DNA from: Thermoanaerobaculia bacterium | Lineage (GTDB): Bacteria; Acidobacteriota; Thermoanaerobaculia; Multivoradales; J023 | DNA: 64,000 nucleotides | Direction: 5' to 3' | Assembly: GCA_030431255.1 (NCBI GenBank) | Contig: JAUIJL010000013.1 | Coordinates: 124,001-188,000, forward strand | Shown here: positions 1 to 64,000 of the stretch, in pieces | Numbering within the stretch: the first letter of the stretch is position 1 | How the letters are laid out: each line of letters starts with the position of its first letter | Notes under the pieces: model-generated | Databases searched by the model: none | The model's input: the letters and a program-made list of their open reading frames with translations, nothing else | Told to the model about the DNA's origin: nothing | Made by a program: the position numbers and the translations under genes

Positions 1-1
1 A

Positions 2-304
2 AAGCTCAACATCGTTCGCGGCAACGTCGACTCGGACGGCAACATCACCGCCGGTAGCGGGTTCGAGGTGGTCAAAGACGGTAGCGGCATCTACACTGTC
101 ATTCTCAGAGACACCAAATTTTCGGGCACGCCGACCATCGTCGCCACGGCGATTTCCGACAGCGCGGAAGACGATAGGACGCGCATTAATTGCGTGGTGC
201 GCCGAACGGGTCTGAAGAACGACGCCTTTGTCGTCGTCACCGGTGACGACGACGGAGACCGCAAGAGCAAAGACTTCGGCTTCATCGCCGTCGGCCCCGC
301 CTGA
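2..304 (+). CDS. C-terminal fragment of a secreted or tail-fibre-like protein (partial)
   Basis: The reading frame is open from the left window edge to the TGA at 302-304, so only the last ~100 residues are visible. The fragment reads KLNIVRGNVDSDGNITAG and continues as alternating beta-strand sequence with conserved Gly and Thr (GSGIYTV, FSGTPTIVATA, DAFVVVTGDDDGD). From memory, similar tails close collagen-like or tail-fibre-like surface proteins in environmental bacteria. No enzyme motif is present and the N-terminus lies outside the window. An intrinsic terminator follows the stop codon closely, so this is the last gene of its transcript. The function is unknown; that it forms a structural or surface beta-rich domain is inference. 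Confidence 0.6.
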   Translation, partial: KLNIVRGNVDSDGNITAGSGFEVVKDGSGIYTVILRDTKFSGTPTIVATAISDSAEDDRTRINCVVRRTGLKNDAFVVVTGDDDGDRKSKDFGFIAVGPA

Positions 305-330
305 CCATAGCGAATCGATCGTCGAGCTGG

Positions 331-366
331 GCGAGCGGTGGGGTCACCGCTCGCTCATCTTTTCTT
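331..366 (+). terminator. Rho-independent terminator after the first gene
   Basis: A perfect 10-bp stem (GCGAGCGGTG at 331-340, CACCGCTCGC at 345-354) closes a GGGT loop and is followed by the T-rich tract TCATCTTTTCTT. It lies 27 bases after the stop codon of the partial first gene and before the Shine-Dalgarno of the next gene, so it separates two transcripts. Confidence 0.85.
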
Positions 367-392
367 GGTAGACCGTCGAAAGGAGCCGAACC

Positions 393-1073
393 TTGTCCGA
401 AACCCATGCATCCACCTCCCAAGCCGATCCGTCTGACACCCATTCCGCATCGGCGACGCAGACCACGAACGATTCATCCGAGAGATGCAACGACCCCGAG
501 GGTACCTCGCATTTTCGGATCGAGCTGGGCATCAATCTGCGGGGGGCAACGATGACCGGCACCAATCCGAACTCGCGCTTCTTCCCGCTTCAGCACGAAA
601 TGATCGACATCACGGACCCTCACCACCCTCGACCCGCTTGGCCGACCCAGCCCCGAGCAGGGGACCGGCTCTCTTTTCGGCTGGTGGACATCAGCTCCTT
701 GGACGGCGGTCCGGCGGAGCACAGCTATCCGAGATTCGCCGTCATCCGCTTCTATTTCACCCGGCGAGATGTTCCATTGGGTGTGGAAAAGAGCCCTTTT
801 GTGGGCTCGCCCCATCACTGGCAAATCGCATCTTCACCTGAGCATTCCGTGAGCCCGGTCTACAGCCGGCCCCTCGATAAGGTCCTACCCACTTGGAAGA
901 TCCACCATGTCGACGAGCGCGACAACGCCCAGGACGAGGTCACGTTCGCCCCGGTCCAAGGCCGCCGGATCTTCGAGCTTTCGGTGCTGCTCGCCGCTCA
1001 GCGGGGGACCTTCGTCGATCAATTTATCGTCGATCCGGAAATGATCGTCAGCGGAACAAGTGGTGGCGGCTGA
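393..1073 (+). CDS. Hypothetical protein, 226 aa
   Basis: I do not recognise the family. The TTG start at 393 is chosen because a strong Shine-Dalgarno (AAAGGAG, about 379-385) sits 7 bases upstream. The first ~40 residues are Ser/Thr-rich and low in complexity (TSQADPSDTHSASATQ). The rest looks like a compact beta-rich domain with conserved-looking blocks FRIELGINLRG, RLSFRLVDISSLDGG, RFAVIRFYFTRRD, TWKIHHVDERDNAQ and RRIFELSVLLAAQRG. There is no signal peptide, no transmembrane segment and no cysteine cluster. It is convergent with the kinase gene on the other strand, 9 bases away. It is probably a cytosolic protein; no function is proposed. Confidence 0.7.
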   Translation: MSETHASTSQADPSDTHSASATQTTNDSSERCNDPEGTSHFRIELGINLRGATMTGTNPNSRFFPLQHEMIDITDPHHPRPAWPTQPRAGDRLSFRLVDISSLDGGPAEHSYPRFAVIRFYFTRRDVPLGVEKSPFVGSPHHWQIASSPEHSVSPVYSRPLDKVLPTWKIHHVDERDNAQDEVTFAPVQGRRIFELSVLLAAQRGTFVDQFIVDPEMIVSGTSGGG

Positions 1074-1082
1074 GATCCGACT

Positions 1083-3470
1083 TCACCGATCGGACCTCAT
1101 CGATCCGGGCTGCTCGAGCCGCGACGTCATGAGCCGAAAGCGAGGATCCGCGCGCAAACGTAAGAGATCCAGCTCGGCATCGACTTGGTGACGGCTGAGG
1201 CCCGAGGTCAAAACCGCTTCGAGCCGCTCCAGGGCTCGGTCGCGCCGGTGACAAATTTCTTCGGCGATCGCGACTCGGAAATGGGATTGCAGATCCGCCT
1301 GCTCCTCGATCGGGCCGAAAGGCTCGATGCCCAATTCAGCTCGCTCACAGCTCCCGGCGCGGGCCAACGCCAAGATCCGGCGGCTGCGCAAGCCGACATG
1401 CCCGGGCGCGGTTTCCAAATCCTTGTCGAGCAACCGAATGGCTTGGCCGTAGCTGTCGGCGGCGTCCTGCTTTCGACCCGGAATCTGGCGTTGGGCATCC
1501 GCGAGGTTGAGCCAAAAGTTGAAGTCGTGGGAAGCGCCTCCCGTGCGCAGGGCCTGCGCAAAGAGCTCGGCCGCCTTGGAATAAAGGCCGCGGTCGAAAT
1601 AGAGAGTGCCCAGATTCGACAGCAAGGTGGCATCGGGCCGAACCTTGAGGGCCCGTTGGAAGGTGGCGGCGGCCTCGTCGACCTGCCCGAGGGCATATTG
1701 CACGCCACCCAAATTGCGCAACGCGTTGACGTTGTCGGGGGCCAGATTCAAGCTGGACCGGAATTGCCGCTCCGCCTCCGCATAACGTCCCTGCTGATAA
1801 AGCAGAGCCCCCAGATGATCCGAGTACATGGGCTCGGGACGAAGCTCGATCGCCTGCCGGTAGAAATCCTCTGCCAGGTCGAGCCGCCCTCCGGTCTCCG
1901 CCAGGCGGGCCAGGCCGAAGTGGGCGTCGCCATGGGTCGGATCGAGCTCAAGGGCCGTGTCGAGCTCCTTGCGAGCCGCTTCCCGTCGGCCTGCCAACAG
2001 CTCAGCGAGACCCAGGCTCACCCTAGCGTCCGCCAAATAAGGATTGAGCCTCACCGCGTCCCGGGCCACCTGGACCGCCTGCTCGATGTAAACGGAATCG
2101 CCACTTGCCGAGGGGCTGCGGGCCTTCTCCCAATACACCCGGGCCAGACCGGCATGGGCCGCTGCAGAGTCGCCGTCGGCTTCGAGCAAACCTTGAAAGA
2201 TCTCCTGAGCTCGATCCACGGAGCCGGGTTGGTCACCGCGACGCACCAATTCCATCCCTTGCTCATAGAGATCCAAAGGACTTGTCGCCTTCAACCCCGC
2301 CTCGGGCGACTCGGCCTCGGGCTTCTCAGAGCCGGAGAAGTCGATTCTTCCCGCACCGATGATCCACGCCAACACCAAGACCCCCGAAACCCATGGCCAG
2401 GCTCGCCGGACCTGCCCTTTGGTCGTCGACCCCTCCGACCTCACCGGCGCCTTTAACGGCTCCACGGATAGAGTTGGTTCTTGGAAGGCCGTGGCCAGCT
2501 CGGTTTCCACCCCGGTATCCACCCCGGCCGGCACCGGCGGAGCCTGAGAGGCCGACGAGCGACGGAGCTCGATCCAGGATTCGAGCAGGCCCACAACATG
2601 ATCGGCGTCGGCTGGACGCTGCTCCGGCGCCTTGCTCATCAATCGAGCCACCAACTCGGCAAGGTTCTCGGGCACCTCGGGCCTGAGCTCGTCTAAGCGG
2701 GCGGGATGGTGGGTAGCCACCCGGATCAACGTGTCCTGGAACGTCTCGCCCAAAAACGGTGAAACGCCGGCCAAGCACTCGTAGAGCAACACACCGAAAG
2801 AGAAAAGATCCGATCGTGGGCCGACCTCCAATCCACGGGCTTGCTCCGGGGACATGGCGCGTCCGGTCCCCATCACCGATCCAGGGGTCGAAAGACTGCT
2901 CTCGCCTCGGGTGCCGGGCACTTCCAACACCGGCGCTTCCAACGTCTGCGTCTCAGAACCATGGGGATCCGCTCCCGAGCCCGGACCGCTGAGACCCGCT
3001 CGAGGGCTGCGTTTGGCGAGGCCGAAGTCGAGGATCTTGACCTCACCGTCCGGTTGCACCAGCACGTTCTCGGTTTTCAGATCCCGATGGACGATGCCCA
3101 GCCGATGGGCCGCCGCCAATCCCCGGCTCACTTGAAGACCGTAGGCCAGCGCCTCATCGACACTCAGGGGACCGTCCTTCAGCAGCTCGGCGAGGGGAGA
3201 TCCCTCTACCAGCTCCATCACGATCCAGTCGGCATCCGGTGTTTCGAGCAGATCGAAGACTCGCACCACCGCTGGATGGGCCAATTGGGCCGCCAATCTA
3301 GCCTCGCGGCGCAAGCGAGCCCGGAGGTCCGGCTCGTTGCGATCGACGGCAACCCGCTTCAAAGCGACCCGGCGCTCGAGGCGGTCGTCCCAAGCCGAAT
3401 AGACCACCCCCATGCCCCCACGGCCGAGCAAGCTCTCCAGACGGTAGGGGCCGAGCCGACGGCCCTTCAT
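1083..3470 (-). CDS. Ser/Thr protein kinase with C-terminal TPR repeats
   Basis: A membrane-anchored eukaryotic-like kinase of 795 aa. The N-terminal kinase domain (residues ~6-290) has the glycine loop LGRGGMGVVYSAWD, the ATP-binding lysine in VALKRV, the catalytic loop HRDLKTENV, DFGLAK and the substrate/APE region MSPEQARGLEVGPRSDLFSFG. A Ser/Thr/Gly-rich insert of ~45 residues lies between DFG and MSPEQ, which is unusually long for an activation loop and may be a phosphorylation target. One transmembrane helix (WPWVSGVLVLAWIIGAG, residue ~370) leads to about eight TPR units filling the C-terminal half. The ATG at 3470 is preceded by GAGGG. It is the last gene of the minus-strand run that includes the acyltransferase, ACP and fatty-acyl-AMP ligase, so it may report on or regulate that lipid pathway (inference). 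Substrates are unknown. Confidence 0.92.
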   Translation of the reverse strand: MKGRRLGPYRLESLLGRGGMGVVYSAWDDRLERRVALKRVAVDRNEPDLRARLRREARLAAQLAHPAVVRVFDLLETPDADWIVMELVEGSPLAELLKDGPLSVDEALAYGLQVSRGLAAAHRLGIVHRDLKTENVLVQPDGEVKILDFGLAKRSPRAGLSGPGSGADPHGSETQTLEAPVLEVPGTRGESSLSTPGSVMGTGRAMSPEQARGLEVGPRSDLFSFGVLLYECLAGVSPFLGETFQDTLIRVATHHPARLDELRPEVPENLAELVARLMSKAPEQRPADADHVVGLLESWIELRRSSASQAPPVPAGVDTGVETELATAFQEPTLSVEPLKAPVRSEGSTTKGQVRRAWPWVSGVLVLAWIIGAGRIDFSGSEKPEAESPEAGLKATSPLDLYEQGMELVRRGDQPGSVDRAQEIFQGLLEADGDSAAAHAGLARVYWEKARSPSASGDSVYIEQAVQVARDAVRLNPYLADARVSLGLAELLAGRREAARKELDTALELDPTHGDAHFGLARLAETGGRLDLAEDFYRQAIELRPEPMYSDHLGALLYQQGRYAEAERQFRSSLNLAPDNVNALRNLGGVQYALGQVDEAAATFQRALKVRPDATLLSNLGTLYFDRGLYSKAAELFAQALRTGGASHDFNFWLNLADAQRQIPGRKQDAADSYGQAIRLLDKDLETAPGHVGLRSRRILALARAGSCERAELGIEPFGPIEEQADLQSHFRVAIAEEICHRRDRALERLEAVLTSGLSRHQVDAELDLLRLRADPRFRLMTSRLEQPGSMRSDR

Positions 3471-3523
3471 GGCCGCCGAACCCTCACTGAGGACGTCGTC
3501 ACGCCGACCGGCACCTTGCTCGG

Positions 3524-4270
3524 CTACCTCTCACCAGCTCGGGTTGTTTCATGCGGACGGGAATCGTCCACTGCTCCCAGCTCCGCCTCGGCCCGCAGGG
3601 TCAGCCCGTCGACCGTGGCTTCGAGTCGGCGACGGGCGGCCTCGAGCTGGTCGTTGGTCATGGGTTTGGCCAAGGTCTGGGGCTCGCCGAAGCCGATCAC
3701 CACCCGGGAAAAGGGCCACGGAATGATCAGCCGATCCCACGACTTGATGGTGAAGAAACGCTGGGCCGCCAAGCCCATGGGCAGGATCGGTGCCCCGCTG
3801 GTCTGGGCCAGCACCGCCACCCCCACCTTGAAGTGGTAGATCGGCCCACGGGGACCGTCGGGGATCATGATCGGGGAAAAGCCATCGCGGGTGATCGCCC
3901 GATGAAGGGCACGCAAGGCTTGGAGACCGCCTCGGCTGGCGGAGCCACGCACCACCGACAATCCCCATTGCTGCGCCACCCGGGCCACCAGCTCACCGTC
4001 GCGGGACTGACTGGTCAGCACCGAGATCTTGAGATTCCGCTCGACGAGATGGTGGTACACGTAGTGGGCACCGATAAAAGCCCGATTGTGCCAAAAGCTC
4101 AAGATGGTCGGATGCCGGTGATCGCTCCAATCCTCGAGAAATTGCCCACCTTCGATCACCCGGACCCGATAGGTCCGCCCAAGGGTCGCCAGAATCACCC
4201 GAATCAGCCAGGCCGCCAAGCGGATCAACCGGCTGCCGACCGGGCTTTGGGGATCGATGCGCAAGCTCAA
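3524..4270 (-). CDS. Lysophospholipid acyltransferase family protein (DUF374)
   Basis: A 248-aa acyltransferase-like protein of the DUF374/LPLAT type. It has an N-terminal hydrophobic stretch (LAAWLIRVILATLG) likely to hold it at the inner membrane, the FWHNR segment that replaces the usual HX4D region in this family, a Ser/Arg-rich stretch (TSQSRDGELVARVAQQWG) and the diagnostic PDGPRGP motif. Members transfer acyl chains to lipid acceptors; the acceptor here cannot be read from sequence. The start is uncertain: the annotated TTG at 4270 has no clear Shine-Dalgarno, and it lies 9 bases after the ACP stop, so coupling from the ACP gene is likely. Together with the upstream ACP and fatty-acyl-AMP ligase it forms a complete activate-carry-transfer set. 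Confidence 0.85.
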   Translation of the reverse strand: MSLRIDPQSPVGSRLIRLAAWLIRVILATLGRTYRVRVIEGGQFLEDWSDHRHPTILSFWHNRAFIGAHYVYHHLVERNLKISVLTSQSRDGELVARVAQQWGLSVVRGSASRGGLQALRALHRAITRDGFSPIMIPDGPRGPIYHFKVGVAVLAQTSGAPILPMGLAAQRFFTIKSWDRLIIPWPFSRVVIGFGEPQTLAKPMTNDQLEAARRRLEATVDGLTLRAEAELGAVDDSRPHETTRAGER

Positions 4271-4279
4271 CGGCTGGGC

Positions 4280-4510
4280 TCAGGCTCGGGATGCAAAGTA
4301 GTCGAGAATATCGCCCACGGTATTCATTTTCGCGGCGTCTTCATCGCTGATTTCCACCTCCAGCCGCTCTTCCAATTCCAGCAACAGCTGCAAGGCTTTG
4401 GGGGAGTCGATGCCCAGATCACCCACCAAATCCATGTCCGGGGTGATCTGGCCGGCATCCCGTTCGCTGAGCGAAGAAACGATTTCCAACACCGATTTTT
4501 TGACGTCCAT
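4280..4510 (-). CDS. Acyl carrier protein
   Basis: A 76-aa acidic acyl carrier protein. The phosphopantetheine attachment serine lies in GDLGIDSPKALQLL; the usual DSL is DSP here. The surrounding four-helix pattern (VKKSVLEIVSSL, ALQLLLELEERL, TVGDILDYFAS) and the length match the family. The ATG at 4510 has an AGGA Shine-Dalgarno 7 bases upstream. It sits between a fatty-acyl-AMP ligase gene (stop 30 bases upstream) and an acyltransferase gene (9 bases downstream). This context suggests a dedicated carrier that receives an acyl chain from the ligase and passes it to the acyltransferase, rather than the housekeeping AcpP of fatty acid synthesis. Confidence 0.95.
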   Translation of the reverse strand: MDVKKSVLEIVSSLSERDAGQITPDMDLVGDLGIDSPKALQLLLELEERLEVEISDEDAAKMNTVGDILDYFASRA

Positions 4511-4540
4511 ATCGAAATCCTGGTGGTTTCCGCTCTCGGC

Positions 4541-6241
4541 TCAATCCTGGGATGGATCGAGGCGCTGTAGCTGCCCTTCGAGATATTGAGCCTTCAAGGC
4601 TCGTCGCTGCACTTTGCCGCTGGTGGTTTTGGGGATCTGGCCTCGGCGTACGAAGACCAAATCCGCCACGGGTATGGAGAGGTTGCGTCCGATCCTGTTG
4701 CGGATCTCCCGCCCCAGCTCGTTGAGCTTGTCGGCATCGCGATCGTTGGTTTCCACCACCACCACCGCTTCTTCGCCCTGGGGACCTCGGGCCACGGAAA
4801 AGGCTCCCGTGCGCATGGAGCCACCACCGTCGGTCACACTCTCCGCCTGCCACTCCAGCTCATGGGGCATGATGTTGTGGCCGTGCAAGATCAGCACGTC
4901 TTTGATCCGACCGGTCAAGTAGAGCTCTCCTTGCCACATGAATCCCAGATCGCCGGTGGCGAGCCGTCCCTCTTTCAGCGCCTCCGCCGACGCTTCCGGG
5001 GCGTTGTAATAACCGGCAAAGACGCCGGGACCCGCCACTCGCACCTCACCGATCTCTCCGTCCGGCAGCTCCGAGCCGTCGGGGGCGACCACCTGGATCT
5101 CCGTGTCGCGGATCGCGGACCCCACGCAGACCACCTCGCTCAAACCGAAGTCGGACCCCGCCGATCCCGGCAAGGAGCGGGTCCTCGGACCATTTCCGGT
5201 CAAGTCCACCGCCACCGTCAGGGTCGCCTCTGCCAAGCCGTAGCAAGGTCGAAAGACCTCGCGGCGAAAGCCTACCGGTCCAAATGCCTCGCAGAAGGCG
5301 TCGATGGTTTCGGGCCGAACCATTTCCGCCCCGGTCATCGCCGAGCCCCATGAGCTCAGATCCAAACCTTCGCGATCGTTCTCCGTCACCCGCTCCACAC
5401 ACAGCTGGTAACCGAAATTGGGCGCCGGAACAAAGGATTTGCCGTGGCTACCCAGGTGGTCGAGCCAGGTGCGTGGACGCGCCAGAAAAGCGGTCGGGGG
5501 GAAGAGCCAAAAGTCGATGCCGGCGAGCATCGACAGAAAGAAGCAGCCGATCAAGCCCATGTCGTGGTGCAGCGGCAGCCAAGCGACCAACGAGTCGGCC
5601 CACACCGCGCTCGGCCCGCCGTGGGGGGCACCGATGGCTTCGTCGGTGGCCGCGGCGTTGTGGATCGCCGAGCGATGGGGGATCTGCACCGCCAGGGGCA
5701 TGCCCGTGGATCCGCTGGTGAGCTGTAAGAACGCGATGTCGTCGACCCCTGGGGTCGGCGCGGAAAAGGTCGCGGGTGTGGTGCCCGCAAGCTCCGCGGG
5801 GGTCAGCACCGCGCCCGCCGCATGGTCGGCACCGAGGGCCTGGGCATCGCGACGCAGAGCCTCGCTGGTCACCACGTATTTGGCCCCCAGGCGCTCGACC
5901 AAGGTATCTACCTTGCGGACATGGGCCTCCGCAGCGCCCATCGCCGCGCCCGGCGCCACCGCCACCGGCAGGGCGCCGCGCATCAGGGCGCCCAGCCAAG
6001 CATCGACCCAAGTCCAGGAAGTGGGCACGGAGATCATCACGGGCTGCCCGGGTGAGACCCCCAGAGCCGCCCAGCGACCCGCTGCCTGCACCGCCCCTTG
6101 GTGGACCTCGGTCCAAGTGCGACGCTCGTATTTCCGTCCACGGCTGTCGAAGATCGCCATGCCGCGATCGGGAAATGCGCGTCCCGCGCGCTCGAGAGCC
6201 TCTGGGACGGTAGCGGGAAGATCGGAAAGCCAAGGATTCAT
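4541..6241 (-). CDS. Fatty-acyl-AMP ligase (AMP-binding enzyme)
   Basis: A 566-aa member of the adenylate-forming superfamily. The P-loop-like motif LTSGSTGMPLAVQIPH, the acyl/AMP site CYGLAEATLTVAVD, the hinge LTGRIKDVLILHGHNIMP and the C-terminal lysine motif KTTSGKVQRR are all present. The CYGLAEATL box and the GHNIMPHELEW hinge favour a fatty-acyl-AMP ligase over a CoA ligase. Such enzymes activate a fatty acid as acyl-AMP and load it on a carrier protein. The next gene, 30 bases downstream, is an ACP followed by an acyltransferase, which supports that reading. The ATG at 6241 has GAGG 8 bases upstream. No NRPS or PKS module is nearby, so the product is more likely an acylated lipid or surface molecule (inference). 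Confidence 0.9.
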   Translation of the reverse strand: MNPWLSDLPATVPEALERAGRAFPDRGMAIFDSRGRKYERRTWTEVHQGAVQAAGRWAALGVSPGQPVMISVPTSWTWVDAWLGALMRGALPVAVAPGAAMGAAEAHVRKVDTLVERLGAKYVVTSEALRRDAQALGADHAAGAVLTPAELAGTTPATFSAPTPGVDDIAFLQLTSGSTGMPLAVQIPHRSAIHNAAATDEAIGAPHGGPSAVWADSLVAWLPLHHDMGLIGCFFLSMLAGIDFWLFPPTAFLARPRTWLDHLGSHGKSFVPAPNFGYQLCVERVTENDREGLDLSSWGSAMTGAEMVRPETIDAFCEAFGPVGFRREVFRPCYGLAEATLTVAVDLTGNGPRTRSLPGSAGSDFGLSEVVCVGSAIRDTEIQVVAPDGSELPDGEIGEVRVAGPGVFAGYYNAPEASAEALKEGRLATGDLGFMWQGELYLTGRIKDVLILHGHNIMPHELEWQAESVTDGGGSMRTGAFSVARGPQGEEAVVVVETNDRDADKLNELGREIRNRIGRNLSIPVADLVFVRRGQIPKTTSGKVQRRALKAQYLEGQLQRLDPSQD

Positions 6242-6369
6242 CGGGGCTGCCTCAACGGCGACCTCACCGGGGCAGGGTCGCGATGGAATCGGAAATGAAG
6301 CGGGTCTAGACGCCGACGATCGCGGCGTCTGTGGGCTCGAAGTCTAACTCAAGGTGTTGCGGCCCTCAA

Positions 6370-8568
6370 TCAAGAGCCGTCGCTGAGCCGGCCGGCGCCG
6401 ATCACCGTGCGGGCGGTCATGCCCCGCGGAACTTTCACCTCCACCTTGCGCTTCTGCTCGTCGCTCAGATCTTCCTCGACGTAAAAACCCAGCGAATATT
6501 GGCTGCGAAGCTCGGCGTTGATCTGAGCGTAGGCCTGGGCCAGCTCCTCAAACGACTCGACGAAATACAGCCGACCACCGGTCTCTTCGGTCAGCCTGCG
6601 GAGATCTCGCTTGGAAAAAGTCCTACGCAGGGTGTCGAGGGCGCCGAGACCGATCACATAAACCGGAACTCCGGTTTGCCGGGCCATTTCGGCACAATGT
6701 TTGGGGCCGTAGCGACTGTCGATATCGTCACCGTCGGTCAGCACCACCAAAGCTCGACGGCCGGGATGGCGCTCGAATTGCAGCAGTGAAAAGACCACCG
6801 CGTCGAACATGGCCGTGGCACCGTCGGCGTTGAGCTTGCCCAGGGAGCGCATCAGGGACGGCAGATCGCCGGTGACGTCGTGCACCAAACGGGGCTGGAG
6901 ATCGAAGTCCACCAGGAAAGCTTTGTCCTGGGGTTTGATGGTCTGACCCAAGAATTTGGCCGCCGCTCGACGGGTGTCGTGCATCAACATCTGCATGGAG
7001 CCCGAGGTGTCCACCAACAGGCCGAGCACCAACGGCACATCGTCCGCGTAGGCGAAATTGGCGGTCTCCCGTTCTTTATTCTCGTAGACCACGGTGAAGT
7101 CGGCAGCGGTCAAATCTTCCACCGGTGAGCCGTTCGCATCCGACACCACCGCGAAAAGCTCGACCAGGTTGACGTCCACTTCCTCGACGTCCGGCTCCGC
7201 CAACAACAACACATCGTCGATCGACGAGCCGTCGGCCAAGAACGCCGCCACTCTCAAGAAATCCGTGGGCTGGATATTCGGCGTCGGCACGCCCACCTCC
7301 ACCTCCGGCCCGTCATAGCTGCCGATCAGCCGATCGTTGAGCCACACCTCCATCTTGGCCAGCTGGGATTGGGGCGGCACTGTGGCCCGTGCCTTCACAC
7401 TCACCGAGCCACCCGACGGATCCGCCTTGAAGTCGGTGATGCGCACCCGGAACGGACGATCCAGCTGGTTGACCCGGATCGAATCTTCCGCCATCACCAC
7501 GCCCAAGCTGTCGTAGGCAATGACCCGCACCACCTGCTCCCGCGCCGGTCGCGCCAGGGGCAGGCTCTTGCGGAACGGCGGCCGGCCGTCCTCGTCGACC
7601 ACCGTGCCGTCGAGCTCGAAGACCACCTTGTCCACGGCCACGGTGCTGGTCAGCACGTTGAAGACCGTCGATCCGGAGACCGGCTCGTTGCGCGGCGGCA
7701 CCAAACGCAAGATCTGCTCACCGGCCAGCTTGTCCCGCGGAGGTCCCGGCCGCTGCCCGGGAACCCGAACCTTCGGGAAGACCGCTTGGGGCGATTGCGG
7801 GGTCGGGGCCGCGCCACCGCCGCTGCCCGCCGCCGGGGGAGCGGGCGGAGCGGAAGGAGCCGCCGACGACGGCTGCTGGGCCACTGCACCGCCCCCGCCG
7901 CCTTGGCGGTGGGTCAGCTCGTAATAAGTGCCTTCGTAGGCCTCCACCCTGCGGGCCGTGAAGCTCGGACCGGCGATCTCGCCCCCAGGGGTTTCGAGCG
8001 GCGCCGCGCCCCAAAAACCACTCTCGGCTTCCCGGGCCACCAGGGTCATATGCCGGGTGCCCTCCGGCAGATCCGCCCGCAACACATAACGCACGGACTC
8101 GACGGTGGAAAAATCGTCCACATCGATCCGTTGCTGATGGGCCAAGATCGCCTCACCGTCCACATTCAAGAGCAGAAAAACGCAGAGGGTGGCTTGACGC
8201 TGCAATCGCAACGGACCGACGTCCAATTGGCCCTCTACCGTGGCCTGAAGCCGCCCTTGGTCCAAGAGCAGCTGCTCATTCACCACGAATTGCCCGCTGA
8301 GGCTCAGATCCCCGAAGGAAACGTCACCGCGCAGCAGCTGAGCTGCCAATTCGGCAGGAAAACGACACGATGTGTCTGATTGTCCGTCCGCTGAGCTTGA
8401 AGAGGGAGGGGCGGCCCAGGCGCCCCCTGGCAGGGACACCCCCGAAACCAGCACCATCGCGATCAGGGCGATAAAAAAAGACGTTCCGCGCGAATAAGAC
8501 CGTTTAGAAGGCGAATGCAAAAGCCCTTGGAGCGGCCCCCGGAGCGGCCTTTGAAGGATCTGAATCAT
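6370..8568 (-). CDS. VWFA-related (Acidobacterial type) secreted protein
   Basis: A large exported protein with a C-terminal von Willebrand factor A domain. The start chosen is the ATG at 8568, which puts a hydrophobic signal segment (FFIALIAMVLVSGVSLPG) near residue 40 with cleavage after GAWA; an earlier in-frame ATG at 8658 adds 30 residues that look non-coding, and neither has a clear Shine-Dalgarno. After an N-terminal beta-rich region comes a Pro/Ala/Gly linker, then Ig-like segments (VFNVLTSTVAVDKVVFELDG), the VELFAVVSDANGSPVEDL stretch typical of VWFA-related acidobacterial proteins, and a VWA domain with the metal-site motif DTSGSM and LTDGDDID. Such proteins are thought to bind ligands outside the cytoplasm; the ligand is unknown. 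The fatty-acyl-AMP ligase gene follows 128 bases downstream. Confidence 0.88.
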   Translation of the reverse strand: MIQILQRPLRGPLQGLLHSPSKRSYSRGTSFFIALIAMVLVSGVSLPGGAWAAPPSSSSADGQSDTSCRFPAELAAQLLRGDVSFGDLSLSGQFVVNEQLLLDQGRLQATVEGQLDVGPLRLQRQATLCVFLLLNVDGEAILAHQQRIDVDDFSTVESVRYVLRADLPEGTRHMTLVAREAESGFWGAAPLETPGGEIAGPSFTARRVEAYEGTYYELTHRQGGGGGAVAQQPSSAAPSAPPAPPAAGSGGGAAPTPQSPQAVFPKVRVPGQRPGPPRDKLAGEQILRLVPPRNEPVSGSTVFNVLTSTVAVDKVVFELDGTVVDEDGRPPFRKSLPLARPAREQVVRVIAYDSLGVVMAEDSIRVNQLDRPFRVRITDFKADPSGGSVSVKARATVPPQSQLAKMEVWLNDRLIGSYDGPEVEVGVPTPNIQPTDFLRVAAFLADGSSIDDVLLLAEPDVEEVDVNLVELFAVVSDANGSPVEDLTAADFTVVYENKERETANFAYADDVPLVLGLLVDTSGSMQMLMHDTRRAAAKFLGQTIKPQDKAFLVDFDLQPRLVHDVTGDLPSLMRSLGKLNADGATAMFDAVVFSLLQFERHPGRRALVVLTDGDDIDSRYGPKHCAEMARQTGVPVYVIGLGALDTLRRTFSKRDLRRLTEETGGRLYFVESFEELAQAYAQINAELRSQYSLGFYVEEDLSDEQKRKVEVKVPRGMTARTVIGAGRLSDGS

Positions 8569-8699
8569 GGGAATGAGCTCGAATGGGTGGGGTTTGTGGG
8601 GTGGAAAATTCTTGATGGACAGACTTATCCTTTGGCGTCGGGCGCTTCCGGACGGCATCTCAGGGATTCATGGATGCAATTTCGATGCAAGCCCATGGA

Positions 8700-9554
8700 T
8701 CAGGGCTTCTCGATCGCCACATGGCGATTCGAACGGCCGGGACGCACAAAGCTATAGAGATCGAGACCACCCCGAATGGCCGCTTCCACCGCCAGACTCG
8801 ACGACGCGCCCACCGCCACCATGGTCGAAACCTGGGCCATCATCGCCTTTTGCACGATCTCGAAACCCGCCCGGGCGGACACCACCAAAATGCGCCCTCG
8901 CCACGGTAGATCGCCCCGTAGAAACGACTCACCGATCAGCTTGTCGACCGCGTTGTGGCGGCCCACGTCCTCCGCCAGGGCCAGCAGCTCGCCACGGCGG
9001 TCGAAGAGCGCCGCGCCGTGCAATCCACCGGTGGCGGCAAAGAGGCTCTGACGACCTTCCATTTTCTCCGGCAGAGCCTGGAGCAGCTCGGGATCCACCG
9101 GCGGCTCAGGGGCGATCTGTGGCAGCCGTTGATAGATCGCCTCGATGCGCGCCTTGCCGCACAACCCGCAGGCCGCCGCCGCCAGATACTCGCGCCGAGC
9201 ATGCTCTATCGCTTCGCGGCGGGAGGCCGCTTCCGGAGCCAGCCGCACATCCACCACATTGTCGGGGTCGTAAGCCAGGGGATCGCGGCAAATATCCACC
9301 GACACCACATCCGAGCGGCGAGCGATCACTCCCTCGGTGAAGAGAAAACCCGCGGCCAGCCGACGATCCATACCCGGTGTCCGCAGGGTCACCACCAACG
9401 ACTCGCCGTCGACCCGGATCTCGAGCGGCTCCTCGACCGCCACCACATCCTGCTCGGTTCCCTCGGACCGCTCGACCGTCACCCGGCGCAGGGCGCGAGA
9501 GGCGGGGTTTTCGTCGTGCTCGCTCACAGAGCTTTCCTCGGGCATCTCATCCAC
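8700..9554 (-). CDS. fdhD: Formate dehydrogenase accessory sulfurtransferase FdhD
   Basis: FdhD takes sulfur from a cysteine desulfurase and passes it to the bis-MGD cofactor of formate dehydrogenase. The 284-aa protein has the twin-cysteine motif CGLCGK (the sulfur-carrying cysteines), the GFLFTEGVI block, GLHGAALFD, EDVGRHNAVDKLIG and SARAGFEIVQKA, all hallmarks of the family. The GTG at 9554 lies 5 bases after the stop of the upstream kinase gene; an ATG three codons later is an alternative, and neither has a strong Shine-Dalgarno, so coupling to the kinase gene is likely. No formate dehydrogenase is in the window. FdhD does imply a molybdenum or tungsten formate dehydrogenase elsewhere, and many of these are selenoproteins, which is relevant to the TGA-containing gene at 55.9 kb. 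Confidence 0.95.
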   Translation of the reverse strand: MDEMPEESSVSEHDENPASRALRRVTVERSEGTEQDVVAVEEPLEIRVDGESLVVTLRTPGMDRRLAAGFLFTEGVIARRSDVVSVDICRDPLAYDPDNVVDVRLAPEAASRREAIEHARREYLAAAACGLCGKARIEAIYQRLPQIAPEPPVDPELLQALPEKMEGRQSLFAATGGLHGAALFDRRGELLALAEDVGRHNAVDKLIGESFLRGDLPWRGRILVVSARAGFEIVQKAMMAQVSTMVAVGASSSLAVEAAIRGGLDLYSFVRPGRSNRHVAIEKP

Positions 9555-9559
9555 GCACT

Positions 9560-12370
9560 CTACGGTGCCCCGTTGCGGGCGGCAAGAGCCGCCTCCCGCT
9601 GGGCCCTCAGCTGCTCGATCTGCGGATCACCCGCGGTCAGGTGCTTCTCCGCCAAAGCCAACGACCGATCGTAGACCCGGGCGGACTCGTCATGCTCCCC
9701 CTTGGCGTCCAGAGTTTCGGCCAAGGACACCAGCGGTGACAGCAGAAATAGATTGTCCCGTCCCATCACCGGCTCCACGAGCTCGAGGGTGCGGCGCAAG
9801 GCGGTCTCCGCGGTGTCGAGGTCGCCCCGTTTGAGATAAACCCTTCCCAGAGCCGACAGAATCGCCGCCAAATAGGGGTGATCTCGACCCAGCCGCGGCT
9901 CGAAAATGTCCTGGGCCCGCAGCAGCACCTGCTCCGCTTCCTGCCACAGGCCGATTTTGGAATAGGTATCTCCGAGCACCGCGTAGAGCTGACCCAAAGC
10001 CGGGTGGTCCGCGGCCAGGTGCCGCTCGTGCAGGGCTCTGGCTCGGCGCAAAAAATCGATCGCTTCGTAGGGGCGGCCGGTTCGCTCGTAAATCCGCGCG
10101 GTATTGGCCAGGGTCAAACCCAGATGAGCTTCTTTGTCCGGGGAGCGCTCAAGGATGCGGATCGCGCGCAAATAGAGCGCTTCCGCCTCCGCTGGTCGAT
10201 TGAGTCGTCCTTCGATGTTGGCCAGACGCTCCAACGGCTCCGCCAGCTCGGTGGCGTCCGAGCCGAGGGCTCCTTCGAGAATCTGGATGCACTGGCGTAA
10301 ATAGCGCTCCGCCCGTTTCACGTCGCCGACGATGACGTCGATGATCGCCACATGGTGCAAGCTTCGAGCGGTCGAGACGTGATCGTCACCCAGCCGCTGC
10401 CGTCGAATGGCCAGCGCCTCCTCGAGCACCTCTTGGGCCTGCGTATAGTCCCCGAGCCTGGATTGCACCAAACCCACGGTATCGAGCAACCGAGCCTGCA
10501 CCTCGGGTTGCTCGGACAGCTCCGATCGCGCCCGCCGCACCCCGCGATCCAAGAGCTGAACCGTCGACACGTTGTCGTCCGCGTCGGCGCCGTCGAAGAG
10601 CTGAGCCAAAAATCGGGACACCGCATGGGCGGTGGCCAGCTGCTGATCGATCCTCTCCACCTGCCGTTCGATTCGGCGCCCCAACCCCCACATGATCAGG
10701 GTGAAGGTCACCAACAGCGCCGCGGTCTGGAAGAAAAACCGGCGTCGGCGTTTCCAGGTTTCCACCTGTGCCGCCAGCTGCTCACGTAGACGCTCTTCCT
10801 CGATGTTTTGGGCACGCCGCCGGCGCTCCTGGTCCAACCCTCGGATGCGGGTCGCCAGCTCCGCGGAGCTCGCCATCCGACGATCGGGCCGGGCGTGGCA
10901 GGCGTCGGCGATCACCTCTCGCAACAGCTCGTCTTCCACATCCCGTTGCCAACCGGAGGCCATCGGGCGGGTCAGGTCGCCGATCACCATTTGATAGAAG
11001 AACACCCCGAGAGCATAGATATCGGCCTGGATCGTGGGTCGACGCCCTTCCACCAGCTCCGGAGCCTCATAAAGTCGCGTCGCGGCTCCGCCGAGGCCGT
11101 CTTCATCCCCTGGCTCGCCGAATTCCCCGGAATCCGAGTCGGAGTCGGACAGCACCGACACGCTCGACCCGGAGCTCACCGCAACCTCCGGAATGGGCTC
11201 ATCCGCCAGCTGGGCGATTCCGAAGTCGGTCAGACGGGCTTGAAGGCGCTTGCCGGAATCCGATGGAGAGCCGCCGGCCTCGCCGACCGAATCGTCGTCC
11301 GGACCCTCGTCGATCAAAATGTTCTCGGGTTTGACGTCCTTGTGCAGCACTCCGACCGAGTGGGCCGCGGCCAGGGCATCCGCCACTTGGCAGACCAGCA
11401 TCAGCCGTTGGTCGAGGCTCACCGCCTCCAAACCACCCCGAGACTCTGCCCAAGCGGCCAGGTCCCCCCCGGAGCTGTATTCCGCTTCGATGAAGCAAGG
11501 CGCGGAATCGAAGCTCCAATCCACGATGCGGGTGATGTCGTCCCGATCTCCGAGCTCTTCTTTGAGCCGCCGAAAGAAGGTCACCTCCCGCTGCAAGGCG
11601 AGCACCTGCCTGGCCTCAAAGCAGAATTTGAAGACCCTCGGCGACGCGTCGGGACGATCGGCTCGTCGGGCCAGCCACACCTCACCGAAACCGCCCCGAC
11701 CCAGGAGCCTCTCCAGCTGAAAGGACGACTTGCCCGGCACCGGTCGTCCGGCGGCGGGCCGCCAGCCCAAGACCGAGTCCCGGCTCGGCACCACCCAATT
11801 GCGAGCCGCCACCGGGCTCTCCGGCGCCGTCAAACGGCCGAGATCCTGGGCTCCGACCTCGAAGACCTTAAACGTCAGATCCTGGAACGGTTCCAGCTCA
11901 TTCGACCAGCGGTAAAGACCGTGGGCTAGCCAAACCAGGGTGTCCTCCGAGTCCCCGCGGGCCGGCAACCCGAGCCGGGCGACGTCGAACACCCGACGGG
12001 TGGTGAGGATCTGCGAACGATCGGCCAGAGCCGACAGCGCCCGGGCGAATAGGCCGTCGACGGACTCGATAGAGCTACAAATCCCCACACCCCCGGTGCC
12101 TAGGAGCTCCTCGGAGGCCGTTTGACCTCCATCGGCTCCGACACTGAGCCGCCGCCCGGTCTCCCTCTGCAGCTCGAGGGCAAAAGCCACCGCTTCGGCG
12201 GGATCGGAGAATCGAATCAGCCCCGAGCCTTCATCCACCGAGCCCCCGTACGCCGCCAACCGTTCGGCCCAAAGACCCGCCGGCGGATCGACCGGGACCT
12301 CCGGGCGGATCGCCAACCACACCCAGGCCGACGAATCGGGCGCCTCGGGCGAAATGAAATCCGCGCTCAC
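9560..12370 (-). CDS. Cyclase-like domain / Ser-Thr kinase / TPR fusion protein
   Basis: A protein of 936 aa when started at the GTG at 12370. That start overlaps the upstream stop as GTGA and has GAGGAG 7 bases upstream; the longer reading frame back to 12625 is shadow sequence of the previous gene. Residues ~1-190 resemble a degenerate class III nucleotide cyclase fold (GLIRFSDPAEAVAFALELQ, FARALSALADRSQILTTRRV, WLAHGLYRW, FKVFEVG) without recognisable metal-binding aspartates. The kinase domain follows (LLGRGGFGEVWLARR, RVFKFCF, LHKDVKPENILID, LTDFGIAQL, YEAPELVEG) and carries an SDSDSDSGEFG acidic insert in the activation loop. One transmembrane helix (FFFQTAALLVTFTLIMWGLG) is followed by about ten TPR units. 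The domain order suggests an inner-membrane sensor kinase. HKD replaces the usual HRD. Ligand and substrate are unknown. Confidence 0.88.
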   Translation of the reverse strand: MSADFISPEAPDSSAWVWLAIRPEVPVDPPAGLWAERLAAYGGSVDEGSGLIRFSDPAEAVAFALELQRETGRRLSVGADGGQTASEELLGTGGVGICSSIESVDGLFARALSALADRSQILTTRRVFDVARLGLPARGDSEDTLVWLAHGLYRWSNELEPFQDLTFKVFEVGAQDLGRLTAPESPVAARNWVVPSRDSVLGWRPAAGRPVPGKSSFQLERLLGRGGFGEVWLARRADRPDASPRVFKFCFEARQVLALQREVTFFRRLKEELGDRDDITRIVDWSFDSAPCFIEAEYSSGGDLAAWAESRGGLEAVSLDQRLMLVCQVADALAAAHSVGVLHKDVKPENILIDEGPDDDSVGEAGGSPSDSGKRLQARLTDFGIAQLADEPIPEVAVSSGSSVSVLSDSDSDSGEFGEPGDEDGLGGAATRLYEAPELVEGRRPTIQADIYALGVFFYQMVIGDLTRPMASGWQRDVEDELLREVIADACHARPDRRMASSAELATRIRGLDQERRRRAQNIEEERLREQLAAQVETWKRRRRFFFQTAALLVTFTLIMWGLGRRIERQVERIDQQLATAHAVSRFLAQLFDGADADDNVSTVQLLDRGVRRARSELSEQPEVQARLLDTVGLVQSRLGDYTQAQEVLEEALAIRRQRLGDDHVSTARSLHHVAIIDVIVGDVKRAERYLRQCIQILEGALGSDATELAEPLERLANIEGRLNRPAEAEALYLRAIRILERSPDKEAHLGLTLANTARIYERTGRPYEAIDFLRRARALHERHLAADHPALGQLYAVLGDTYSKIGLWQEAEQVLLRAQDIFEPRLGRDHPYLAAILSALGRVYLKRGDLDTAETALRRTLELVEPVMGRDNLFLLSPLVSLAETLDAKGEHDESARVYDRSLALAEKHLTAGDPQIEQLRAQREAALAARNGAP

Positions 12371-15300
12371 CGCCGGGCTCCTCGGTCCCTGCTCGCGCTC
12401 GAGATCCCCAGGGCCTGCAACATGTGGCCGAAACGCTCGCGCCGGACCATCGGAAGGGCAGTGCTCCCTGCCTGAAGCCCATAGCTTCCAGGCCCACCCT
12501 GCTCGACTGCTTCCTCTACGTAACGACGGGCCGCGTCGGAATGTCCCAGCTCGAAATAGGTCAAGGCTCGACCCCAAGCGATTTCGGCGAGCAGCGAGCG
12601 GGGCGCTTCCGGCAGCTCCAAACACCGGTCGAAAGCCTCGGAGAATCGCTGCTGTGCCGACTCCCTCAGACCCACGTTCAAATAGGTAAATCCGAGGGTC
12701 ACCAGCAGCTTGGCCTGCACCCGGGGCCGTTCCTCGAGCTCACGGCCGATCCGCTCGGTCCCCGAATCGAGGATCTTGCGGACGGTCATCGAGTCCCCGG
12801 TGATCGCCAGCTCCGATTGGGCCAAGGGGTCCGTGCTACCGAAAAGGTCGACCATGAAATCCGAGACGGCTTCGGCCACCTCCGCCTCCCGATTGGCTTC
12901 GGCCCTCGCCTTCTCCAACCGCACGGTTTGCCACGAGGTCAGGCCGCCGAGCAAGAGCAAGACGACCAGCACAAAGATGCCGTGTCGACGGCGGTTGCGA
13001 GCCGTCGCGGCAGCGGCTTGCAAAGCCTCCTGAGCTGCTCGCTCCGCTTCGGCTTCCGCCGCCAGTCGACGGCGCGCGTCCAGCTCTCGCAGACGCCGCG
13101 CCAGCTCGCCGGCCTCCTGGTAGCGGCATTCCGGACGACCGTCCACGGACTCGGCGATATCGGTCCGCAGCAGAGGGTCGTTCACCTCCGGCTCCCAACC
13201 GGGTCCGAGCGCCCGCCCGAGATCTCCGACCACCATCTGGTAGAGCACCACGCCGAGGGAGTAGATATCTCCTTGCACGGTCCCGCGGGAACCGGTCAGC
13301 AGCTCGGGCGCTAAATACAACCGCGCCCCTTTCGTCCACTCCGACTGGCTCAATCCCAAATGGGTGATGGCGGACGTTTCCAACTTTCGCCGATCGAAAA
13401 TCGCGCCGATTCCGAAGTCCGCCAACCGTGCTCGAGGACGGCCGGCCGCGTCGGAGGACATCAGAATGTTGGCGGGTTTGACGTCCTTGTGCAGAACCCC
13501 CACGGAATGGGCGGCCGCCAACGCCTCGGCCACCTGTGCGACGATCTCCAACCGGGTGGCCAAGGGGATCTGGGCCACCCCGCCGCGGGCCTCGGCCCAA
13601 GTCGAGAGATCACCGCCTTCGGTGTATTCGCTCTCGATAAAGAACGGCGCCTGATCGAAGCTCCAATCCAGAACCCGAGCGATGTCCGCCCGCTCGCCGA
13701 GCTCTTCTCGCAGCAGGCGGAAGAGCGCGATCTCACGCTGAAGAGCCTCGAGCCGGGCCACCTCGAAGCAGAATTTCAGGACTCGCCGCTCGCCGGTCTT
13801 GCGATGTCGGGCCAGCCAAGCCTCGCCGAACGCACCCTCGCCCAATCGCGCCTCGAGCTGCCATCGCTCGCGTCCCAAAACCCCCTGACCGACCGCCGGG
13901 CGCCATCCCAGGACCGCCCGGCGGGCCCGGCCGAAGCCCACCTGCGCTCCATCGCTCCTGCCCGGGGAACGCAACGGCGAGCGGCCCTTGCGCCCGACCT
14001 CGAAAAGCTCCACGACCTCACCGGACGGCAAGCGATATTCCCCGTGGGCCAGCCAGCTCAGGGCGCCGGTGCCGGCACCGTCGTCGGGCTCCGCGTCGAC
14101 GGCCGGAGTTTGGACGTCACGGGTTTCGTCCACGGGTTGAAGCATGCCGCGAGCCAGGTCGAAAGCCCCACGGCTGAGCAGGACTTGATGGGGCAGAGCC
14201 AGCCGCGCCACCTGACCGGCGATGTCCGCGGAGCCGGGGGTGAGACCGCGCTCCGAGGTGGGCTCACCTCTGGATTCGCCCCGGGTCCAACCGACCTGCA
14301 TGCCGAAATGCACACTCACCCGACCGGCCAAGGACCGCCCCGGCCTCAAGCCGGCCACCCGCTCCACGTAAACCCATGCGAATTGCACGGCCTGCTGGGG
14401 ATGCTCGAAAATCGCCGTCAGCACCTCGCCGTGTCGAAGCCTCGGAAGCAGCGAGCTCGACGGATCGCTCTCGACCGACGGACCCTCGGCCGCGGACTCT
14501 TCGGCCGCGGATTCTTCAGCCGCTGATTCTTCGGCAGCTGATTCTTCGGCAGCTGATTGTTTGGCAGCTGATTCTTTGGCAGCTGATTCATCGGCAGACC
14601 TGGCCAGGGCACCACACCAACCCTCGTGGCGCTCCAGGAGCCGACGCACCTCCACCTCCCATCGGACCTGCTCCTGCTCGGTGAGGAAGCGAGCCCCGTC
14701 GCCCGCCAGACCGAATGCGGTGAAGGCACGAAACGTCGGCGTAGCACCGTCGGTTGAGCCCACCCACGCGTCGGCAGCGAGCAGGATCTGCTTTTCCGTG
14801 GTGTCTCGGACCCCGGAAGCGACTTGCGATCGGAGGCCTCGGCGACCGCCCAGGCCGGCCAGCGTCGCCGCGACCCGTCGCGCGCTAGACGGTCGATCCG
14901 CCGGCTTTTTGGCCAGCAATTGGTCCACCAAGGACAGGAGCTCGGCGGGAATCTCGGGCCCCGCATTGCGGATCGGCGGATGAGGCTCGGTGCAAATTCG
15001 GGCCAGGGTCGCCATGGCGGTTTCGGCACCGAAAGGTTTGTTCCCCGTGATCATTTGGTACATCAAGATGCCCAGGGAAAATAGGTCGGAGCGTGGACCG
15101 ACCTCATAGCCCTTGGCCTGCTCCGGCGACATGGAGTCGTAGGAGCCCACCACTTGCCCCATGCCGGTGAGCACCTCATCGTCCGGCTCCTCCGCCTGCC
15201 AGACCTTGGCCAAGCCGAAGTCCAAGATCTTGATCCGGCCCGCCTGGGTCACCATCACATTCGACGCCTTGAGATCCCGATGCACGATTCCCTTGGTGTG

Positions 15301-15720
15301 AGCCTCGGTCAATCCCTCGGCGATCTGCCGTGCCCAGTCGACGACCTCCGCTGCCGAGATGGCCCTGGCGTGGATCAGGGTCGACAGCGGGCGCCCTTCC
15401 ACCATCTCCATGGCGATGGCGTCACCCAGCTCGGTCTCGAGAATGTGGAAGATCTGAACGATATTCGGATGATTCAACCGGGCCGCTGCTTGGGCTTCGT
15501 GGCGAAAACGGTTACGGGTGATATCCGTGGGTTTGCCCGCCTCCAAGAGCTCGGGACGAATGAGCTTGATCGCCACCGGACGCGCCAACAGCTCGTCGAA
15601 CGCTCGATAGACCTCGCCCATGCCGCCGATGCCCAGCTCCGCCTCGACCCGATAGGGCCCGAGGGTCTCCGGCCTCGGACGGTTGGGGGTCCCGGAACCC
15701 CGTGGCTGATCGAAGATCAT
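12367..15720 (-). CDS. Dual Ser/Thr kinase with intervening cyclase-like domain
   Basis: A protein of 1117 aa from the ATG at 15720, which has GAGGTGAGG upstream and lies 16 bases after the stop of the XRE gene. Kinase 1 (residues ~20-290) is canonical: LGIGGMGEVYRAFD, VAIKLIRPE, IVHRDLKASNVMV, DFGLAKV, SMSPEQAKG. A middle region (~310-570) resembles a degenerate class III nucleotide cyclase (LRHGEVLTAIFEHPQQAVQF, RVSVHFGMQVGWTRG, WLAHGEYRLPSG, VVELFEVG) and is interrupted by an ESAAx repeat. Kinase 2 (~600-880) reads LGEGAFGEAWLARHR, RVLKFCF, LHKDVKPANILM, LADFGIGAI, YLAPELLTG. A transmembrane helix (IFVLVVLLLLGGLTSW) and a short helical tail end the protein. Kinase 2 is close in sequence to the kinase of the next gene, so the pair probably arose by duplication. 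The two kinase domains may phosphorylate each other (inference). Confidence 0.9.
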   Translation of the reverse strand: MIFDQPRGSGTPNRPRPETLGPYRVEAELGIGGMGEVYRAFDELLARPVAIKLIRPELLEAGKPTDITRNRFRHEAQAAARLNHPNIVQIFHILETELGDAIAMEMVEGRPLSTLIHARAISAAEVVDWARQIAEGLTEAHTKGIVHRDLKASNVMVTQAGRIKILDFGLAKVWQAEEPDDEVLTGMGQVVGSYDSMSPEQAKGYEVGPRSDLFSLGILMYQMITGNKPFGAETAMATLARICTEPHPPIRNAGPEIPAELLSLVDQLLAKKPADRPSSARRVAATLAGLGGRRGLRSQVASGVRDTTEKQILLAADAWVGSTDGATPTFRAFTAFGLAGDGARFLTEQEQVRWEVEVRRLLERHEGWCGALARSADESAAKESAAKQSAAEESAAEESAAEESAAEESAAEGPSVESDPSSSLLPRLRHGEVLTAIFEHPQQAVQFAWVYVERVAGLRPGRSLAGRVSVHFGMQVGWTRGESRGEPTSERGLTPGSADIAGQVARLALPHQVLLSRGAFDLARGMLQPVDETRDVQTPAVDAEPDDGAGTGALSWLAHGEYRLPSGEVVELFEVGRKGRSPLRSPGRSDGAQVGFGRARRAVLGWRPAVGQGVLGRERWQLEARLGEGAFGEAWLARHRKTGERRVLKFCFEVARLEALQREIALFRLLREELGERADIARVLDWSFDQAPFFIESEYTEGGDLSTWAEARGGVAQIPLATRLEIVAQVAEALAAAHSVGVLHKDVKPANILMSSDAAGRPRARLADFGIGAIFDRRKLETSAITHLGLSQSEWTKGARLYLAPELLTGSRGTVQGDIYSLGVVLYQMVVGDLGRALGPGWEPEVNDPLLRTDIAESVDGRPECRYQEAGELARRLRELDARRRLAAEAEAERAAQEALQAAAATARNRRRHGIFVLVVLLLLGGLTSWQTVRLEKARAEANREAEVAEAVSDFMVDLFGSTDPLAQSELAITGDSMTVRKILDSGTERIGRELEERPRVQAKLLVTLGFTYLNVGLRESAQQRFSEAFDRCLELPEAPRSLLAEIAWGRALTYFELGHSDAARRYVEEAVEQGGPGSYGLQAGSTALPMVRRERFGHMLQALGISSASRDRGARR
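14491..14595. repeat. 15-bp minisatellite inside the dual-kinase gene (7 units)
   Basis: Seven imperfect 15-base units (consensus AGCTGATTCTTCGGC on the plus strand) run head to tail. Read on the coding strand they give ESAAE/K pentapeptides, in frame, inside the cyclase-like region. The array length is a multiple of 3, so gain or loss of units would lengthen or shorten the linker without a frameshift. Confidence 0.9.
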
Positions 15721-15736
15721 CGGTATCGACCTCACC

Positions 15737-17572
15737 TCAGAGCGGTGGCAAGAGCCAGTCTTCAAGACGTCTCTGCACCTCGACCGAGGGCCGACGCCCC
15801 GCTTCCAACGCCGACACATACGACCTCGAAATACCCAACCTTTCCGCCACCTGCAGCTGCGACCACCCCAGCTCTTTCCGCCGTTGGATGAGCTGCTGAG
15901 CCAAAGGCACCGCTTCCACGGAGCCGGCCCGGCCCGACATCCCCTGCCCGTCTCCGCGACCGCCCTGACTACCGGCCGGCCGAGCACCGATCTTCGATCG
16001 AGACGGGGTCTTCGACCGGGAACGGGGCATCGACCGGGGTTTGGTGGTCAAACGTCGATACGACTCCACGATTTCAAACGGCGGTTCCAACACCACTCTG
16101 GCATCCAGCCAAGCCCGCCACCAACCCCGACGCAGGGTGCTCGGCTCTCGCCAATCGTCGTATTGCCATTGGGCCAGGACCCGATCGCTGTGCAACCGAT
16201 CCAATGCCGCTTCGAAGCGTTCTCTGAGCTTGGAAGGTCGACGAGCATCGACCTCCAAACCGATCGCGTTCAGCAGGGTTTCGACCCGATACGGTTGCAA
16301 ATAAGTCCCTTCGTAAGCACGGATGCGCCACTGCCAGCTCAAATACCGCACCAAGCGTTTTTCCACCGCGAATCGATAGGGATCGTATTCCAGGGCTTTG
16401 CGCGGCAACTTGGCGACCCGACGACCCGGACCCGAGAGCAGACGCCCGAACATGCGGCCCGGCCGAAAGATCACCCGCTCCACGTCCAAGGTGCCGTCCT
16501 GCCCCAGGCGACCCATTTGGTCGGTCATCACCAAGGCCCGGGATCGAATCGCCCGCGGCGGCTCCCCCTTGCGCGTCGAGGTTTCCACCAAGTCCAGCCA
16601 CAGGGTCTCCAGTCGAAGCAGGCTCTCCACCACTTGTCGGCGTTGTTTCGGGTGGTAGCCGGCCCCATATCCACGGGAGTTGCGCTTGGGCTCCAAGCCC
16701 CGCAGCCTGAGAATCTCGTCCACCGCCACCACCACATCCTCGTCATCCGCCTGGGCGCCGGCCATCCAACAATGCAGGAGCGCATCGAGCACATCGGCAT
16801 CCAGATCCGACAAGGCTCGGCTCTGCTTCCACATTTGCTCCGCCAGCACGCCGAAACCTTGGCCGGCCTCGAATTGCGCCGGCACCATGGACACCTCACC
16901 GGCCGTATCCCGCGTCCGGACCGGGGCGGTGGGCCAAGGAATCGCGGCGTCGGCGCCGAAAGCAGCCCGGGAAATCAAATCGCGAACAGCCTGGTAGACC
17001 GCCGCGCTCGAGGTATTCAAATATCCGCCGTCGCTGCCCTCTTCCTCGCCCATGCCGGTGACGTCCCACAACAGGGCCAGCATCAGGGCGTCGTTCGGGG
17101 AATCCAATCCGTCGTCGAGCACCACCGCCGAGAAGTGGCGGCGTTCGGAGTCGGCTTCCAGGAGCTCGGCCCCTCGGTCGGTCCAGCGCAGGATCGGCGC
17201 CCGTCCGGCCGCCTGCCAAGGACGACCCGCTGAATCGAATCCGGCCACCCGCAGCTCGTCGATCCGGCCGTCGGAGCCATAAAAGATCTGAATGGCGTCG
17301 AATTCAAAACCCGGCGGCAGATCCACGCCCCGGTCCACGGCCACCCGCAGCATTTGATCCACTTGAGCCTCACCGGCGCGATCGAAGGGAATCACCGCGT
17401 TTCCCTTGGACCGCGAATACGCCACCGCCGAAGGACCCAAGGGGCCGTGCTCTCCTACCAGGGATCTGCGGCGTGCTTTCTTCGTATATTTCGACTTCAA
17501 ATCCGAGGAATCCTGATCTCGGCTCGACGCGGCGAGCGGGTTCGATGGCGGCTCGGCAAGCTTTCTCGCCAA
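15737..17572 (-). CDS. Large uncharacterised protein with C-terminal XRE-type HTH
   Basis: A 611-aa protein whose last ~50 residues form a clear XRE/Cro helix-turn-helix (LGWSQLQVAERLGISRSYVS, then ALEAGRRPS). A Ser/Arg/Lys-rich linker (SMPRSRSKTPSRSKIGARPA) separates it from a long body. Within the body, the stretch around YDPYRFAVEKRLVRYLSWQW, YLQPYRVETLLNAIGLEVD and RERFEAALDRLHSDRVL reads like a winged helix of the kind found in plasmid replication initiators; that is inference. The start is the TTG at 17572, without a convincing Shine-Dalgarno; the basic N-terminus (KSKYTKKARRRS) may be untranslated in part. The dual-kinase gene begins 16 bases after its stop, so it is the first gene of the kinase operon and may be the transcription factor controlled by those kinases. 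Confidence 0.75.
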   Translation of the reverse strand: MARKLAEPPSNPLAASSRDQDSSDLKSKYTKKARRRSLVGEHGPLGPSAVAYSRSKGNAVIPFDRAGEAQVDQMLRVAVDRGVDLPPGFEFDAIQIFYGSDGRIDELRVAGFDSAGRPWQAAGRAPILRWTDRGAELLEADSERRHFSAVVLDDGLDSPNDALMLALLWDVTGMGEEEGSDGGYLNTSSAAVYQAVRDLISRAAFGADAAIPWPTAPVRTRDTAGEVSMVPAQFEAGQGFGVLAEQMWKQSRALSDLDADVLDALLHCWMAGAQADDEDVVVAVDEILRLRGLEPKRNSRGYGAGYHPKQRRQVVESLLRLETLWLDLVETSTRKGEPPRAIRSRALVMTDQMGRLGQDGTLDVERVIFRPGRMFGRLLSGPGRRVAKLPRKALEYDPYRFAVEKRLVRYLSWQWRIRAYEGTYLQPYRVETLLNAIGLEVDARRPSKLRERFEAALDRLHSDRVLAQWQYDDWREPSTLRRGWWRAWLDARVVLEPPFEIVESYRRLTTKPRSMPRSRSKTPSRSKIGARPAGSQGGRGDGQGMSGRAGSVEAVPLAQQLIQRRKELGWSQLQVAERLGISRSYVSALEAGRRPSVEVQRRLEDWLLPPL

Positions 17573-17831
17573 AAATCTATCGTTAATGATCTGTTTCTAG
17601 TGGTCTTTTGCTAAGGGCCAGTATAGATCAACCCTCTGAGCACCTCTCCAGCGCGCCGCCCCAGCGGCAGACCCTATGCGGAGCCATACGGCTCAGCTCC
17701 CGACCCATTCACGGATGACGGATGCCCAGCGGGGATTGACCTTCTCTTGCCGGAATGCTTTGCTAGCGGCTCGGATCGCCTTTACCTCTGCTCGCCTCGC
17801 TCTTGCGGCGCCTCCCGAAAAGGACTCTGCC

Positions 17832-20681
17832 ATGATCGCCTCTCTCCGTTTTGAAAGCTTCCCACGAGCTTCTAAGACCCGCTGGCCCCGCCTCATCAGG
17901 CCTGCTCTGCTCCTTCTGCTCCACCTCATTTTCGCCGTCACTGCCATGGGCTCCACTTGGACCGCCGACGATCTGGTGCGCGCCGAAGGCGTGGGCTCTA
18001 TGGATGTCTCCGACGACGGATCCATGGCGGTTTGGGTGAAGACCCAGATCGGCGAGCGGAACAAAAAAACCGAGCAGCTGGGGCAGCTGTGGTGGGTTTC
18101 CTTCGAGACGGCAGCGGACGGCGATCCGATTCCGCTCACCCACAGCCAAGAGCGCATCGCTCAGATCGCCCTTTCCCCCGACGCTCGCCACCTGGCTTTC
18201 GTCACCGACCGTCTAATTCCCGGCACCGACGATCAGGCCGGATCTCAGCTGTGGGTCCTGCCCCTGACCGTCGGTGGCGAGGCGCGCCCCCTCACCAAAA
18301 GCCCGCGCGGCGTCAGTGATTTCGCCTGGATTGATTCCCAATCCCTATTGATCGCCCACCAAGACCTACCTTCCCTGCGCGAGCAGAACCTGGAGGAAGC
18401 CGGCGACTCCGCCACCGCGGTGGACGATTGGCGCGACCATCCGTTCGTCCGCTTGTCCACCGTCGACCTGAAGGGCAAGAGCAAGGCTTTGACCTGGGAT
18501 CGGGATTGGATCGCTGAGATGTCCGTCTCACCCGACGGCAAGCTGGCGGTGATCAGCGCATCCCAAAGCACCCGCTACGATTTCGACGCCAAGATTCCGC
18601 CCAAGGTCTTTCTCGTCGACCTCAAGACCGGCCAACGGCGGGAGATCCTCGCCGACTCCGGGCTGCTGCCCCGCTCCTTCGGCTGGGTCCACAGCGGGGG
18701 ACACAGCGGGGGACACAGCGGGGGACAAGGCGTCGAGCAGCCGGGTTTTTACTTCATCGACGACTTCACCCACCATCCCACTTACCGCATGGCGACGGTC
18801 GCCCATCTCTACTTCTACGATCTCACCTCCGGCCAAAGCCGACGCCTGGAGCACGGCTGGTCGCGGGGCATCGGCGCCGACTTCGACGCCGTGCCCGGCG
18901 GAGTCGTGGCCCTGATGGCCGACGGCACCCGCTTCGTGCCGGCACGCATCGAGCACGGCACGGGTCGGTTACGCGAGCTCCAGGGGCCCGAGGGGCATCG
19001 CTACCATGTGGACAGCTGGCGAGCATCCGCCGATGGATCCCGACTGCTCTATCTTCGGTCGACCGCGGACCAGCCACCCCAGCTTTTCACCGCCGAATTG
19101 ACCCCAGAGGGCTGGGCCCAACCGCGACAGCTCGGCACCCTCAATGAGAGCTTTGCCCAAAAACCGAGCGGCAGCTCCGAGGTCGTCCGCTGGACCGGCG
19201 CGCTCGGCGACACCGTCGAAGGCATCTTGCACTACCCCTTCGGTTGGCAGCCCGGACTCAAATACCCCCTGATTCTCGACATCCACGGAGGCCCCACGGG
19301 CGTGGATCGTCATAGTTGGGACGCCACTTGGAGCGGTCCCACGCCCCTCTGGCGCCAACGGGGCGCGTTCGTGCTCAAGGTGAACTACCACGGCTCCACC
19401 AACTACGGTCTGGAGTGGGCGGAGTCGATCCGAGAGCGCTACTACGAGCTGGAGATTCCCGACATCGAGAGCGGTGTCGATATGTTGATCGAAAAGGGCT
19501 TGGTGGACCCCGATCGCTTGGCCACCACGGGTTGGTCGAACGGCGGCATTCTGTCGGCGGGTTTGATCGCGCACACGGATCGCTACAAAGCGGCCATTGT
19601 CGGTGCCGCGGACGTGGAGTGGATCAGCGATTGGGGCAACGTCGATTTCGGCGCCGCCTTCGACAACTACTACCTCGGGGGACCGCCCTGGGAACGGCTC
19701 GACCACTACATCGAAAAATCACCCTTCTTTCAGGTCGAAAAGATCACCACCCCCACCCTGCTCCACACCGGCACCGAAGACCGAAACGTACCGCCACACC
19801 AAAGCTGGTCCATGTTTCGCGCGCTTCAATTCATCGAAAAAGCGGACACTCGCCTGGTGCTCTACCCCGGCGAGCCCCACAGTTTGAAGAAAATCGCCCA
19901 CCGAAAACGAAAAATCGAGGAGGATCTGGCCTGGATCGATCGTTACCTCTTCGACCTGCCCACGGATCTGGCGGCCGCCCACGGCTCCGTCGAGCATCTG
20001 CCGATGTCGTCCATTGTTCCCCGGGGCTCGCGGTTGGCGGCAGCCTTGGCCCTGACGGACGCGATCAAAGACTCGGAAGGCGGCTGGGGCCGGCGGGTGA
20101 AGGGGCATCTGGTGCCGGAAATGGTGCGATTCGGCCCCAGCTCCATCGGGCGATTCGAGGTCACCGTCGAGCAATGGCGGAGCTTCGAGCGGGACGCCAT
20201 GCCCGGGCTCGACGGCGGCTTACCGGCGACTGGATTGAGCTTCGACCAAGCCAAGGCCTACGTCGATTGGTTGTCCGAGATCACCGACGAGAGCTATCGA
20301 CTGCCGACGGTCGAGGAGGCCGGCCAGTGGGGCTCCGCCTCCGCCGAAGAGACCTCGGATCCCGCCGTCACCCTCGAATATTGGCTGGGGAACGCGGCGA
20401 GCTTCGACGATCGCCGAGCGCTTCTCCACGCCATAGAAGCCGCCGGAAGCTCGCTGCTGGTGCCCGTGGACCGCACCGCCGGACGGTCCGACCGGTCCCA
20501 CGGCACCTACGTCTTCGGCCTGGCAGGCAACGCGGCCGAATGGGCACGGACCGAAGAAGGGACCGGCAAAGCCGTCGGCCCCAGCTCCGACCGCAACAGC
20601 ACGTCGACCCTAGAGCCGGATTCCGCCTACGTCGGGCTGAGAGTGGTGCTCGACCACCCGACCGTCGGCTCTGAGCCGTGA
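17832..20681 (+). CDS. S9 family peptidase fused to an FGE-sulfatase-like domain
   Basis: A protein of 949 aa from the ATG at 17832, chosen for its AAAAGGA Shine-Dalgarno and the signal peptide that follows (LIRPALLLLLHLIFAVTAMG). Residues ~40-440 form a beta-propeller typical of acylaminoacyl/prolyl oligopeptidases (WTADDLVRAEGVGSMDVSDD onward). The alpha/beta hydrolase domain has the serine in TGWSNGGILSAG, the aspartate in GTEDRNVPPH and the histidine in PGEPHSLKK, so a full triad is present. The last ~210 residues are extra: VRFGPSSIGRFEVTVEQW, LSFDQAKAYVDW, YRLPTVEEAGQWG and GLAGNAAEWA match the formylglycine-generating-enzyme fold, but this region has no cysteine, so it cannot be a copper-dependent FGE. 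It probably acts as a binding domain. The gene is first in a coupled six-gene operon and likely works in the periplasm or at the surface. Confidence 0.9.
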   Translation: MIASLRFESFPRASKTRWPRLIRPALLLLLHLIFAVTAMGSTWTADDLVRAEGVGSMDVSDDGSMAVWVKTQIGERNKKTEQLGQLWWVSFETAADGDPIPLTHSQERIAQIALSPDARHLAFVTDRLIPGTDDQAGSQLWVLPLTVGGEARPLTKSPRGVSDFAWIDSQSLLIAHQDLPSLREQNLEEAGDSATAVDDWRDHPFVRLSTVDLKGKSKALTWDRDWIAEMSVSPDGKLAVISASQSTRYDFDAKIPPKVFLVDLKTGQRREILADSGLLPRSFGWVHSGGHSGGHSGGQGVEQPGFYFIDDFTHHPTYRMATVAHLYFYDLTSGQSRRLEHGWSRGIGADFDAVPGGVVALMADGTRFVPARIEHGTGRLRELQGPEGHRYHVDSWRASADGSRLLYLRSTADQPPQLFTAELTPEGWAQPRQLGTLNESFAQKPSGSSEVVRWTGALGDTVEGILHYPFGWQPGLKYPLILDIHGGPTGVDRHSWDATWSGPTPLWRQRGAFVLKVNYHGSTNYGLEWAESIRERYYELEIPDIESGVDMLIEKGLVDPDRLATTGWSNGGILSAGLIAHTDRYKAAIVGAADVEWISDWGNVDFGAAFDNYYLGGPPWERLDHYIEKSPFFQVEKITTPTLLHTGTEDRNVPPHQSWSMFRALQFIEKADTRLVLYPGEPHSLKKIAHRKRKIEEDLAWIDRYLFDLPTDLAAAHGSVEHLPMSSIVPRGSRLAAALALTDAIKDSEGGWGRRVKGHLVPEMVRFGPSSIGRFEVTVEQWRSFERDAMPGLDGGLPATGLSFDQAKAYVDWLSEITDESYRLPTVEEAGQWGSASAEETSDPAVTLEYWLGNAASFDDRRALLHAIEAAGSSLLVPVDRTAGRSDRSHGTYVFGLAGNAAEWARTEEGTGKAVGPSSDRNSTSTLEPDSAYVGLRVVLDHPTVGSEP
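18690..18725. repeat. Three perfect 12-bp tandem units in the S9 peptidase gene
   Basis: CACAGCGGGGGA is repeated three times head to tail and encodes HSGG-type tetrapeptides within the propeller domain. It is in frame and its length is a multiple of 3, so it behaves as a small coding minisatellite, probably in a surface loop. Confidence 0.85.
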
Positions 20682-20947
20682 GCGAAGCGTCGGACCACCG
20701 CCCGTTCAAGAAAGAAGTGATCCGTGCCCTGCTCGACCACGGCATTCGGCCCGTGGCCGGCTCGAATCCGGTCCAAATCCGATCCCATTTGAACGATCTC
20801 TACACCTTTCAGCTGAGGGATCTGAAGCTCATGCGTCGAGAAGCGGAACGTATCCTCGGCCCCCAACCTTTGGAGGACTACCGCCGGCGCGTCCAGGCGC
20901 TTCAGGATCGGTACCGCCTGCTCTCCCTACCCGCGGACCGCTGGTAA
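20678..20947 (+). CDS. Small conserved-looking protein, 89 aa, unknown function
   Basis: I do not recognise a named family. The GTG start overlaps the stop of the peptidase gene as GTGA, so translation is coupled. The protein is charged and helical (KKEVIRALLDHGIRP, QIRSHLNDLYTFQLRDLKLM, EDYRRRVQALQDRYRLLSLP), ends in LPADRW, and lacks a signal peptide or cysteines. The block LNDLY...RDLKLMRREAERI...YRRRVQALQDRYRLLSLP has the look of a conserved small helical domain. It lies between an exported peptidase and an exported CRTAC1 protein yet appears cytoplasmic, so it may be a regulator or assembly factor for the operon (inference). Confidence 0.8.
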   Translation: MSEASDHRPFKKEVIRALLDHGIRPVAGSNPVQIRSHLNDLYTFQLRDLKLMRREAERILGPQPLEDYRRRVQALQDRYRLLSLPADRW

Positions 20948-20957
20948 CATCCCGCCG

Positions 20958-22874
20958 ATGGTCGACCTGTCACCCCATCCACCGACGACTAGATTGCCCG
21001 CCACAGCTTTCACCGTGCTGTGGCTCAGCTCGACGCTGTTCTTGTGGTCGTGCTCGGCCTTGTCGTGGATCGGAGCGTCGACGGTCGCCGCGCAGCCGGT
21101 GGATGCGGCCCCGCCGACGGACCTGTGGCGCGACGTCACCGGCACCGTCGGCGCCGAGTTCGAGCATTGGAACGGCGCCACCGGCGAGTGGTATTTCCCC
21201 GAGATCAACGGCGCCGGCGTCGCTCTCTTCGACTTCGACAACGACGGCGACCTGGATATCTATTGGCTTCAGGGCTCCAGGCTCGGAGGCTCCGGCGACG
21301 AAGACGCACCCCTGGATCGCCTGTGGCGAAATGATCTGCGCGCGGGCAAGCTGAGCTTTTCCGACGTCACCGAATCTTCCGGCATCCGCGCGTCGGGATA
21401 CGGCATGGCCGTAGCGGCCGCCGACTTCGACAACGACGGTTGGGTGGATCTCTACGTGGCCAACTACGGCTCCAATCAGCTGTGGCGCAATCAAGGTCTC
21501 AGTGCCGACGGATCCGTCCGTTTCGAAGACGTCACCCAAGCCTGGCGGGCCGGAGATCGACGCTGGACCTCAGCCCTCGCCGTGTTGGACTTCGACCGCG
21601 ACGGCTTTCTCGACCTCTATGTGGGCAACTACCTGCGATTCGAAATCGCCACTCACAAGGCTTGCACGATCACATCCGGCCAGCGGGACTATTGCCATCC
21701 CTCCAACTACCCATCTGAGGACGACCTGCTCTTTCGCAACACCTTGGGCCAAGGGCAAGCGGGATTTGTCGACGTCAGCCGCCGGGCCTTCGGACGGGTC
21801 GCGCCCACCCCGACCCTGGGTCTAGCGGTGCTGGACGCCGACGATGATGGTTTGTTGGATATTTACGTCGCCAACGACGATCAGCCGAATCGGCTGTGGC
21901 GCAATACCGGTCGTTGCAGCCCGACCTGCCTAGGCTCCGAGCAACCGCCGATTTTCGAGGACGACGCCCTGCTCACGGGCACCGCGGTCAACGGCCGGGG
22001 ACAACCCGAGGCGTCGATGGGCGTCGCCCCCGGCGATATCGACAACGACGGCGACACCGACCTCTTCATCAGCCATCTCGACCGCCAAACCAACACCCTC
22101 TACGTCAATGAAGGCGGTGCGTTCCGCGACGAGACCCGCCCCCGCGGCTTGGCCGCCCCGAGCCTGCCGTTCACGGGATTCGGCACCGCCTGGGTCGACG
22201 GCGATCTCGATGGTGACCTCGATCTGGTGGTGGTCAACGGCGCCGTGCAAGTCTTGGACGAGCTGCGTCGGCGGAACGATCCCCATCCGTTTCATCAGAA
22301 GAATCAATATTTCGAGAACCTCGGCGGCGGCAACTTTCAGCAAGCCGACGAGCGGGCCGGAGCGGCCTTCAACCTTTCCGAGGTCAGCCGCGGCTTGGCG
22401 GTCGGGGATCTCGACAACGACGGCGATCCCGACCTGGTGATCAGCCAGAACAACGGTCCCGGTCGAATCTTGATCCACCAAGCCCGAGAGCCCAACCAAA
22501 AAAGCGGCCCAGCTTGGCTCGGCCTGCGGCTGGTCGCCGGCGATCCGCCCCGGGATCAATTGGGGGCGCGGGTCGGTTTGGTTTACCATCGGCCGAGCCG
22601 AGATCGATCCGGAGCCGCCCACGCGTCCTCTTGGCGCCGGGTGGGTGTGGATGGCAGCTATGCTTCGTCGAGCGACCCCAGGGCGTTATTTGCCCTCGGC
22701 TCGGCGAAGTCCGTCGAAGAAGTGCGCGTCACCTGGCCCGATGGCCGCCGGGAAGTCTTTGCCCCGCCCAAGCTCAACCAATACACCACCCTCGTCCAGG
22801 GAACCGGCCCAAAGAGCTCTCCGAGATCTCCCAAAAGCTCATCTCCCCAAGATCAACCTCCGAGGAATCGTTGA
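20958..22874 (+). CDS. CRTAC1 family protein (FG-GAP/VCBS repeats, ASPIC/UnbV), copy 1
   Basis: An exported 638-aa protein built of FG-GAP/VCBS repeats with calcium-binding-type DxDxDG loops (DFDNDGDLDIYW, DFDNDGWVDLYVANYG, DFDRDGFLDLYVGNYL, DIDNDGDTDLFISH, DLDNDGDPDLVIS). It ends in an ASPIC/UnbV region (VRVTWPDGRREVF). A hydrophobic N-terminal segment (FTVLWLSSTLFLWSCSALSW) serves as signal sequence. A cysteine pair in ACTITSGQRDYCHPSNYPSE marks the CRTAC1 subtype. The role is thought to be extracellular or periplasmic ligand binding; no enzymatic activity is known for the family. The ATG at 20958 lies 10 bases after the previous stop, without a good Shine-Dalgarno. The stop overlaps the next gene as TGATG. 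Confidence 0.92.
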   Translation: MVDLSPHPPTTRLPATAFTVLWLSSTLFLWSCSALSWIGASTVAAQPVDAAPPTDLWRDVTGTVGAEFEHWNGATGEWYFPEINGAGVALFDFDNDGDLDIYWLQGSRLGGSGDEDAPLDRLWRNDLRAGKLSFSDVTESSGIRASGYGMAVAAADFDNDGWVDLYVANYGSNQLWRNQGLSADGSVRFEDVTQAWRAGDRRWTSALAVLDFDRDGFLDLYVGNYLRFEIATHKACTITSGQRDYCHPSNYPSEDDLLFRNTLGQGQAGFVDVSRRAFGRVAPTPTLGLAVLDADDDGLLDIYVANDDQPNRLWRNTGRCSPTCLGSEQPPIFEDDALLTGTAVNGRGQPEASMGVAPGDIDNDGDTDLFISHLDRQTNTLYVNEGGAFRDETRPRGLAAPSLPFTGFGTAWVDGDLDGDLDLVVVNGAVQVLDELRRRNDPHPFHQKNQYFENLGGGNFQQADERAGAAFNLSEVSRGLAVGDLDNDGDPDLVISQNNGPGRILIHQAREPNQKSGPAWLGLRLVAGDPPRDQLGARVGLVYHRPSRDRSGAAHASSWRRVGVDGSYASSSDPRALFALGSAKSVEEVRVTWPDGRREVFAPPKLNQYTTLVQGTGPKSSPRSPKSSSPQDQPPRNR

Positions 22875-25339
22875 TGTCCCCCAAATCTCTTATCGCTTTC
22901 AGCTTCCGCTCCGGGGTCGGGACCCTTTCGATCCTCGCCTCCCTCGCGGTGCTCGGAATCTCTTTGCCGTCTGCGCCGGCCGCCGCCCAGACTGCGGCTC
23001 AGCTCGCTGCCATCCCGAGCCCGTCCCTGAGCGGCACGACGCCCGAGGTGCGTCAGAGCCTGCGAACCGCCCAAGAGCGAGTGGAGTCCTCTAAAGGCCA
23101 AGGAGGCATGGAGCTGTCCAACGCTTTCGGTGAGCTGGGCATGCTCTACCTCCATTTCGGTTTCGTCGATGCCGCCGCGCCCGCGTTCACCAACGCCGCC
23201 CGGTTGGAGGCACAGGCCGCCGCCGACGGCTCCACGGCCCAAGGACCCTGGACTTATTACTTGGCCGTCGCCCAACAGGAGCAAGGCAACTTGAGGGCCG
23301 CGGCGAGCAGCTTGCGAGCGGTGCTCGCCCAGCGAGAAGGCAACCTGCCGGCCGTTCTCCGGTTGGCCGGGGTGCTGGCCGAGCTCGGCGAGACCCAAGA
23401 GGCCCGTTTCCTCTACGAGGCGGGATTGCAGTCGCCCCTAGGCAAAGCCGCCGGCCACGCCGGCCTGGGTCAGCTGGATCTCGACGAGCGCAAACCCGAG
23501 GAAGCGATCGGGCATTTCGAGGCCGCCCTCGAGGCCCAGCCCGAAGCCACCGCCCTGCGGTATCGCCTAGGCATGGCTCTCCGGGATGTCGGCGACATGG
23601 ATCGGGCCCGGGAGCTGCTGAAAGAGCCCGGGGGACAGGAGGTTCAATTCCCCGATCCGCTGATGATCCAGCTGCGCCTACAAATGGAGGGAACCGGTCA
23701 TCAGGCGGTGGCCGGCGGCATTGCCGCCCAACAGGGAGATCTGGCCAAAGCCATCCGCTCCTACCGCGACGCGGTGACGTCCCAACCGGACGATCTCCAA
23801 AGCCGTCGTTCCTTGGCCAAGGCCCTGACGCAAAGCGGTGACCTCGACGGCGCTGAAAAGGAATTTCGAGAGATCATCAAACGGGATCCCTCCAACGCCT
23901 CGGCCTACCTAGAGCTCGGCTCCCTGGCGATTTCCAAATCCGGCGATCCCCAAGCCGCTCTTCCCCACTTGCAGAAAGCCGTGGATCTGGCGCCAGAGTT
24001 CCGCGAGGCACGGGCTCGCCTCGCCCGGGTTTTGGCCACCACCGGACGGCTAGAAGACTCCATTCCCCACCTGCGAAAAGTCGTCGAGCTGGACCCACGC
24101 GACGCCGACGGTCGTCTGCGTTTGGCGCGGGCACTGATGGAGACCCGACGCACCGACGAAGCCACCAAAGAGGTGGCGGCCCTCTTGGCTCAGCAGCCCG
24201 ACAATCTGGACGGCATCCTGCTGAGCGGCCGAATCCACGCCGTCAACGGCAATCCGGAAGCGGCCGAGCGAGAATTCTCCCGGGTCAAGGATTTGAGCTC
24301 GGCCACCCGCGATCAACGGGCCCGTGCCACCCTCAACATGGCGCTGTTGCGCCAAGCCCAGGGCCGCATTCAAGAGTCCATCGACTTCTACGGCGAAACC
24401 CTCAAGATCTCGCCGGATCAACCCCAAGCCCTCTTCAACCTGGCGGTGATTCTGGCCAGCAATCAGCGCCTCAAGGGTGCCGCCGAGCTCTACCAACGGC
24501 TGCTGCGGCTCGACCCCTCCCGCACCGACGTGCGCTACCGATTGGCGGTCACTGAGATGGGCCGCGGCGAGCTGAAGGCCGCGTCCGAGCATTTCGAGAT
24601 CTTGGTGCGGGACCGCCCCCTGGCGATCGAGCTGGTGACCTCCAGCTCCCTGCTGCTCGCCGAGCTGGGACGGGGCGACGAAGCCGCGGATCGGCTGTTG
24701 GCGGCCATTTCCAAAACCCGCGACAAAGCGCCGAAAGCCCGGCTGAAGAGCACCCTCGGCGCGGTGGAGATCAAGAACGGCCATCTCGAACGCGGCCTCG
24801 GCCACCTCCGCGACGCCGTCGACCTGGCGCCCAAGGTCCCCGAGGTCCGCAAGCGCTATGCCGAGGCCCTGGCCGGCGAAAAGCGCTACGCCCAAGCCGT
24901 GGACGAATACGTGGCCTACGGCGCCTTGGCACCCGGCGACGATCAGGCGACCTTTGCCCACGCCACTTGCCTGATCATCTTGGACCGCTGGCAAGAGACC
25001 GTCGACCTGCTCAGCGACGCCACCCGCAGCTCGTCGGATTTGGCCCTCACCCATTTGCTGGCCCGACTTCTCGCCTCGGCCCCCGAGCCCGCCGTGCGCA
25101 ACGGCGAGCGAGCGGCTCAAATTGCCCAAGCGGTCTTCGAAGCGGCGCGCAATCCCGCCCACGGCGAAACCCTGGCCATGGCCATGGCCGCCTCGGGTCG
25201 GTGGCAAGAAGCCCTGACCCTGCAAAAACGGCTGCTGAAGGAAGCCCAGGACGCGAGCTTCGACGCCGACTTCATCGCCCGGGTCCAACGCAATCTGGCC
25301 CGCTACGAGCAACAACAAATCGGGCAATCGGATTGGTGA
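22874..25339 (+). CDS. Secreted TPR protein, copy 1
   Basis: A protein of 821 aa from the ATG at 22874, which overlaps the CRTAC1 stop as TGATG and has GAGGA 7 bases upstream; the longer frame starting at 22514 is out-of-frame shadow. A signal peptide (LSILASLAVLGISLPSAP, cleavage near AAAQ) precedes some 15-18 TPR-type helix pairs, for example YLELGSLAISKSGDPQAALP, AELYQRLLRLDPSRTDVRYR and YVAYGALAPGDDQATFAH. TPR solenoids bind peptides or proteins. It is sandwiched between two CRTAC1 genes and paired with one of them, so a complex between the secreted TPR scaffold and the CRTAC1 propeller is the simplest hypothesis. The tail (LARYEQQQIGQSDW) resembles that of the second copy at its helical end. 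Confidence 0.9.
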   Translation: MSPKSLIAFSFRSGVGTLSILASLAVLGISLPSAPAAAQTAAQLAAIPSPSLSGTTPEVRQSLRTAQERVESSKGQGGMELSNAFGELGMLYLHFGFVDAAAPAFTNAARLEAQAAADGSTAQGPWTYYLAVAQQEQGNLRAAASSLRAVLAQREGNLPAVLRLAGVLAELGETQEARFLYEAGLQSPLGKAAGHAGLGQLDLDERKPEEAIGHFEAALEAQPEATALRYRLGMALRDVGDMDRARELLKEPGGQEVQFPDPLMIQLRLQMEGTGHQAVAGGIAAQQGDLAKAIRSYRDAVTSQPDDLQSRRSLAKALTQSGDLDGAEKEFREIIKRDPSNASAYLELGSLAISKSGDPQAALPHLQKAVDLAPEFREARARLARVLATTGRLEDSIPHLRKVVELDPRDADGRLRLARALMETRRTDEATKEVAALLAQQPDNLDGILLSGRIHAVNGNPEAAEREFSRVKDLSSATRDQRARATLNMALLRQAQGRIQESIDFYGETLKISPDQPQALFNLAVILASNQRLKGAAELYQRLLRLDPSRTDVRYRLAVTEMGRGELKAASEHFEILVRDRPLAIELVTSSSLLLAELGRGDEAADRLLAAISKTRDKAPKARLKSTLGAVEIKNGHLERGLGHLRDAVDLAPKVPEVRKRYAEALAGEKRYAQAVDEYVAYGALAPGDDQATFAHATCLIILDRWQETVDLLSDATRSSSDLALTHLLARLLASAPEPAVRNGERAAQIAQAVFEAARNPAHGETLAMAMAASGRWQEALTLQKRLLKEAQDASFDADFIARVQRNLARYEQQQIGQSDW

Positions 25340-27225
25340 TGTATTCCCTGGAATCCGGTGCCGGGCATGTCGCAGATGTTTTGCGCTCCAGCGCCGTGCT
25401 CATCGTCGGAGCGCTGCTTCTGGCCGGATCCGTCGACGCCCAAGCACCGTCCGCACAAAAGCCATCCAAGAGCGCGGATCAGCCGATCTTCGTCGAGGTC
25501 ACCAAAGAAGTCGGGGTCGAATTCGTGCATTGGAACGGCATGACCGGTGAGCTCTATTTCAGCGAAACTCCCGGCGGGGGCGGCGCGCTTTTCGACATGG
25601 ACAACGACGGCGACCTCGACCTCTACCTGGTCCAAGGTCGGCTGCTGAATCCCAAGAAAACCGAGGCCGACGCGGCCACTCCGCCCCCTGGTCCCCTGCC
25701 CTTGCGCGACCGCCTGCTGCGCAACGAGCTGATCTCTCGGGACGGCCAGGACGGCACCTTGCGATTCGTCGACGTCACCGAAAGCTCCGGCCTCGACAGC
25801 CGGGGATACGGCATGGGAGTCACCGCCGGCGACTACGACAACGATGGCTGGACCGACCTCTACGTCACCAACTTCGGTGCCAACGTGTTGTGGCGCAATC
25901 GCGGCGCCGACGCCCGGGGTCGAGTGACCTTCGAGGACACCACCGCCGAGACCGGCGTCGGTGACGACTCGTGGAGCGTGCCGGCCCTTTTCGTCGATCT
26001 CGACGCCGACGGCTGGTTGGACCTCTACGTGGGTAACTACCTCGATTTCACCATCGCCAACCACAAACCCTGCTTCGGCAAAAGCGGCGAGCAGGACTAC
26101 TGCGGCCCGAGCGCCTATCCTCCGGTACCGGATCGACTTTTCCGCAACTTGGGTGGTCAAAAAGGAGCTGTCCGCTTCGAGGACATCGGAGCCGGCAGCG
26201 GCCTGAGCCGCGGTCGAGGAGGCGCTCTCGGGGTGGTGTCCGGCGATTTCGACGGTGACGGAGGGCTCGACTTATATGTGGCCAACGATCAGATGGCCAA
26301 TCATCTGTGGTCCGTCACCAGCCGAAAGCCCCTGAAAGTCGAGGATCTCGCCCTGCTTTCCGGCTGCGCCGTCAACGGCGACGGGCTGGCCGAGGCATCC
26401 ATGGGGGTCGATGCCGGGGATGTGGACAACGACGGCGACGATGATCTCTTCATGGCCCATCTGACCCAGGAAACCAACACCCTCTACCTCAACGACGGCA
26501 CGGGTTTCTTCGAGGATCAAAGCGCTGGTGCCGGCCTCGCCCTGCCGAGCTTCCCGTTCACCGGTTTCGGCACCCGCCTGGTGGACTTCGACAACGACGG
26601 TCTGCTCGACGTGGTGGTGGTCAACGGCGCGATCAAGACCTTGGAAGATCTGGCCCGAAAACGGGATCCCTTCCCGCTCCACCAACCGGATCAAATCTTC
26701 CGCAACACCGGCGGCGGTCGATTCGAGGAGGTCACCGAGCAAGCAGGGGATGCGTTTCGCGTCTCCCTGGTCAGCCGCGGCCTGGCTTCCGGCGACCTCG
26801 ACAACGACGGCGACAGCGATCTGGTGATCTTCAACAACCATGGCCCCGCCCGCGTGCTGCGCAACGAGGTGGGCACCCAGGCTTCGTGGATCGGTCTCGA
26901 CGTACGAGCCGCGAAATTCGATCGCCCGGCCATCGGCTCCCGGGTGACGATTTTGGTCGACGGCCGGGAGGTCGCCCACCGCCAAGTGGGAGTGCAGGGA
27001 AGCTACGCCTCGGCCAACGACCCACGGGTCCTGGTGGGATTGGGCCGGAAGGCCGTGGACAAAGTGGATGTCCGGATCCGTTGGTGGGGCGACGTGGGTG
27101 GCCCTTCCGAGGAGATTTGGCAGGGGCTGGCCGCCGGCAATTACCATCGATTGGTGGCCGGTGAAGGCACGAAACCGGCGGGTACCCAGAAACCGGCCGG
27201 ATCGACCCGAGATCCCGGTTCCTGA
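25339..27225 (+). CDS. CRTAC1 family protein (FG-GAP/VCBS repeats, ASPIC/UnbV), copy 2
   Basis: A protein of 628 aa from the ATG at 25339, again a TGATG overlap with the gene before it (a GTG one codon earlier is also possible). The longer frame from 24967 is shadow. A signal segment (SSAVLIVGALLLAGSVDAQA) is followed by the same FG-GAP arrangement as copy 1: FVHWNGMTGELYFSE, DMDNDGDLDLYLVQG, DYDNDGWTDLYVTNFG, DLDADGWLDLYVGNYLD, DVDNDGDDDLFMAHL, DLDNDGDSDLVIF. The cysteine pair is present in KPCFGKSGEQDYCGPSAYP. The matching order of motifs shows it is a paralogue of the 20958-22874 protein. Extracellular or periplasmic location is likely and the ligand is unknown. Confidence 0.92.
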   Translation: MYSLESGAGHVADVLRSSAVLIVGALLLAGSVDAQAPSAQKPSKSADQPIFVEVTKEVGVEFVHWNGMTGELYFSETPGGGGALFDMDNDGDLDLYLVQGRLLNPKKTEADAATPPPGPLPLRDRLLRNELISRDGQDGTLRFVDVTESSGLDSRGYGMGVTAGDYDNDGWTDLYVTNFGANVLWRNRGADARGRVTFEDTTAETGVGDDSWSVPALFVDLDADGWLDLYVGNYLDFTIANHKPCFGKSGEQDYCGPSAYPPVPDRLFRNLGGQKGAVRFEDIGAGSGLSRGRGGALGVVSGDFDGDGGLDLYVANDQMANHLWSVTSRKPLKVEDLALLSGCAVNGDGLAEASMGVDAGDVDNDGDDDLFMAHLTQETNTLYLNDGTGFFEDQSAGAGLALPSFPFTGFGTRLVDFDNDGLLDVVVVNGAIKTLEDLARKRDPFPLHQPDQIFRNTGGGRFEEVTEQAGDAFRVSLVSRGLASGDLDNDGDSDLVIFNNHGPARVLRNEVGTQASWIGLDVRAAKFDRPAIGSRVTILVDGREVAHRQVGVQGSYASANDPRVLVGLGRKAVDKVDVRIRWWGDVGGPSEEIWQGLAAGNYHRLVAGEGTKPAGTQKPAGSTRDPGS

Positions 27226-27228
27226 GCC

Positions 27229-29094
27229 ATGGAATCCAGCGGACAAACAGTCAGCCGGATCGTCACCGGCCTCGCGATCCTGGGACTCAGCTGGATGCCG
27301 TACGGATTGCTCGCCGACCCTAGGCCCGTTTCCATCCCACCATCGCAGCCTCAGGCGCAAGCCTCCCCGGATCCGCTGACGGACGGAGCGTCCGACGCGG
27401 AGCTGGTGCCCGTTCCCGAAACTCCCCTTGAGGGCCTCGAGCCCGCTGTGCGGGACCAGCTACAAGAGAAACGGCAAGCTCTCCAGGCCTTGCTCAGCTC
27501 CGACGCCCCGCCGTCGGATTTGATTCCCGCCTACGGTGATCTCGGCCAGCTCTACCTTCTCTACGACCGCCCCGAGGCCGCGGCGATCTGTTTCGAGAAC
27601 GTCACCCGACTGGTGCCCGGCGAGCCCAACGCCTGGTATTACCAAGGGGTCATCCACCAAGGGGCAGGCCGATTCGACCCCGCGGTAGCGGCCTTTGAGC
27701 GGGTGCTGGAAGCCCGCCCCGACGACTTGGCCACCCTGCTGCGCGCCGGTGAGATCCGTTTTCAGCAACGCCGGCTCGACGAGGCCGCCGCCTATTTCGA
27801 TCGCGCCCATGCCGTCGACCCGAGCTCCGCGTCGGTGGCTTTCGGCCGCGGTCGTATCGCCAACGCGCGACGTCAATGGCAGGAGGCGGTGGAGCTTTTC
27901 GAGCGCACCCTGGAGCTACAACCGGACGCCGACTCGGTCTTCCATCCCCTCGGCTTGGCCCACCGACGCCTCGGAGACCTGGAAGCCGCCAAGGCCTCCC
28001 TCGCCAAGGCCGGACCCAATACCCCGGTCTTCGACGACCCGCTCATGGGTCGGCTCTTCGAGCTCACCGCCACTTCGAGATCGTTTTTCATCGAGGGCAA
28101 TCGAGCCCGTCGTCGGGGGTTGGGCGAGCTGGCGGAGAGCTATTATCGGCGGGCCTTGGAGCTCGATCCCGCCGACGCCTCGGTGCTCTACAACCTCGGC
28201 ACCTTGCTCGGCGACCACGGCCGGGTCCACGAAGCCGAAGATCTATTCCATCGCGCGGTGGAGCACAAAGCCGACCACCGCGACGCGCGCTTCAACCTCG
28301 CCGTCAGCCAACGGGCTCGGGGGGCGTTGGAGGAGGCCGTGCAAGGCTTCGAGTCGGTGGTGAAGCTCGATCCCAACGACTCGGCGGCGATCATGGAGCT
28401 CGGTGCCACCCTTTACGCCGCCGGCTCCCAAGAAGCCGGCCTGGACAAGCTCCGACAAGTTGCCGACGGACCGATCCAGGACCCCCAAATGGGCCTCCAG
28501 CTCGCCAACTACCTGATCCAAACCGGTCTCGACGCAAGGGCCCCGGAAGTGCTCGAAAAAGCCGAGCGCGCCGCCGTGCAACCCGCGGATCGGGTGGAGA
28601 TCCGCTTGTTGCAAGGCGCGCTCGCCCTAGGAGAGGGCGATTCGGAAACCGCGGCCGACCTGCTCGCCCAAGCCCTTCACATGGAGCCCACCGACCCGCG
28701 ACCCGCCATACGCCTCGCCATGTTGCGCTGCGGTCAGGGTCGCCAAGGCGACGCGATCACCGTCCTCGAATCAGCCCTGACCCGACAGCCAGAGGAGGAG
28801 CGGATCATCGACAGCCTCGCCCGTCTGCTCGCCACCTCGCCGCAGCCCAAAGACCGCGACGTCCAGCGAGCCCTAGCGCTGGCCCAATCCCTTTTCGATC
28901 GCTCACCCGGTCCCCAAAGCGCCGTCACTTTGGCCATGGCCAAGGCTGCGAACGGCGACTTTGCCGGTGCTATTGCCTTGCAGGAACGTTTGGTCCGAGA
29001 AGTCGGACCCAACGCACCACCGAGGATCCGCCGGCGGCTGGAGACCAATCTGGAACGGTACCGTAAGGGAGAGCTCGCTCTACCGCCCTGCTGA
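27229..29094 (+). CDS. Secreted TPR protein, copy 2
   Basis: A 621-aa protein with a signal segment (IVTGLAILGLSWMPYGLLA) and about 12 TPR-type helix pairs (PAYGDLGQLYLLYDRPEAAA, AWYYQGVIHQGAGRFDPAVA, SYYRRALELDPADASVLYNL, AVEHKADHRDARFNLAVSQR). Its last ~120 residues parallel those of TPR copy 1: SLARLLATSPQPKDRD, LALAQSLFDRSPGPQSAVTL, AMAKAANGDFAGAIALQERL, RRLETNLERYR. The first copy reads LLARLLASAPEPAVRN, AAQIAQAVFEAARNPAHGET, AMAMAASGRWQEALTLQKRL, VQRNLARYEQQ. It is therefore a shorter paralogue. The ATG at 27229 lies 3 bases after the CRTAC1 stop. It is the last gene of the operon; a strong hairpin follows 32 bases after its stop. Confidence 0.9.
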   Translation: MESSGQTVSRIVTGLAILGLSWMPYGLLADPRPVSIPPSQPQAQASPDPLTDGASDAELVPVPETPLEGLEPAVRDQLQEKRQALQALLSSDAPPSDLIPAYGDLGQLYLLYDRPEAAAICFENVTRLVPGEPNAWYYQGVIHQGAGRFDPAVAAFERVLEARPDDLATLLRAGEIRFQQRRLDEAAAYFDRAHAVDPSSASVAFGRGRIANARRQWQEAVELFERTLELQPDADSVFHPLGLAHRRLGDLEAAKASLAKAGPNTPVFDDPLMGRLFELTATSRSFFIEGNRARRRGLGELAESYYRRALELDPADASVLYNLGTLLGDHGRVHEAEDLFHRAVEHKADHRDARFNLAVSQRARGALEEAVQGFESVVKLDPNDSAAIMELGATLYAAGSQEAGLDKLRQVADGPIQDPQMGLQLANYLIQTGLDARAPEVLEKAERAAVQPADRVEIRLLQGALALGEGDSETAADLLAQALHMEPTDPRPAIRLAMLRCGQGRQGDAITVLESALTRQPEEERIIDSLARLLATSPQPKDRDVQRALALAQSLFDRSPGPQSAVTLAMAKAANGDFAGAIALQERLVREVGPNAPPRIRRRLETNLERYRKGELALPPC

Positions 29095-29120
29095 GCGCTA
29101 CCGGGGCTCCAACCCACAAA

Positions 29121-29161
29121 AAAGCGCCCATCCCGGGCGACATTGGAAACCCGGGATGGGC
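29121..29161 (-). terminator. 12-bp perfect hairpin with U-tract on the minus strand
   Basis: GCCCATCCCGGG (29126-29137) and CCCGGGATGGGC (29150-29161) form a perfect 12-bp stem around a 12-base loop. The A-run (29118-29123) lies on the left, so the U-tract (GCTTTTTT) follows the hairpin only when read on the minus strand. On the plus strand it would end the CRTAC1-TPR operon without a U-tract. It is either a bidirectional terminator of unusual type or the end of an unannotated minus-strand RNA. Confidence 0.75.
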
Positions 29162-29257
29162 ACGAGGGCGGATCGGGATCGAGGGCAGGGACTCCACTTT
29201 CCGATCCGTACTACGACAAACGTGATTCAGACTCAAAACCGGCAATAAGATTCGCCC

Positions 29258-30004
29258 ATGGATTCGATCAGTCCCAAAGCATCGGAATCGCCGGTGATTC
29301 TCGAGCAACTGCGACGGGCGGAAGACGGTGGTGTCGTGCGCTGGCCGACCCGCGTCTTGCTGAGCCGAGATGACTCCCACCTGCGAATTCGTTTCGAATG
29401 CCGCGACGGGAATCGCTGGGCCACCCACACTCAACGCAACGCACCCCTGTGGCAGGAAGAGGTCGTAGAAGCTTTCATCGCCCCGGGAGCGGGGACCCCG
29501 AGGAGTTATTTCGAATTCGAGGTCAATCCCCTGGGCGCGCTTTTCGAAGCCGTGGTCCACAACCCCGACAGTGATCGATCGACCCTGAGCGTCGATTTGA
29601 GCCGGCATCTCTCCGGGATCCGATGGCGAGCAGGATCTGCCGAGGCCGACTCGGCGTCTCCCGAAGATTGGTGGGCGGAGCTGGACTTGCCCTGGCGGTC
29701 CTTGCTCGAAGGCTGCGGGATGGAAGCCGAGGGCATACCCAAAATTTGGCGGATCAACTTCTTTCGCGTGGAGCGTCCCGGGGGCCCGGACGCCGCCTCT
29801 GAGAGCCGCGACGAATACTCCTGCTGGTCACCGACTTTACGCAGCCCGGCAGACTTCCATGTGCCTGAACGCTTCGGTTATTTGATTTTGGGCCCACCCG
29901 ATGCCCCGAATGGGTACGACGGCTCGGATCACAGCTTGGACTTAAAGCCGGACGGCCTGCCCGTGATCTATTTACCGGAAGGAAAAACCCATCATGCCTG
30001 TTGA
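29258..30004 (+). CDS. CBM9-like carbohydrate-binding family protein
   Basis: A 248-aa protein resembling the carbohydrate-binding family 9-like domain, also found as a stand-alone protein in environmental bacteria. Visible family traits are the central block LWQEEVVEAFIAPG, YFEFEVNPLGALFEAVVHNP, WWAELDLPW, WRINFFRVERP, the segment YSCWSPT and FHVPERFGYLIL. There is no signal peptide, so it is probably cytoplasmic, which is common for these solo proteins. Its 3' end overlaps the next gene (CaiB/BaiF CoA-transferase) by 11 bases, so the two are co-translated. A direct sugar-binding role in this setting is uncertain. Confidence 0.8.
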   Translation: MDSISPKASESPVILEQLRRAEDGGVVRWPTRVLLSRDDSHLRIRFECRDGNRWATHTQRNAPLWQEEVVEAFIAPGAGTPRSYFEFEVNPLGALFEAVVHNPDSDRSTLSVDLSRHLSGIRWRAGSAEADSASPEDWWAELDLPWRSLLEGCGMEAEGIPKIWRINFFRVERPGGPDAASESRDEYSCWSPTLRSPADFHVPERFGYLILGPPDAPNGYDGSDHSLDLKPDGLPVIYLPEGKTHHAC

Positions 30005-31214
30005 AGATCCCACGCCCTCCGGTCCCCGCCCCTTGGACGGCATTCGTGTGCTCGAGATGGGTCAACTGGTCGCGGGCCCGTTTGCCGGCACCTTGCTCGG
30101 ATACTTCGGTGCCGAGGTGCTCAAAATCGAGCCGCCGGGCACCGGGGATCCGATCCGCACCTGGCGCGGTCTCGACGACGACGGCACCTCCCTTTGGTGG
30201 CGTACCCTGGCGCGCAACAAGAAATGCCTGACCGTGGACTTGCGGCAGGAGCGGGGGCGCGACCTCGTCCGTCGGCTGGCGGCCCAATGTGATGTGGTGA
30301 TCGAGAATTTTCGCCCGGGTCGCATGGAATCGTGGAATCTGGGCCCTGACGACTTGAAAAAGGATCATCCTGACCTGATCTACGCCCGGGTCTCCGGTTT
30401 CGGTCAAACCGGACCGATGTCGTCGCGGCCCGGTTATGCGGCCGTTTGTGAAGGCTTCGGCGGTCTGCGCTACCTCACCGGACATCCCGACGAGCCGCCG
30501 GTGCGCGCCAATCTCAGTCTTGGAGACAGCCTGTGCGGTTTCCACACGGCTTTCGGCATTCTGCTCGCGCTGCTGCAACGACAGAAGCCCGGCGGCCGGG
30601 GTCAGACCCTCGACGTCTCCATCTTCGAGTCGGTATTCAACATGCTCGAGGCCGTGGTGCCGGAATACGATCGCAAGGGCTGGGTCCGACAACCCTCCGG
30701 CACCACCATCACCGGCGTGGTGCCTACCAACACCTACCCCTGCGCGGACGGAAAACCGGTGATCATCGGCGCCAACGGCGACTCCATCTTCAAGCGCTTG
30801 ATGCGCACCGCCGGTCGGCACGACCTCGCCGACGATCCCCGCCTCGCCACCAATGACGGCCGGGTGACCCACCAACAAGAGGTCGATGGTGCCATCGCCG
30901 AATGGACCTCTCGCCTGCGCTTGCCCCAAGTCCTGGCCGCCCTCGACGACGCCAAGGTTCCAGCCGGGCCGATTTACAACGTCGAAGACATGTTCAACGA
31001 TCCTCAATACCAAGCCCGAGAGCTCTTCGAGCGGGTGGAATCCAACGGCCGCCCTTTGGTCGTGCCGGCCATCGTGCCCAAGCTCAGCGACACCCCGGGT
31101 CGCACGGAATGGGCCGGCCCCGAGCTCGGCGCCCACACGCGCGAGGTGCTGGCCGAGCTCTTGGACTTGTCGGAAGCCGAGCTCGACGAGCTGTCGGACG
31201 CTGGGGTGACGTGA
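29994..31214 (+). CDS. CaiB/BaiF family CoA-transferase
   Basis: A 406-aa class III CoA-transferase. Family features are the N-terminal LDGIRVLEMGQLVAGPFAG, the CoA-binding stretch GAEVLKIEPPGTGDPIRTW, the catalytic aspartate region NKKCLTVDLRQERGRDLVRR, VIENFRPGRMESWNLG, ISGFG-like RVSGFGQTGPMSSRPGYA and SLCGFHTAFGILLAL, and the C-terminal PAGPIYNVEDMFNDPQ. It moves CoA between acyl groups; the acyl partner cannot be told from sequence. The ATG at 29994 has GGAAGGAAA upstream and overlaps the CBM9-like gene. A thiolase-like gene stands on the opposite strand, convergent, 240 bases away, which may point to carboxylic acid catabolism (inference). Confidence 0.93.
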   Translation: MPVEDPTPSGPRPLDGIRVLEMGQLVAGPFAGTLLGYFGAEVLKIEPPGTGDPIRTWRGLDDDGTSLWWRTLARNKKCLTVDLRQERGRDLVRRLAAQCDVVIENFRPGRMESWNLGPDDLKKDHPDLIYARVSGFGQTGPMSSRPGYAAVCEGFGGLRYLTGHPDEPPVRANLSLGDSLCGFHTAFGILLALLQRQKPGGRGQTLDVSIFESVFNMLEAVVPEYDRKGWVRQPSGTTITGVVPTNTYPCADGKPVIIGANGDSIFKRLMRTAGRHDLADDPRLATNDGRVTHQQEVDGAIAEWTSRLRLPQVLAALDDAKVPAGPIYNVEDMFNDPQYQARELFERVESNGRPLVVPAIVPKLSDTPGRTEWAGPELGAHTREVLAELLDLSEAELDELSDAGVT

Positions 31215-31453
31215 TTGCTAGATCTTTCTTGCTAACAATTCCTGAACATCTAAACCTAGAGCTCTACGCGGGTTGTGGAGGTTTCTCGAATCGGCCTTCC
31301 GTCGTAGGGGCAAGTCTTGTTGGTTTTTCCTGATTGGCACGAAAGAGTTATCGCAGCCGTCACCGGCCCCCGGGAAATCCTTAGGGCTGACAGAGGCCAA
31401 AGCCGAGATCAAGAAGAGGCTTGATGCACGTCGAGCTCCGACCTGAGGCACGC
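31215..31453. other. Convergent intergenic spacer with a possible ORF remnant
   Basis: This lies between the CoA-transferase and the thiolase-like gene. An open frame from 31246 to the TGA at 31444-31446 on the plus strand reads LWRFLESAFRRRGKSCWFFL and later LTEAKAEIKKRLDARRAPT. It is amphipathic and protein-like but has only a TTG start (31273) and no Shine-Dalgarno. It may be the 3' remnant of a lost gene. No clear terminator was seen. Confidence 0.3.
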
Positions 31454-32770
31454 TCAAACTCGCTCCAACACCAACCCATGTCCCAGAGCCCCTCCGGCAC
31501 AAGTGGCCACGAGGGCGAATTCTTGATCTTCCTCGAGCAGACGGTGGGCCGCGGTGGTCAGCAGGCGAGCACCGTTGGGGGCGAAGGGATTGCCGATGGC
31601 CAGGGACCCACCCCAGCGATTGAGGCGATCCATGGGAATCGGCCCGAGGGCTCGATCCCGGCCCAAGATCTCGCGAGAAAGCAGATCGCTTTCCAACAAA
31701 CGCACGACGGCGAGGATTTGCGCGGCGAAGGCTTCGTGCAGCTCAAAGACGCCGATGTCTTCGAGCTCAAGGTCGGCGTCCTCCAAGGCCTTGGGAGCCG
31801 CGAAGACCGGACCGAGCAGCAGCTCGCCGCCCGGATCGTGGGCGGTGAAGGCACGGCCTCGCAGGCGGGCTTGGATCGGTAACCCCTCAGCGCGGGCTCG
31901 CGCCTCGGACATCACCAAAAGAGCCGACGCACCATCGGTGAGGTAGGACGAGTTGCCGGCGGTCAAGGTGCCGTTGCGGGAAAATGAGGGCGGCAGCTTT
32001 GCCAATTGCTCGACTGTGGTTTTGGGGCGGATACCGTTGTCTTCCGTGATCACGGTCTGTTCTGCACCGGTACCCGACCCTTCGACACTGGACACCTCGA
32101 CACAAACGATTTCCTTTCGAAGATGGTCGACCGCGGCCGTGGCCCGCCGATGGGATTGCGCGGCGTAAGCGTCTTGGTCGACGCGGCTGATGCCCAGGCG
32201 CGAAACCAGCTCTTCCGTGTATTGGCCCATGGTCCGGCCCGTGGACAGCTCGCGCACCTCGGGGATGTCGGGTAGAAAATCCCACGGCCGCAGACCGAGG
32301 GCGAACCGCAGCTTTTGGCCCACGGTCTTGAGCCGTCGACCCCGCAGCAGCTTGGTGCGCATGGCCCGGGAGTAGCCGATCGGAGGATCGCTGACGCAAT
32401 CCGTGCCGCCGGCGATCACCACTTCGGCTTGTCCGGTGAGAATCAGGTCCGCCGCTTGGGAGAAAGCGACAGTGGCCGAGGCCCCAGCGGCGGTGACGGT
32501 ATGAGCCGGCACCTCGGCCGGCACCCCGGCGATCAACGCGGCCTCGCGGGCGACGTTGGTAGCGGCAGGATTGTGCACCGTAGCGCCGAAAATCACCCGG
32601 TCCAAAGCCGATGGTGACAGACCCGTGCGGTCCAACAATCCACGGACCGTGGCGGCGGCCAGCTGGTAAGAAAAGCTGTCGACGAATCCCGTGGCGGCCC
32701 GTTGAAACGGGGTGCGGCAACCATCGACGATCACCACTGAGCGGTCGTTCAGTCCTCGGTCTCGGGCCAT
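31454..32770 (-). CDS. Thiolase-like protein lacking catalytic Cys and His
   Basis: A 438-aa full-length member of the thiolase fold (SVVIVDGCRTPFQRA, EAALIAGVPAEVPAHTVTA, AEVVIAGGTDCVSDPP, LTAGNSSYLTDGASALLVMS, VFELHEAFAAQILA, CAGGALGHGLVLE). The overall pattern is that of the fatty-acid-oxidation beta-subunit type. The nucleophilic cysteine that should lie in the helix after HTV is a glycine (HTVTAAGASATV, residue ~96), and the GHP histidine is an asparagine (LAIGNPFAPNGAR, residue ~394). The HEAF histidine and the C-terminal cysteine (CAGG, ~424) are kept. Both changes were checked on the nucleotide sequence. The classical thiolysis mechanism should not work, so a non-catalytic or altered role is likely. 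The ATG at 32770 has AGGAGA ~10 bases upstream. It is divergent from the pabB-pabC gene. Confidence 0.88.
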   Translation of the reverse strand: MARDRGLNDRSVVIVDGCRTPFQRAATGFVDSFSYQLAAATVRGLLDRTGLSPSALDRVIFGATVHNPAATNVAREAALIAGVPAEVPAHTVTAAGASATVAFSQAADLILTGQAEVVIAGGTDCVSDPPIGYSRAMRTKLLRGRRLKTVGQKLRFALGLRPWDFLPDIPEVRELSTGRTMGQYTEELVSRLGISRVDQDAYAAQSHRRATAAVDHLRKEIVCVEVSSVEGSGTGAEQTVITEDNGIRPKTTVEQLAKLPPSFSRNGTLTAGNSSYLTDGASALLVMSEARARAEGLPIQARLRGRAFTAHDPGGELLLGPVFAAPKALEDADLELEDIGVFELHEAFAAQILAVVRLLESDLLSREILGRDRALGPIPMDRLNRWGGSLAIGNPFAPNGARLLTTAAHRLLEEDQEFALVATCAGGALGHGLVLERV

Positions 32771-32846
32771 GGGCGAATCTCTCCTGTGAATCCTCGGTCA
32801 CGCGTTGCCACCGATGGTAGAGCAATTCCCTGCGCGCAGTGCCATA

Positions 32847-34757
32847 ATGCCGCTCGCCGACGGCAACTTTTTCGTCAACCTTGAATCCCGCCCCTTCGCT
32901 CCCGCCATGGCCTCCCCCACCGTTCTGATCCAAGACACCTCCAACGCATCCAGCTCCAGTAGCCGATGGCTGCAATTCGACGGCTTACACAAGGTGTGGT
33001 CCGGCCATCGTCTCGATCAGGTCGTGCCCGCCTTGAAGGCCGCGGAAGCTTGGGCCGACCGAGGGGGCTGGAGTGTGGGTTTCTTGACCTACGAGGCAGG
33101 CCCAGCCCTGGACCCGGCCTTGGTGACCCGAGCCCACCCAAAAGACGACTTGCCCCTGTTTTGGTGGGCGGCGTTTCGTCACGCCCGGGAGGTCCAGCTG
33201 CCGACGGACGCCAGGCTCGTGGATCACCCCTGGGTGCCCACTGTCGACGAGCAGGGCTATGGTCGAGCGATCCGTGAGATTCGCGCATGGATCGAAGCCG
33301 GCGAAACCTATCAGGTGAATTTCACCTTTCCCCTCAAGGCTCGATTCGAGCAGGAGCCGAGGGCATTCTTCGAAGCCCTGACCGCCGCCCAAGCAGCGAG
33401 CTACGGCGGCTACTTCGAGCTGGAGGATCACGTGGTGGCGTCGGCGTCTCCGGAGCTGTTCTTTCGCCTCGACGGCGACCAGATCATCGCCCGGCCGATG
33501 AAAGGCACCAGCCGACGGGGTCGATACCCCGCCGAGGACGCCCAGCGGGCCGGCGAGCTCCACTCCGAGAAGAACCGAGCCGAGAACCTGATGATCCTCG
33601 ACATGATGCGCAACGACCTGGGGCGGGTCGCCCGGCCGGGCACCGTGCGGGTGAGCAAATTATTCGAGACCGAGACCTATCCCACGGTGCATCAGCTGAT
33701 TTCCGAGGTCGAGGCCCGGACCGAGAGCTCTCGCCTCGACATCCTGCGCGCCCTCTTTCCCTGTGCCTCGATTACCGGCGCGCCCAAAATCCGCACCACC
33801 CAGCTGATCGCCGGGCTGGAAGCGGAGCCGAGGGGTCTCTACACCGGTGCTTTCGGTTATTTCGGCCCGAATCGTACGGCACAAATGAGTGTCGCCATCC
33901 GGACGGCGGTAATCGACCGGAGGCGGCGGACCGCGACCTACGGCACCGGCGGTGGCATTGTCTGGGATTCCCGGGCCGACGAGGAATATCGGGAATGTCG
34001 CACCAAGGCCTTGGTCCTGAGCCGTCGACCCCAGCGTTTCGAGCTCCTCGAGTCGATTCTCTGGCGTCGCCACAGCGGTTATTTTCTGCTCCGCCGCCAC
34101 TTGGATCGCTTGCTCGCATCCGCCGATTTCTTCGGCCGACCTGCTGATCGTCAGACCCTCGTCGCCGCTCTCGAAGCCCTGGCCTTAAAGCTCGAGGAAG
34201 AGGCCGCGGGGCCGGGTCACCATGTCGGCCACCAGGTCAAAGTCCGCCTGCTGGTGGACCCCGAAGGGCTACCCCGAGTGGAAGCGATCCCCTTGCGCGC
34301 CGGTCCTCGCAAGACCTGGACCGCGGCATTGGATGATCGCCCCGTCGACGCCGACAACGTTTTTCTTTTCCACAAGACCACCCAACGTCAAGTGTACGAC
34401 TCCGCCCGTGCCCGACACCCCGAGGCGGACGAGGTGTTGCTGTGGAACGGGGATCAGCGCTTGACCGAATCCACCATCGGCAACTTGGTGTTGCGATTCG
34501 GGAATCGATTCCTGACCCCACCGGTGGCAGCCGGACTGCTCGCCGGCACCTTTCGCGCGGCCCTGCTGGACCGCGGAAGGATCCACGAGGCCGACCTACA
34601 CCGGTCGGCGCTGGCCGAGGCCGATCAAGTTTTCGTCATCAGCTCCATCCGAGGTTGGATACCCATCGAAGGTACCTTTACCGAGAAACGGTGCCAACCT
34701 TCCTACGGCTCATTTAACGAATCCGGTACCGATAGCGCGTTCGTAAGCGAATCCTGA
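32847..34757 (+). CDS. pabB-pabC: Aminodeoxychorismate synthase component I fused to 4-amino-4-deoxychorismate lyase
   Basis: A bifunctional p-aminobenzoate enzyme (folate pathway). Residues ~1-400 are the chorismate-binding PabB part: AGETYQVNFTFPL, DQIIARPMKGTSRRGRYP, SEKNRAENLMILDMMRNDLG, SKLFETETYPTVHQLISEV, FPCASITGAPKIRT, YTGAFGYFGPN, TGGGIVWDS. The C-terminal ~240 residues are the class IV aminotransferase-like PabC (ESILWRRHSGYFLLRRHLDR, FHKTTQRQVYD, DEVLLWNGDQRLTESTIGNL, PVAAGLLAGTFRAALLD). The product is p-aminobenzoate plus pyruvate. The ATG at 32847 is chosen because the residues after it (DGNFFVNLESRP) fit the usual family N-terminus; earlier starts at 32805 (TTG) and 32814 (ATG) cannot be excluded, and none has a clear Shine-Dalgarno. 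It is transcribed divergently from the thiolase-like gene. Confidence 0.93.
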   Translation: MPLADGNFFVNLESRPFAPAMASPTVLIQDTSNASSSSSRWLQFDGLHKVWSGHRLDQVVPALKAAEAWADRGGWSVGFLTYEAGPALDPALVTRAHPKDDLPLFWWAAFRHAREVQLPTDARLVDHPWVPTVDEQGYGRAIREIRAWIEAGETYQVNFTFPLKARFEQEPRAFFEALTAAQAASYGGYFELEDHVVASASPELFFRLDGDQIIARPMKGTSRRGRYPAEDAQRAGELHSEKNRAENLMILDMMRNDLGRVARPGTVRVSKLFETETYPTVHQLISEVEARTESSRLDILRALFPCASITGAPKIRTTQLIAGLEAEPRGLYTGAFGYFGPNRTAQMSVAIRTAVIDRRRRTATYGTGGGIVWDSRADEEYRECRTKALVLSRRPQRFELLESILWRRHSGYFLLRRHLDRLLASADFFGRPADRQTLVAALEALALKLEEEAAGPGHHVGHQVKVRLLVDPEGLPRVEAIPLRAGPRKTWTAALDDRPVDADNVFLFHKTTQRQVYDSARARHPEADEVLLWNGDQRLTESTIGNLVLRFGNRFLTPPVAAGLLAGTFRAALLDRGRIHEADLHRSALAEADQVFVISSIRGWIPIEGTFTEKRCQPSYGSFNESGTDSAFVSES

Positions 34758-34909
34758 AGGAATTGGATAGACTATCCGCATCCCTGTGCTAGCGGCGCCC
34801 CTTTGGTGTCGAACCCGACCGAAATGCCGTCTCCGGTCGAGCATCGAGCACGGGAATGCACGTCAGCTTTCTGATCCCTTGGTTTAGAGGAAAAACGAGA
34901 GACCCCTTT

Positions 34910-36781
34910 ATGCACCTCAAATACACTCCCCCTCTCTTGGCCACCGCTCCAGTGGCAGCCACCGCTGCTCGTCCAGGCGCCGATGGCTCTTCTGGGCTTC
35001 AGCGCTACGAGGTATCGCCCTGGGATCTCTCCGAGCTGCTGACCGAGCCATCAGAAGCCGTGACCCAAGAGCGCTTGCAAGACATCGAGCGATTGGTCGC
35101 GGAATTCGAGCATCGCCGATCGCAGCTTTCACCGGACATGGATCCCGCCGAGCTGCTCGAGACTCTCCAGGCCTACGAGATGATTCTCGACCACAATGAT
35201 GTGCTCGGCGGCTACGCGAGCTTGTGGTTTTCTTCCGATACCCAAAGCTCGGAAACTATTGCATTCCGCAACAGGGTTCGTCAGACCTTAACTCGACTTC
35301 ATAATAGATTTCTTTTCTTCCCGCTTTGGTGGAAAAGCCTGGAGCCCGAAGAGGCCGAGCGGCTGGAGCCGAAAGGCGAGGAGCACGGGGACTATCGCCA
35401 CTATCTGGCGGAGCTGCGACGATTCACACCGTTTACTCTCAACGAAGAAGCCGAGCAGATCGTCAACTCCAAAAACTCCAACGGCATCGACGCCGTGATC
35501 ACCCTCTACTCCATGCTCACCAACCGCATGGAGTTTCAAGTCGAGCAAGGCGGCGAGACCCTGACCCTCACCGAGGAGGAGATGCGCAGCCGCTTCTTCG
35601 CCCCGGATCCGGCGGTTCGCGAGTCCACCTACCGCGAGCTGTTCAGGGTATATGAGAGAGAATCCACGATTCTGGCCCAGATTTACACCAGCAGGGTCCG
35701 GGATTGGCATTCGGAGAATATCGAGCTGCGGGGGTTTTCCAACCCTATCGCCGTCCGCAATTTGAGCAACGACATCTCCGACGCGGCGGTGGAAACCATG
35801 CTCGGTGTGGTGCGTCGGAACGCGCCGGTCTTCCAAGATTACTTCCGGCTGAAATCCCAATGGCTCGGCGTCGACACCCTACGCAGATACGACATCTACG
35901 CCCCCCTCGCCACCTCCTCCGAAACGATCCCCTTCGGCGAAGCGGTGGAGAGCGTGCTGGCCACTTTTAGGGACTTCAACCCGCGCTTCGGCGAGCTTGC
36001 GGATCGCGTTTTTGCGGAAAATCACATCGACAGCGAGATCCGCAAGGGCAAAAGGTCGGGAGCCTTCTGTGCCACCATCTTGCCCCGCTACACCCCTTGG
36101 GTGCTGATGAATTACACCGGCAAGGTGCGCGATGTCGCCACCCTTGCCCACGAGCTCGGCCACGCCGTCCACAGCATGTTGGCGGATCACCACTCCCTGC
36201 TGACCCAGCATCCGCCTCTACCCTTGGCGGAAACCGCCTCGGTGTTTTCAGAGATCCTGATGACCGACCGCATGTTGGCCCGAACCTCGGATCCGATGGC
36301 GCGTCGAGAGCTGCTCGCCGCCGCGGTGGACGACATCTACGCCACGGTCATGCGTCAGACCTTCTTCGTCTGCTTTGAAAACGAGGCTCATGCGGCGATT
36401 GCGGAAAATCGTTCTCTCGACGATCTTTTCAGCCTCTATGAGGCCAACCTGCGCGAGCAATTCGGACCGGATATGGAGATCGCCCCGGAATTCCGATACG
36501 AGTGGCTGTCGATCCCCCACATCTACAACACTCCGTTTTATTGTTATTCCTATAGCTTCGGCCAGCTGCTGGTGCTCGCCCTTTACCGTAGATACCAACA
36601 GGATGGAGAGGCTTTCGTTCCGGGGTATTTACGCCTTCTTTCCTACGGTGGCTCCAAAGCACCTGCAGAGGCCTTGGCCGAGATGGATATCGACATCGCC
36701 GACGAAGCCTTCTGGCAAGGTGGATTCGACGTGGTTCGAGACATGATCGACGAGCTCAAATCGATCGAAGTCGACTCCTAA
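34910..36781 (+). CDS. pepF: M3 family oligoendopeptidase F-like metallopeptidase
   Basis: A zinc peptidase of 623 aa from the ATG at 34910 (the upstream ATG at 34856 adds 18 residues of doubtful coding value). The zinc site is LAHELGHAVHSMLAD (HExxH), with the third ligand in PLAETASVFSEILM. Other family traits are the N-terminal helical region (AYEMILDHNDVLGGYASLWF), FSNPIAVRNLSNDIS, GKRSGAFCATILP and the C-terminal IYNTPFYCYSYSFGQLLVLA. There is no signal peptide, so it probably acts on small peptides in the cytoplasm. It is followed after 9 bases by an uncharacterised gene and then by an ankyrin/PQQ protein. Confidence 0.95.
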   Translation: MHLKYTPPLLATAPVAATAARPGADGSSGLQRYEVSPWDLSELLTEPSEAVTQERLQDIERLVAEFEHRRSQLSPDMDPAELLETLQAYEMILDHNDVLGGYASLWFSSDTQSSETIAFRNRVRQTLTRLHNRFLFFPLWWKSLEPEEAERLEPKGEEHGDYRHYLAELRRFTPFTLNEEAEQIVNSKNSNGIDAVITLYSMLTNRMEFQVEQGGETLTLTEEEMRSRFFAPDPAVRESTYRELFRVYERESTILAQIYTSRVRDWHSENIELRGFSNPIAVRNLSNDISDAAVETMLGVVRRNAPVFQDYFRLKSQWLGVDTLRRYDIYAPLATSSETIPFGEAVESVLATFRDFNPRFGELADRVFAENHIDSEIRKGKRSGAFCATILPRYTPWVLMNYTGKVRDVATLAHELGHAVHSMLADHHSLLTQHPPLPLAETASVFSEILMTDRMLARTSDPMARRELLAAAVDDIYATVMRQTFFVCFENEAHAAIAENRSLDDLFSLYEANLREQFGPDMEIAPEFRYEWLSIPHIYNTPFYCYSYSFGQLLVLALYRRYQQDGEAFVPGYLRLLSYGGSKAPAEALAEMDIDIADEAFWQGGFDVVRDMIDELKSIEVDS

Positions 36782-36790
36782 TCTCTTACC

Positions 36791-38032
36791 GTGGCACCCC
36801 GAGACGGCATCGCCGATGCCTTGAGTCGGCTGGCGGACGCTTTGCGGGCGGAGCTGAGCCGTCAGCCGCAGATCCCCACCGACTTGCTGCGCCAAGAAGG
36901 TCTGCAAATACCTTGGACCTTAGAAGTCGGCAATGGCGGCTTTGACGCCGAGGCTCACGCCTCCGAGCTGCGCAAGGCCCTCAAGCTGCAGGTCGACGCG
37001 CTGATCTCCCACCACAAATCCTTTCGCCCGGGTCATGTGCTCAGCTTGCGAACCGGCAAAGCCGAGGGCAAAGACACCCGTCCGCCGGACAGCAGATTCG
37101 TTTTTGGTGGCTATAGCCCCAGCGGCCATCCCAGGTTCCTGGATTTCGCTCAATGGCTGCTCCAATTGGAGCATCCGGACCAGCACCTGCTCTACCGCAA
37201 GCCCCCTGGGCTGATCACGGTCGTCACCCCCGGCGAGCAGCTGACGTCCGAGCTTTTACCGATCTACCGGCAGGCTCCGGTGGATCAAAGGATTCACGGC
37301 CAAGTGACCGCCGGGTGGTACCCCATTCGACGGTCCGACGGCACTCCCGCGACCCTAGCGGTCACCTTTCAAGTGATCTCCAGCAGCCAAGCACCTCCCC
37401 AAGACGACGGCTCCCAGGGGCCTAAAACCCACCAGAGACGCCGTTTCGGCCTCAACTTGCTGGTCGCCGGGCCCGACGGTGAGGATATGGACGAGGTCTT
37501 CGCCACGCTAGATCCCGTGCCCTGGTCCTCCGCCGTCGCCTGGGCTCGCCAAGCCCTCGCTTCCGTGGAAACATCGCAGGGCAAGCGTTCCAAACCAGGA
37601 GCCGGTGGCCATGGCGGCACGGACTTGGAAAAGAGAATCCAGGGAATTTTGGGCGGGCTTGCCCGTCGGCTCGCCCAGAAGCACCGGGGCCGAGAACGGC
37701 GCACGGGCCACGCGGAAAAGCGACACCAAAGTGGCCGTCGACCGACCCGCATGGCGATGAAGGACCTGGAACGGGCCCAGGACCACGACATCTTCGTCGA
37801 TTCGCGAAAAGATACGCTGATCGTGCTCGGGGAGAAAGGGCGAACCCATGTCTTCAATCGGGCGGGCAAGCTGGTGACCTCCATCCGCTATCCGGCGGAT
37901 GCGATCGAAAAGAAGCAGAAGGCGGAGGTCTGGTGCCCAGCCGGTCCCGGCGACATCCGCAGCCTGCGACAAGATGCCCGCTCCCACGGCACCTCGGACC
38001 GCGACACCCTCCACTCGGAACCAAGGGATTAG
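36791..38032 (+). CDS. Uncharacterised protein, 413 aa, with conserved C-terminal block
   Basis: I do not know a named family. The GTG start lies 9 bases after the pepF stop. The N-terminal ~280 residues are mixed alpha/beta (FRPGHVLSLRTGKAEGKDTR, VFGGYSPSGHPRFLDFAQWL). The linker to the tail is rich in Arg, Lys, His and Gly. The tail has two blocks that look conserved: GHAEKRHQSGRRPTRMAMKD and DIFVDSRKDTLIVLGEKGRT followed by HVFNRAGKLVTSIRY. From memory, similar blocks occur in other acidobacterial-type hypothetical proteins. The basic linker could bind nucleic acid (inference). No signal peptide, membrane helix or zinc motif is seen. The next gene starts 5 bases after its stop. Confidence 0.8.
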   Translation: MAPRDGIADALSRLADALRAELSRQPQIPTDLLRQEGLQIPWTLEVGNGGFDAEAHASELRKALKLQVDALISHHKSFRPGHVLSLRTGKAEGKDTRPPDSRFVFGGYSPSGHPRFLDFAQWLLQLEHPDQHLLYRKPPGLITVVTPGEQLTSELLPIYRQAPVDQRIHGQVTAGWYPIRRSDGTPATLAVTFQVISSSQAPPQDDGSQGPKTHQRRRFGLNLLVAGPDGEDMDEVFATLDPVPWSSAVAWARQALASVETSQGKRSKPGAGGHGGTDLEKRIQGILGGLARRLAQKHRGRERRTGHAEKRHQSGRRPTRMAMKDLERAQDHDIFVDSRKDTLIVLGEKGRTHVFNRAGKLVTSIRYPADAIEKKQKAEVWCPAGPGDIRSLRQDARSHGTSDRDTLHSEPRD

Positions 38033-38037
38033 AACCC

Positions 38038-40317
38038 ATGCCGTCAAGATCCGCCTTCATGACTCTCGCGCTGATCTGTTTCGCGGGCTGCGGCCTAGGG
38101 TCCTGGGTCGCCTGGGCCGACAGCACGCAGCCGCCCTCGCCTTCGAGCCCGCCGCCGAACCCGCCCCCCGTCACGGCGCCCCAACCCACGCCCGCGGATC
38201 TAGAGCAAGCGATTCGCGAGGCGGATCTGGCGGCCGTGCGCAAGATTCTCGACGCCGGGGTGGACCCCAATGCCGAGCTGAGGAACGGCTATACGGCCAT
38301 TTTCCACGCCGTGGATCGCCGCCAAGTCGAGATTGTTGAATTGCTTTTGGAACGGGGAGCGCGGGCGGATCGGGTGGAGGGGTTTTTTCACACCACCCCC
38401 TTGGAACGGGCTATGGGAGCGGGTTTCCACGAGCTCGTTCTCCTCTTGTTGGAGCATGAGCCCGGTCGGCTGGACCGGATGCTGGAAAGTGACCGGCTCG
38501 AATGGGTCGAGGCGGCCATCGGGGCGGCCTCACCCCTCTACGCATACCAAAAACAAAGCGCTTTGGAGCACGCGCGGCGGGAGGGTCGTCAGGATATCGC
38601 GCAGGTCCTGGAGCGCGCGGCCGCAGATCCCGGCTGGCCCCACGTCGAGCTCACCCCGGCCCAAGTGGAAACCCTTTTGGGCACCTACACCGGAGGTCCC
38701 GACGGTGAGACGACTCGGAAGATCTCCCTGGCTTCGGAGGACGCCCAGGATAAGGAAGCCGGCCGGATCGCCCTAGTGTTGGAAGGCGACGATCAGCGGG
38801 TGGCCGATTGGATCGCCGTCGGCCCGAGGAGCTTTCGCTCGCGATCCCAACCCACTCACGGCCTTGAATTCTGGGGCCGGGGGCAGATGATCGAAATTGT
38901 CATGATCTCCGGAAACGGGGAGCTGATCACGCTGCGTCGTCAACCGCCGGACCAAGCCGAAGCCCGAGCTACCATCAAAGCTTCTGAAAACCCAGGGAGC
39001 CCGCCCACCCTCAAACCCGTCAAAGGTCCCTGGTCTTCTTTCCGGGGCCCACGGGGAGACGGCATCGCGGACGGCGCACACCTACCTGTTCGATGGGACG
39101 TGCCGAAGGGAGAAAAGGTGGCCTGGCGGGTCGAGATTCCCGGCCTGGGCCTATCCAGCCCGGTGACCGACGGCCGGCATGTTTTTCTCACCACCGCCAT
39201 CGGTGCCGCCGGCAATACGGATCTGGAGCTTGGACACTATGGCGACTCATCGTCCGTGGACGACGATTCCGAGCATCGCTGGCAGGTCTTGGCTTACGAC
39301 CTAGAAAGCGGCCGGCAGCTCTGGCAGCAAACCGCCGGACAAGCCAAACCCGGCAGCAAGCGACACCTGAAGTCCAGCCAAGCCAACTCGACACCTGCCA
39401 CCGACGGCCGCCATGTGGTCGCGGTCTTCCCCACCGCCGGCCTGGTCGTCTACGGGGCCGAGGACGGCCGCCCCATTTGGCGCGCGGACCTCGGCGCCCT
39501 ACCCTCCGGGCCCTATGGTGGCGTGGTGGAATGGGGATTCGCTTCCTCACCGATCCTGTGGCAGGATCAAGTGATCCTGCAAGCGGACATCCACGGGGGC
39601 GCGTTCGTCGCGGCCTGGGATGTGGAGTCGGGCCGGCAGCTGTGGCGCGTGCCGAGGCAAGAAATCCCCACGTGGTCGACGCCGATCGTGGTCGAGAGTG
39701 ACCGCGGCCCCGAGCTGGTGACCAACGGCACGACGATCCGTGGCTACGATCCGCGGGATGGTCGCGAGCTGTGGTGGCTCACCCCGAATTCGGAGGTCAT
39801 CGTGTCCTCCCCTGTCGCGGGTCGAGATCTGATCTATGTCACCGGTGGATACCCACCTGCCCGCCCGGTCTACGCTCTGCGTCCTGGATCCCAGGGAAAC
39901 CTCTCCCTCGCCGCCGGAGCCACCAGCAACCGGGCCATCGCTTGGAGCAAGAATCGGGGAGGTGTCTACATTCCGACGCCCTTGCTGTATCAAGGCCGGC
40001 TTTATTTGATTCACGGCCAGGGCCGAATCGAGGTGCTCGACGCCGACCACGGTGAACGCGTTTACCGGGCTCGCCTGAGCGCCGGGGGCACGGTCTCCGG
40101 CTCACCGATCGCCGCCGACGGCAGAATCTACGTTCCTACCGAGGAAGGCCAAATCTATGTGGTGGAGACCGGCCCCGACTATCGGGAGCTGGCGATCAAT
40201 CCCATGGGTGAGCCGGTGCTGACCACCCCGGCGGTATCCGCCGGGCGTCTCTTCATACGCGGAACCCGACATCTCATCGCGCTCGGTGGGCCGTCGATCG
40301 GTACTTCAGGAAAATAG
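38038..40317 (+). CDS. Ankyrin-repeat plus PQQ-like beta-propeller secreted protein
   Basis: A protein of 759 aa from the ATG at 38038, which has AAGGGA ~9 bases upstream; the frame from 37933 is shadow. A signal segment (MTLALICFAGCGLGSWVAW) is followed by a Pro-rich stretch (residues ~25-55) and about three ankyrin units (EADLAAVRKILDAGVDPNAE, TAIFHAVDRRQVEIVELLLE, FHELVLLLLEHEPGRLDRML). From residue ~330 on, repeated beta-propeller blades of the PQQ/quinoprotein type follow (YDLESGRQLWQQTAG, WDVESGRQLWRVP, YDPRDGRELWWLT, VLDADHGERVYRARL). The opening SSFRGPRGDGIADG is typical of outer-membrane or periplasmic PQQ-like propellers. It probably serves as a protein-binding scaffold in the envelope and is not expected to bind PQQ catalytically. 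Confidence 0.9.
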   Translation: MPSRSAFMTLALICFAGCGLGSWVAWADSTQPPSPSSPPPNPPPVTAPQPTPADLEQAIREADLAAVRKILDAGVDPNAELRNGYTAIFHAVDRRQVEIVELLLERGARADRVEGFFHTTPLERAMGAGFHELVLLLLEHEPGRLDRMLESDRLEWVEAAIGAASPLYAYQKQSALEHARREGRQDIAQVLERAAADPGWPHVELTPAQVETLLGTYTGGPDGETTRKISLASEDAQDKEAGRIALVLEGDDQRVADWIAVGPRSFRSRSQPTHGLEFWGRGQMIEIVMISGNGELITLRRQPPDQAEARATIKASENPGSPPTLKPVKGPWSSFRGPRGDGIADGAHLPVRWDVPKGEKVAWRVEIPGLGLSSPVTDGRHVFLTTAIGAAGNTDLELGHYGDSSSVDDDSEHRWQVLAYDLESGRQLWQQTAGQAKPGSKRHLKSSQANSTPATDGRHVVAVFPTAGLVVYGAEDGRPIWRADLGALPSGPYGGVVEWGFASSPILWQDQVILQADIHGGAFVAAWDVESGRQLWRVPRQEIPTWSTPIVVESDRGPELVTNGTTIRGYDPRDGRELWWLTPNSEVIVSSPVAGRDLIYVTGGYPPARPVYALRPGSQGNLSLAAGATSNRAIAWSKNRGGVYIPTPLLYQGRLYLIHGQGRIEVLDADHGERVYRARLSAGGTVSGSPIAADGRIYVPTEEGQIYVVETGPDYRELAINPMGEPVLTTPAVSAGRLFIRGTRHLIALGGPSIGTSGK

Positions 40318-40373
40318 GAGCATCTTCAACAAATTTGGTGCTTTTGGGGTCATTCCTACGCATGATCTATTAA

Positions 40374-40392
40374 GAACGGCTCTCAGCCGTTC
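40374..40392. terminator. 8-bp perfect hairpin in the 40.3-40.45 kb spacer
   Basis: GAACGGCT and AGCCGTTC form a perfect 8-bp stem with a CTC loop. It lies 57 bases after the ankyrin/PQQ gene and 61 bases before the next start codon. No U-tract follows, so it is a weak terminator or a leader hairpin. Confidence 0.45.
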
Positions 40393-40452
40393 CGATGGTT
40401 GTTGAGCAAATGACAGCACGCCCTTCCAGCGGGCTTCGACAAAGGCCAAACG

Positions 40453-43038
40453 ATGAGAATCTCCGCCAGACGCACCCACATCGACACCTTGGCGACAAGA
40501 TCCACAAGGCTCGCCGCGACGGCCCTGATTTGCGGCCTGGTCTTGGGCCCATCGGTGCCCGCGAGAGGGCAGGGACCGAGCTCCGCGAACGCTCCCGGCG
40601 GCACCCAGGGCAGCGGCAAGCTGGGTCCCATCGAGACCGTCGGCTCCGAGTTTCAAGTCAATACCTACACCACCGACGACCAGCGCCGACCGGCGGTCGC
40701 CCAGGCCCCGGACGGTCGTTTCGTCGTGGTCTGGGAAGATCTCCGATCCGGAGATTGGAACGTTTGGGCCCAGCTTTACGCATCGGACGGCTCAGCGGTG
40801 AGCGGTGAGTTTCTAGTCAACGGATACACCTCCGGAAGCCAACAGGAACCGGCGGTGACCATGACCCCGAGCGGAAGCTTCGTCGTGGTGTGGGAGGGAA
40901 GCGGCCCCACCGATAGCTCCGGAATTCATGGTCGGCTATTCTTTTCCGACGGCACGCCCAACGGCAGCGATCTGGTGGTAAACACCGGCACCACCACGTT
41001 CTTCCAACGCGAACCGAGCATCGCCTCCGACGACGATGGCGACTTCGTGGTGGTGTGGCGTAGCGGCGCCGTCACCGCGGCTCAACGCTTCGCATCGGAC
41101 GGCTCCGGCTTCGGGGAATTCGTCGCTCACGCAGACCTGGACGATTTCCACCCCGAGGTGGCCATGAATAACGTCGGAAATTTCGTCGTGGTGTGGGAAG
41201 CAGCCACCAAAGGCATGGGATATCCCATTGAGGGCCTACGCTTCGATGCTTCGGGCTCGGCCTTGGGTGCCGCGTTTCAGGTCAACATCGGGGGAGACTA
41301 CAACTACCAGCCGACGGTCGGCCTCGCCGACTCGGGAAGCTTCGTCGTCGCTTGGGCCACCGGTGAGAAAGGCGGCAACTACGATATCCTGGCCCGTCGA
41401 TTCGACTCCTCCGGCTCTCCGGTGGCCGGCGAGCTTCAAGTCAACACCACCTCAGTTTCCTATTATTCGTTTTCGCCGAATCTGGGCATGAAGCCCAATG
41501 GGGATTTCGCCGTGGTCTGGCAAAGCTACGGCATGGCTCTCCCGAGAGCCCTGGCACAGCGATTCGCCTCCGACGCCACACCCATCGGCACGGAATTCGC
41601 CGTCACCTCATCGACCGCTGCCCAATTCGGCTCGACCCTCGCTCTGGACGAGCACAACGCTTTTGTCGTCGCCTGGCAATCCGGAGACGCCAAATACGGC
41701 GGTGACGACGGCGATGAATCCGGGATTTTCGCCCGAAGATTCAACTTTTGCGACGACTCCGACTTCGACGGCGTCTGCAATGTGGACGATATCTGCGAAG
41801 GCGGCGACGATTCCGTCGACACTGACATGGACGGCACACCCGACGGTTGTGACCTCTGCGCCTTGGGCGACGACTCCGTCGACACCGACATGGACGGTGT
41901 TCCGGACGCCTGCGACATTTGTGCTTTAGGAGACGACGGGGTCGATTCCGACAGCGACACGGTGCCCGACGCCTGTGACGTCTGCCCCGGCGGGGACGAC
42001 ACGGTCGATACCGACATGGATGACATTCCCGACGATTGCGACGATTTCGTGCCACCGGTCGTCAGCTCGGTCTCCGCCTCGACCGTCGAGGGTGCGGTCG
42101 ACCTAGACGGCTGCCGGGAGCTGCGAGCTACTACCACGGGCCTTGCCATTACCTTCAGCGAAGCCATGGACCCGGGGCTTGCCGTCGCCCCCTCCAGCTT
42201 CAGGCTGATCGCCGCCGATGGCGACCACGACATCGACACCCTCACCTGTGGAGCCGTCAGCCCCAACGACCGGCTGGTGCCCCTGAGCTCGATCGACTAT
42301 GACGAAGGAACCTTCACCACCACCATCGAGGCAACGATCGTGGAGGAGCTCCACCGAATCCTCGTTTGCGGCACCGTCCAGGATGAGCAAGGCAACGCCA
42401 TGGGTCCCGATTTCAGGACCTTCTTCCGGGTCGACTCCACCAACCTCTTCGACAACGGCCACTTCGACTGCTTCCTTTCGGATTGGAATGAGCAGGGCTC
42501 GGGTATTGGAGCCGATACGTTCGACTTCCACGGCTCCGAGCTCTCCGGCTCCGCGGCCTTCAACGTCACCGAAGGCGCGAGCCAGAGCATCAGCCAATGC
42601 GTGGAAGTCGCCCCCGGGGGTTTGGCGACGACCACCGAAATGGACCTGCACACCGGGGTTTTCGTTTCCGCCAAAGCCGAGAGGGATACGGTGCAGGTTC
42701 GACGGGGTTGTGAGCTCTTCCCGGCCGCGAATTGCGCCGGTGAGGCTCTGGGGCAGGTTTCCACCGCCGACCAGATCGTGATCGATACCGAAGGCGCGTT
42801 CCTCGCCTTCAACGATCCGATGATCTTCACCGCGGCTACCGTCTCGGCCCGCTGCTCTTTCGAATTCATCGGCATCACGGGTGATCCGATCGCCCTCTTC
42901 GACGAGATCATCATGAGATTGCCGAGCTCATTGGCCGACGCTATCTTCACTGACGGCTTCGAGTCCGGTGATACCTCGTCATGGTCGGAAACAGCATTCA
43001 CCCACCTTTCCCTGGCCCCGACGGAGGAGCCTCCATGA
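40453..43038 (+). CDS. Secreted repeat protein with thrombospondin-type-3 calcium repeats and DGFESG tail
   Basis: An exported 861-aa protein. A signal segment (TRLAATALICGLVLGPSVPA) precedes about seven ~60-residue beta repeats, each with a core like GRFVVVWEDLRSGDWNVWAQ, GSFVVVWEGSG, GDFVVVWRSG and GSFVVAWATGEKGGNYDILA; these probably form a propeller. Residues ~430-535 are thrombospondin type 3-like calcium loops (DSDFDGVCNVDDICEGGDDS, DTDMDGTPDGCDLCALGDD, DTDMDGVPDACDICALGDD). A bacterial Ig-like region follows (TGLAITFSEAMDPGLAVAPS). The C-terminus reads AIFTDGFESGDTSSWSETA; this DGFESGDTSxWS motif recurs near the end of many exported proteins in Acidobacteriota and some gammaproteobacteria (from memory). 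The stop overlaps the next gene as ATGA, so the two surface proteins are co-translated. Confidence 0.88.
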   Translation: MRISARRTHIDTLATRSTRLAATALICGLVLGPSVPARGQGPSSANAPGGTQGSGKLGPIETVGSEFQVNTYTTDDQRRPAVAQAPDGRFVVVWEDLRSGDWNVWAQLYASDGSAVSGEFLVNGYTSGSQQEPAVTMTPSGSFVVVWEGSGPTDSSGIHGRLFFSDGTPNGSDLVVNTGTTTFFQREPSIASDDDGDFVVVWRSGAVTAAQRFASDGSGFGEFVAHADLDDFHPEVAMNNVGNFVVVWEAATKGMGYPIEGLRFDASGSALGAAFQVNIGGDYNYQPTVGLADSGSFVVAWATGEKGGNYDILARRFDSSGSPVAGELQVNTTSVSYYSFSPNLGMKPNGDFAVVWQSYGMALPRALAQRFASDATPIGTEFAVTSSTAAQFGSTLALDEHNAFVVAWQSGDAKYGGDDGDESGIFARRFNFCDDSDFDGVCNVDDICEGGDDSVDTDMDGTPDGCDLCALGDDSVDTDMDGVPDACDICALGDDGVDSDSDTVPDACDVCPGGDDTVDTDMDDIPDDCDDFVPPVVSSVSASTVEGAVDLDGCRELRATTTGLAITFSEAMDPGLAVAPSSFRLIAADGDHDIDTLTCGAVSPNDRLVPLSSIDYDEGTFTTTIEATIVEELHRILVCGTVQDEQGNAMGPDFRTFFRVDSTNLFDNGHFDCFLSDWNEQGSGIGADTFDFHGSELSGSAAFNVTEGASQSISQCVEVAPGGLATTTEMDLHTGVFVSAKAERDTVQVRRGCELFPAANCAGEALGQVSTADQIVIDTEGAFLAFNDPMIFTAATVSARCSFEFIGITGDPIALFDEIIMRLPSSLADAIFTDGFESGDTSSWSETAFTHLSLAPTEEPP

Positions 43039-43880
43039 AACGCTCGGCGATCTCATCGATTTCCAAAGCTCGGACCCGAAACTGTCTCATCGTCGGTGCC
43101 ATCGGGCTGGCTGTCTCGTGGGGATCGTCGGCCTTTGCGGAGCCGTCTCCAGCAACAGCCCAGCTCGAATTCCGCGCCTTTCCCGAGGGCGCCTTGCAAG
43201 CTCTGCCCGGCGTCTCTCCGAGGGGTGGATTCGAGGTGGAGCTGCAGATCGACGACGGCACCGCCGAGGGCCAAAGCGGCGTCAACGGTGCTGCCGCCTC
43301 CCAATTCCTTTGGTTCTCCCAATTTGCCGCCCAAGATGTGGAGCTGGAAGAGATCCACGTGCTTTTCCCGCCGGGCGACAACATGAGCGTCGGCGGTGCG
43401 GTTCAATTGGTCGTCTACACCGACGACAATACAGATCCCACCGACGGGGCGACCCTGGTCGCCACCTTGGACGGAACTATCCAGGCGGTGGACGGCACGA
43501 CTTTTTCGGTCTTCCCATGGGTGCCGGCGGTTAGCGTCGGGCCGGCCGCGTCGATTCTGGTGGGTGTGGTTCCGCGTTTCATCAACAGTGGAGTCACCTC
43601 TCCGACCTTTCCCGCCGCTATCGACACCTCCAGCTCCCAAGGGCAATCCTGGGTCGCGATTTGGTCCGGCGACCCGCCGGCAAGCCCTAGTCTGCCCAGT
43701 GACGGCAGCATGCCCCTGGTCAACGGCAATTGGATGATCCGAGCCTTCGGCAGCCCGGCGCAGGACATCGGTGGACCGACCCCCATCGAGGTTCCAGTCT
43801 TGGACCGGTGGGGCCTGACAGCCCTGGCCGGCTTGCTGCTTCTAGCCGGCATCACCCTCGGTCTCCGGAAAACCACCTAA
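43035..43880 (+). CDS. Exported protein with IPTL-CTERM-like sorting tail
   Basis: A protein of 281 aa from the ATG at 43035, which overlaps the previous stop as ATGA and has GGAGGAG 5-6 bases upstream; the frame from 42981 is shadow. A signal segment (NCLIVGAIGLAVSWGSSAFA) is followed by a beta-rich domain (LVVYTDDNTDPTDGATLVAT, ASILVGVVPRFINSG). The C-terminus IEVPVLDRWGLTALAGLLLLAGITLGLRKTT begins with a Pro/Leu/Trp-Gly motif, then a transmembrane helix, then basic residues, which matches the tripartite layout of IPTL-CTERM sorting signals. The I-P-T-L is degenerate (VPVL). No exosortase is in the window. Its coupling to the DGFESG protein suggests that the two are displayed together on the surface. 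Confidence 0.85.
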   Translation: MKRSAISSISKARTRNCLIVGAIGLAVSWGSSAFAEPSPATAQLEFRAFPEGALQALPGVSPRGGFEVELQIDDGTAEGQSGVNGAAASQFLWFSQFAAQDVELEEIHVLFPPGDNMSVGGAVQLVVYTDDNTDPTDGATLVATLDGTIQAVDGTTFSVFPWVPAVSVGPAASILVGVVPRFINSGVTSPTFPAAIDTSSSQGQSWVAIWSGDPPASPSLPSDGSMPLVNGNWMIRAFGSPAQDIGGPTPIEVPVLDRWGLTALAGLLLLAGITLGLRKTT

Positions 43881-43894
43881 CGAAGCCTCTCAGT

Positions 43895-44037
43895 GGGCGA
43901 ATACAAGATTCGCCCCTACACCGCGGGTAGGGGCGATCCTTGTGATCGCCCTTGCTTCTGAGGGGCAATCCTTGTGATCGCCCTTGTTTCTGAATCACCA
44001 TCCATGTGATCGCCCTTGCTTCTGAATCACCATTTCG
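43895..44037. repeat. Intergenic array of palindromic GGGCGA-type repeats
   Basis: Three perfect 8-bp hairpins follow one another: GGGCGAAT/ATTCGCCC (43895-43915), GCCCCTAC/GTAGGGGC (43912-43934) and GGGCGATC/GATCGCCC (43931-43951). Three 32-base direct repeats overlap them, starting near 43929, 43961 and 43993; each contains ATCC(T/A)TGTGATCGCCCTTG and ends in (C/T)TTCTG. A partial fourth copy (AATCACCAT) leads to the MarR operator region. The layout is that of a dispersed palindromic (REP-like) element that has amplified locally. Confidence 0.85.
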
Positions 44038-44072
44038 TTGCCATGGGCAATTAAATAATTGCTATCGGCAAT
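44038..44072 (+). promoter_or_regulatory. Nested palindromes, probable operator of the MarR-GNAT gene
   Basis: Three inverted repeats lie end to end: TTGCC-ATG-GGCAA (44038-44050), AATTA-AA-TAATT (44049-44060) and ATTGC-TATCG-GCAAT (44058-44072). They sit 35-70 bases upstream of the MarR-type start codon, in AT-rich DNA unlike the surrounding GC-rich sequence. A -35-like TTGCCA is within the first palindrome. Autoregulation by the MarR domain is the expected use; this is inference. Confidence 0.55.
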
Positions 44073-44106
44073 CATCAGGCGTAAACTCTCCACAAGGAGA
44101 GCCGAC

Positions 44107-45054
44107 ATGCCTGAAACCGTGGATCCGAATATCGAGAAGATTCGTGCCTTCAACCGCTTTTACACCCAACGGGTGGGGGTCATTCAACACCTCGAGGGGA
44201 ACCTCTCCTTGCCGGCGGCTCGGGTTCTCTTCGAGGTCGCGTTGCACAGCGACACCTCACCGGTCGGGGGAGGCGAAATCGCCCAGGCCCTCGATCTCGA
44301 CCCGGGTTATGTCAGCCGACTATTGAATCAATTGGAACGTAAGGGATTCATCCAAAAGCAGCCCAACGCCGAGGACGGTCGACGGCGGGAGCTGAGGATG
44401 ACGGAGGCCGGTCGGCGGTGCCACAACGAGCTGACCGCAAGAACCCATTCCGAGCTGAGCGGTCTGCTCGCCCGGCTGGATCCAGGCCAACAAGACCGGC
44501 TGATCGGCAGCATGGAGACGATCCAACGCCTATTGAAGCCGGAAGGGCCGACTCAAACCCCCTGTGTGCTGCGCGAGCATCGCTCCGGCGACTTCGGCTG
44601 GGTGGTCTATCGCCACGGGGTGCTCTACCGCCAATTCCCGGGCTTCAACGAAAAATTCGAAGCCCTCGTCGCCTCGATCCTCGCGGACTTCGGCGAACGA
44701 AACAACCCACGGCACGACCGCCTCTGGATCGCCGAGCAAGGCGGCGAGAAGGTCGGCTCGATCATGTTGGTGAAAGAGCAGGGCGATATCTCTCGATTGC
44801 GGCTTTTCCTCGTGGAGCCGAGCGCCAGAGGCCTTGGTTTGGGTCGACAGCTGATCGACACCTGCCTGGCTTTCGCCCGCTCGGTGGGCTACCGCAGCGT
44901 GGTGCTGTCCACGGTTCGAGAGCTGGCGGCCGCCCGGCATCTCTATCAATCCTACGGTTTTGAGCTCTTCCAACACGAAGACGAGCCCCATCGAAAATGG
45001 GGCCCGCCGGTCCACAACGAAGAATGGCGGCTGGACTTCGACACTACCTTGTAG
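44107..45054 (+). CDS. MarR-type regulator fused to a GNAT acetyltransferase
   Basis: A protein of 315 aa from the ATG at 44107 (Shine-Dalgarno AAGGAGA 6-7 bases upstream); the earlier start at 44059 lies in the operator region. Residues ~1-140 are a winged-helix MarR domain (RVLFEVALHSDTSPVGGGEI, DLDPGYVSRLLNQLERKGFI, DGRRRELRMTEAG). The C-terminal ~160 residues are a GNAT N-acetyltransferase (DFGWVVYRHGVLYRQFPG, GSIMLVKEQGDISRLRLFLV, ARGLGLGRQLIDTCLAFARS with the acetyl-CoA binding R/QxxGxG/A motif). This fusion is a known architecture. It probably represses its own promoter and acetylates an unknown small molecule or protein. The 3' end is followed by a near-copy of its last codons. Confidence 0.93.
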   Translation: MPETVDPNIEKIRAFNRFYTQRVGVIQHLEGNLSLPAARVLFEVALHSDTSPVGGGEIAQALDLDPGYVSRLLNQLERKGFIQKQPNAEDGRRRELRMTEAGRRCHNELTARTHSELSGLLARLDPGQQDRLIGSMETIQRLLKPEGPTQTPCVLREHRSGDFGWVVYRHGVLYRQFPGFNEKFEALVASILADFGERNNPRHDRLWIAEQGGEKVGSIMLVKEQGDISRLRLFLVEPSARGLGLGRQLIDTCLAFARSVGYRSVVLSTVRELAAARHLYQSYGFELFQHEDEPHRKWGPPVHNEEWRLDFDTTL

Positions 45055-45075
45055 CAAGACACCACCGTGTAGCAG
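45040..45075 (+). repeat. 18-bp direct repeat duplicating the 3' end of the MarR-GNAT gene
   Basis: GACACTACCTTGTAGCAA (45040-45057) contains the last codons and the stop. GACACCACCGTGTAGCAG (45058-45075) follows at once and matches 15 of 18 bases. A second stop codon in the same phase results. Confidence 0.85.
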
Positions 45076-45077
45076 AC

Positions 45078-45096
45078 CGGTTTGACCCAACCGTTT
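45078..45096 (+). terminator. Weak hairpin between convergent genes
   Basis: CGGTT (45078-45082) and AACCG (45089-45093) pair across a 6-base loop and are followed by TTT. It is short but lies where the MarR-GNAT and acs transcripts converge. Confidence 0.35.
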
Positions 45097-45124
45097 CGCG
45101 GAGTGGCTTCCGGCCTTCGCTTCG

Positions 45125-47074
45125 TCAGCCCTTGCGTGTGGCGATGATCTTCTCCACCACGCTTGGATCCGCCAAGGTGGTGATGTCGCCCAGGGCCTCG
45201 AATTCGTTGGCGGCGATCTTGCGCAGAATGCGCCTCATGATTTTGCCGGAGCGGGTCTTCGGCAATCCGGGCACAGCCATGATGTGATCCGGCTTGGCGA
45301 TCGGTCCAATGGCCTGACGCACCTGCTGCTGCAAAATGCTCTCGATTTCCCGGCCGTCGATGCCTTCATAGTCGGGGGTGAGGATGACGTAGGCAAAGAT
45401 GCCCTGACCCTTGATGTCGTGGGGGAATCCCACCACCGCCGCTTCCGCCACCGAGTCGTGGGCGACCAGGGCGCTCTCCACCTCGGCGGTGCCCAATCGA
45501 TGACCCGACACGTTCAGCACGTCGTCCACCCGACCGGTGATCCAATAGTAGCCGTCCTCGTCTCGCCGGCAGCCGTCACCGGTGAAGTAATAACCTTTAT
45601 AGGCCGAGAAATAAGTCTCTACGAAGCGTTGATGGTCGCCATAGATGGTTCGAGCCTGGCCGGGCCAAGACCGCTTGAGGCATAAATTTCCCGACACCCC
45701 ATTGCCGTCGATCTCGTTGCCGTCGGGATCCATGAGCACCGGCTCGATCCCGAAGAACGGTAGGGTCGCGGAGCCGGGTTTGGTCGGTGTCGCCCCCGGC
45801 AAGGGGGTGATCAAAATGCCGCCGGTCTCGGTCTGCCACCAAGTATCGACCACCGGGCATCGTCCGTCGCCCACCAAGTCGTGATACCACTGCCACACTT
45901 CGGGATTGATCGGCTCCCCCACCGTACCGAGGATCCGCAGGCTTGAGCGGTCGTATTTCGTGACCCACGCATCACCTTCGCGGGCAATGGCGCGAATCGC
46001 CGTCGGCGCGGTGTAGAAGATATCCACTTTCAAATCGTCCACCAGCTGCCAATAACGGCCGGCGTCGGGGTACATCGGCGTGGACTCGAACATCACGGTG
46101 GTCGCACCGTTGGCCAAAGGACCGTAGATGATGTAGCTGTGGCCCGTGATCCAGCCAATGTCGGCCACGCAGGCATAAACGCTGTCGGGTTTCAGGTCGA
46201 AGACCAGCTCATGGGTCAGGGAGGTGTAGACCAAATAGCCGGCGGTGGTGTGCATGACCCCTTTGGGTTTACCGGTCGAGCCCGAGGTGTAGAGGATGAA
46301 TAGGGGATCCTCCGAATCCATCCACTCGGCGGGGCAGGTCGCTCGCTGCTTGGCCAGCTCGTCGTCCAGCCAATGATCCCGCCCCTCGCTCATCGACACC
46401 TCGGCATCCGTACGGCGGGACACCAGCACCGAGCTCACCGAATTCAAGCCACCCAAAGCCTCGTCGACGGTTTGCTTCAAAGGAATGGTCCGCCCGCCGC
46501 GCAAACCCTCGTTGGCGGTGACGACGATCTTGCAGTCGGCATCGAGGATACGATCCCGCAAGGAGTCGGCGGAAAACCCGGCAAACACGATGGAATGCAT
46601 GGCACCGATCCGGGCGCAAGCCAACATGGTGTAGGCCAGATCGGGGATCATGGGCAGGTAGATGCACACCCGATCCCCTTTGCCGACACCGTGGGCCTTC
46701 AGCACATTGGCCATGCGGCCGACCCGCCGCTCGAGCTGACGATAGGAAATAAACTCGTAGGCTCCGGGCTCGTCAGCCGCCCAAATGATCGCCGTTTTAT
46801 CCGGCTGCGAAGCGGCATGACGATCCACGCAATTAAAGCAAACATTGAGCTTGCCGCCGCGGTACCAGCTGAGGTCCACCTCGTGGTAATCCCAATTCCC
46901 GGCGGAGCTCGGAGCTTGAAACCAGCTCAGACGCTCGGCTTGCTCGAGCCAGAAAGCTTCCGGGTCCTGAAGAGACCGCTCGTACATCTGACGATATTGG
47001 TCGAGGCTGCTGATCTTGGCGTCTTTGGCAACGGCGTCTTTAACGGGAATCATCGAGTGCTCCTGGGGATCCAT
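45125..47074 (-). CDS. acs: Acetyl-CoA synthetase
   Basis: Converts acetate, ATP and CoA to acetyl-CoA via acetyl-AMP. The 649 aa match the family length. Motifs are the N-terminal WFLEQ-like [14 protein letters not shown], the P-loop [15 protein letters not shown], the active-site [57 protein letters not shown] and the C-terminal lysine in [14 protein letters not shown], which is the usual site of regulatory acetylation. The ATG at 47074 is used; another at 47053 is possible. The gene is divergent from a Ser/Thr kinase gene with a 257-base spacer, and convergent with a GNAT-domain protein. A link between that acetyltransferase and Acs lysine acetylation is conceivable but not shown. Confidence 0.97.
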
Positions 47075-47331
47075 GAAACAACGGGTCGGCAGGTTTGAAT
47101 CGGCAACTGCGGACAGGCGTGGTCTAAGGGGCGGCTAATGGATGGCCTCATCTTATCGGTTGGATGCGGGATCGCGGCAGAGCCGATCTAAAAACAGACT
47201 GTCGCCGCCTTGCCGTTGAAAGCGACTTGAAAGGTAGAATGCACAATCAATCCCGTTAAAAGCACCAGCTGTTCGGGTTAGAGTGGCGGCCGGGCTTTGA
47301 CAGCGCTGCCAATCACGGAAAGATTCTACAC

Positions 47332-49965
47332 TTGCAGGGACGAAAGATCCTCCACTACGACATCCAACAACGCCTCGGAAGCGGGGGCATAGGGGAGATC
47401 TATGCGGCCGAGGATTCGAAGCTCGGCCGGCCGGTGGCGATCAAGAAAATACCCGCGGAACGCCCTGTCAACGTCCAACGATTTTCGCTCGAAACCCAAC
47501 CTCTACAAAGCCTGACCCACCCGGCCATCGTCAAACCCGTCGCCATCGAGGTGGAGGGGCACGACCAATACGTGGTCATGGAGCCGGTGGAGGGTACCGG
47601 CCTGGGATTCAACATCCCAGAGCACGGCATGTCCCTCGACCGATTCGTGACCTTGGCCTCGGGCCTGGCGGACGGGCTGGCCGCGGCTCACGAAAAAAAC
47701 GTTCTGCACCTGGATCTCAAACCCGCCAGTGTAGTGATCGATCGCAAGGGTCAGCCGAGGATTCTAGATTTCGGCTTGGCCCAGCCCCAAAAGCCGATCG
47801 CGAGACCCAGGGACGACGATTCGGCCGTGGTCACCGAGATCTCGTCGGTGGTTGCCGCGGCACCCTACATGTCACCGGAGGTCCTGCGCGGGCACCCCGG
47901 CGACTCCCGGTCGGACGTCTTCTCCCTGGGGGTTTTGCTCTATCAGATGGTGTCCGGACGGCGCCCTTTCCAGGGCGTTTCCGCCGTGGAAATTCTGGTC
48001 GGCATCCTGAAAGACACTCCGCGGTCCCTTGAGGAGCAAAGACCGGATCTGCCCCCTAAGCTGATCGAGATCATCGAGCGCTGCCTGGCGAAGGACCCAA
48101 ACGACCGCTACCGAAGCGCCCGCGAGGTGGCCGACGCCCTATGGCTCGCCAGCTCCGAGACCGGCACCGAGACTTTGAAGATTCCCCTGCTCCGCCTCGG
48201 ATTGGGAGGATTTCGGCAGCGCCTCTTGCTCGCCATTGGGGCAACGTTGGCGCTGGCTCTTGCCGTCTGGGGCTACCGAGCCCTCAAGCCACGGCTCGCT
48301 ATCCCGGCTCAGCAGCAGATGATCGCCGTCATCCCGTTCCAAAACCTGGGCCCGGCGGAGGACGCCTATTTCGCCCTCGGCATGACCGAGGAAATCATCA
48401 GCCGGCTGGTTTCGGTCCACGAGCTCGGTGTGATCTCACGTTCCAGCACCGCTTCCCTGGCCGACCGCGGTCAGGATCCGGTGGAGATCGGCCAAGCCTT
48501 GGGAGCGGATTACGTGCTCAGCGGCTCCGTGCAATGGACGTCATCTCCCGAAGGGGAGCGGCGGGTACGGGTGACCCCTGAGCTGATCGATGCTCGAACC
48601 GCGGACCGGGTGTGGTCCGAGAGCTATGAGCGGGTGCTCGAAGACATCTTTTCGGTACAAAACGAGATCGCCGTGCAGGTGATCGAGCAGCTCAACGTGA
48701 CCCTTTTTCCCTCTGAGCGCCAAGCCCTCGAAGCCCACCCCACCCAGAGCGTGGAGGCCTACCAGGCCTATTTGCGCGGCCAAGAGCTCGCCTTGCAAAC
48801 CGATAGCTTGGAAGCCCAAGAATCGGCGGTCGAATGGCTCGAGAAGGCCGTGGAGCTGGATCCGAATTTCGTCGAAGGTTGGTCGCAGCTGGCTTGGACC
48901 CACGCGCAGATCTACCATTTCGGGCTGGATCGCAAGGACAGCCGACGGCAGAGCGCTCGCGAAACCATTCGTCGAGCCCTGGCCTTGGATACCACCTCAC
49001 CGGAGGCCCGGTTGGCCAAGGCCAATGTCTTGTATTGGACGGAGAGGGATTATCGCGGCGCGCTCCGCGAGCTGGCTTTGGCCCGCCGACGAGCACCCAA
49101 CGACTCCCGAATCATCGAAGCGGAAGGTTTTATCCTCAGACGCCTCGGCCATATGAGCGACGCGCTGGACAAGATCTCCGAGGCCGCCAAGCTCGACCCG
49201 GTAAACGCCAGTCTCCAGCGAGAAATCGCCACCACCCTCTACTTCATGCGGCGCTATCAAGAGGCCCTGGGGTACTACGATCAAGCCATCGCCTTGGCCC
49301 CGGATTCCATTCACCCCCGAATCTACAAAGCCAGGACGTTGTGGGCTCTCGACGAAATCACCGAGGCCGGCGAAACCCTTGCTTCCATACCGCCTTCCGA
49401 CACACCGCTGGCGGTGTGGTTCCAAGCTTGGCAGCTGATCTACGAGGGCTTCTTGGACCAAGCCTTGGCTCGGGTCCGAGAGGCCGACGGCAACTTTTTT
49501 CAGTGGACCACATGGGCCCAACCGCTGAGCTTGTTGGAGGCTCAAATTCTCAGTCGGATGGACCGACCCGAGCAGGCCCGACCGCTATTCGAAGACGCAT
49601 TGGCCGATATCGAGAGACGCATCGAGGTCTCGGTCGACGACCCGAGGCTTCGGGCAGCCCAAGCCCTCGCCCTCGCCGGTTTGGGGCGACGAGAAGAAGC
49701 GCTACGCTACGGCCGGCTGTCGGTTGAGATGATGCCCCTCGAGGTCGATTCCTTGGCCGGCTCCGATTGCCATTTGCAGCTCGCAGAAATCCTCGCGGCC
49801 ATCGGCGAGCACGAGGCCGCAATCGACGAGCTGGAGCTGCTGCTCTCCATCCCCTCCCAGGTCTCGGTGCCGGTGCTGCGCATGGACCCCCGTTGGGACT
49901 CCCTGAAGGAGCATCAGCGATTCCGCGCCCTGGTAGTCGGCGCCAATCGCCGTCGGCCCCGCTGA
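47332..49965 (+). CDS. Ser/Thr kinase with TolB/adenylate-cyclase-type N domain and TPR repeats
   Basis: An 877-aa membrane protein. The kinase domain (~1-285) has LGSGGIGEIYAAEDSKLG, the lysine in VAIKKI, DFGLAQ and YMSPEVLRGHPGDSRSDVFS. The catalytic loop reads LHLDLKPASVVID: the HRD arginine is leucine and the usual metal-binding asparagine is serine. The catalytic aspartate is kept, so activity may be reduced or altered. A transmembrane helix (LLLAIGATLALALAVWGY) is followed by a domain beginning MIAVIPFQNLGPAEDAYFAL, of the type shared by TolB N-terminal/adenylate-cyclase-associated proteins (LGADYVLSGSVQ, VTPELIDARTADRVWSESY). Some six TPR units end the protein. The TTG start at 47332 has only a weak GGAAAG upstream. 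It is divergent from acs. Confidence 0.88.
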   Translation: MQGRKILHYDIQQRLGSGGIGEIYAAEDSKLGRPVAIKKIPAERPVNVQRFSLETQPLQSLTHPAIVKPVAIEVEGHDQYVVMEPVEGTGLGFNIPEHGMSLDRFVTLASGLADGLAAAHEKNVLHLDLKPASVVIDRKGQPRILDFGLAQPQKPIARPRDDDSAVVTEISSVVAAAPYMSPEVLRGHPGDSRSDVFSLGVLLYQMVSGRRPFQGVSAVEILVGILKDTPRSLEEQRPDLPPKLIEIIERCLAKDPNDRYRSAREVADALWLASSETGTETLKIPLLRLGLGGFRQRLLLAIGATLALALAVWGYRALKPRLAIPAQQQMIAVIPFQNLGPAEDAYFALGMTEEIISRLVSVHELGVISRSSTASLADRGQDPVEIGQALGADYVLSGSVQWTSSPEGERRVRVTPELIDARTADRVWSESYERVLEDIFSVQNEIAVQVIEQLNVTLFPSERQALEAHPTQSVEAYQAYLRGQELALQTDSLEAQESAVEWLEKAVELDPNFVEGWSQLAWTHAQIYHFGLDRKDSRRQSARETIRRALALDTTSPEARLAKANVLYWTERDYRGALRELALARRRAPNDSRIIEAEGFILRRLGHMSDALDKISEAAKLDPVNASLQREIATTLYFMRRYQEALGYYDQAIALAPDSIHPRIYKARTLWALDEITEAGETLASIPPSDTPLAVWFQAWQLIYEGFLDQALARVREADGNFFQWTTWAQPLSLLEAQILSRMDRPEQARPLFEDALADIERRIEVSVDDPRLRAAQALALAGLGRREEALRYGRLSVEMMPLEVDSLAGSDCHLQLAEILAAIGEHEAAIDELELLLSIPSQVSVPVLRMDPRWDSLKEHQRFRALVVGANRRRPR

Positions 49966-50049
49966 GCCGATCCCGCCGGAGAGAACAGGAAGGTTGACCT
50001 TCTTCTCAGATCCGCTTACCCCCAAGTCCGGCTCCACAAAAGAATGCAT

Positions 50050-50088
50050 AAGAAAAGCGGGAAGATCCTAGACCTTCCCGCCTTTCTC
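50050..50088 (-). terminator. Bidirectional intrinsic terminator between kinase and TonB receptor genes
   Basis: GCGGGAAG (50057-50064) and CTTCCCGC (50074-50081) form a perfect 8-bp stem with a 9-base loop. On the minus strand it is followed by TTTTCTT and ends the TonB receptor transcript. On the plus strand it is followed by CTTTCTC, so it can also stop the kinase transcript. Confidence 0.8.
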
Positions 50089-50124
50089 GCCGGCCCTGAG
50101 GCCGGCTTGCATCGATCCTTCCGA

Positions 50125-52257
50125 TCAGAAGGTGAAACGCACCTGGCCGGAAATCTTTCGGCTGATGATGTCGCCGAAGATGTGTTGTTGGGCGTCCTCG
50201 TCGAAAATGTTGTTACCCATCAAGGACACTGTGATGTTGTCGTTGATGCGGTAGCCGACACCCAAGTTGACGATGGTGTAGCTGTCTGTGGTGCCCCAGA
50301 AGCGGGAACCCAACACGTCCGTCCAATACGCTTCGTCCACGTAGTTGAAGTTGGCGTCGAAGTACCATTTGTCACCGTTGTACGACAAGCCGGCGTTCAA
50401 GCGGTGCTCCGGTGCCTGATTGACCTCATCCTCCGCCACGCCGGTGACCTCGGCCTCGGCTTGGTAGGAGTAGTTCAGGTTCCAATGCCAAGAGGTGCTC
50501 GGACGATAATCCAAGGAGAATTCCAAGCCCTCGTCCACCCGCTCGCCGATATTGCGATAGGTGAAGAGGGACGGGATGTCTTGGATGGTGGTCAAGAACA
50601 AGAGCAGCCCGGCCTGAGCCGATGGCGGCAACGCCAGATCGAGCGGTGAAGGAATCCATCCCGGCGGCGGGTTGGTGACGCTCCAAGAATCCGCTTGATA
50701 AAAGTCCGTGGCGTCCTCGAGCTCATTTCGATACAACGCCAAGGTCACAGTCGTTTTGCCGTTCGCCAGGGAGCCCACATAGCCGACTTCGTAGGCGGTG
50801 AGCTTCTCTTCCTGCAAGTCGGGATTGCCGACGGTGAAGGTCGGGAAGATGTAAGGAATGCTCGGCAAAGGCACGCCGGTAAGCCCGGTAACGATCGGCC
50901 CGAGGTCCACTAGAGCGGCAATGATGGCCGTATCCAAGTAGTTCTCCACCAACGACGGAGCACGGAAGGCTTCGTTGTAGGAGATCCGGAAGTTGTGCTC
51001 CGGCTTGGGCGAGAACAACAGGCTGGTGCGCGGCGACACCACGGAGCCGACGGGGTCGATGTCGTCCCAGCGGGCGCCCAGCAGCCACGTGACCTTGTCG
51101 CTGAGCTCGATCTCATCCTGCAAGAAGACGCCGAGCTCTTGACGCTCCGACTCCCCCGGGGCGATCGAAAGATCGAAATCGATCTGACGGGCCGTGGCAC
51201 CGTAGGTGACGGTGTTGCGATTGAAGGCGTGGGAATTGGAGAAGTCGAGATTGTAGGTGTCGGTCAAGAAGTCGAATTGCAAGAACTGCCCAGTGGCAAC
51301 TCCCCGGGTCAAAAGATTGGGCGCGCTGCCGTCCAAGAGGTTGGCGTAGAAGTTCAACACGAAGGTGTTTTTGGCCCAGGACACTTTGCCGTAAGAGAAG
51401 TTGGTTCCCTTGTCGATGTTGAACGGGCCGATACCGCTGTGCACGATGCCGTCGGTCTCCGCCCAACCCACGTTGGCGGTCAGAATGGACTCGCCGTCGT
51501 TGATGTTTCGGTCGTAACGAAAGTCGAGCTTGGGCTGCTCGGTGCCTTCGTTCTCGAAGGGCGGATACGGGGTCGGAGGAATGGAGCCGGGAATGTTTCC
51601 GGTCGGGCGGTCATAGGGATCTTGCTCCGAGTAGGACGCGGAGATCTTGTAGCCGGAGCTCTCGCCGGCGCCGGCGTGGGACAGGCTGCCGTTGATCGAG
51701 CCCAGCTCGCCACCACCGAGGGTGATGCTGGTGCCGGCCATTTCCCACGGGGATTTGGTGATCAAGTTGACCACACCGCCGAGGGCGTTGGCGCCCCAAA
51801 CCGCGGAGCCCGGTCCGCGCACGACCTCCACCTGCGCGATTTCACGGAAGTCCACCGGCAACAGATCCCACATCACGAATCCGAAGAAATCCAAATAAAC
51901 AGACCTGCCGTCGAGCAAGACCAGCTGGCTGGTCGACAACGAGCCGGTGGCGCTCCGGCCGGCGATTTGCACGTCACGGGCGCTGATTTGGGAGACGTTC
52001 AAGCCGGGCACGGCACGCAGCACGTCACCGTAGTCGTCGGCGGGGGTATTGGCCAGCTGCTCCGCGCTGATCACGGTCATGGCCACCGGCACTTCTTGCA
52101 AGCGTTGCTCGGTGCGAGAAGCGGTGACGACGATGACGTCCTCCACCACCTCCTGATCCTGCTCCGCCGAAGCGGCGTCGTCCTGCGCCCAAGCACCCGT
52201 CGGCAACATCACCGCGAGCACGAGGCCTATCACAAGCATTCTCCAAAGAGTTGCCAC
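50125..52257 (-). CDS. TonB-dependent outer-membrane receptor
   Basis: A 710-aa outer-membrane transporter. A signal peptide (MLVIGLVLAVMLPTGAWAQ) leads to a TonB-box-like region and the plug (VIVVTASRTEQRLQEVPVAM, PGLNVSQISARDVQIAGRSA, QVEVVRGPGSAVWGANALGG, VNLITKSPWE). A 22-strand barrel follows, ending in GQVRFTF with the terminal phenylalanine used for barrel assembly. The GTG at 52257 is supported by AAAGGAG 8 bases upstream. No partner transport gene adjoins it, so the substrate (siderophore, cobalamin, sugar or peptide) is not determined. It ends at a strong terminator and is transcribed alone. The plug motif LVLLDGRSVYLDFFGFVMWD resembles the vitamin B12/colicin-type plug pattern but is not decisive. 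Confidence 0.95.
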   Translation of the reverse strand: MATLWRMLVIGLVLAVMLPTGAWAQDDAASAEQDQEVVEDVIVVTASRTEQRLQEVPVAMTVISAEQLANTPADDYGDVLRAVPGLNVSQISARDVQIAGRSATGSLSTSQLVLLDGRSVYLDFFGFVMWDLLPVDFREIAQVEVVRGPGSAVWGANALGGVVNLITKSPWEMAGTSITLGGGELGSINGSLSHAGAGESSGYKISASYSEQDPYDRPTGNIPGSIPPTPYPPFENEGTEQPKLDFRYDRNINDGESILTANVGWAETDGIVHSGIGPFNIDKGTNFSYGKVSWAKNTFVLNFYANLLDGSAPNLLTRGVATGQFLQFDFLTDTYNLDFSNSHAFNRNTVTYGATARQIDFDLSIAPGESERQELGVFLQDEIELSDKVTWLLGARWDDIDPVGSVVSPRTSLLFSPKPEHNFRISYNEAFRAPSLVENYLDTAIIAALVDLGPIVTGLTGVPLPSIPYIFPTFTVGNPDLQEEKLTAYEVGYVGSLANGKTTVTLALYRNELEDATDFYQADSWSVTNPPPGWIPSPLDLALPPSAQAGLLLFLTTIQDIPSLFTYRNIGERVDEGLEFSLDYRPSTSWHWNLNYSYQAEAEVTGVAEDEVNQAPEHRLNAGLSYNGDKWYFDANFNYVDEAYWTDVLGSRFWGTTDSYTIVNLGVGYRINDNITVSLMGNNIFDEDAQQHIFGDIISRKISGQVRFTF

Positions 52258-52587
52258 TACTCCGTCTCCTTTCCTGATCCGCGACTTGGGGTCGCTGTCG
52301 AATTCAGCACATCAATTCTTTGACATCCCCCGGCGGACCCTTGCCGCCACCAGCCTTGACCTGCGGCCGATTCAGCGATTTTGCCCGACTCTTGGGTCGG
52401 TCGCGAAAGCGCGGCCACTAGGGACTCCGAGAAATGCTCTATCGTTCGATGCTAGCACAAACCTTTGACGCAACCATGACGCAAATAGACCCGTCGAGCC
52501 GCCGGGCCCGGCGCGACACACGCCTCCGTCTTTGTGCCAAAATTCGCGAAGGAATATCCCACCCAAAAATTGCTACGGAGACCTTCC
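52258..52587. other. Spacer between divergent TonB receptor and DUF6526 genes
   Basis: About 330 bases that must hold the two divergent promoters. The TonB receptor Shine-Dalgarno lies at its left end. I see no convincing ORF, hairpin or repeat; the GC content drops around 52430-52480. Confidence 0.5.
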
Positions 52588-53028
52588 ATGGCCGAGAGCT
52601 CCCCCCAAACCTTTGCCAACCACGGCAAATTCGTGCCCGCCTATCACTTTTTCGCGATTCCGATTCTCGGCATCTACGTGCTGTGGACCGCCTGGACGCT
52701 CATCACCGCTTTCTCTGCCGGCGCGGTCATGGACCTGCTCGTCGCCTTGGCGCTGGTGGTCATCGGCTTCTACGCCCGGGTCTTCGCCCTCAAAGCCCAG
52801 GACCGTCTGATCCGCTTGGAGGAGCTCCTGCGCATGGAAAGAGTCCTTTCCTCCGAAGCCAAGGCCTTGCTACCCCAAGTCCGTCACTCCCTTTTCGTCG
52901 CGCTGCGCTTCGCACCCGACGAAGAGCTCGAGGGTTTGGTGAAACGGGTGGCGGCCGGGGAGCTGGCGGATCGCAAGTCGATCAAGCAGGCGATTCGAAA
53001 CTGGCGACCCGACACCTTCCGCGTATAA
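52588..53028 (+). CDS. DUF6526 family small membrane protein
   Basis: A protein of 146 aa from the ATG at 52588 (GGAG 7 bases upstream); the earlier start at 52534 adds 18 residues lacking support. Two adjoining transmembrane helices (FFAIPILGIYVLWTAWTLIT and DLLVALALVVIGFYARVFAL) are followed by a cytoplasmic domain with RLIRLEELLRMERVL, LFVALRFAPDEELEGLVKRV and KSIKQAIRNWRPD, a pattern I associate with DUF6526. The function of the family is unknown. Its 3' end is followed by a series of degenerate repeats of its last codons. The orphan permease gene starts ~280 bases downstream. Confidence 0.85.
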   Translation: MAESSPQTFANHGKFVPAYHFFAIPILGIYVLWTAWTLITAFSAGAVMDLLVALALVVIGFYARVFALKAQDRLIRLEELLRMERVLSSEAKALLPQVRHSLFVALRFAPDEELEGLVKRVAAGELADRKSIKQAIRNWRPDTFRV

Positions 53029-53107
53029 GACGTCCGCGAATTAAGCCTTCCGCATGTAGGCCTTCAGCGTATAAACGCCTTCCGCTTATCAACTCCGCTC
53101 ATAAACA
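53015..53107 (+). repeat. Degenerate ~16-bp tandem repeats extending from the DUF6526 stop codon
   Basis: The last codons and stop (CCTTCCGCGTATAAG) recur in decayed form about five more times: CGTCCGCGAATTAAG, CCTTCCGCATGTAGG, CCTTCAGCGTATAAACG, CCTTCCGCTTATCAACT, CCGCTCATAAACAC. Unit length is 14-17 bases. It looks like slippage amplification of the gene's 3' end followed by drift. Confidence 0.7.
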
Positions 53108-53306
53108 CAGTGCCGTCCGCCTTCGAGAGGGTTCCGTCCCAAAAGCGGACACTCGGACGGAGGCTTGCGACGGCAGGTAGCGCTCCATCGAGGCTCATCG
53201 GCTGCCGGCCAGCCGGCCCACGCTTTGCATTCTCTGGATCTTGGGGCTCCTCCACCGAGACCCCGAGACATAGCCGTCCACCCCAGCCGACCCCGGAGCG
53301 CTTACC

Positions 53307-55760
53307 ATGCTCGATCTGCTTCAAGACTTTCGATTTGCCGCCCGAATATTGCGCAAGCGTCCCGGGGCGAGCTTGGTCATCATTCTGACCCTGGCCCTGG
53401 GCATCGGCGTCAACTCGACCTTCTTCAGCAGCTTCTACGCCATGGTCCTGCGCCCGCTGCCCTTCGAGCAACCCCAGGAGCTGGTGCAGGTCAATCGCTC
53501 GGAGCCCGCCGCCGGACGTCATTTGATCGGTGTCGCCGAAGGCACATTTCTCGATTGGAAGGTCCATCAAACGGTGTTCTCGGCGATCGGCGCTTTCACC
53601 TCGGAAAGCTTCAACCTACACGCCGCCGAGCTGCCCGAGCGGGTGGAAGGCGCTCGGGTTTCCGCGGATCTCTTCCCGGGCTTGGGGATCACCCCCGCAC
53701 AAGGACGTTTATTCACCACGGAAGAGGACCTACCCGGGGGAGCTCGGGTGGCTTTGATCTCTCACCGTCTGTGGCAGCGCAGCTTCGGCAACGACCCCGA
53801 GGTCCTCGGCCGCCACCTTGAGATCGACGGGGAGCCGTTCGAGGTCATCGGGGTGATGTCCGAAAGATTCGCGTTCCCGTTGTGGCAAGACCTATGGATC
53901 CCCCTCGGGTTGGACCCCGAGCAGGCGGAACGCGGGGCGGGCCGGCTGCAAGTGATCGGCCGGTTGGCCGAGGGCATGGATATCGTCACTGCCCAGACCG
54001 CTTTAGAAGCTTTGGCGGTCGAAGAAGCCAGAACCTACGAAGAGGTGCCGGACGGCATGTCCGTGGCGCTGCAGCCCCTGCATGACGCCTGGATGCCGCC
54101 GGTCACCCAAGTCGCGGGAGCGGTGATGCAGGGCTTGGTGACCCTGGTGCTGCTGATCGTGTGCACCAACGTCGCCAATATGGTGCTGGCTCAAGCCACC
54201 ATGCGTCGCCAGGAGCTGGCCCTGCGCGCCGCCCTCGGGGCAGGTCGACGCAGGCTGATGCGCCAAGCGGTGGTGGAAAGCACGCTGCTCGCTTTGCTCG
54301 GAGGAGCCCTCGGCCTGCTGATCGCGGCTTGGCAAGGGGATTGGGTCGAGCGCATCTCATCGGTTCCTATCCCCTATTGGCTAAGCTTTGAATTCGAGCA
54401 ATCGACGTTCCTTTTCACCCTCTTCATCACCCTAGCGGTCGGTCTCGGGGTCGGCGTTTTGCCCAGCCTGGGTGGAGGGCTGAACGAGCTTTCTGAAACC
54501 TTGAAATCGGGAGGAAGATCCGATTCCGGCAGCCAAGGCGGCGGGGCCTCGGGTGGCCGAACCCGACGCGGGTTGGTGATCGCCGAATACGCCATGGCGG
54601 TGGTGATCTTGGTGGGTGCCCTGCTGATGGTTCGCGCTTACCAACAGGTGGCCGACGCCGACCAAGGCTTCGCCGTGGACCAAAGAACCACGCTCAATGT
54701 GGCGCTGACCAGCCAAAGCTTCGACCGCTTCGAGGTCGGGCTCGACTTCATCGAGAGATCCTTGGACCGGCTCGCGGAGATGCCGGGGGTGAGGTCCGTG
54801 GCTGCGGCCGGCTCTCTACCCATCAGCCGCGACGGATATCGAAGCACCAGGGTGGACATCGAGGGCAAAGCCTTCGAAGAGCAGGAACGACCGCGGGTGA
54901 CGGTTCAAGCCGTCTCGTCAAATTATTTCGAAACCGTGGACATTCCCCAGGATCGGGGCCGCACCTTCAACCTCTCGGAGCAGCGCCAGGCATCGCCGGT
55001 CACTTTGGTCAATCAAGGTTTTGCGGAGCGTCTCTGGCCCGGAGAGGACCCCATCGGCCGCCGGCTCAAGATCGATGACGCCGGCCCTTGGCTGACCGTC
55101 ATCGGCACCGTCGGCAACGTGCGGCCCGCGGAGCAAATCGCCGGTATCGATGCCCAGCCCAAGGATCAGCTCTACCTGCCCCTCGCCTTCAGCCCAACCC
55201 ATTCCTACGACTACCTGAACCGCACTCCGTCCCTGATCGTCTCGTCGGCCACCCCGGCCGAAACCCTCGGCCCGATGCTGCGTGCCGAGCTGGCGGAAGT
55301 CGATTCCAGGGTCGCGATCTTCTCCCTCCAGCCGATGCGAAAACATCTGGAGCAACATTATTTCGCCCAGCTGATTTGGAGCCGTATGTTCTCCTTGATC
55401 GGCATGGTCGCTCTGTTGATCGCCGCGTTGGGAGCCTATGGGGTCAGCGCCTTCTCCGTCAGCCGGCGGACCCGTGAAATGGGCATTCGTCTGGCGCTCG
55501 GCGAGGCGCCCAGCGAGCTGATGACCCGGGTCGTCGCCCAAGGTTTGAAGCTGGCGGCCTATGGTTTAGGAATCGGCCTGCTCGCCGCCTGGCCCTTGGC
55601 CAACGCCATGCGCAGCCTGCTGCACGGCGTCGGTGCCGGCGACCCGCTGGTGGTCGGCGGTGTGATTTTCCTCTTGCTGCTGGTCGCCCTGGCCGCCACC
55701 TACTTCCCGGCCCGTCGGGCGGCTTCGGTCGACCCGATCCAAGCCTTGCGTCAGGACTGA
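53307..55760 (+). CDS. Orphan FtsX/MacB-type ABC transporter permease (ADOP-like)
   Basis: An 817-aa permease with two MacB-type halves. Each half has an N-terminal transmembrane helix (VIILTLALGIGVNSTFFSSF; EYAMAVVILVGALLMVRAYQ), a large periplasmic MacB_PCD domain and an FtsX core (VAGAVMQGLVTLVLLIVCTN; FSLIGMVALLIAALGAYGVS). The family hallmarks are ARILRKRPGASLVIILTLAL at the start and ARRAASVDPIQALRQD at the end, typical of duplicated orphan permeases common in Acidobacteriota. No ATPase gene adjoins it. Members are thought to act with distant ATPases or as mechanotransmission proteins. The ATG at 53307 lacks a strong Shine-Dalgarno. Confidence 0.92.
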   Translation: MLDLLQDFRFAARILRKRPGASLVIILTLALGIGVNSTFFSSFYAMVLRPLPFEQPQELVQVNRSEPAAGRHLIGVAEGTFLDWKVHQTVFSAIGAFTSESFNLHAAELPERVEGARVSADLFPGLGITPAQGRLFTTEEDLPGGARVALISHRLWQRSFGNDPEVLGRHLEIDGEPFEVIGVMSERFAFPLWQDLWIPLGLDPEQAERGAGRLQVIGRLAEGMDIVTAQTALEALAVEEARTYEEVPDGMSVALQPLHDAWMPPVTQVAGAVMQGLVTLVLLIVCTNVANMVLAQATMRRQELALRAALGAGRRRLMRQAVVESTLLALLGGALGLLIAAWQGDWVERISSVPIPYWLSFEFEQSTFLFTLFITLAVGLGVGVLPSLGGGLNELSETLKSGGRSDSGSQGGGASGGRTRRGLVIAEYAMAVVILVGALLMVRAYQQVADADQGFAVDQRTTLNVALTSQSFDRFEVGLDFIERSLDRLAEMPGVRSVAAAGSLPISRDGYRSTRVDIEGKAFEEQERPRVTVQAVSSNYFETVDIPQDRGRTFNLSEQRQASPVTLVNQGFAERLWPGEDPIGRRLKIDDAGPWLTVIGTVGNVRPAEQIAGIDAQPKDQLYLPLAFSPTHSYDYLNRTPSLIVSSATPAETLGPMLRAELAEVDSRVAIFSLQPMRKHLEQHYFAQLIWSRMFSLIGMVALLIAALGAYGVSAFSVSRRTREMGIRLALGEAPSELMTRVVAQGLKLAAYGLGIGLLAAWPLANAMRSLLHGVGAGDPLVVGGVIFLLLLVALAATYFPARRAASVDPIQALRQD

Positions 55761-55915
55761 GGCGGCTCCACAAACCTACAAAACCGCCCCAGCAGTCAGT
55801 AGAATCACTGAAAGGCCGAGAGCCGCCGCGCCCTGCCTGAGGGCTAGTCTGCCCGATCACTTTTTCCCGAAAACAACCTTCCATGGTGCATATCCATGGC
55901 CGAGGAGCCGAATTC

Positions 55916-56248
55916 ATGGCCAAAGTCGATTTCTATTATCGCCGCCCCAGTTGAAAGAGCTGCGAACGCACCCGTGAGGTGCTCGAACAAGCAGCAGCCG
56001 AAGTTTCAGAAGAACGCAACAGCCGCAAAGAGCCCCTGTCGGAAAGCGACGCCCAATCCCTGATCGACGCGGTCGAAACGGTTTGGGTCGCCAAGGGCAG
56101 GAAGGTCTTGGAGAAGGCTTCCGGAGAAACCCGAACCGACGATCTCAAGGGACCGACCGGCAACTTCCGCGCCCCCATGGTACGGATCGGCAACGACTTA
56201 TTGGTGGGTTTCAACGCCGAGGCGCTTGAGCGGCTCGTGGTGGCCTGA
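55916..56248 (+). CDS. Spx/ArsC-like thioredoxin-fold protein, candidate selenoprotein (in-frame TGA, residue 13)
   Basis: Read through one TGA, the frame gives 110 aa. The ATG at 55916 has a strong GAGGAG 8 bases upstream. The protein begins MAKVDFYYRRPS, then TGA (55952-55954), then KSCERTREVLEQ. In the ArsC/Spx family this is where the redox CxxC lies (beta-strand, CxxC, helix), so TGA replaces the first cysteine and Cys16 is kept: a UxxC motif. Downstream features also fit the family: KEPLSESDAQSLIDA, KGRKVLEKASGE, and the cis-proline region FRAPMVRIGNDLLVGFNAEA. A hairpin suited to a bacterial SECIS begins 4 bases after the TGA. Length matches the family (~110-118 aa). The likely role is a thiol/selenol reductase in the cytoplasm. 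Alternatives are a nonsense mutation of a Cys codon (TGC/TGT) or an assembly error. The shorter start at GTG 55979 would remove the active site. Confidence 0.78.
55959..55995 (+). promoter_or_regulatory. SECIS-like hairpin after the in-frame TGA
   Basis: The apical stem GCACC (55968-55972)/GGTGC (55978-55982) closes a CGTGA loop. A GA/TC pair and a lower stem GCTGC (55959-55963)/GCAGC (55991-55995) extend it across an asymmetric internal loop. The apical loop begins 19 bases after the TGA, within the spacing reported for bacterial SECIS elements, and it contains guanines. Base pairing was read by eye; no folding energy was computed. Confidence 0.5.
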
Positions 56249-56319
56249 GCGCCATCAGATGACCTGCGCGGGCTGACTGACCGCCACCAAAGTAGCAGCG
56301 CGGCCTGACCGACCGCAAT

Positions 56320-56353
56320 AAAAAGCCGGCCCCCGAAACCATTCGGAGGCCGG
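56320..56353 (-). terminator. Intrinsic terminator facing the minus strand
   Basis: The stem CCGGCC-c-CCGAA (56326-56337) pairs with TTCGG-a-GGCCGG (56342-56353) with one mismatch and an ACCA loop. On the minus strand it is followed by CTTTTTATT. No protein gene on the minus strand ends here, which implies an RNA gene or a bidirectional role. Confidence 0.75.
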
Positions 56354-56670
56354 AATCCCGGTTACCTTGGTGCACGTGGAGCACGTGCACCCCTCACCGG
56401 GAGCGTCAAGCTCCCGTGAGTTTTCGGGCCTTGCGGCCCAAAACCTTTCAAAGCTGAGACTCAATACATCGGCGCTCATTCGCTGGGTCGAATGGCGGAG
56501 ACCTCACTTCGAGGCGGCTCCCTGCCGGCGCCTTTTCCTGTGTGGGCTCAGTCCCTCACGCTCGCCATCTGCCGACGGTGCCCCTTGAGATGCGCCCCTC
56601 CGAACACGGCCGGCGGTCGAAACCGGGCCGTCCTCGTGGTCGCACCCCGAGCGGAGGGGGTTATGAAATC
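56320..56670 (-). ncRNA. Candidate structured RNA on the minus strand, class not recognised
   Basis: Read on the minus strand from ~56670, inverted repeats follow almost without gap: CCCCTCCG/CGGAGGGG closing two arms (ACGGCC.../GGCCGT with a TTCG loop, and GTG/CAC), GGAG..CCTC/GAGG..CTCC (~56498-56522), CATTCG/CGAATG (~56477-56494), GGGCC-GCAA-GGCCC (56426-56439, GNRA tetraloop), GGGAGC/GCTCCC (56399-56415), GTGCACGTG/CACGTGCAC (56370-56390) and CCGGCC..CCGAA/TTCGG..GGCCGG (56326-56353) followed by CTTTTTATT. GCAA and TTCG loops and the final U-tract all favour the minus strand. No conserved RNase P, tmRNA, SRP or known riboswitch core was found. Confidence 0.45.
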
Positions 56671-57133
56671 CACACGAGTCTCAAATAAGACATCAAACTC
56701 AAAAATACACCTCTTAAAATCTGCTCAGGGTCAAAACCGCTTCTCTCACGGCCACACCTACGGCTTGCGGAGGTGCCCTTAAGGCAACTCACCGAGAAGG
56801 GTTTTACAGCTCCCCTTGGACTCCTGTCGACTCGTTTGTCGACCGGAACATGACATCTTTCTACTTAAGCAATCCTCATGCCGGCCCTGGGCTTCGCTCG
56901 GCATTTTCTCTTGGCTCCCGATCTTGGCCGATCCCGCGGTGGGTCCGACGACCTTCAGGCATCACTTCGCTCCAATCCGAGCGGGCTCAGCGGGTAATGG
57001 CTTTCCCATTTCGGGATTAAGCGGGTATTTCGTTGCACATTCGCTGCGAGAGAAGGTGCAGAGGAGATATGTCGCTAAAGATCTCGCTTCTGGGGAGTTA
57101 AGATCTCGCCGATGGGGAGTTAAGATCTCGCCC
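56671..57133. other. Spacer upstream of the histidine kinase gene
   Basis: An AT-rich stretch (56665-56735) could hold a promoter for the minus-strand RNA candidate. An open plus-strand frame from 56816 runs into the kinase gene but its residues (SCRLVCRPEHD onward) look non-coding. GTCGAC occurs twice around 56827-56845. At the right end are 22-base direct repeats listed separately. Confidence 0.5.
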
Positions 57134-57134
57134 A
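57091..57134 (+). repeat. Two 22-bp direct repeats abutting the histidine kinase start codon
   Basis: TGGGGAGTTAAGATCTCGCC plus GA (57091-57112) is followed by the same 20 bases plus CA (57113-57134); the last A is the first base of the ATG. A third AAGATCTCGC lies just upstream (57078-57087), and TGGGGA restarts at 57135. AGATCT in each unit is palindromic. Confidence 0.85.
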
Positions 57135-58561
57135 TGGGGATCGTTCGTTTATTGCGCGATTTGTGGCATCGATTTCGGCGGCGCAAGGCCCGCCGAAGGG
57201 CGGTGCAGGAATTCCGCCGTTCTTTGGTGCTGATCGTCGACCCTCAAGCCTTGGTGGCCAGTGTCACCAATCGACTGAAAGAGCTCTTCGATCCGGATCG
57301 GATCCTGATCTGTGAGCTCAACCCGCGGGGAGATCACTTCCGCATCACTTTCTCCTCCCCCCCTCAGGAGCATGACGAGACCTCCGATCCCGACTCGCCG
57401 GAAGGAGCCGCTATCCTCGCGGTGGACGGTCGGCTAGCCCGCTGGCTCAGGGTCAATGAAACCTATTTGAGCTTGCGCCACCAACAGGACGTGGTGGAGT
57501 ATCTGACCCTTAGGGAAAGGAAATGGCTGGAAAAGACCGGCTGCCAGCTCTGTGCGCCGATGATGGCCAAGAATCAGCTCATCGGCTTGGTCCTTTTGGG
57601 TTTCGACCGTTCATCGTCGGTCATTCGGAAGAGCGACGCGGCCCTGCTCTTGCAGCTCGCTGAGCAAGCCAGCTTGGCCTTCCAAAACGCCGCTCTTTAC
57701 CGCGAGCAACAAGAAAGGCTGGTACGCCTACACCGTGCCGACCGGCTCGCGGCCATGGGCCAGCTGGCCGCCGGTGTCGCCCATGAGGTGCGCAATCCGC
57801 TCACCGCCATCCGCTCGACCATGCAATATCTCGGCACCACGGTCGAAGGATCCCATCGTGAGCTCTTCGAGGACTTGATCGGCGAGGTGGATCGCATCGA
57901 CCACATCATCAGCGGCCTCCTGAACCTGGCGCGAACCGGCAATCTTCAACGGTTGCCGGTGGACTTGTCGGAGCTCACGGATCAGACCGTCCGATTCCTC
58001 GATCACCGCGCGCGCAAACAAAACGCCAAAATCTCCGCCCACAGCTCCGGGCCGATCATGGTCGAGGCCGACCCCAACCAATTGCGCCAGGTCTTTCTCA
58101 ATCTCATCCTGAATGCGCTGCAAGCCATGCCGGAAGGTGGCTCGATCGTGGTCGACTCACAGATCGAGCCCGATCGAGCACGTCCTTCCCAGAGCTGGGC
58201 GCACATTAGAATCGTCGACGACGGACCGGGCATTCCCGAAGAAGTCCTGCGCAACGTGCTCGACCCTTTCTTCACCACCAAGAGCGAGGGAACCGGGCTG
58301 GGCCTGCCCATTTGCCACAACATCATCGAGCAACACGGCGGGAAGCTGGACATCCAGAGTGAAGTCGGCGAAGGTACGACCGTGTCGATCCAATTGCCAC
58401 TGTCCTCAGAAGCGCCACCGTCGTCAGAGGCGCCATCGTCGTCAGAAGCGCGACCCTCTTCCGAGGCACCGCCTGCCGATGCAACCCGATCACGTGATTT
58501 ATCCTTGTCCAATGACGCACCGCATCCTTCCGAAGCCGATCTAGCGGCGTCTTCGGAGTGA
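57134..58561 (+). CDS. Sensor histidine kinase with GAF-like domain
   Basis: A 475-aa cytoplasmic histidine kinase. The ATG at 57134 is chosen because residues before it look untranslated; there is no close Shine-Dalgarno and the GGGGAG of the repeat lies ~14 bases upstream. A basic N-terminus (RFRRRKARRRAVQEFRRS) is followed by a GAF-type sensor domain (~35-195; LIVDPQALVASVTNRLKELF, QLCAPMMAKNQLIGLVLLGF). HisKA carries the phospho-acceptor in AAGVAHEVRNPLTA (His217). The ATPase domain has LILNALQAMPEGG (N box), DDGPGIPEEVL (G1) and GTGLGLPICHNIIEQHGG (G2). The tail is a SEAPPSSEA-type low-complexity repeat of ~50 residues. No transmembrane helix is seen, so it senses an internal signal. It pairs with the NtrC-type regulator 39 bases downstream. 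Confidence 0.93.
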   Translation: MGIVRLLRDLWHRFRRRKARRRAVQEFRRSLVLIVDPQALVASVTNRLKELFDPDRILICELNPRGDHFRITFSSPPQEHDETSDPDSPEGAAILAVDGRLARWLRVNETYLSLRHQQDVVEYLTLRERKWLEKTGCQLCAPMMAKNQLIGLVLLGFDRSSSVIRKSDAALLLQLAEQASLAFQNAALYREQQERLVRLHRADRLAAMGQLAAGVAHEVRNPLTAIRSTMQYLGTTVEGSHRELFEDLIGEVDRIDHIISGLLNLARTGNLQRLPVDLSELTDQTVRFLDHRARKQNAKISAHSSGPIMVEADPNQLRQVFLNLILNALQAMPEGGSIVVDSQIEPDRARPSQSWAHIRIVDDGPGIPEEVLRNVLDPFFTTKSEGTGLGLPICHNIIEQHGGKLDIQSEVGEGTTVSIQLPLSSEAPPSSEAPSSSEARPSSEAPPADATRSRDLSLSNDAPHPSEADLAASSE

Positions 58562-58600
58562 GCGGCCGATCCCGCCTCTGCCAATCCAGGAGCACCCCCT

Positions 58601-60013
<1,413 letters not shown>

Positions 60014-60024
60014 TCCGTTGCCGA

Positions 60025-60744
60025 TCAGCCGATGCCGCCGCCTCGCATGTAATCGAGGTAGAGCTGCTCGAGATCTTGATATCCGAGCTCTTCTCGCGAG
60101 TAGGACAGGACTTGGCGTCCCTCTTTGAGGATGCCGACGGAATCCGCCAGCTCTTTGGCGCGAAATAGGTCTTGGGTGGCCCACAGCACGGATCGCCCTT
60201 CGTCGCGGGCGGCCTGCAGGAGCTCCAGCAGCTCGGCCGAGGTTTGGGGATCGAGCCCGGAAAAGGTCTCATCCAGGATCCACACCGGAGCACCGCGCAA
60301 CAGGGCTACGGCCACCGCCAGCTTCTGACGCATGCCCCGGCTGTAGGACACCACCAGCTGATCGAACGACTTTTCCGCCAACCCCACCTCTCGCAAAGCC
60401 AGGTTTTCGTCGCGTCTGGAATAGGCCTTTCTGCCGCCCAACCGAGCGAACATGCCGAGGTTCTCGCGAGCCGTCAACGATTCATAGAACACGAAATCCG
60501 GCGGCAAATAGCAAATCGCCTGGCGGGCGCGCTGGGTCGCCGTGCGCACATCGAACCCGGCGATCTCCACGCGACCGGAGGTCGGCTCGGTCAAACCCAG
60601 CAGCAGATGCACCGCGGTGGTTTTGCCTGAGCCCTGAGCTCCCAGCAAACAATAGAGCTGCCCCGGACCCACCTCGATATTCAACGCATCGAGCGCCAGA
60701 TGCCCATCCCGATATCTTTTCGACAAGTCGATCGCACGAATCAT
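60025..60744 (-). CDS. ABC-2 type transporter ATP-binding protein
   Basis: A protein of 239 aa from the ATG at 60744, which overlaps the permease stop as ATGA; the earlier start at 60789 lies inside the permease gene. Motifs: Walker A LLGAQGSGKTTAVHLLLG, Q-loop ICYLPPDFVFYESLTARENL, signature VSYSRGMRQKLAVAVALLRG, Walker B VWILDETFSGLDPQT and the switch region LWATQDLFRAKELAD, where the usual His is replaced by Gln (ATQD). DET replaces the more common DEP. The changes do not remove essential residues apart from the H-loop. It powers the large permease encoded upstream. The gene is convergent with the NtrC-type regulator, 11 bases away. Confidence 0.92.
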   Translation of the reverse strand: MIRAIDLSKRYRDGHLALDALNIEVGPGQLYCLLGAQGSGKTTAVHLLLGLTEPTSGRVEIAGFDVRTATQRARQAICYLPPDFVFYESLTARENLGMFARLGGRKAYSRRDENLALREVGLAEKSFDQLVVSYSRGMRQKLAVAVALLRGAPVWILDETFSGLDPQTSAELLELLQAARDEGRSVLWATQDLFRAKELADSVGILKEGRQVLSYSREELGYQDLEQLYLDYMRGGGIG

Positions 60745-63700
60745 TCGAGACGCCCTTTCTCGTTCGCCAAACGGTGCTCCACAATCCAAGGCAGAAAGCC
60801 GGCCAAAGCGATCGTCAACAGGGCCAAGATCAAAAGAGGCACGAGCGCCCGCTCAAAGCCTTCTCGCAAATCGATCTCACGAAACTCGAAACGGGGCACA
60901 CTTTCCGCGGCAACCGGTCTGCGCGAAAAGTAGCGGGGGAAAAAGGCCAGATGGGGGCTCTCGGGATCGTCCGCATCCAACGAGCGGGCCCACATGGATA
61001 GACGCGGCTCGAATTCCTGGGTTTGACCGACGAAGGCATATTGACGATAGATGCCGGCGCCCAAGAAACTCTGCAGGGTGTGTTGGAACAAACCCATCGG
61101 TGACAAACACGCCAGCTTTTCCGCCAGCTCCGACTGCTCCAGCTGGCGTTTTACGTAGTGACGGCCGAGGATCTCCTGCTCGCTCCTGCGCTGACGGTGG
61201 ATCTCCGCCGCCCGCTTCTCCGCCGCGAAACCGTCCGCCCAACCCCATTCCATCCGACGAAAGCTACCGGCCCCTTCCTTCGCCTCAGCGCGCTTTCGAA
61301 TGTCGTTCATTTCCGTCTGGAGCTGCCATTCCGTGGTCAAGGGCTCCAGCCGCATGACCAAGATGCCGGCCGCCGAAGGAATCACCGACACCGCGCTGAT
61401 CCACAGCAGAATCAACGTCACCAGAGCCTTCTCGGCGGTGCCCAACCAAGCGGAGACCACCAAGGTGATCAAGACGTAGAGCATCAACGCCCACATGCCG
61501 ATCAGCATGAAGACCGCCAGCTTCGCCAAATCCTGCCCCGAAGGAATGGGCAGACCATGAAAGACCAACACGCCCAAGCTGAGCCCTCCACCGAGCAGGA
61601 ACGGCAGGGCCAATGCCGTCCACAGGGCAAATCCCTTGGCCACCGCGATGCGAGACAACGACGCGCCCGCGGCCAGCTGCGCTCGACATCGCGACAGCTG
61701 ACGTCCCGCCAAGGCGTCGTATCCGAGGAAGAAGGCCACCAGCGAAAGGACCACCCGCAAAACAAACGACCAATCGGGCGCGGGCACCTTGGACAAGCGT
61801 AGAAGATCCATCGGCGGGATCGTCAGCTCCGGTCGGAACCAAGTGGTCAACGGCAATCGATAGACGGACGGCTTCAAGCGCTCACCGCCGTCGATGAGGA
61901 ATCCCAACGACCAAGCCGGGCGAAGCAATTGGTGATGCACGGTCAACAGCTCCGCCAGGCTTTTGCCTTCGAGGTGCTGCTCATAAGCCGCTCGCTCTCG
62001 GTCTTGGTCTGCCGTCAGGGTTTGAAAACGGACGGCGAAAATCGACGCACCCATCATCATGGTCGCGATCACCAACAAACACGTGGCTCGCCATTTGAGC
62101 TGGCGCACGATGCCCAGGAGCTCGGCCCAGAAAATGGAGCGCTGCCCAATCGCCCAACGGCGAAACGCCGACCGCACAACGCGTTGAGAAAAGGGGATCT
62201 CCGCCGAAGAATCCGGCCCGGTCGGCGGGGTCATCGCCCCCAAGCTAGGATAAAGGACCCTGCTGTGTCGCGCTGAATCGAGCACCAGAAGCCAGAAGAT
62301 ACCCACCATGATCAGGGATGCTCCGGTGGCCATCCATCGACGCCCGGCACCGCCGGAATAATCCGGTTGAAAGACCGGCAGATCCGAAACGTCGAACCTC
62401 GGATCGTCACGCAATCGATCACGCACCGCGGCGCCCGCTTCGGCTTGAATATCCTCTTCGCCCCAGCGTCGGATCGCCTCTCCGATATTCTCCCGAGTCA
62501 CCTCTTCCGGCTGGACACCGAAAAAGGTGGTCCACGGCATGCCCTGCTCGGGATCGTCGGTAAACCAACGCCATGAGCCCACCGCGCCTTTGCGCTCCAA
62601 ATAGGCGAGAAAGATCTGGCGATACGTTTGAGCGCTCTCCACGAAGCGCTGATGATCCGCGCTGGTGGTTCCGGCCATGGTGGACGCCATCTGATCGAGC
62701 AGCTGTCCGGGCAACACGGCCGCCATCCAGCCGAGGGGTTGAAGCCAGCTTGCGGACTCCCGTTGCGCCCTCAGACGCAGCCCGTGGATGCGCTCCGCAT
62801 AGAGACGACCGAGGCGGACCTCCTCGACGAAATACCGCGCCAGGGAGTCGTTGAAGGCCGGGGATCCGAAGCGCCGAAGCACCGCGCCGTTTTCGCCGAC
62901 CGTATTGCTCACCGAGCGGTGGCCGGAGGTCAACACCCGAATCGGATCTCGACGCAAAATTTTCTGCAGCTCGGCGGCCTTCTCCACCTCCAAACGCTCG
63001 ACCTCTTCCTCAACCGCCAAGGGGTCGAGATTCATGTCGGCGATGGCCGTCACCCCGGCGGTCAGGCTCAAAGGCAAGAGCACCACGAGGATGAACCAGG
63101 TGAACGTGGCGTAGATCAGCGACCGAGCCACCGTCGGGGCACGCAGGGAGATGGCCAAGCCCACCAACGCCATGGTCAAGCCGTAAGCCAAATAGGCGCC
63201 GAACAAACCACCCAAATACGCCAAAGCCCTGACGTCGCTGCCCAAAACACCGACCGCCAACAGCCACACCGTCACCGGACCGAGGGCAAATACCAGGGAA
63301 ACCACCAGGCTGCCGAGCACCGCCAGGATCTTGCCGATCAAAATCTCCGATGAAGTCGCCCCGTGGGCCAACAACACCTCCGCTCGAAACCGACTCTGGC
63401 TGCCGACCATGGAGTCGAAGGTCAGGAGCAACGCACCCAATCCGAGCACCAGCTTGATCACCGTGGTGACGTCCAAGCCGACCAGGCGCGACAGATACGG
63501 GTTGCCACGGTGCCTGCCCGTGGCTTTGGTCGGCACCTCCACCACGGTGATGCGCACCTCAGTGCCCTCTTGACCGTCGACACCGCGCTCGAAGATGGCC
63601 AGGGGATTCGGTTTCTTCGAGACGATCGGCTGCAGGCTGGAGTAGACGTTGCCGAATGCCAAGCTCGACCCCGGGTCCTGCAACTTGGCTTCGTACGCCT

Positions 63701-63872
63701 CGAGGCGAAGACGATAGTCCGCCAACCCTACCCAAACCGCGAGCGCCACGAGCAGGGTCAACAACGCCCCGCTGACCAAAAACCTGAAGCTGCGCAAATT
63801 GCGCCGCAGCTCAAAGTAAACGATCACTGAGAGAGATTCGGTCTTCGGACCGGATCGAAACCATCGACGCAT
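60741..63872 (-). CDS. ABC-2 type permease, tandem-fused double unit
   Basis: A 1043-aa membrane protein made of two homologous halves. Each half has an N-terminal helix after a basic segment (RRNLRSFRFLVSGALLTLLV; RQLKWRATCLLVIATMMMGA), an extracytoplasmic domain, then a helix bundle with a shared core: LLLTFDSMVGSQSRFRAEVL and HGATSSEILIGKILAV in the first, FFLGYDALAGRQLSRCRAQL and AGASLSRIAVAKGFAL in the second. ABC-2/DUF3526-type permeases of ~450-520 aa normally work as pairs, so this is a covalent dimer. The ATG at 63872 is preferred over GTG 63878; it fits a TGATG overlap with an upstream frame that runs off the window. The substrate is unknown. The extracytoplasmic domains are large (200+ residues), as in exporters that handle lipoproteins or peptides (inference). 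Confidence 0.9.
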   Translation of the reverse strand: MRRWFRSGPKTESLSVIVYFELRRNLRSFRFLVSGALLTLLVALAVWVGLADYRLRLEAYEAKLQDPGSSLAFGNVYSSLQPIVSKKPNPLAIFERGVDGQEGTEVRITVVEVPTKATGRHRGNPYLSRLVGLDVTTVIKLVLGLGALLLTFDSMVGSQSRFRAEVLLAHGATSSEILIGKILAVLGSLVVSLVFALGPVTVWLLAVGVLGSDVRALAYLGGLFGAYLAYGLTMALVGLAISLRAPTVARSLIYATFTWFILVVLLPLSLTAGVTAIADMNLDPLAVEEEVERLEVEKAAELQKILRRDPIRVLTSGHRSVSNTVGENGAVLRRFGSPAFNDSLARYFVEEVRLGRLYAERIHGLRLRAQRESASWLQPLGWMAAVLPGQLLDQMASTMAGTTSADHQRFVESAQTYRQIFLAYLERKGAVGSWRWFTDDPEQGMPWTTFFGVQPEEVTRENIGEAIRRWGEEDIQAEAGAAVRDRLRDDPRFDVSDLPVFQPDYSGGAGRRWMATGASLIMVGIFWLLVLDSARHSRVLYPSLGAMTPPTGPDSSAEIPFSQRVVRSAFRRWAIGQRSIFWAELLGIVRQLKWRATCLLVIATMMMGASIFAVRFQTLTADQDRERAAYEQHLEGKSLAELLTVHHQLLRPAWSLGFLIDGGERLKPSVYRLPLTTWFRPELTIPPMDLLRLSKVPAPDWSFVLRVVLSLVAFFLGYDALAGRQLSRCRAQLAAGASLSRIAVAKGFALWTALALPFLLGGGLSLGVLVFHGLPIPSGQDLAKLAVFMLIGMWALMLYVLITLVVSAWLGTAEKALVTLILLWISAVSVIPSAAGILVMRLEPLTTEWQLQTEMNDIRKRAEAKEGAGSFRRMEWGWADGFAAEKRAAEIHRQRRSEQEILGRHYVKRQLEQSELAEKLACLSPMGLFQHTLQSFLGAGIYRQYAFVGQTQEFEPRLSMWARSLDADDPESPHLAFFPRYFSRRPVAAESVPRFEFREIDLREGFERALVPLLILALLTIALAGFLPWIVEHRLANEKGRLE

Positions 63873-64000
63873 CAACACCCCGCGCTCGACATCACCTTCA
63901 GATTTGCGCTCAGATTCGCGCTCGAAATCAACGCCTCGGACATAAGGGTGATGAATATCCGAACGAATTTCAATCCTGTTTCGAAGCTCTTTCCATTGGT
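63873..64000 (-). other. Window edge upstream of the permease gene
   Basis: Two minus-strand frames are open from the edge. One ends in TGA overlapping the permease ATG as TGATG (an upstream coding sequence would end here). The other (QWKELRNRIEIRSDIHHPYV) runs in frame into the permease and would extend its N-terminus. Sequence beyond the window is needed to choose. Confidence 0.3.

Follow-up and report, generated by a model that had tools for sequence, protein, structure and literature searches.

Arsenate reductase-like proteins with a UxxC motif are already on record as predicted selenoproteins. A 2008 ocean survey reported 42 Sec and 238 Cys forms of "Arsenate reductase 2, cd03032, UxxC" (PMC2398784), and a family of arsenate reductase-like UxxC proteins is listed in a 2022 review (PMC9312934). 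A 2026 review of the prokaryotic selenoproteome has "Arsenate reductase-like protein, NF041106, UxxC", credited to the 2008 survey (PMC13188914). The parts of these three papers that list the family state no function for the NF041106-type UxxC protein. Here we describe a locus of this kind in a 64,000-nucleotide stretch of a contig (the window) from a Thermoanaerobaculia bacterium of the phylum Acidobacteriota. Its product resembles the arsenate reductase-like selenoprotein of the 2008 survey in its UxxC motif, its ArsC/Spx type, and its predicted Sec, but the survey's cd03032 group, as entered there, may consist of TIGR01617-like TGA proteins and not of the window's subgroup (PMC2398784). Because NF041106 and the entries in the reviews already list the family, the kind of protein is known, and the window gene adds a member.

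A sequence-only reading of the window had proposed a hidden selenoprotein with a UxxC thioredoxin fold. The Sec machinery of the genome, a conserved TGA, and a hairpin in relatives lend support to that proposal, and we consider it very likely that this is a bacterial selenoprotein gene of the NF041106 "ArsC family (seleno)protein" group, with the TGA as its Sec codon. What is new here is the hairpin evidence, the different position of the hairpin in a second clade, and a second ArsC-type gene with an in-frame TGA in the same genome.

Reading frame and family membership

From ATG 55916 the frame (Table 1) reads MAKVDFYYRRPS-TGA-KSCERT..., continues for 97 codons after that TGA, and takes in the block FRAPMVRIGNDLLVGF. 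The sequence-only reading had described all of this, from the GAGGAG and ATG that open the frame to the KSCERT stretch, the roughly 97 residues, and the block, and its description proved accurate. It had also warned that gene callers would report only an 89-residue part. Such an 89-residue ORF, starting at GTG 55979, is what the mechanical ORF list contains, so the active site is lost from the annotation unless the TGA is read through.

Table 1. Features of the selenoprotein locus, in positions of the window
Feature	Position	Strand	Details and basis
Shine-Dalgarno-like GAGGAG	55902..55907	+	8 nt 5' of the ATG; from sequence
Gene for 110-residue predicted selenoprotein, NF041106 family	55916..56248	+	stop codon included; frame, profile match, and relatives
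Predicted Sec codon (in-frame TGA, codon 13)	55952..55954	+	opens the U-K-S-C motif; same column in relatives
Predicted bacterial SECIS hairpin core	55968..55982	+	arms 55968-55972 and 55978-55982; loop CGTGA 55973-55977; 18 nt after TGA
Arg85-Ala86-Pro87 codons (RAP motif)	56168..56176	+	invariant in alignment of 39
Terminal stop TGA	56246..56248	+	

With Cys placed at the TGA, the read-through protein matched NF041106 at 92.0 and 92.1 bits, against a cut-off of 85, over residues 4-103. A six-frame search of the genome scored the same gene at 84.3 bits, just below that cut-off. Membership is indicated by the curated cut-off, the [U/C]xxC motif, and the RAP proline. As in other NF041106 members, the match is nearly full-length, with Sec or Cys at the motif. 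Of the members found, those scoring highest (120-135 bits) belong to a different clade and are 31-40% identical to the window protein, which stands just 7 bits above the cut-off.

The internal TGA was followed through two sets of genomes. Among 40 genomes, the window's own included, 25 have an NF041106 match, all of at least 53.7 bits; a set of 297 from the phylum gives 64 with a match, 27 at 75 bits or more and 37 at 41.1 bits or less. Each of the 25, and each of the 27 at 75 bits or more, has exactly one internal stop, and that stop is TGA. Pooling the 25 (at least 53 bits) and the 27 (at least 75 bits), of which eight are shared, leaves 44 distinct genomes, and in 44/44 the motif opens with the TGA, in the same column, as the sequence-only reading had placed it. 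The 37 weak matches (at most 41.1 bits) were excluded from this count; 28 have no stop, eight have one TGA, and one has one TAG. Twelve of the 37 were inspected and resemble other ArsC/Spx or glutaredoxin-like proteins, and three of the 28 stopless matches (L072-L074) appear by eye to be Cys-containing ArsC/Spx-like proteins. The eight weak matches with one TGA (L095-L102), from other genomes of the phylum, are Spx/ArsC-like and have the TGA at UxxC. Scanning all of them but L098 gave TIGR01617 matches of 61-91 bits for the seven, with L095, L099, L100, and L101 above its cut-off; the TIGR01617 description is silent on selenium. Because the seven scanned loci match that model, the TGA-bearing weak matches were taken as another group.

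With the window protein as query, named genome contigs yielded eight loci, namely six with TGA, one with Cys, and one (L052) that was judged by eye to be a chance match and dropped. The Cys form (L046), from an Isosphaeraceae record, has the codon TGC at the motif. Homologues checked for Cys or TGA at position 13 carry TGA throughout, with this one exception, and their frames are open on both sides. Two named Acidobacteria records (L050 and L051) and two genomes of the window's class (L069 and L070) are identical over the first 60 bases from the TGA, which fits the placement in Acidobacteriota. For alignment, 38 of 49 distinct homologue readings were combined with the window protein (39 rows); the 11 others were either the window itself or near-duplicates within a single genus. 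Tyr8, Arg10, residue 13, Gly61, Gly79, Gly82, Arg85, Ala86, Pro87, Gly92, and Gly98 are invariant in the 39 rows, and Cys16 is present in at least 90% of them. One homologue, L061, reads UTSS, with Ser replacing the resolving Cys and the TGA kept. The protein tree has two well-supported sets of 15 and 24 rows, with Sec forms in both. The Cys form falls in the window's set (clade A); its placement next to the remaining 23 rows is moderately supported (86/75).

Fold and functional class

The AlphaFold2 model (mean pLDDT 95.9) has the Spx/ArsC fold. A profile search of solved structures gave Spx as the best match (E 2.5e-9), and the seven PDB matches that Foldseek found at E <= 0.001 are all Spx-type, though their TM-scores are modest (0.56-0.61 by query, rmsd 4.6-6.9). 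By VIA-align the two types are nearly tied, at Z 9.1-10.5 for Spx entries (best 3ihq, Z 10.5, rmsd 2.1, 88 aligned) and Z 8.0-9.9 for ArsC-type entries (e.g., 1jzw, Z 8.0, rmsd 2.5, 89 aligned); NrdH- and glutaredoxin-type structures rank below Spx. The label "Spx/ArsC-like" from the sequence-only reading therefore holds for the fold, but it does not extend to either named family. The Spx/MgsR model TIGR01617 scored 21.0 and 21.1 bits, below its cut-off of 75.05, and the arsenate reductase model TIGR00014 (cut-off 106.05) was absent among the six families matched at E up to 1. In Pfam, all matches of the read-through protein were under the gathering score, ArsC (PF03960) reaching 16.2 against 24.

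These comparisons bear on an alternative that concerns only the functional half of our reading, in which the selenoprotein is an arsenate reductase or, in the manner of Spx, regulates RNA polymerase. The Spx profile match and the structural scores for both types lend it some weight, but the two family models speak against it, as do details of the sequences themselves, and we consider it unlikely. The Spx structures (1z3e, 3gfk, 3ihq, and 6ghb) share the fold but have CxxC where the window protein has UxxC. Spx also has a TEDG segment that holds Gly52, the residue which we take to contact the RNA-polymerase alpha-CTD; in alignments this segment is an insertion that the NF041106 profile skips. 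Arsenate reductases are marked by GRPP, and at its C-terminal end the window protein has VGFNAE where the other ArsC-type gene of the genome ends in VGRPPE. We therefore favour, with moderate confidence, a thiol/selenol oxidoreductase that acts on its own over either an arsenate reductase or a regulator of transcription. Such an enzyme would attack with the selenolate of Sec13, which immediately precedes helix 1, and resolve with the thiol of Cys16, and the Se-S bond formed between them would then be reduced again by thioredoxin or glutathione. The RAP proline (Pro87), presumably cis as in the fold generally, would sit beside the active site.

That other ArsC-type gene came from a TIGR01617 search of the genome, which gave one match (L104, G000:C35:501839-502102) at 55.1 bits, under the cut-off. 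It reads MLELICKSTUSTCRK..., its single in-frame TGA falling at the redox motif (KSTUSTC), and is probably another selenoprotein, nearer to the arsenate reductases.

Gene neighbourhood was considered as a functional clue and rejected, the neighbours not being conserved. Across 28 loci (the window, 20 regions, and seven contigs), two ORF groups recur, F0 in seven loci and F1 in five, both of which coincide in part with the gene wherever their positions are known. Every other ORF group is found in at most three of the 28 loci, and the neighbours give no functional pointer. The ADOP permease 5' of the gene (TIGR03434) recurs at one other locus (L089). Elsewhere in the window, positions 52534-53028 (+) encode a DUF6526 protein (PF20136, 127.3 bits), whose ORF is overlapped by a longer mechanical ORF (52434-53180) in a different frame.

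Evidence for selenocysteine at the TGA

Among 15 of the 23 clade-A sequences, the region 5' of the start diverges evenly over codon positions 1/2/3 (0.69/0.74/0.70). The 11 codons preceding the TGA diverge as coding sequence does (0.35/0.32/0.53), and so does the region of the RAP block (0.22/0.21/0.53). The pattern is weak directly after the hairpin (0.53/0.46/0.62), and divergence is lowest in the ten hairpin codons (0.04/0.14/0.26). The good coding character and unbroken frame claimed by the sequence-only reading are borne out by the signal before the TGA and by the relatives, which are open on both sides. This is also where the case for a true stop weakens. If the TGA ended translation, the product would be the 89-residue protein from GTG 55979, which the mechanical ORF list does show, or the locus would be a decaying pseudogene. 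The shorter product would have neither strand 1 nor the redox motif, and the 11 codons before the TGA show coding constraint. Decay would scatter stops and frameshifts, whereas the lone internal TGA lies at the same codon in all 44 genomes. We regard a true stop as very improbable.

The reading of the TGA as Sec finds the necessary machinery in the genome (10.19 Mb, 54 contigs, 98.83% complete). The sequence-only reading had argued that this machinery was plausible from an FdhD gene in the window, which is indeed present (PF02634, 192.3 bits, ORF 8700-9554 on the minus strand), and all four components that it named for a check of the genome are over their cut-offs. There is one tRNA-Sec (72.7 bits against the Rfam cut-off of 47; tRNA-SeC with anticodon tca by ARAGORN), together with selB (358.7 bits against a curated 242.25), selA (458.7 against 267.9), and selD (359.6 against 125). 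Among 14 control genomes, tRNA-Sec was over the cut-off in five, selB in two, selA in one, and selD in two. The selD gene of the window's genome (L018) reads KTCGUAAK through an in-frame TGA, so SelD itself looks like a selenoprotein. Across the 40 genomes, presence of the NF041106-type gene weakly tracks the machinery: 37 have a selB above the cut-off, the three without it (G019, G032, and G033) also have no NF041106-type gene, and the gene is missing from 12 of the 37 that have selB.

The predicted SECIS hairpin of the window has a 5-bp stem (GCACC/GGUGC) and the loop CGUGA, 18 nt 3' of the TGA. Rules for bacterial SECIS elements, as given in a section of the 2026 review, call for a loop of 3-9 nt with G in its first two positions, 4-16 bp in the upper stem, a spacing of 16-37 nt, and an MFE of at most -7.5 (PMC13188914), and the window hairpin agrees with the rules in that section. 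Taken alone it is unexceptional, since about half of its synonymous recodings (1019/2000) also pass, and its MFE is -14.7 against -14.1 +/- 2.5; the SECIS signal consequently rests on the relatives. The hairpin core is paired in 23/23 distinct clade-A TGA sequences. By MFE folding, 32/40 distinct TGA sequences pass the rules and 8/40 fail, while 100 synonymous recodings give 12.7 +/- 2.8 passes with a maximum of 20, with a codon table drawn from these family genes that counts their hairpin codons too. Passes number 19/23 in clade A and 13/17 in clade B, one of the latter (L055) by another hairpin; other segments of the same genes pass in 90/400 cases. The Cys homologue, folded in the same way, fails the rules and has no stem. 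An Rfam scan of positions 55000-57000 returned five matches, all far under gathering scores, with SECIS not among them.

Codon choice in the hairpin is frozen, with CGC in 19/19, ACC in 23/23, GAG in 17/17, and GTG in 23/23, against top-codon shares of 0.39-0.83 near RAP. The loop Arg codon is CGT in 15 sequences and CGG in eight, so the loop reads GU or GG. Two codons outside the stem core are nearly frozen as well, GTC (18/18) nine codons 5' of the TGA and AGC (20/21) two codons 3' of it. A sequencing or assembly error that made TGA from TGC or TGT would need only one base, but many assemblies made independently agree on the codon, and the hairpin core is paired throughout clade A and missing from the Cys form, which leaves this with almost no probability. 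In the selenoprotein reading, translation would begin at ATG 55916, SelB carrying Sec-tRNA(Sec) would bind the hairpin, with its loop 18 nt 3' of the UGA at codon 13, and Sec would be inserted to yield a thioredoxin-fold protein of 110 residues. The parts of the gene are seen in the sequence, and we infer the insertion steps from known SelB biology.

Evolution of the family and its wider meaning

The hairpin differs between the two clades. In clade A, the window's, a GU/GG loop lies 18 nt past the TGA and caps a 5-bp stem located at the RTRxV codons. In clade B, 12/17 distinct sequences have by MFE a GUU-type loop 22-23 nt past the TGA, on a 7-9-bp stem at other codons, and one clade-B member (G005) belongs to the window's own bacterial family. 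For the Cys form, one Sec-to-Cys change is the simplest reading. We had weakly expected its genome to have lost the machinery, and this expectation failed; because that genome keeps tRNA-Sec and selB, the Cys is not explained by machinery loss. Whether the SECIS element shifted within the family around a fixed Sec codon, in proteins that would be autonomous selenol oxidoreductases distinct from Spx and arsenate reductase, is in our estimate an evenly balanced question.

For annotation, reading through the TGA corrects a gene that is otherwise cut to 89 residues with its active site missing. Frozen synonymous codons, set against a gene that varies more freely, offer a test for SECIS elements that needs nothing beyond sequence. 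For the family, the loci described here would add members to a predicted selenoprotein family within Acidobacteriota.
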